From positions 1 through 10,382 of the forward strand of contig CAMLLE010000055.1 in NCBI GenBank assembly GCA_946480555.1: a stretch of 10,382 nt of DNA. Reading direction: 5' to 3'. A model generated the notes under the pieces. It was not told the DNA's origin. It saw only the letters and a list, made by a program, of their open reading frames with translations, and made no database searches. Source of the DNA: an uncultured Verrucomicrobia subdivision 3 bacterium. Its GTDB lineage: Bacteria; Verrucomicrobiota; Verrucomicrobiae; Limisphaerales; CAMLLE01. Below are positions 1-10,382 of the stretch, one piece after another. A program made the position numbers and the translations under genes. Position 1 is the first letter of the stretch; every line of letters starts with the position of its first letter.

Positions 1-1555
1 CGGGACCGTAGCCAACGGCTTTTTCCGGCCGTTGTCGCGGGGCCGCGCCGCGTTGCACATCAGCCAGGCTGGGAATGGGCCGCCCGTGCGGATCGTTGCT
101 GGCAAACTTCAATCGCCGTTCGATTTCGCGCACCACTTCTTCGCCCAGCACGTGCTCGATTTTCTCCGCATCTTCGTGGACGTGATCCGCGGGGATGTGC
201 GCGGCATTTGTCAGGTAGAGTTCCCAGAGCCGGTGATTGCGGACCATGGAGGACGCGAGTTGCCAGCCGGCTGGCGTCAGGAAGATCATGTTTCCATCCT
301 CGTGAAGCGTCGCGAGCCCATGTCGGCGCAGTGCGTTCGCCTGAGTCTGTGCCTCATCCAAAGTTTCTCGTCGGCGTTCCGCCAGTTCACGCAGAGAAAC
401 GCCTTCACCATTGAACTCGCGATTTTCGAGAACATGATAAATCGATTTGAGCGTGTTCTCCCGCTGGGTTCGCCGCGTGCGGGAACGATGCTTCAACCAA
501 CGCACCACGATGCCATGCCGCGGTCCGAAGAAGAACGCCAGTGCAAACACCGACGTCGCACCCAGGACGATGAATGGTCCCGTCGGCAAGCCCGGTCCCA
601 GAAATGAAACAAACGCACCGGCAGCACCTGAAAACATCCCGAGCACTGCTGCGATCACGAGCAATCGATGAAGCCGATCCGTCAGAAGATACGCCGCCGC
701 CGCGGGCGTGATCAGCATCGCCGAGACGAGAACGACACCGACCGCTTGCAGGGCAATCACGACGGCGAATGCGACGAGCAGCATCAATCCGTAATGGATG
801 GCGTGTGCCGGAAAGCCGCAGCCGCGGGCGAATTCGGAATCAAAGCTGGTGACGAGGAATTCCTTGTAAAAGACCATTACCGCCACGAGGGACAAAACGG
901 TGACAAAGGCCATGAGCTTCAAATCGCCGCCACTGATTGCCGCCGCCTGCCCGAAAAGCACTTTGTCGATGCCGCCTTTATTCCCTGTGGGCAGGTGTTG
1001 GATCATGGTGAGCATGCAAATTCCGACTGCGAAGAAGGTGGCGAGCACGAGTCCAAGCGCGGTGTCCTCCTTCAGGCGCGTGGTGTGCTTTACCAGATGA
1101 ACGACCACCGTTCCGAGCAATCCCGCCAGCGTGGCGCCGATGAAGATGGCAATGGGATCCTTGGTCATGTTCCACAGAAACCCAATCATCACGCCTGGCA
1201 GGACAGCGTGCGAAAGCGCGTCGCCGACCAGCGCCATTTTCCGAACCACAATGAAGCTTCCAAGAAGTCCGCAGGTGAGACCGAGCAGAATGCACCCGAG
1301 CAAGGCAAAGCGAACCGTTGGATCTTGAAATGAGAAAAACCGGAGCGCCTGCTCCAGCACGGTCGTCTCTGACAGCTCTCCGATGCGAGCGGCCTGGGCG
1401 GGGAAACAAAGCGCGAGGAGCAGCGCTGCCAGCGTTTTCCAATTCCAGCAGGTGCCGGACGGACGATGTGGGGATTCTCCGGCGGAAATCGCCTTCTCAG
1501 GTTGACGGCTGTGGTTCATGCAAGTGCATGGAAAGGTGGGCAACGTCGGCATCAT
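1..1555 (-). CDS. Metal-ion ABC transporter permease fused to a DtxR/MntR-like metal-sensor domain (partial, runs off left edge)
   Basis: Minus-strand frame open from ATG 1555 to the edge, 518 codons visible and no stop. Residues 1-40 are a polar leader. Residues 41-56 are a hydrophobic, signal-like segment ending AQAA. Residues about 80-345 are an ABC-3 family (TroC/MntB/ZnuB) inner-membrane channel with several membrane helices and family-typical stretches such as VGDALSHAVLPG (110-121) and ITPAAAAYLL (282-291). A basic linker (352-366) leads to a winged helix (about 367-430) and a DtxR-family metal-binding/dimerisation domain (about 431-496). This domain has H441, E445, H460, E464, E467 and H468, and ends in the family motif DPHGRPIP (488-495). 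Glu at 464, where DtxR has Cys102, is MntR-like and suggests Mn. The start overlaps the ATPase stop (ATGA), with GGAG at 1563-1566 seven bases upstream. M13 is an alternative start. The permease call is firm; whether the sensor part binds DNA is unknown. Confidence 0.9.
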   Translation of the reverse strand, partial: MMPTLPTFPCTCMNHSRQPEKAISAGESPHRPSGTCWNWKTLAALLLALCFPAQAARIGELSETTVLEQALRFFSFQDPTVRFALLGCILLGLTCGLLGSFIVVRKMALVGDALSHAVLPGVMIGFLWNMTKDPIAIFIGATLAGLLGTVVVHLVKHTTRLKEDTALGLVLATFFAVGICMLTMIQHLPTGNKGGIDKVLFGQAAAISGGDLKLMAFVTVLSLVAVMVFYKEFLVTSFDSEFARGCGFPAHAIHYGLMLLVAFAVVIALQAVGVVLVSAMLITPAAAAYLLTDRLHRLLVIAAVLGMFSGAAGAFVSFLGPGLPTGPFIVLGATSVFALAFFFGPRHGIVVRWLKHRSRTRRTQRENTLKSIYHVLENREFNGEGVSLRELAERRRETLDEAQTQANALRRHGLATLHEDGNMIFLTPAGWQLASSMVRNHRLWELYLTNAAHIPADHVHEDAEKIEHVLGEEVVREIERRLKFASNDPHGRPIPSLADVQRGAAPRQRPEKAVGYGP

Positions 1556-2403
1556 CGCACGTCTCCGCGCTCCTTCCTTTCTACTTCGTGGGCCACTTCG
1601 GAGAGAATGGTGAGCCGTCCGCCGTAAGTCTTCTGCAGCAGTTCGTAGTTGAAGACCTCCGCGGTTGTGCCGAAGGCAACCACGCGCATGTTCATCAGCA
1701 GCAGCATGTCGAAGTATTCGCGCGCGGATGGCAGGTCATGATGCACGACCAGCAGGGTCTTCCCCTTGTCTCGCAATTCGTGGAGCAACGTAATGATCGC
1801 GCTTTCCGTCGCGGCATCCACACCCGCGAAGGGTTCATCCATGAAGTAGAGATCGCTTTCCTGCGCCAGCGCGCGGGCGAGAAAAACGCGCTGCTGCTGG
1901 CCGCCGCTCAGATTGGAAATCTGCCGGTTGGCGTAGGGCAGCATTTTCACTTTATCCAGACACTCCAGCGCGATCTCCCGGTCGCGTCGCGAAGGGCGTT
2001 TCAACAGACCCAAATGCCCATAACGGCCCATCATCACCACGTCCATGACGCTGACCGGGAAATCCCAATCCACCGACTCGCGTTGCGGCACGTAACCGAT
2101 GCGCTTCAGGTTTTTCTTGATCGGCTCCCCAAAGACCTTGATCCAGCCGCTGCTCACCGGGAGCATTCCCATGGCGGCTTTGATGAGCGTGGACTTGCCT
2201 GCACCGTTTGGGCCAATGATCCCGACAAGCTTCCCTTTCGGCACGACGACGTCCACGCCCCAGAGCACCGGTTTTTTGTGATACGAAACGGTCAGGTCAT
2301 GAATCTCAAGCGGGATTTCGGCGGAACCCCGCGATTCGGCCAGGCCGCGTGTCTGCGGCAGGCCGTCGCGATTCCGTTCATCGGATGGGTCGGGCGTTCG
2401 CAT
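1552..2403 (-). CDS. Metal-ion (Mn/Zn) ABC transporter ATP-binding protein
   Basis: ATPase that powers the metal importer from the cytoplasmic face of the inner membrane. With the ATG at 2403 it has 283 residues. It shows Walker A GPNGAGKST (64-72), Q-loop Q107 in YVPQRE, signature LSGGQQQR (165-172), Walker B LYFMDEP (185-191), a D-loop around 193-199 and H-loop H222. The sequence RESVDWDFPVSVMDVVMMGRYG (108-129) is typical of the TroB/MntA-ZnuC metal subfamily. An earlier ATG at 2472 would overlap the upstream gene by 65 bases and add an unconserved-looking leader. The 2403 start leaves a 4-base gap after the upstream stop (TGA 2410-2408), so it is preferred, although its ribosome binding site is weak. 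Even from 2403 the first 30 residues are a charged extension before the fold begins at PLEIHDLTVSY. The stop overlaps the start of the permease. Function is certain at family level; the metal is inferred. Confidence 0.93.
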   Translation of the reverse strand: MRTPDPSDERNRDGLPQTRGLAESRGSAEIPLEIHDLTVSYHKKPVLWGVDVVVPKGKLVGIIGPNGAGKSTLIKAAMGMLPVSSGWIKVFGEPIKKNLKRIGYVPQRESVDWDFPVSVMDVVMMGRYGHLGLLKRPSRRDREIALECLDKVKMLPYANRQISNLSGGQQQRVFLARALAQESDLYFMDEPFAGVDAATESAIITLLHELRDKGKTLLVVHHDLPSAREYFDMLLLMNMRVVAFGTTAEVFNYELLQKTYGGRLTILSEVAHEVERKERGDVR

Positions 2404-2407
2404 CGGA

Positions 2408-3259
2408 TCACTCGCTGCGTTTGAAGAAATGTTCAAATGAAACGTAAAGGAATGCGCCGATGTCCGGCGCACCGCTGTTCAACCCAACGGGAATTCCCAA
2501 GCCAAGCACGCATTGCGCGCCGTTGTCGAAGTTCAATGCCTTCCGCACCCCGGGTGAAATGATGTGCGAAAAATCATGCCGGAGATTTCCTGACGTCGGC
2601 AGCGAGTTCTCCCAGCCAGCGGTCCATTCCAGCATCAGGTGCAGGTCGCGTTGCACGGCGTAAATGACGCTCGCGCCGACGTTGTAATGCCACAGATCGC
2701 GATCATCGGCGGAAGCTGCGTCGGGAACGAAGGTGGTTCCCGCGTTCAGATGCAGATACACGTCGTCACTGAGCGCGACGCTGAACGGAAGATTCAATTC
2801 GCCGCCGACTGTGTCTTCGCCGAAGCCGGCATCGGCATCACCGGTGGGCAGGATGATTCCAACGCGTGGAGCCAGAGCGAGCATCGACTCCTCGTCGAAA
2901 TAGAGCTGATAACGGTAGTCCAGTTGTATGTCGCCAATGCCGTCGCGTGTATCGCCCGGCATATCGATGAATTGATAGGGAAGCGTGTAGCTGAACTGAT
3001 GGCGCTGGCTGAAGATCGGCCATTCCTGGGTGAATGCGAGATCCCATTCGCCTTCGTCCAGATTGGAACGATGCGGCGCGTGGTAGAGCGTCGTAAAGAT
3101 GTGCTGAACGACGCCGGGTTCTTGATTGTAGGCTTCTTCGACGAAGAACGAATTGTCGGCAATACCTTCAATGTTTCGTTCACGTTTGGCCTCGTCGGCG
3201 AGCAATGGAACGATGCCAGTTGCGAGGGAAACGAACAGCACGGAGGTGATTTTGTTCAT
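2408..3259 (-). CDS. Predicted outer-membrane beta-barrel protein in the metal-transport operon
   Basis: The 283-residue product from ATG 3259 begins with a signal peptide (1-21, cut near LLA/DE). The rest is made of alternating amphipathic beta strands, with GIGDIQLDYRYQL (107-119) and RVGIILPTGD (132-141) followed by GFG. These resemble the 'transporter / MetA-pathway of phenol degradation' barrel family (PF13557 type). The C-terminus LYVSFEHFF (271-279) is aromatic and strand-like, as expected of a barrel insertion signal. The name of that family should not be taken as function: nothing here points to phenol. The gene lies between the metal-binding protein (22 bases upstream) and the ATPase (4 bases downstream), so it is most likely co-transcribed and may admit metal through the outer membrane. 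An ATG at 3301 would overlap the upstream gene and put a polar leader before the signal peptide, so it is less likely. No good Shine-Dalgarno is visible. Confidence 0.78.
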   Translation of the reverse strand: MNKITSVLFVSLATGIVPLLADEAKRERNIEGIADNSFFVEEAYNQEPGVVQHIFTTLYHAPHRSNLDEGEWDLAFTQEWPIFSQRHQFSYTLPYQFIDMPGDTRDGIGDIQLDYRYQLYFDEESMLALAPRVGIILPTGDADAGFGEDTVGGELNLPFSVALSDDVYLHLNAGTTFVPDAASADDRDLWHYNVGASVIYAVQRDLHLMLEWTAGWENSLPTSGNLRHDFSHIISPGVRKALNFDNGAQCVLGLGIPVGLNSGAPDIGAFLYVSFEHFFKRSE

Positions 3260-3281
3260 GAGTTTTGAATTTGGTTTCTGA

Positions 3282-4220
3282 TTAGCGCAGAGCGTCAACA
3301 ATGGTGTTGAGATTGTGGCGGATCATGCCTTCGTAAGTGCCGAGGTCATAGCCATTCTCCATTTCGCCGGGGGTCCCGGTCGCATCGGAAAACAGTTCGC
3401 CGCCAATTTTCACGCCCGCATCCTGACTGACGCGTTCCAACGTCTTGTGTGGAACGCTGGACTCCACGAACACCGCACGAACTTTGTGTTCGCGGATGTA
3501 TTCAACCATCTTCACCACGTCAGCGAGGCTGGCTTCGGTGACGGTCGAGATGCCTTGCAGTCCGACGACTTTGAAACCGTAGGCGCGTCCGAAGTAGTTG
3601 AACGCGTCATGACTCGTCGCGAGGATGCGCTTCTCGGCTGGCAGTTCGCTGGCTTTCTTCATGGCCCACTCGTGCAACCCGTCGAGCCTGACTTTGTAGT
3701 CTTTGGCGCGTTGCTGGAAATACTCCGCATCCGCGGGTGATACTTTCGAAAGACCCGTTACGACGACGTCAACGCACTGGCTCCAAAGCGGGATGTCGAA
3801 CCAAACGTGTGGATCGGGATGACCTTCAAACTCGGCGGGGCTCAAAAGCTTGGCCTTCGGAATCGCGTCTGTGACAGCGAAGACCGGCTTTTTCTGTTTT
3901 GCCATCCGTGCGAGCACATCCTGCATTTTGCCTTCCAGCAGCAGTCCGCAATAGAACACCGCATCCGCCTTTTGAAGGGTTTGCAGATCGGCAGTCGTGG
4001 TTTTGTAGAGATGCGGATCAACGCCGGGTCCCATCAGGCTTTTCACCTCTACACGATCGCCACCGATCTGCCGGACGAGATCGGAGACCATTGTAACTGT
4101 GGCGGCGGCTTGGATCTTCCCGCTGGCTGGAGCTGCGGAAACGCCGGAGATTCCAGCAACCGTGAGCAAACACAACCCGATCAAATTCCGGACACACCGG
4201 AGGCGCGATATAGTTCTCAT
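3282..4220 (-). CDS. Periplasmic metal-ion binding protein of an ABC importer (TroA/MntA/ZnuA family)
   Basis: Captures Mn2+ or Zn2+ in the periplasm and hands it to the permease. It has 312 residues, the usual length of cluster A-I metal-binding proteins. A signal peptide spans 1-30 (hydrophobic 13-28, ending VSAA). The fold's landmarks are GPGVDPHLY (64-72), ADAVFYCGLLLEGKM (85-99), HPDPHVWFD (134-142), ATSHDAFNYFGRAYG (201-215) and LFSDATG (277-283 region). The predicted metal ligands are H70, H138, H204 and D279. This His-His-His-Asp set is TroA-like; classical Mn-specific PsaA/MtsA proteins usually have Glu as the third ligand. The His-rich loop of many ZnuA proteins is absent, so the metal cannot be settled. 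There is no lipobox cysteine, so the protein is predicted soluble, as in Gram-negatives. It is the first gene of the operon, and the barrel, ATPase and permease follow. Confidence 0.94.
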   Translation of the reverse strand: MRTISRLRCVRNLIGLCLLTVAGISGVSAAPASGKIQAAATVTMVSDLVRQIGGDRVEVKSLMGPGVDPHLYKTTTADLQTLQKADAVFYCGLLLEGKMQDVLARMAKQKKPVFAVTDAIPKAKLLSPAEFEGHPDPHVWFDIPLWSQCVDVVVTGLSKVSPADAEYFQQRAKDYKVRLDGLHEWAMKKASELPAEKRILATSHDAFNYFGRAYGFKVVGLQGISTVTEASLADVVKMVEYIREHKVRAVFVESSVPHKTLERVSQDAGVKIGGELFSDATGTPGEMENGYDLGTYEGMIRHNLNTIVDALR

Positions 4221-4228
4221 AATGAAAG

Positions 4229-4264
4229 TTAGACACAGCTAAATCATAACGCGGCCGGTGTCAA
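4229..4264 (-). promoter_or_regulatory. Candidate promoter and operator upstream of the metal-transport operon
   Basis: On the minus strand a perfect TTGACA lies at 4264-4259. The optimal 17-base spacing puts only a poor -10 (TAGCTG, 4241-4236) behind it. A better-looking TATGAT (4248-4243) is only 10 bases away and cannot pair with it. An interrupted inverted repeat TTAG-N6-CTAA (4229-4242) covers the poorly matched -10 site, and lies nine bases before the ATG. Its position fits a repressor site of a DtxR/MntR-like protein, but the arms are only four bases long and could be chance. The intergenic region to the divergent DUF971 gene is 115 bases. Confidence 0.3.
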
Positions 4265-4335
4265 GCGTTGGATTTCCCCACGTTGGAAATTTCATCCGGA
4301 TTGAGGTGGATTCCAAGCCACGCTAGCGTAGGGCC

Positions 4336-4650
4336 ATGCAAGCGTTGGACATCCAGCAGATCGGAAACGAACTGGCCATCAAATGGAATGACGGCTCGGA
4401 GACTTTTATTCAGCTCGAAGCACTACGCCGGGCTTGTCCGTGCGCCGGATGCAAGGGTGAGGTGGATGTGATGGGCCAGCTGCACAAAGGGCCGGAAATT
4501 CCGCTCAGGCCGCAATCGTTTGAACTGAGTTCGCTTCAGTCGGTTGGGGGATACGGGCTGCAGCCGCGGTGGCGCGACGGGCATCACACCGGGATTTTTT
4601 CCTTTGCGTTGCTGAAACAGCTCGGGGAAAAGCAAACAGGCGCCGCTTGA
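4336..4650 (+). CDS. DUF971 domain protein (GBBH-like N-terminal domain)
   Basis: A 104-residue single-domain protein. The pattern IKWNDGSETFIQLEALRRACPCAGCKGE (about 15-42) followed by GGYGLQPRWRDGHHTGIFSFALLKQL (about 71-96) matches the DUF971 / gamma-butyrobetaine hydroxylase-like N-terminal domain. That family carries the signature LR..CPCA.C, a W.DGH segment and G-I-[FY]-[ST]. The cysteines at 34, 36 and 39 and the His pair of DGHH could bind metal. In other bacteria the domain stands alone, or is fused to Mrp-type or hydroxylase proteins; its biochemical role here is unknown. An in-frame TAG at 4324 leaves ATG 4336 as the only sensible start, with GTAGGG just upstream. The gene is divergent from the metal operon and convergent with the pilus cluster. 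Its TGA stop lies inside a terminator hairpin loop. Confidence 0.88.
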   Translation: MQALDIQQIGNELAIKWNDGSETFIQLEALRRACPCAGCKGEVDVMGQLHKGPEIPLRPQSFELSSLQSVGGYGLQPRWRDGHHTGIFSFALLKQLGEKQTGAA

Positions 4651-4663
4651 GAGCGGCGCCTGT
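4636..4663 (-). terminator. Intrinsic terminator of the pilQ cluster, overlapping the 3' end of the DUF971 gene
   Basis: Perfect 12-bp stem ACAGGCGCCGCT (4636-4647), loop TGAG (4648-4651) and complementary arm (4652-4663). Read on the minus strand the stem is followed by a T-rich tract (TTTGCTTTTC), which fits termination of the leftward transcript ending at 4707. On the plus strand no T run follows, so it would be weaker there, but it could also protect the 3' end of the DUF971 mRNA. The plus-strand stop codon TGA is 4648-4650. Confidence 0.8.
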
Positions 4664-4706
4664 GGAGAATTGGAGACGCGCGGAACTCGTTCCGCGGATC
4701 AATCAA

Positions 4707-5762
4707 TCACAGAGGTGTCTGGAGAAACGCGTCGAAGGTGATCCCCACGACGTCCTTCAGGTCTTCGCTTTCCGCGATGCCTTTGGTTTTTGCGGAGGTG
4801 ATTCGCCGCGTGCTGTAGGAACCGGCCGTGGCACGCAGGCGGTCGTTTTCGGTAAACTTGAATCCAATCTGCTTTTGATTCGAGATGATCACGCGGCCGC
4901 CAGACAGGGTGTAGCCCGGGCCAACGCCGAATGTGCTCATATAAACGTTCGGATATTCCTCGGAATAAGGTTCCAGCGTAAAGAACTCGTAGAAGGTCTG
5001 GCTTCCCCGTTTCTTTGTACCGACCCAGTCGCCGGTCAGCGATCGTGTGGCGCGGAGCGGAATGCCCTTGTAGTTGACTTTGCCATAGCTAGTGGAGGCG
5101 ACCATGTTGAAACGTCTTCCTGGAACCGGCATGCCGGTGAAGCTGATGGCGTTGGTTTTCTCGGCTGATGCCACAGCGAGCACCGCGTTCGTGTTGAAGT
5201 AGGTGTAGGTGATTGCCGTCGGGGCGGGCGTAAACCACGTGATGTTCGTCTGTGCCGAAACTGCGCCATTGGTGAAAACAATGGTCAGGTTCGTGGATAT
5301 TCCCGAGTCCGTTGGATGAAATTCGCGAACGGAGATTTGATTTGGCAGATAATTGGTAGTGAGAGTGGTCACATTGATGATCTGCGTGTAGAAACCAATT
5401 ACGCGGCCCTTGGCGTCAAACGTCCACGGTCCGGAAATGGGCGAGAACCCATAAACGAAGCTGTTCGTTTTCGCCGTCGATGGGCTCGACGGGTTTCCAC
5501 GGCCGGAGTTGTACGATCCGCGTGCGCTCGGTTTGGAAGTCTTTTTGGGCGGCAACGGAGCCAGCACTTGATAACCACTGAAACTCCCGTCGTCTTCAAA
5601 AGTCAGCACTGCGAGTCCGCTTTGGCCGCCGCCGCTGGTGACGAAGTCCCAGACTCCGACGGGCGTGTCGAACGGTGCTGCTTTCGTGGCTGAAGCAAAC
5701 GCCAGGCTGCCGAGCAGAAGGCCGGCGAGGGCGGTGTTCCGGATTTTGTTTTGAATCTGCAT
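4707..5762 (-). CDS. Secreted protein of unknown function, downstream of the secretin
   Basis: I do not recognise this 351-residue protein. It has a clear signal peptide (1-28, hydrophobic 12-23, cut after TKA or AA) and no lipobox cysteine. The mature part looks all-beta. GVWDFVTSGGGQSGLAVLTF (36-55) and GPWTFDAKGRVIGFYTQ (111-127) suggest strand-turn-strand units, and GDWVGTKKRGSQTFYEFFTL (244-263) followed by a Gly/Tyr-rich stretch (270-300) suggests a second, related module. Residues 70-98 form a Pro/Ser/Lys/Gly-rich linker, and there are many Asn/Thr pairs at 130-205. The gene starts 21 bases after the secretin stop and has the best Shine-Dalgarno in the window (AGGAAGGA, 5768-5775), so it is almost surely co-transcribed with the secretin and well translated. 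It could be an accessory or substrate of the pilus/secretion machine; that is inference from position only. Confidence 0.85.
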   Translation of the reverse strand: MQIQNKIRNTALAGLLLGSLAFASATKAAPFDTPVGVWDFVTSGGGQSGLAVLTFEDDGSFSGYQVLAPLPPKKTSKPSARGSYNSGRGNPSSPSTAKTNSFVYGFSPISGPWTFDAKGRVIGFYTQIINVTTLTTNYLPNQISVREFHPTDSGISTNLTIVFTNGAVSAQTNITWFTPAPTAITYTYFNTNAVLAVASAEKTNAISFTGMPVPGRRFNMVASTSYGKVNYKGIPLRATRSLTGDWVGTKKRGSQTFYEFFTLEPYSEEYPNVYMSTFGVGPGYTLSGGRVIISNQKQIGFKFTENDRLRATAGSYSTRRITSAKTKGIAESEDLKDVVGITFDAFLQTPL

Positions 5763-5783
5763 GTTGTTCCTTCCTGAATCCGA

Positions 5784-7436
5784 TTATTGAACTTCAGCGA
5801 ACTGGGGTTCAGCTTTTGCCTTCTTGCGACGGCTCCAGTCTTTCGGTTTTGCGCTGTCCCAGGACGTCCACGTCTTGCTCGGGGCATCTTGCACCGGCGT
5901 CTGGAGGAACTCCGTTTTGGTCGGCTGATAATCCGTGTCCTTGACGATGGTCGGAGTGATGAAGATCAGCAGGTTGTTTTTCTCCTGCGACTTTGAGTCG
6001 CTGCGGAACGCACGGCCGAGCACGGGAATGTCGCCCAACATCGGGACTTTCGTGTTGCTGTTGCGCGTGTCGTCCTGGACGAGACCGCCCAGCACGAGCG
6101 TGTTGCCGCTCGGGATCATGACGGTGGTTTCCATCCGGCGCGAATCGAAGATGTAAGCGGTGTTTTCCTGGCCCTGGCTGAACACGGTGACCGTGTCGAA
6201 GATGCGCGAAACTTCCGGCACGACGCGCAGGTTGATGTTGTCGTTCGCCGAGATGCGCGGCGTGACATTCAGGATCACACCGAGGTTGGAATAGGTGACT
6301 GACGAACCGCCCGGCGTATTTGCCGTGCCGGCCGTTGTGCTGAAGATCGGGAACTGGCGCGTCACCGAGAGCGTGGCAGCTTCGTTGTCGAGCGTGACCG
6401 TGCGTGGAGTTGAGAGCACGCGGGCTTCTGAACTCTGGTTCAGCATGGAGAACACTGCGCTCACGCCGTCAGCATCGAGGAACGCGGTCGCCGGGCTGAA
6501 GCCGCCCGCGGTGTCGATCAGCATCTTCGGGAAGGAGCTGGACAGGGTTGGGTTTGCCGAGCCGGATGGCGGTTGCTGGCCTTCTGGAGTGTTCAGGTTG
6601 TTACCGAACCGGAGATTCTGTGCCTGCAAAGTTCCGGTCCAATCAAGGCCCTTGATCGTGCGCGGATTCAAAGAAGTCTCTAGCAAGCGCGCTTCGATCA
6701 GCACCTGGCGTGTCGGAAGATCAAGCTGAGATACCATGTTCGTGATGGCGCGAATTTCGTTTTCCGTGGCGACGAGCACCAGCTGGCTGGTGCGAACGTC
6801 AGGCATTACACGGCTGCGCTTGTCGATCAAACCCGATTGCACCGCCGGCAAAATGTTGGTGGGGCTGGAGTACTTGAGCTGGATGATCTGGGTGAGCAAC
6901 GGATCTGGCGCTGCGGGATCTTTGACGGTGATGCGCGCGATCTTCGTCTTCGGGTCGTCAACCATCTGGAGCGTGTAGTTGTTCAGCAACGCGTGAAGCG
7001 CTTGCTCCGCGGAGATGTTCTCCCACCGAATGGACACGTTCGGCTGCGGAACGGGGCGGCCATCCGCTCCGGCCTGGCCAAACGAGAGGCGGGGGTCGAG
7101 CAGGTAATTGATATTGGCCTGGCGGGCGAGATTCTTGATGGCGTCCGTGAGTGGCACTTCGTCCATGACGATCAACGGAATGACGGCCGAAGTTTTGGCC
7201 TGGCTGTCGGCACTCGGTGCGGCGGAAATTTCTATCGGAGTTTCCGCTGCCGGCGCGGCTGCAGGTTCAACTTCTGTGGCGGCGGGGATTGCCGTGGGCT
7301 GTGCGGCGGCCGCGCCTTCGGAGGCAACGGGGCTTGCGTTGGTGCCTTCTGAGACAGGCTGGTTGTCTTGTGCGCATACAGCCAGTGGGCTGGCCACGAG
7401 CCCGGCAGCAAGCAGTAAAACGAGGTTACGTTTCAT
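5784..7436 (-). CDS. pilQ: Type IV pilus / type II secretion-type outer-membrane secretin (PilQ-like)
   Basis: Forms the multimeric outer-membrane channel of the pilus machine. From ATG 7436 it has 550 residues. A signal peptide (1-22, ending VCAQ) is followed by a low-complexity Ala/Pro/Glu linker (27-83). Next come an STN-like module (84-172, with PLTDAIKNLARQANINYLLD), a secretin N-type ring domain (180-240, IIQLKYSSPTNI and PDVRTSQLVLVAT) and the secretin domain (about 245-500). The signature is VPMLGDIPVLGRAFRS (464-479), then NNLLIFITPTIV (487-498). A 50-residue tail after the last strand is Trp- and Lys/Arg-rich. It is shorter than proteobacterial PilQ and has no visible AMIN domains. 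A longer frame from ATG 7535 adds 33 residues before the signal peptide and is rejected. The gene follows a terminator and a 308-base gap, so it probably has its own promoter. Confidence 0.92.
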   Translation of the reverse strand: MKRNLVLLLAAGLVASPLAVCAQDNQPVSEGTNASPVASEGAAAAQPTAIPAATEVEPAAAPAAETPIEISAAPSADSQAKTSAVIPLIVMDEVPLTDAIKNLARQANINYLLDPRLSFGQAGADGRPVPQPNVSIRWENISAEQALHALLNNYTLQMVDDPKTKIARITVKDPAAPDPLLTQIIQLKYSSPTNILPAVQSGLIDKRSRVMPDVRTSQLVLVATENEIRAITNMVSQLDLPTRQVLIEARLLETSLNPRTIKGLDWTGTLQAQNLRFGNNLNTPEGQQPPSGSANPTLSSSFPKMLIDTAGGFSPATAFLDADGVSAVFSMLNQSSEARVLSTPRTVTLDNEAATLSVTRQFPIFSTTAGTANTPGGSSVTYSNLGVILNVTPRISANDNINLRVVPEVSRIFDTVTVFSQGQENTAYIFDSRRMETTVMIPSGNTLVLGGLVQDDTRNSNTKVPMLGDIPVLGRAFRSDSKSQEKNNLLIFITPTIVKDTDYQPTKTEFLQTPVQDAPSKTWTSWDSAKPKDWSRRKKAKAEPQFAEVQ

Positions 7437-7689
7437 GTTCTTAAATTTCCGTTCGTCCAAAGGTGCTTCGGACATGTTCTGGGTTTCGTTGAGCAGTCGA
7501 GGTGCCAAGGGGCTGCGCGCTTCTTTGCCGCGCAATTGAGGAGAACGTTAAACACGGCGTTGTCTGTGAGCGGGACAAGTGGCGAGATGCTGGACGCGCC
7601 AGGTGGAATTCGAATCCAGTTTCCCTGTCCTCGATGCCATCCGGTGCGAGCCGTGAACGATGGGTGGAAACAAGGGCGTCTCACTGTAC
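7437..7689 (-). other. Noncoding leader between the pilP terminator and the secretin gene
   Basis: The stretch from the pilP stop to the secretin start is 308 bases. Besides the terminator at its upstream end it holds no convincing gene: frames through it give sequence unlike a protein. It must carry the promoter of the secretin gene, because the upstream transcript is terminated, but I see no good -35/-10 pair. A 6-bp hairpin (arms 7514-7519 and 7529-7534, TGCGCG/CGCGCA) would lie in the 5' part of the mRNA. The ribosome binding site before ATG 7436 is weak (GGAA at a long spacing). Confidence 0.5.
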
Positions 7690-7692
7690 AAG

Positions 7693-7719
7693 AAAAATGG
7701 GCTCCGACTCCGGAGCCCA
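7693..7719 (-). terminator. Intrinsic terminator after pilP
   Basis: Perfect inverted repeat GGGCTCCG (7699-7706), loop ACTC (7707-7710), CGGAGCCC (7711-7718), extended by one T-A pair (7698/7719). In the minus-strand transcript the stem is followed by ATTTTTCTTG, a textbook U run. It lies 26 bases beyond the pilP stop codon and would end the pilMNOP message before the secretin gene. Confidence 0.85.
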
Positions 7720-7744
7720 CGGTGAACAAAAATGTCAGGCGGTG

Positions 7745-8194
7745 CTATTTCTTCTTCGCGCCCAATTTGAGTTCGATTTGCTGGCCCTGCATTTCGACCA
7801 CCACCGTTTCTCCCTTGATCGAAAGGCATCGAATCGGAATGCGCTGCCCGCCGACCCGCAGTTCAGTCTGTTCACCTTCGGCAAGCGTGCGGCCGTTGAT
7901 GATCGCGAGTGGCTCGTCGGCGGTGCCGGAGAGACCGTTGTAAACCAGCGTGATTGTTGGAGCGGGCGCCGCCTTCTCGACTCCGGACGTTCGTTTCGAT
8001 TTTGGGAAAAACGGATCGCGCCCCGCAGTGTTGGTCGGGACCTCAAAGACGGATTCGGGCACGGCGTTGGTGATGTACGCCAGCGGGTTGACTCGGATGC
8101 TGGAACGGGACTGGCCGGCCGCAGAGGGCGCTGACGCCACGACAAAGAGCAGGCCAGCCGCGGCGCTCAGAAGTAATTTGCCTTCGATCTTCAT
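7745..8194 (-). CDS. pilP: PilP-like periplasmic pilus assembly protein
   Basis: A 149-residue protein with a signal peptide (1-27, hydrophobic 8-22, ending SAAGQ). The motif GRDPFFP (58-64) precedes a small beta domain (80-146), as in the PilP/GspC homology-region proteins that link the inner-membrane PilNO complex to the secretin. The domain has LVYNGLSG (83-90), ELRVGGQRI (111-119) and VVVEMQGQQIELKL (131-144). The start overlaps the pilO stop as ATGA, so translation is coupled. Unlike proteobacterial PilP there is no lipobox cysteine near the signal-peptide cut, so membrane attachment must come from partners or from an uncleaved signal anchor. The assignment rests on position and motif rather than strong sequence identity. 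A GspC-like or otherwise diverged alignment-complex protein is an alternative name for the same role. Confidence 0.8.
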   Translation of the reverse strand: MKIEGKLLLSAAAGLLFVVASAPSAAGQSRSSIRVNPLAYITNAVPESVFEVPTNTAGRDPFFPKSKRTSGVEKAAPAPTITLVYNGLSGTADEPLAIINGRTLAEGEQTELRVGGQRIPIRCLSIKGETVVVEMQGQQIELKLGAKKK

Positions 8195-8775
8195 AGTGCT
8201 TTGCGTTGGGGGCTCACGAGCGAAACGATGTCCATTCGGAACGAGAGTTTGTCCGCGTCGTCGGGGCCGGAGGACGAAGCATGTGTCAGGTTGAGATTGT
8301 GAATCCGTGCCGTCGGAAAATGATTCTCAAACTCGGCGATGAACTGCCCAATCTCGAAATAGGTCCCTGTGCCCGCCACCGTCAGCGTGAATTGCTTGTA
8401 AGGAAACCGGGGGATCATATCGACCGGTATTTCAGCGCCCGCACTGAACTGCGGAATCTCGACGCTGTAGTCCTGTTTGAATTTGCGGACGAGGCTGACC
8501 ATGGAGGAATAGAGATCGCCGCTGGCCATCAGCTGTTCCTGGTCAGCCAGCTTGCTGTTCACGACCTGGAGGTCGGCTTCGATCGCCTTGGCGGTCTTGA
8601 TGATTTCCACGACCTGGGCGCGTTTACTGTCGCTCACCGTTTTTTTGTTGGCGAGCTGTTCCAGCAATCCCAGCTGGTAACGGATCAGGAACGACCACAA
8701 ACCGCCGACCACCACCAGCACCATGATCACGGCGAGGACGACCTGCTGGCGCTTTTCTTTGGAAAGCTTCTTCAT
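8191..8775 (-). CDS. pilO: PilO-like inner-membrane pilus assembly protein
   Basis: A 194-residue bitopic protein. A short basic N-terminus (1-10) is followed by one membrane helix (11-31), a periplasmic coiled coil (about 36-85, with repeated Lys/Glu/Ala/Val heptads) and a ferredoxin-like domain (about 90-188). FPYKQFTLTVAGTGTYFEIGQFIAEFENHFP (124-154) is the typical PilO segment in which strand, loop and helix follow each other. PilO pairs with PilN and connects PilM in the cytoplasm to PilP and the secretin. The start overlaps the pilN stop (ATGA), and AGGAG lies at 8784-8788, eight bases upstream. The length is normal for the family. Confidence 0.87.
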   Translation of the reverse strand: MKKLSKEKRQQVVLAVIMVLVVVGGLWSFLIRYQLGLLEQLANKKTVSDSKRAQVVEIIKTAKAIEADLQVVNSKLADQEQLMASGDLYSSMVSLVRKFKQDYSVEIPQFSAGAEIPVDMIPRFPYKQFTLTVAGTGTYFEIGQFIAEFENHFPTARIHNLNLTHASSSGPDDADKLSFRMDIVSLVSPQRKAL

Positions 8776-9440
8776 CGTGTCTTCTCCTGGAATTTGGCCT
8801 GAAGTGTGAACGAGACAAACGGCTTGCCCGTCTCGTCGGTCTGAGGTGCTCCAAGATTCATCAAACGGAATTGATTCGTGCGTCCGAGCAGCGCGGTGAA
8901 ATAGGCATTCGTGGCCAGGCGATCCTTGTAGATGTTCACGGCATCGCCGGGGTTGGCGCCGCGATCGCGCGCCTGCAACGTGAGCACAATGTTCTCGCGG
9001 GAGGTGGCCGGCTTGGGCGTCACTCGCGGGCCGCCCGATTTCTGCCGCACTTCCTCTGTTTGAAAATAACTGTGCTGCAGCATGAGCGAAGTGAGCTGCA
9101 CGTCCGGCAGCGTGGTGTCGGAAAGCGTCTGGAGCAGATTTCCGACAAGGAACCGGTTGGTCGAAAGCTTGTGCATGGCGAGAAGCTTCTGGCCGCCATC
9201 GAACAAGTTCTTCTGGTCCGTCATGATCTGCGCGTATTCGGTCTTGCGGGTTTCGATGTCCTGTTCGAGCCGGTGGACTTCTCCGCGTGCCATGATGGTC
9301 TTTACCCAGAGCGAGCTGCTGTAGGCGAGGATCAGCATTGCCAGGCAGGCGCCGATCAGGATCACGCGTTTGACGGGGTCGCGCTGCCGGAGTTCCTCCA
9401 GAGCGTGCGCTTCAGCAAGAAGATTAATGCGTATCGGCAT
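8772..9440 (-). CDS. pilN: PilN-like inner-membrane pilus assembly protein
   Basis: A 222-residue bitopic protein. The cytoplasmic N-terminus contains RINLLAEAH (4-12). The INLL motif is what PilN uses to dock into PilM. One membrane helix spans about 25-47, a coiled coil about 50-90, and a periplasmic alpha/beta domain runs to the end. Residues 133-150 are a Gly/Pro/Lys/Arg-rich loop interrupting that domain. The gene begins one base after the pilM stop and overlaps pilO by four bases, so the three are translated as one unit. No Shine-Dalgarno of its own is evident, which fits translational coupling. Identification rests on the N-terminal motif, topology and gene order; the periplasmic domain is too diverged to align by eye. 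Confidence 0.86.
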   Translation of the reverse strand: MPIRINLLAEAHALEELRQRDPVKRVILIGACLAMLILAYSSSLWVKTIMARGEVHRLEQDIETRKTEYAQIMTDQKNLFDGGQKLLAMHKLSTNRFLVGNLLQTLSDTTLPDVQLTSLMLQHSYFQTEEVRQKSGGPRVTPKPATSRENIVLTLQARDRGANPGDAVNIYKDRLATNAYFTALLGRTNQFRLMNLGAPQTDETGKPFVSFTLQAKFQEKTR

Positions 9441-9441
9441 A

Positions 9442-10382
9442 TCAGAGAACGGTGAGAGCGGTTCCGATGGCGACGGTCAATTGCGGGCTGATCTGTTCCA
9501 GTTCCGCCGCTTGTTGTGGCGGCAGAGCCAGCTTGAGGGAGCGGGCGGGATTCCACGGCGCGCATTCAGTTGCAAGCTCCTGCCGCAGGATCTGCAGCAC
9601 GAACTCCGAGCGCGCGGAGCCGCCGGACACGAGCACTTGCGATATTGGGCGGTCCTGCTGGTGTTCGAAGAAATCCATGGAAGCCCGAAGCTCGCGGCCG
9701 AGCGGTATCAGCAATGCCTCCAGCACGCTTTGAACTTCGGACGGCATTCCGACCTTGATCCCTTCAGCCTCCGCGTAGCTGATGTTCATCGCTTCGGACA
9801 AGCCAGCCGTCAGACGGTCTCCGCCAATGCTCACCACGCGATTCAACGCGAGTTCGCCTTCACGCACGATCGAGATCGAAGACGATTTGAAGCCGATGTC
9901 CACCAGCGCGACGACGTCGCTGCCGAAGACTTCGGGAAAGGCATTTTCAAACGCGTTCACCGGACCGATCGCACACGGGAGGATGTTCTCGGCGATCAAG
10001 CCGGCCGCTTTGGTTGATTTGACGTAGAGATCGACCAGCTCGGTTTTTGCCCCGGCGATCAAAGTTTTTTGTTTTGTTCCCGCCGCCGGCTTTTCCGTGG
10101 TCGCCGCCGGTGGACGAAAGAAATCGAAGGTATAGCCGGTGAGATCCTGTTGAAGATAGGCGCGCGAATTGTTCTTTAGAATAAGACGGACGTCCTCATC
10201 CGGCATGACCGGCATTTCCACGTGCCGGACGATCGCGTCGTTCACGCCGATGGTAAGGGCGACGTGTTTGACCTTGGCGTTCAAGGCCGAACTGATTGTG
10301 ACGAGATGCTCCTTCAGGAGATCCTGGGACATCGCTTTCTCGTAGAGCGGCGCATCGACGACTGCGTAGTTGCAGAGCGTCA
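9442..10382 (-). CDS. pilM: PilM, actin-like cytoplasmic pilus assembly protein (partial, cut by right edge)
   Basis: Actin/FtsA-like ATP-binding protein that forms a ring under the pilus machine and binds the PilN N-terminus. The frame is open to the window edge. An ATG at 10332 is in frame, but the 16 codons before it (TLCNYAVVDAPLYEKA) read like the family's first strands, so the true start lies outside the window and only the N-terminal phosphate-1 loop is missing. Numbered from that ATG, the visible motifs are PVMPDEDVRLILKNNSRAYL (41-60), VALVDIGFKSSSISIV (141-156, phosphate-2), VSIGGDRLT (167-175) and VLVSGGSARSE (233-243, adenosine motif). Residues 73-90 are a Pro/Ala/Lys-rich insert. 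It ends one base before pilN. Confidence 0.9.
   Translation of the reverse strand, partial: TLCNYAVVDAPLYEKAMSQDLLKEHLVTISSALNAKVKHVALTIGVNDAIVRHVEMPVMPDEDVRLILKNNSRAYLQQDLTGYTFDFFRPPAATTEKPAAGTKQKTLIAGAKTELVDLYVKSTKAAGLIAENILPCAIGPVNAFENAFPEVFGSDVVALVDIGFKSSSISIVREGELALNRVVSIGGDRLTAGLSEAMNISYAEAEGIKVGMPSEVQSVLEALLIPLGRELRASMDFFEHQQDRPISQVLVSGGSARSEFVLQILRQELATECAPWNPARSLKLALPPQQAAELEQISPQLTVAIGTALTVL

Follow-up and report, generated by a model that had tools for sequence, protein, structure and literature searches.

The window (the whole stretch of DNA analysed, 10,382 nucleotides) begins with an ABC-3 metal permease that continues in one frame into a DtxR-type domain. We think it rather probable that this fused domain is a metal sensor resident in the transporter, probably acting as an allosteric brake, and that a separate MntR represses the operon. 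So far the Chlamydia model, with the domain as a repressor in waiting, has guided the interpretation of permease-DtxR fusions. If those of the Verrucomicrobiota are direct transporter sensors, then both the order of steps by which YtgCR evolved and the significance of the fusions in other phyla need rethinking, and a Zn/Mn/Fe-type ABC importer would have a built-in metal brake. The permease-DtxR architecture is already known and studied; the verrucomicrobial domain is what differs.

A permease and a DtxR-type domain in one frame

The fusion gene and its operon comprise the following features, with residues numbered along the fusion frame:

2..1555 (-), permease-DtxR fusion gene (open reading frame, Pfam, related loci); 3' end cut by the window edge
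527..1324 (-), ABC-3 permease domain, residues 78-343 (PF00950, 2.2e-70; PsaC-like fold)
422..511 (-), predicted continuous basic helix from the last membrane segment into helix 1 of the domain, residues 349-378 (AlphaFold2)
65..460 (-), DtxR-fold domain, residues 366-497 (fold match)
323..364 (-), position of the DNA recognition helix, residues 398-411 (DtxR 37-50); acidic and weakly conserved
71..277 (-), metal-binding and dimerisation part, residues 427-495 (PF02742, 1.1e-23), with H441, E445, H460, E464, E467 and H468
1552..2472 (-), ABC ATPase of the importer; its stop overlaps the fusion-gene start (ATGA)
2408..3301 (-), predicted outer-membrane barrel-like protein within the operon (PF13557, Pfam)
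3282..4220 (-), zinc/manganese-type substrate-binding protein, ZnuA-type (PF01297, Pfam)
4229..4242 (no strand), palindrome TTAG-N6-CTAA, a predicted MntR operator, 8 bp upstream of the start codon of the binding protein

The fusion frame spans 518 stop-free codons and runs past the window edge; the gene is incomplete in the window, and the fusion proteins of relatives terminate 2-3 residues beyond the cut end. The first-pass annotation had proposed that a single frame joins an ABC-3 permease to a DtxR-type domain, and the Pfam matches to both parts bear this out, that to PF02742 falling within residues 367-496, where a DtxR-family match was expected. All six of the histidines and glutamates that it had named are in place. 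Its winged helix survives in part: the fold is present in the model, but the DtxR DNA-binding family PF01325 was not matched in the window fusion by a Pfam profile search with E up to 0.1. Against PDB sequences, the tail of 168 residues matched the DtxR family (best 5zr4, 1.4e-17, starting at tail residue 28). Family, PDB and fold searches thus concur, and we ruled out PF02742 as a chance match. No SH3 domain was found in the window fusion.

To the window we added 80 related loci, retained from 258 that were found in genome contigs with an alignment of the domain. Their submitters' titles are nearly all Verrucomicrobiota, and a few (L016, for example) appear mislabelled. The fusion is in frame in 80/80, five of which have one frame end outside the locus and were excluded from the fusion alignment. 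Because every related locus is fused in frame, the fusion is no product of chance or of a frameshift; this disposes of a sequencing error as its origin, and of the stop or frameshift near 490-520 that the first-pass annotation had allowed for. Two other suspected fusions with both PF01325 and PF02742, in G037 (557 residues) and G127 (905 residues), gave no permease match; on reading, each is a regulator preceded by a frame that is unrelated or spurious. The fusion of G088 (L177, 382-1929) has a winged helix that is shorter still and an extra C-terminal tail which, by reading, may be SH3- or FeoA-like.

Going upstream from the fusion, the genes encode the ATPase, the PF13557 barrel-like protein and the binding protein. 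Compared with a ytgABCD-type order, the window has the binding protein, the ATPase and the permease-DtxR gene, with the barrel gene added between the first two, and it ends before the fourth gene. Because a second, plain permease lies within 300 bp downstream in 70/78 relatives (loci with at least 900 bp downstream), the window edge probably truncates a ytgABCD-like operon. The window fusion is best read as the first of the permeases in an ABC importer of Mn type, or perhaps Mn/Fe type, of the ytgABCD/troABCD kind. PsaBC-type Mn2+ ABC importers have the same permease fold, the full fusion model matching 7kyp_B with a TM of 0.92 by target length, and likewise have ATPase and binding-protein partners; the PsaBC permease chains matched are 258-290 residues long and have no DtxR domain. 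In eight genomes (L103-L108, L110 and L111) both permeases carry PF02742, and seven of the eight also have a separate DtxR gene within the fetched stretch.

Several neighbouring genes deserve mention. The PF13557 barrel-like protein is possibly an outer-membrane metal channel; another such gene (L156, 4020-4925) is the first of the Nramp operon in G033, which has a similar palindrome ahead of it. A GBBH-like_N (PF06155) gene at 4336-4650 of the window is divergent and shares the promoter region that bears the operator. In L056, a second set of binding protein, ATPase and plain permease (9807-12494) follows the fusion operon on the same contig. The window also holds, at 5784-10332 (-), a type IV pilus-like cluster extending from a secretin-like gene (5784-7535) to a PilM-like gene (9442-10332), as judged from reading the translations only.

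Metal site, recognition helix and junction

In DtxR, site 1 is formed by H79, E83 and H98 and site 2 by M10, C102, E105 and H106, and TroR has N10 and E102 (PMC2628430). The window holds the full TroR set: N367, H441, E445, H460, E464, E467 and H468 correspond to N10, H79, E83, H98, E102, E105 and H106, N367 being assigned to M10 from where the aligned range of the fold match begins. TroR of Treponema (troABCDR) thus shares all seven ligand positions, including the Asn at DtxR M10 and the Glu at 102, and the same ligand set is reported to be Mn- or Mn/Fe-responsive in the two treponemes studied (PMC2628430). Unlike the fused domain, TroR has a gene to itself and is a free-standing protein that binds DNA. 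PF02742 is present in 76/76 window-type fusions, and in all 76 the positions of H79, E83, H98, E105 and H106 are conserved; N367 is invariant, and position 102 is E in 72 and D in 4. From this conservation we infer that the fused domain binds metal.

It is also conceivable, and in our estimate quite unlikely, that the domain is a structural remnant which only aids pairing or stability of the permeases, with a metal site that is merely structural. The dimerisation and metal-binding half is indeed well conserved (identity 0.74 across 20 genomes), and the tandem pairs have the domain on both permeases. Such a role would hardly call for seven ligands in two sites, whose near-perfect retention appears to exceed what pairing needs.

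The DNA-reading part of the domain has fared differently. PF01325 was absent from 76/76 window-type fusions and from all 25 members of a second set (23 other fusions and 2 of window type; E <= 0.01 in both cases), whereas it was present in 33/33 separate regulators, 31 of them from fusion-bearing genomes and 2 from G047 and G131. In the 20 genomes with both proteins, identity at the exposed positions of the recognition helix was 0.31 in the fused domain, versus 0.61 for the whole domain, and 0/500 random position sets were as low; the corresponding values for the separate regulator were 0.55 and 0.58, with 204/500 random sets as low. We regard this 20-genome comparison as the fair one, since a figure of 0.69 for the MntR helix is inflated by genomes having been chosen for QASVT. 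The mean net charge of the first half of the helix was -2.37 in the 76 fusions versus +0.33 in the 33 regulators. In the second fusion set this half was not acidic, with a mean of +1.25 (24 counted, 2 of them window-type; one of the 25 lacked the anchor motif and was left out of the position counts).

A search from a Puniceicoccaceae-type fusion gave close relatives, with PF01325 in none of the best 120 of 1916 matches, and a further search for relatives found it in none of the best 120 of 1512. A hybrid query for canonical permease-DtxR fusions returned, as far as the matches were named, free actinobacterial DtxR proteins of at least 260 residues, and the best 120 of 437 matches all show PF01325 (counted by eye).

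The Pfam non-match in the fused domain is a matter of divergence and is not proof of lost DNA binding. The Q43A and P39G variants of IdeR, the former with unchanged and the latter with lower affinity, are reported still to bind consensus DNA (PMC8464063), and the base-contact residues are therefore not decisive for DNA binding. Taken together, the sequence comparisons suggest that the fused domain no longer binds DNA. Because its metal site is kept and a conserved DNA-reading helix is not, the domain probably senses metal for the transporter.

The first-pass annotation had placed a basic linker at residues 352-366. The segment is basic as described, but it is predicted to be part of one helix, residues 349-378, and not a loose linker. 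This helix (336-365 in job numbering, shifted by 13) is of high confidence in the single-chain AlphaFold2 model, and within it E366, N367, K370 and E377 are invariant in the fusion alignment. The junction is modelled as continuous, a prediction that neither shows nor excludes cleavage. The related claim, that a separate regulator start is unlikely for want of an in-frame ATG ahead of the winged helix, needs qualifying: no ATG lies in the linker, but there are GTG codons at 350 and 351 and a TTG at 354, and ATGs occur at 423 and 437. Among 75 relatives, 66 have an ATG, GTG or TTG within the linker and helix 1; 27 have an ATG there, and in 22 a start follows a Shine-Dalgarno-like 4-mer. No common position was seen for these starts across the 75, and GTG is not enriched, accounting for 47% of Val codons in the linker and helix 1 of the relatives versus 53% elsewhere. 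With neither a shared position nor an enrichment, we ruled out a conserved separate start in the linker, and an internal translation start in the fusion gene is unlikely.

The separate regulator and the promoter palindrome

A separate canonical DtxR/MntR is present in 38/38 fusion-bearing genomes examined. Of these, 20 were reached through the loci, each with at least one separate PF02742 protein that is canonical and MntR-like when read; a phylum sample of 144 genomes adds at least 18 in which the fusions were read, each with a separate PF01325 protein. In 13/80 loci mntR was found next to the operon, within the stretch fetched; a fourteenth match, in L020, was an antisense artefact and was removed.

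The palindrome of the window, which may resemble the E. coli MntR box, lies 16 bp after a TTGACA. Of 81 promoters, 25 were not evaluable for this element; among the other 56, TTAG-N6-CTAA occurs exactly in 24 and with one mismatch in 14 more, against 0.17 exact and 4.83 one-mismatch occurrences in shuffles and 0.56 and 0.92 in random windows. In fusion operons the palindrome (at most one mismatch) goes with a QASVT recognition helix in the separate MntR, being found in 17/17 such cases and in 0/9 with other helices (Fisher 3.2e-7, a value that ignores relatedness). About four helix types are represented among the nine exceptions, and 2/28 rows were left out of the table (G019, with no annotated binding-protein start, and L071, with no matched helix).

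We also examined genomes that have no fusion. Where these have a single PF02742 regulator, the exact palindrome lies within 250 bp upstream of it in 4/20; three of the four have non-QASVT helices, and two of these three are beside a putative or confirmed feoB. In G033, a fusion-less genome with QASVT, the exact palindrome lies between mntR and a PF13557-Nramp pair. The second fusion-less QASVT genome, G065, has no palindrome within 250 bp upstream of the regulator and no Nramp. A genome-wide search with an extended palindrome pattern found it rarer than the reversed control, and no regulon emerged. The match of palindrome and helix therefore holds within fusion operons and is loose outside them. 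Because the palindrome occurs in fusion-less genomes, the box goes with free DtxR-family regulators in the absence of any fusion, and the simplest account is that it is the separate regulator's site and that repression can do without the fused domain. We infer that the separate MntR is the repressor of the operon, and that the window organism has an MntR of its own, since the window promoter carries the palindrome.

These results bear on the Chlamydia model, under which the domain, cleaved from the permease or still tethered to it, would repress its own operon in a metal-dependent manner. The first-pass annotation had known of no functional study of such proteins, which was mistaken. Chlamydia YtgCR is a permease-DtxR fusion whose C-terminal part is reported to be cleaved and to repress its own operon (PMC5599777, PMC7755916, PMC6504234); according to a review, such fusions occur in 11 phyla. 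As described, YtgCR (CT069) likewise has an ABC-3 permease followed in one protein by a C-terminal DtxR/TroR-like domain, and its metal ABC operon shares the ytgABCD gene order. DNA binding has been reported for YtgR, and by the same account no other iron-dependent regulator has been identified in Chlamydia (PMC6504234). DNA binding by this, the only studied relative, counts against our preferred reading; the shared architecture and gene order, the full ligand set kept in the fused domain and the DtxR winged-helix fold retained in the model would suit a YtgR-like role. In the fusions here the recognition helix is unconserved, and a separate regulator accompanies them in the genomes examined. 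We rejected the repressor as a default on four grounds: the absence of PF01325 from every window-type fusion against its presence in every separate regulator, the acidic and variable recognition helix, an operator that tracks the separate MntR within fusion operons and is found in fusion-less genomes as well, and a junction modelled as a continuous helix. For the Verrucomicrobiota we consider a YtgR-like role unlikely.

A further possibility is a cross-talk device: the domain would bind, or pass metal on to, the separate MntR, and the active importer would thereby hold MntR in place or charge it. Both proteins are of the DtxR family with PF02742, and mntR does sit beside some of the operons. 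The two are of different DtxR subtypes in the 20 window-type genomes, however, the DPHGxPIP tail being read only in the fusion, and no mntR was found in the fetched stretch of 67/80 loci. We consider such cross-talk highly improbable.

A probable sensor in the transporter

We return to the reading of the fused domain as a sensor for the transporter itself. A separate canonical DtxR/MntR would repress the operon, at TTAG-N6-CTAA in the window-type lineage, and the TroR-like fused domain, with both metal sites and the dimerisation half kept, is probably not the repressor in the Verrucomicrobiota. It would hang rigidly from the last membrane helix and would bind Mn2+ when cytoplasmic metal is high; the metal-bound domain, by pairing or by moving, may then slow the transporter. 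Because the last membrane segment and helix 1 are modelled as a single helix, a movement of the domain could pass to the permease. The presence of the domain on both permeases in eight genomes suits pairing within one transporter, which is not assured in the window type, where only the first permease carries it.

Trans-inhibition of this kind is proposed by analogy with MetNI and ModABC, and the likeness to the window importer would be a functional one. In those importers it is the ATPase that carries the sensor, which is of ACT-like or Mop/TOBE type instead of DtxR. Both are reported to be shut off by their substrate through a cytoplasmic regulatory site (PMC10710835). By this analogy the fused domain may gate transport; we propose feedback inhibition as the sign of the gating, with activation as the alternative. 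The open-access literature searched yielded no account of an ABC importer gated by a DtxR domain.

The first-pass annotation had the importer carrying its own metal sensor, either as a membrane-tethered repressor or as an allosteric brake. The DtxR-type metal-sensing domain is there. The tethered repressor is unlikely because the recognition helix is degenerate and the operator goes with the separate MntR, and the brake, by analogy, would fit better. As to origins in the Verrucomicrobiota, we give about an even chance to a history in which a DtxR repressor fused to a permease, lost DNA binding and became a gating cytoplasmic sensor, and a separate repressor took or kept the promoter.

A protein of 313-361 residues combining PF02742 with FeoA, and having no PF01325, is encoded directly upstream of feoB in 8/8 fetched genomes (L168-L175), which makes it a second DtxR-like class linked to a transporter and having an HTH that goes unrecognised. 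With this DtxR-FeoA protein next to feoB, DtxR sensors that are attached to transporters and do not bind DNA may form a wider class.
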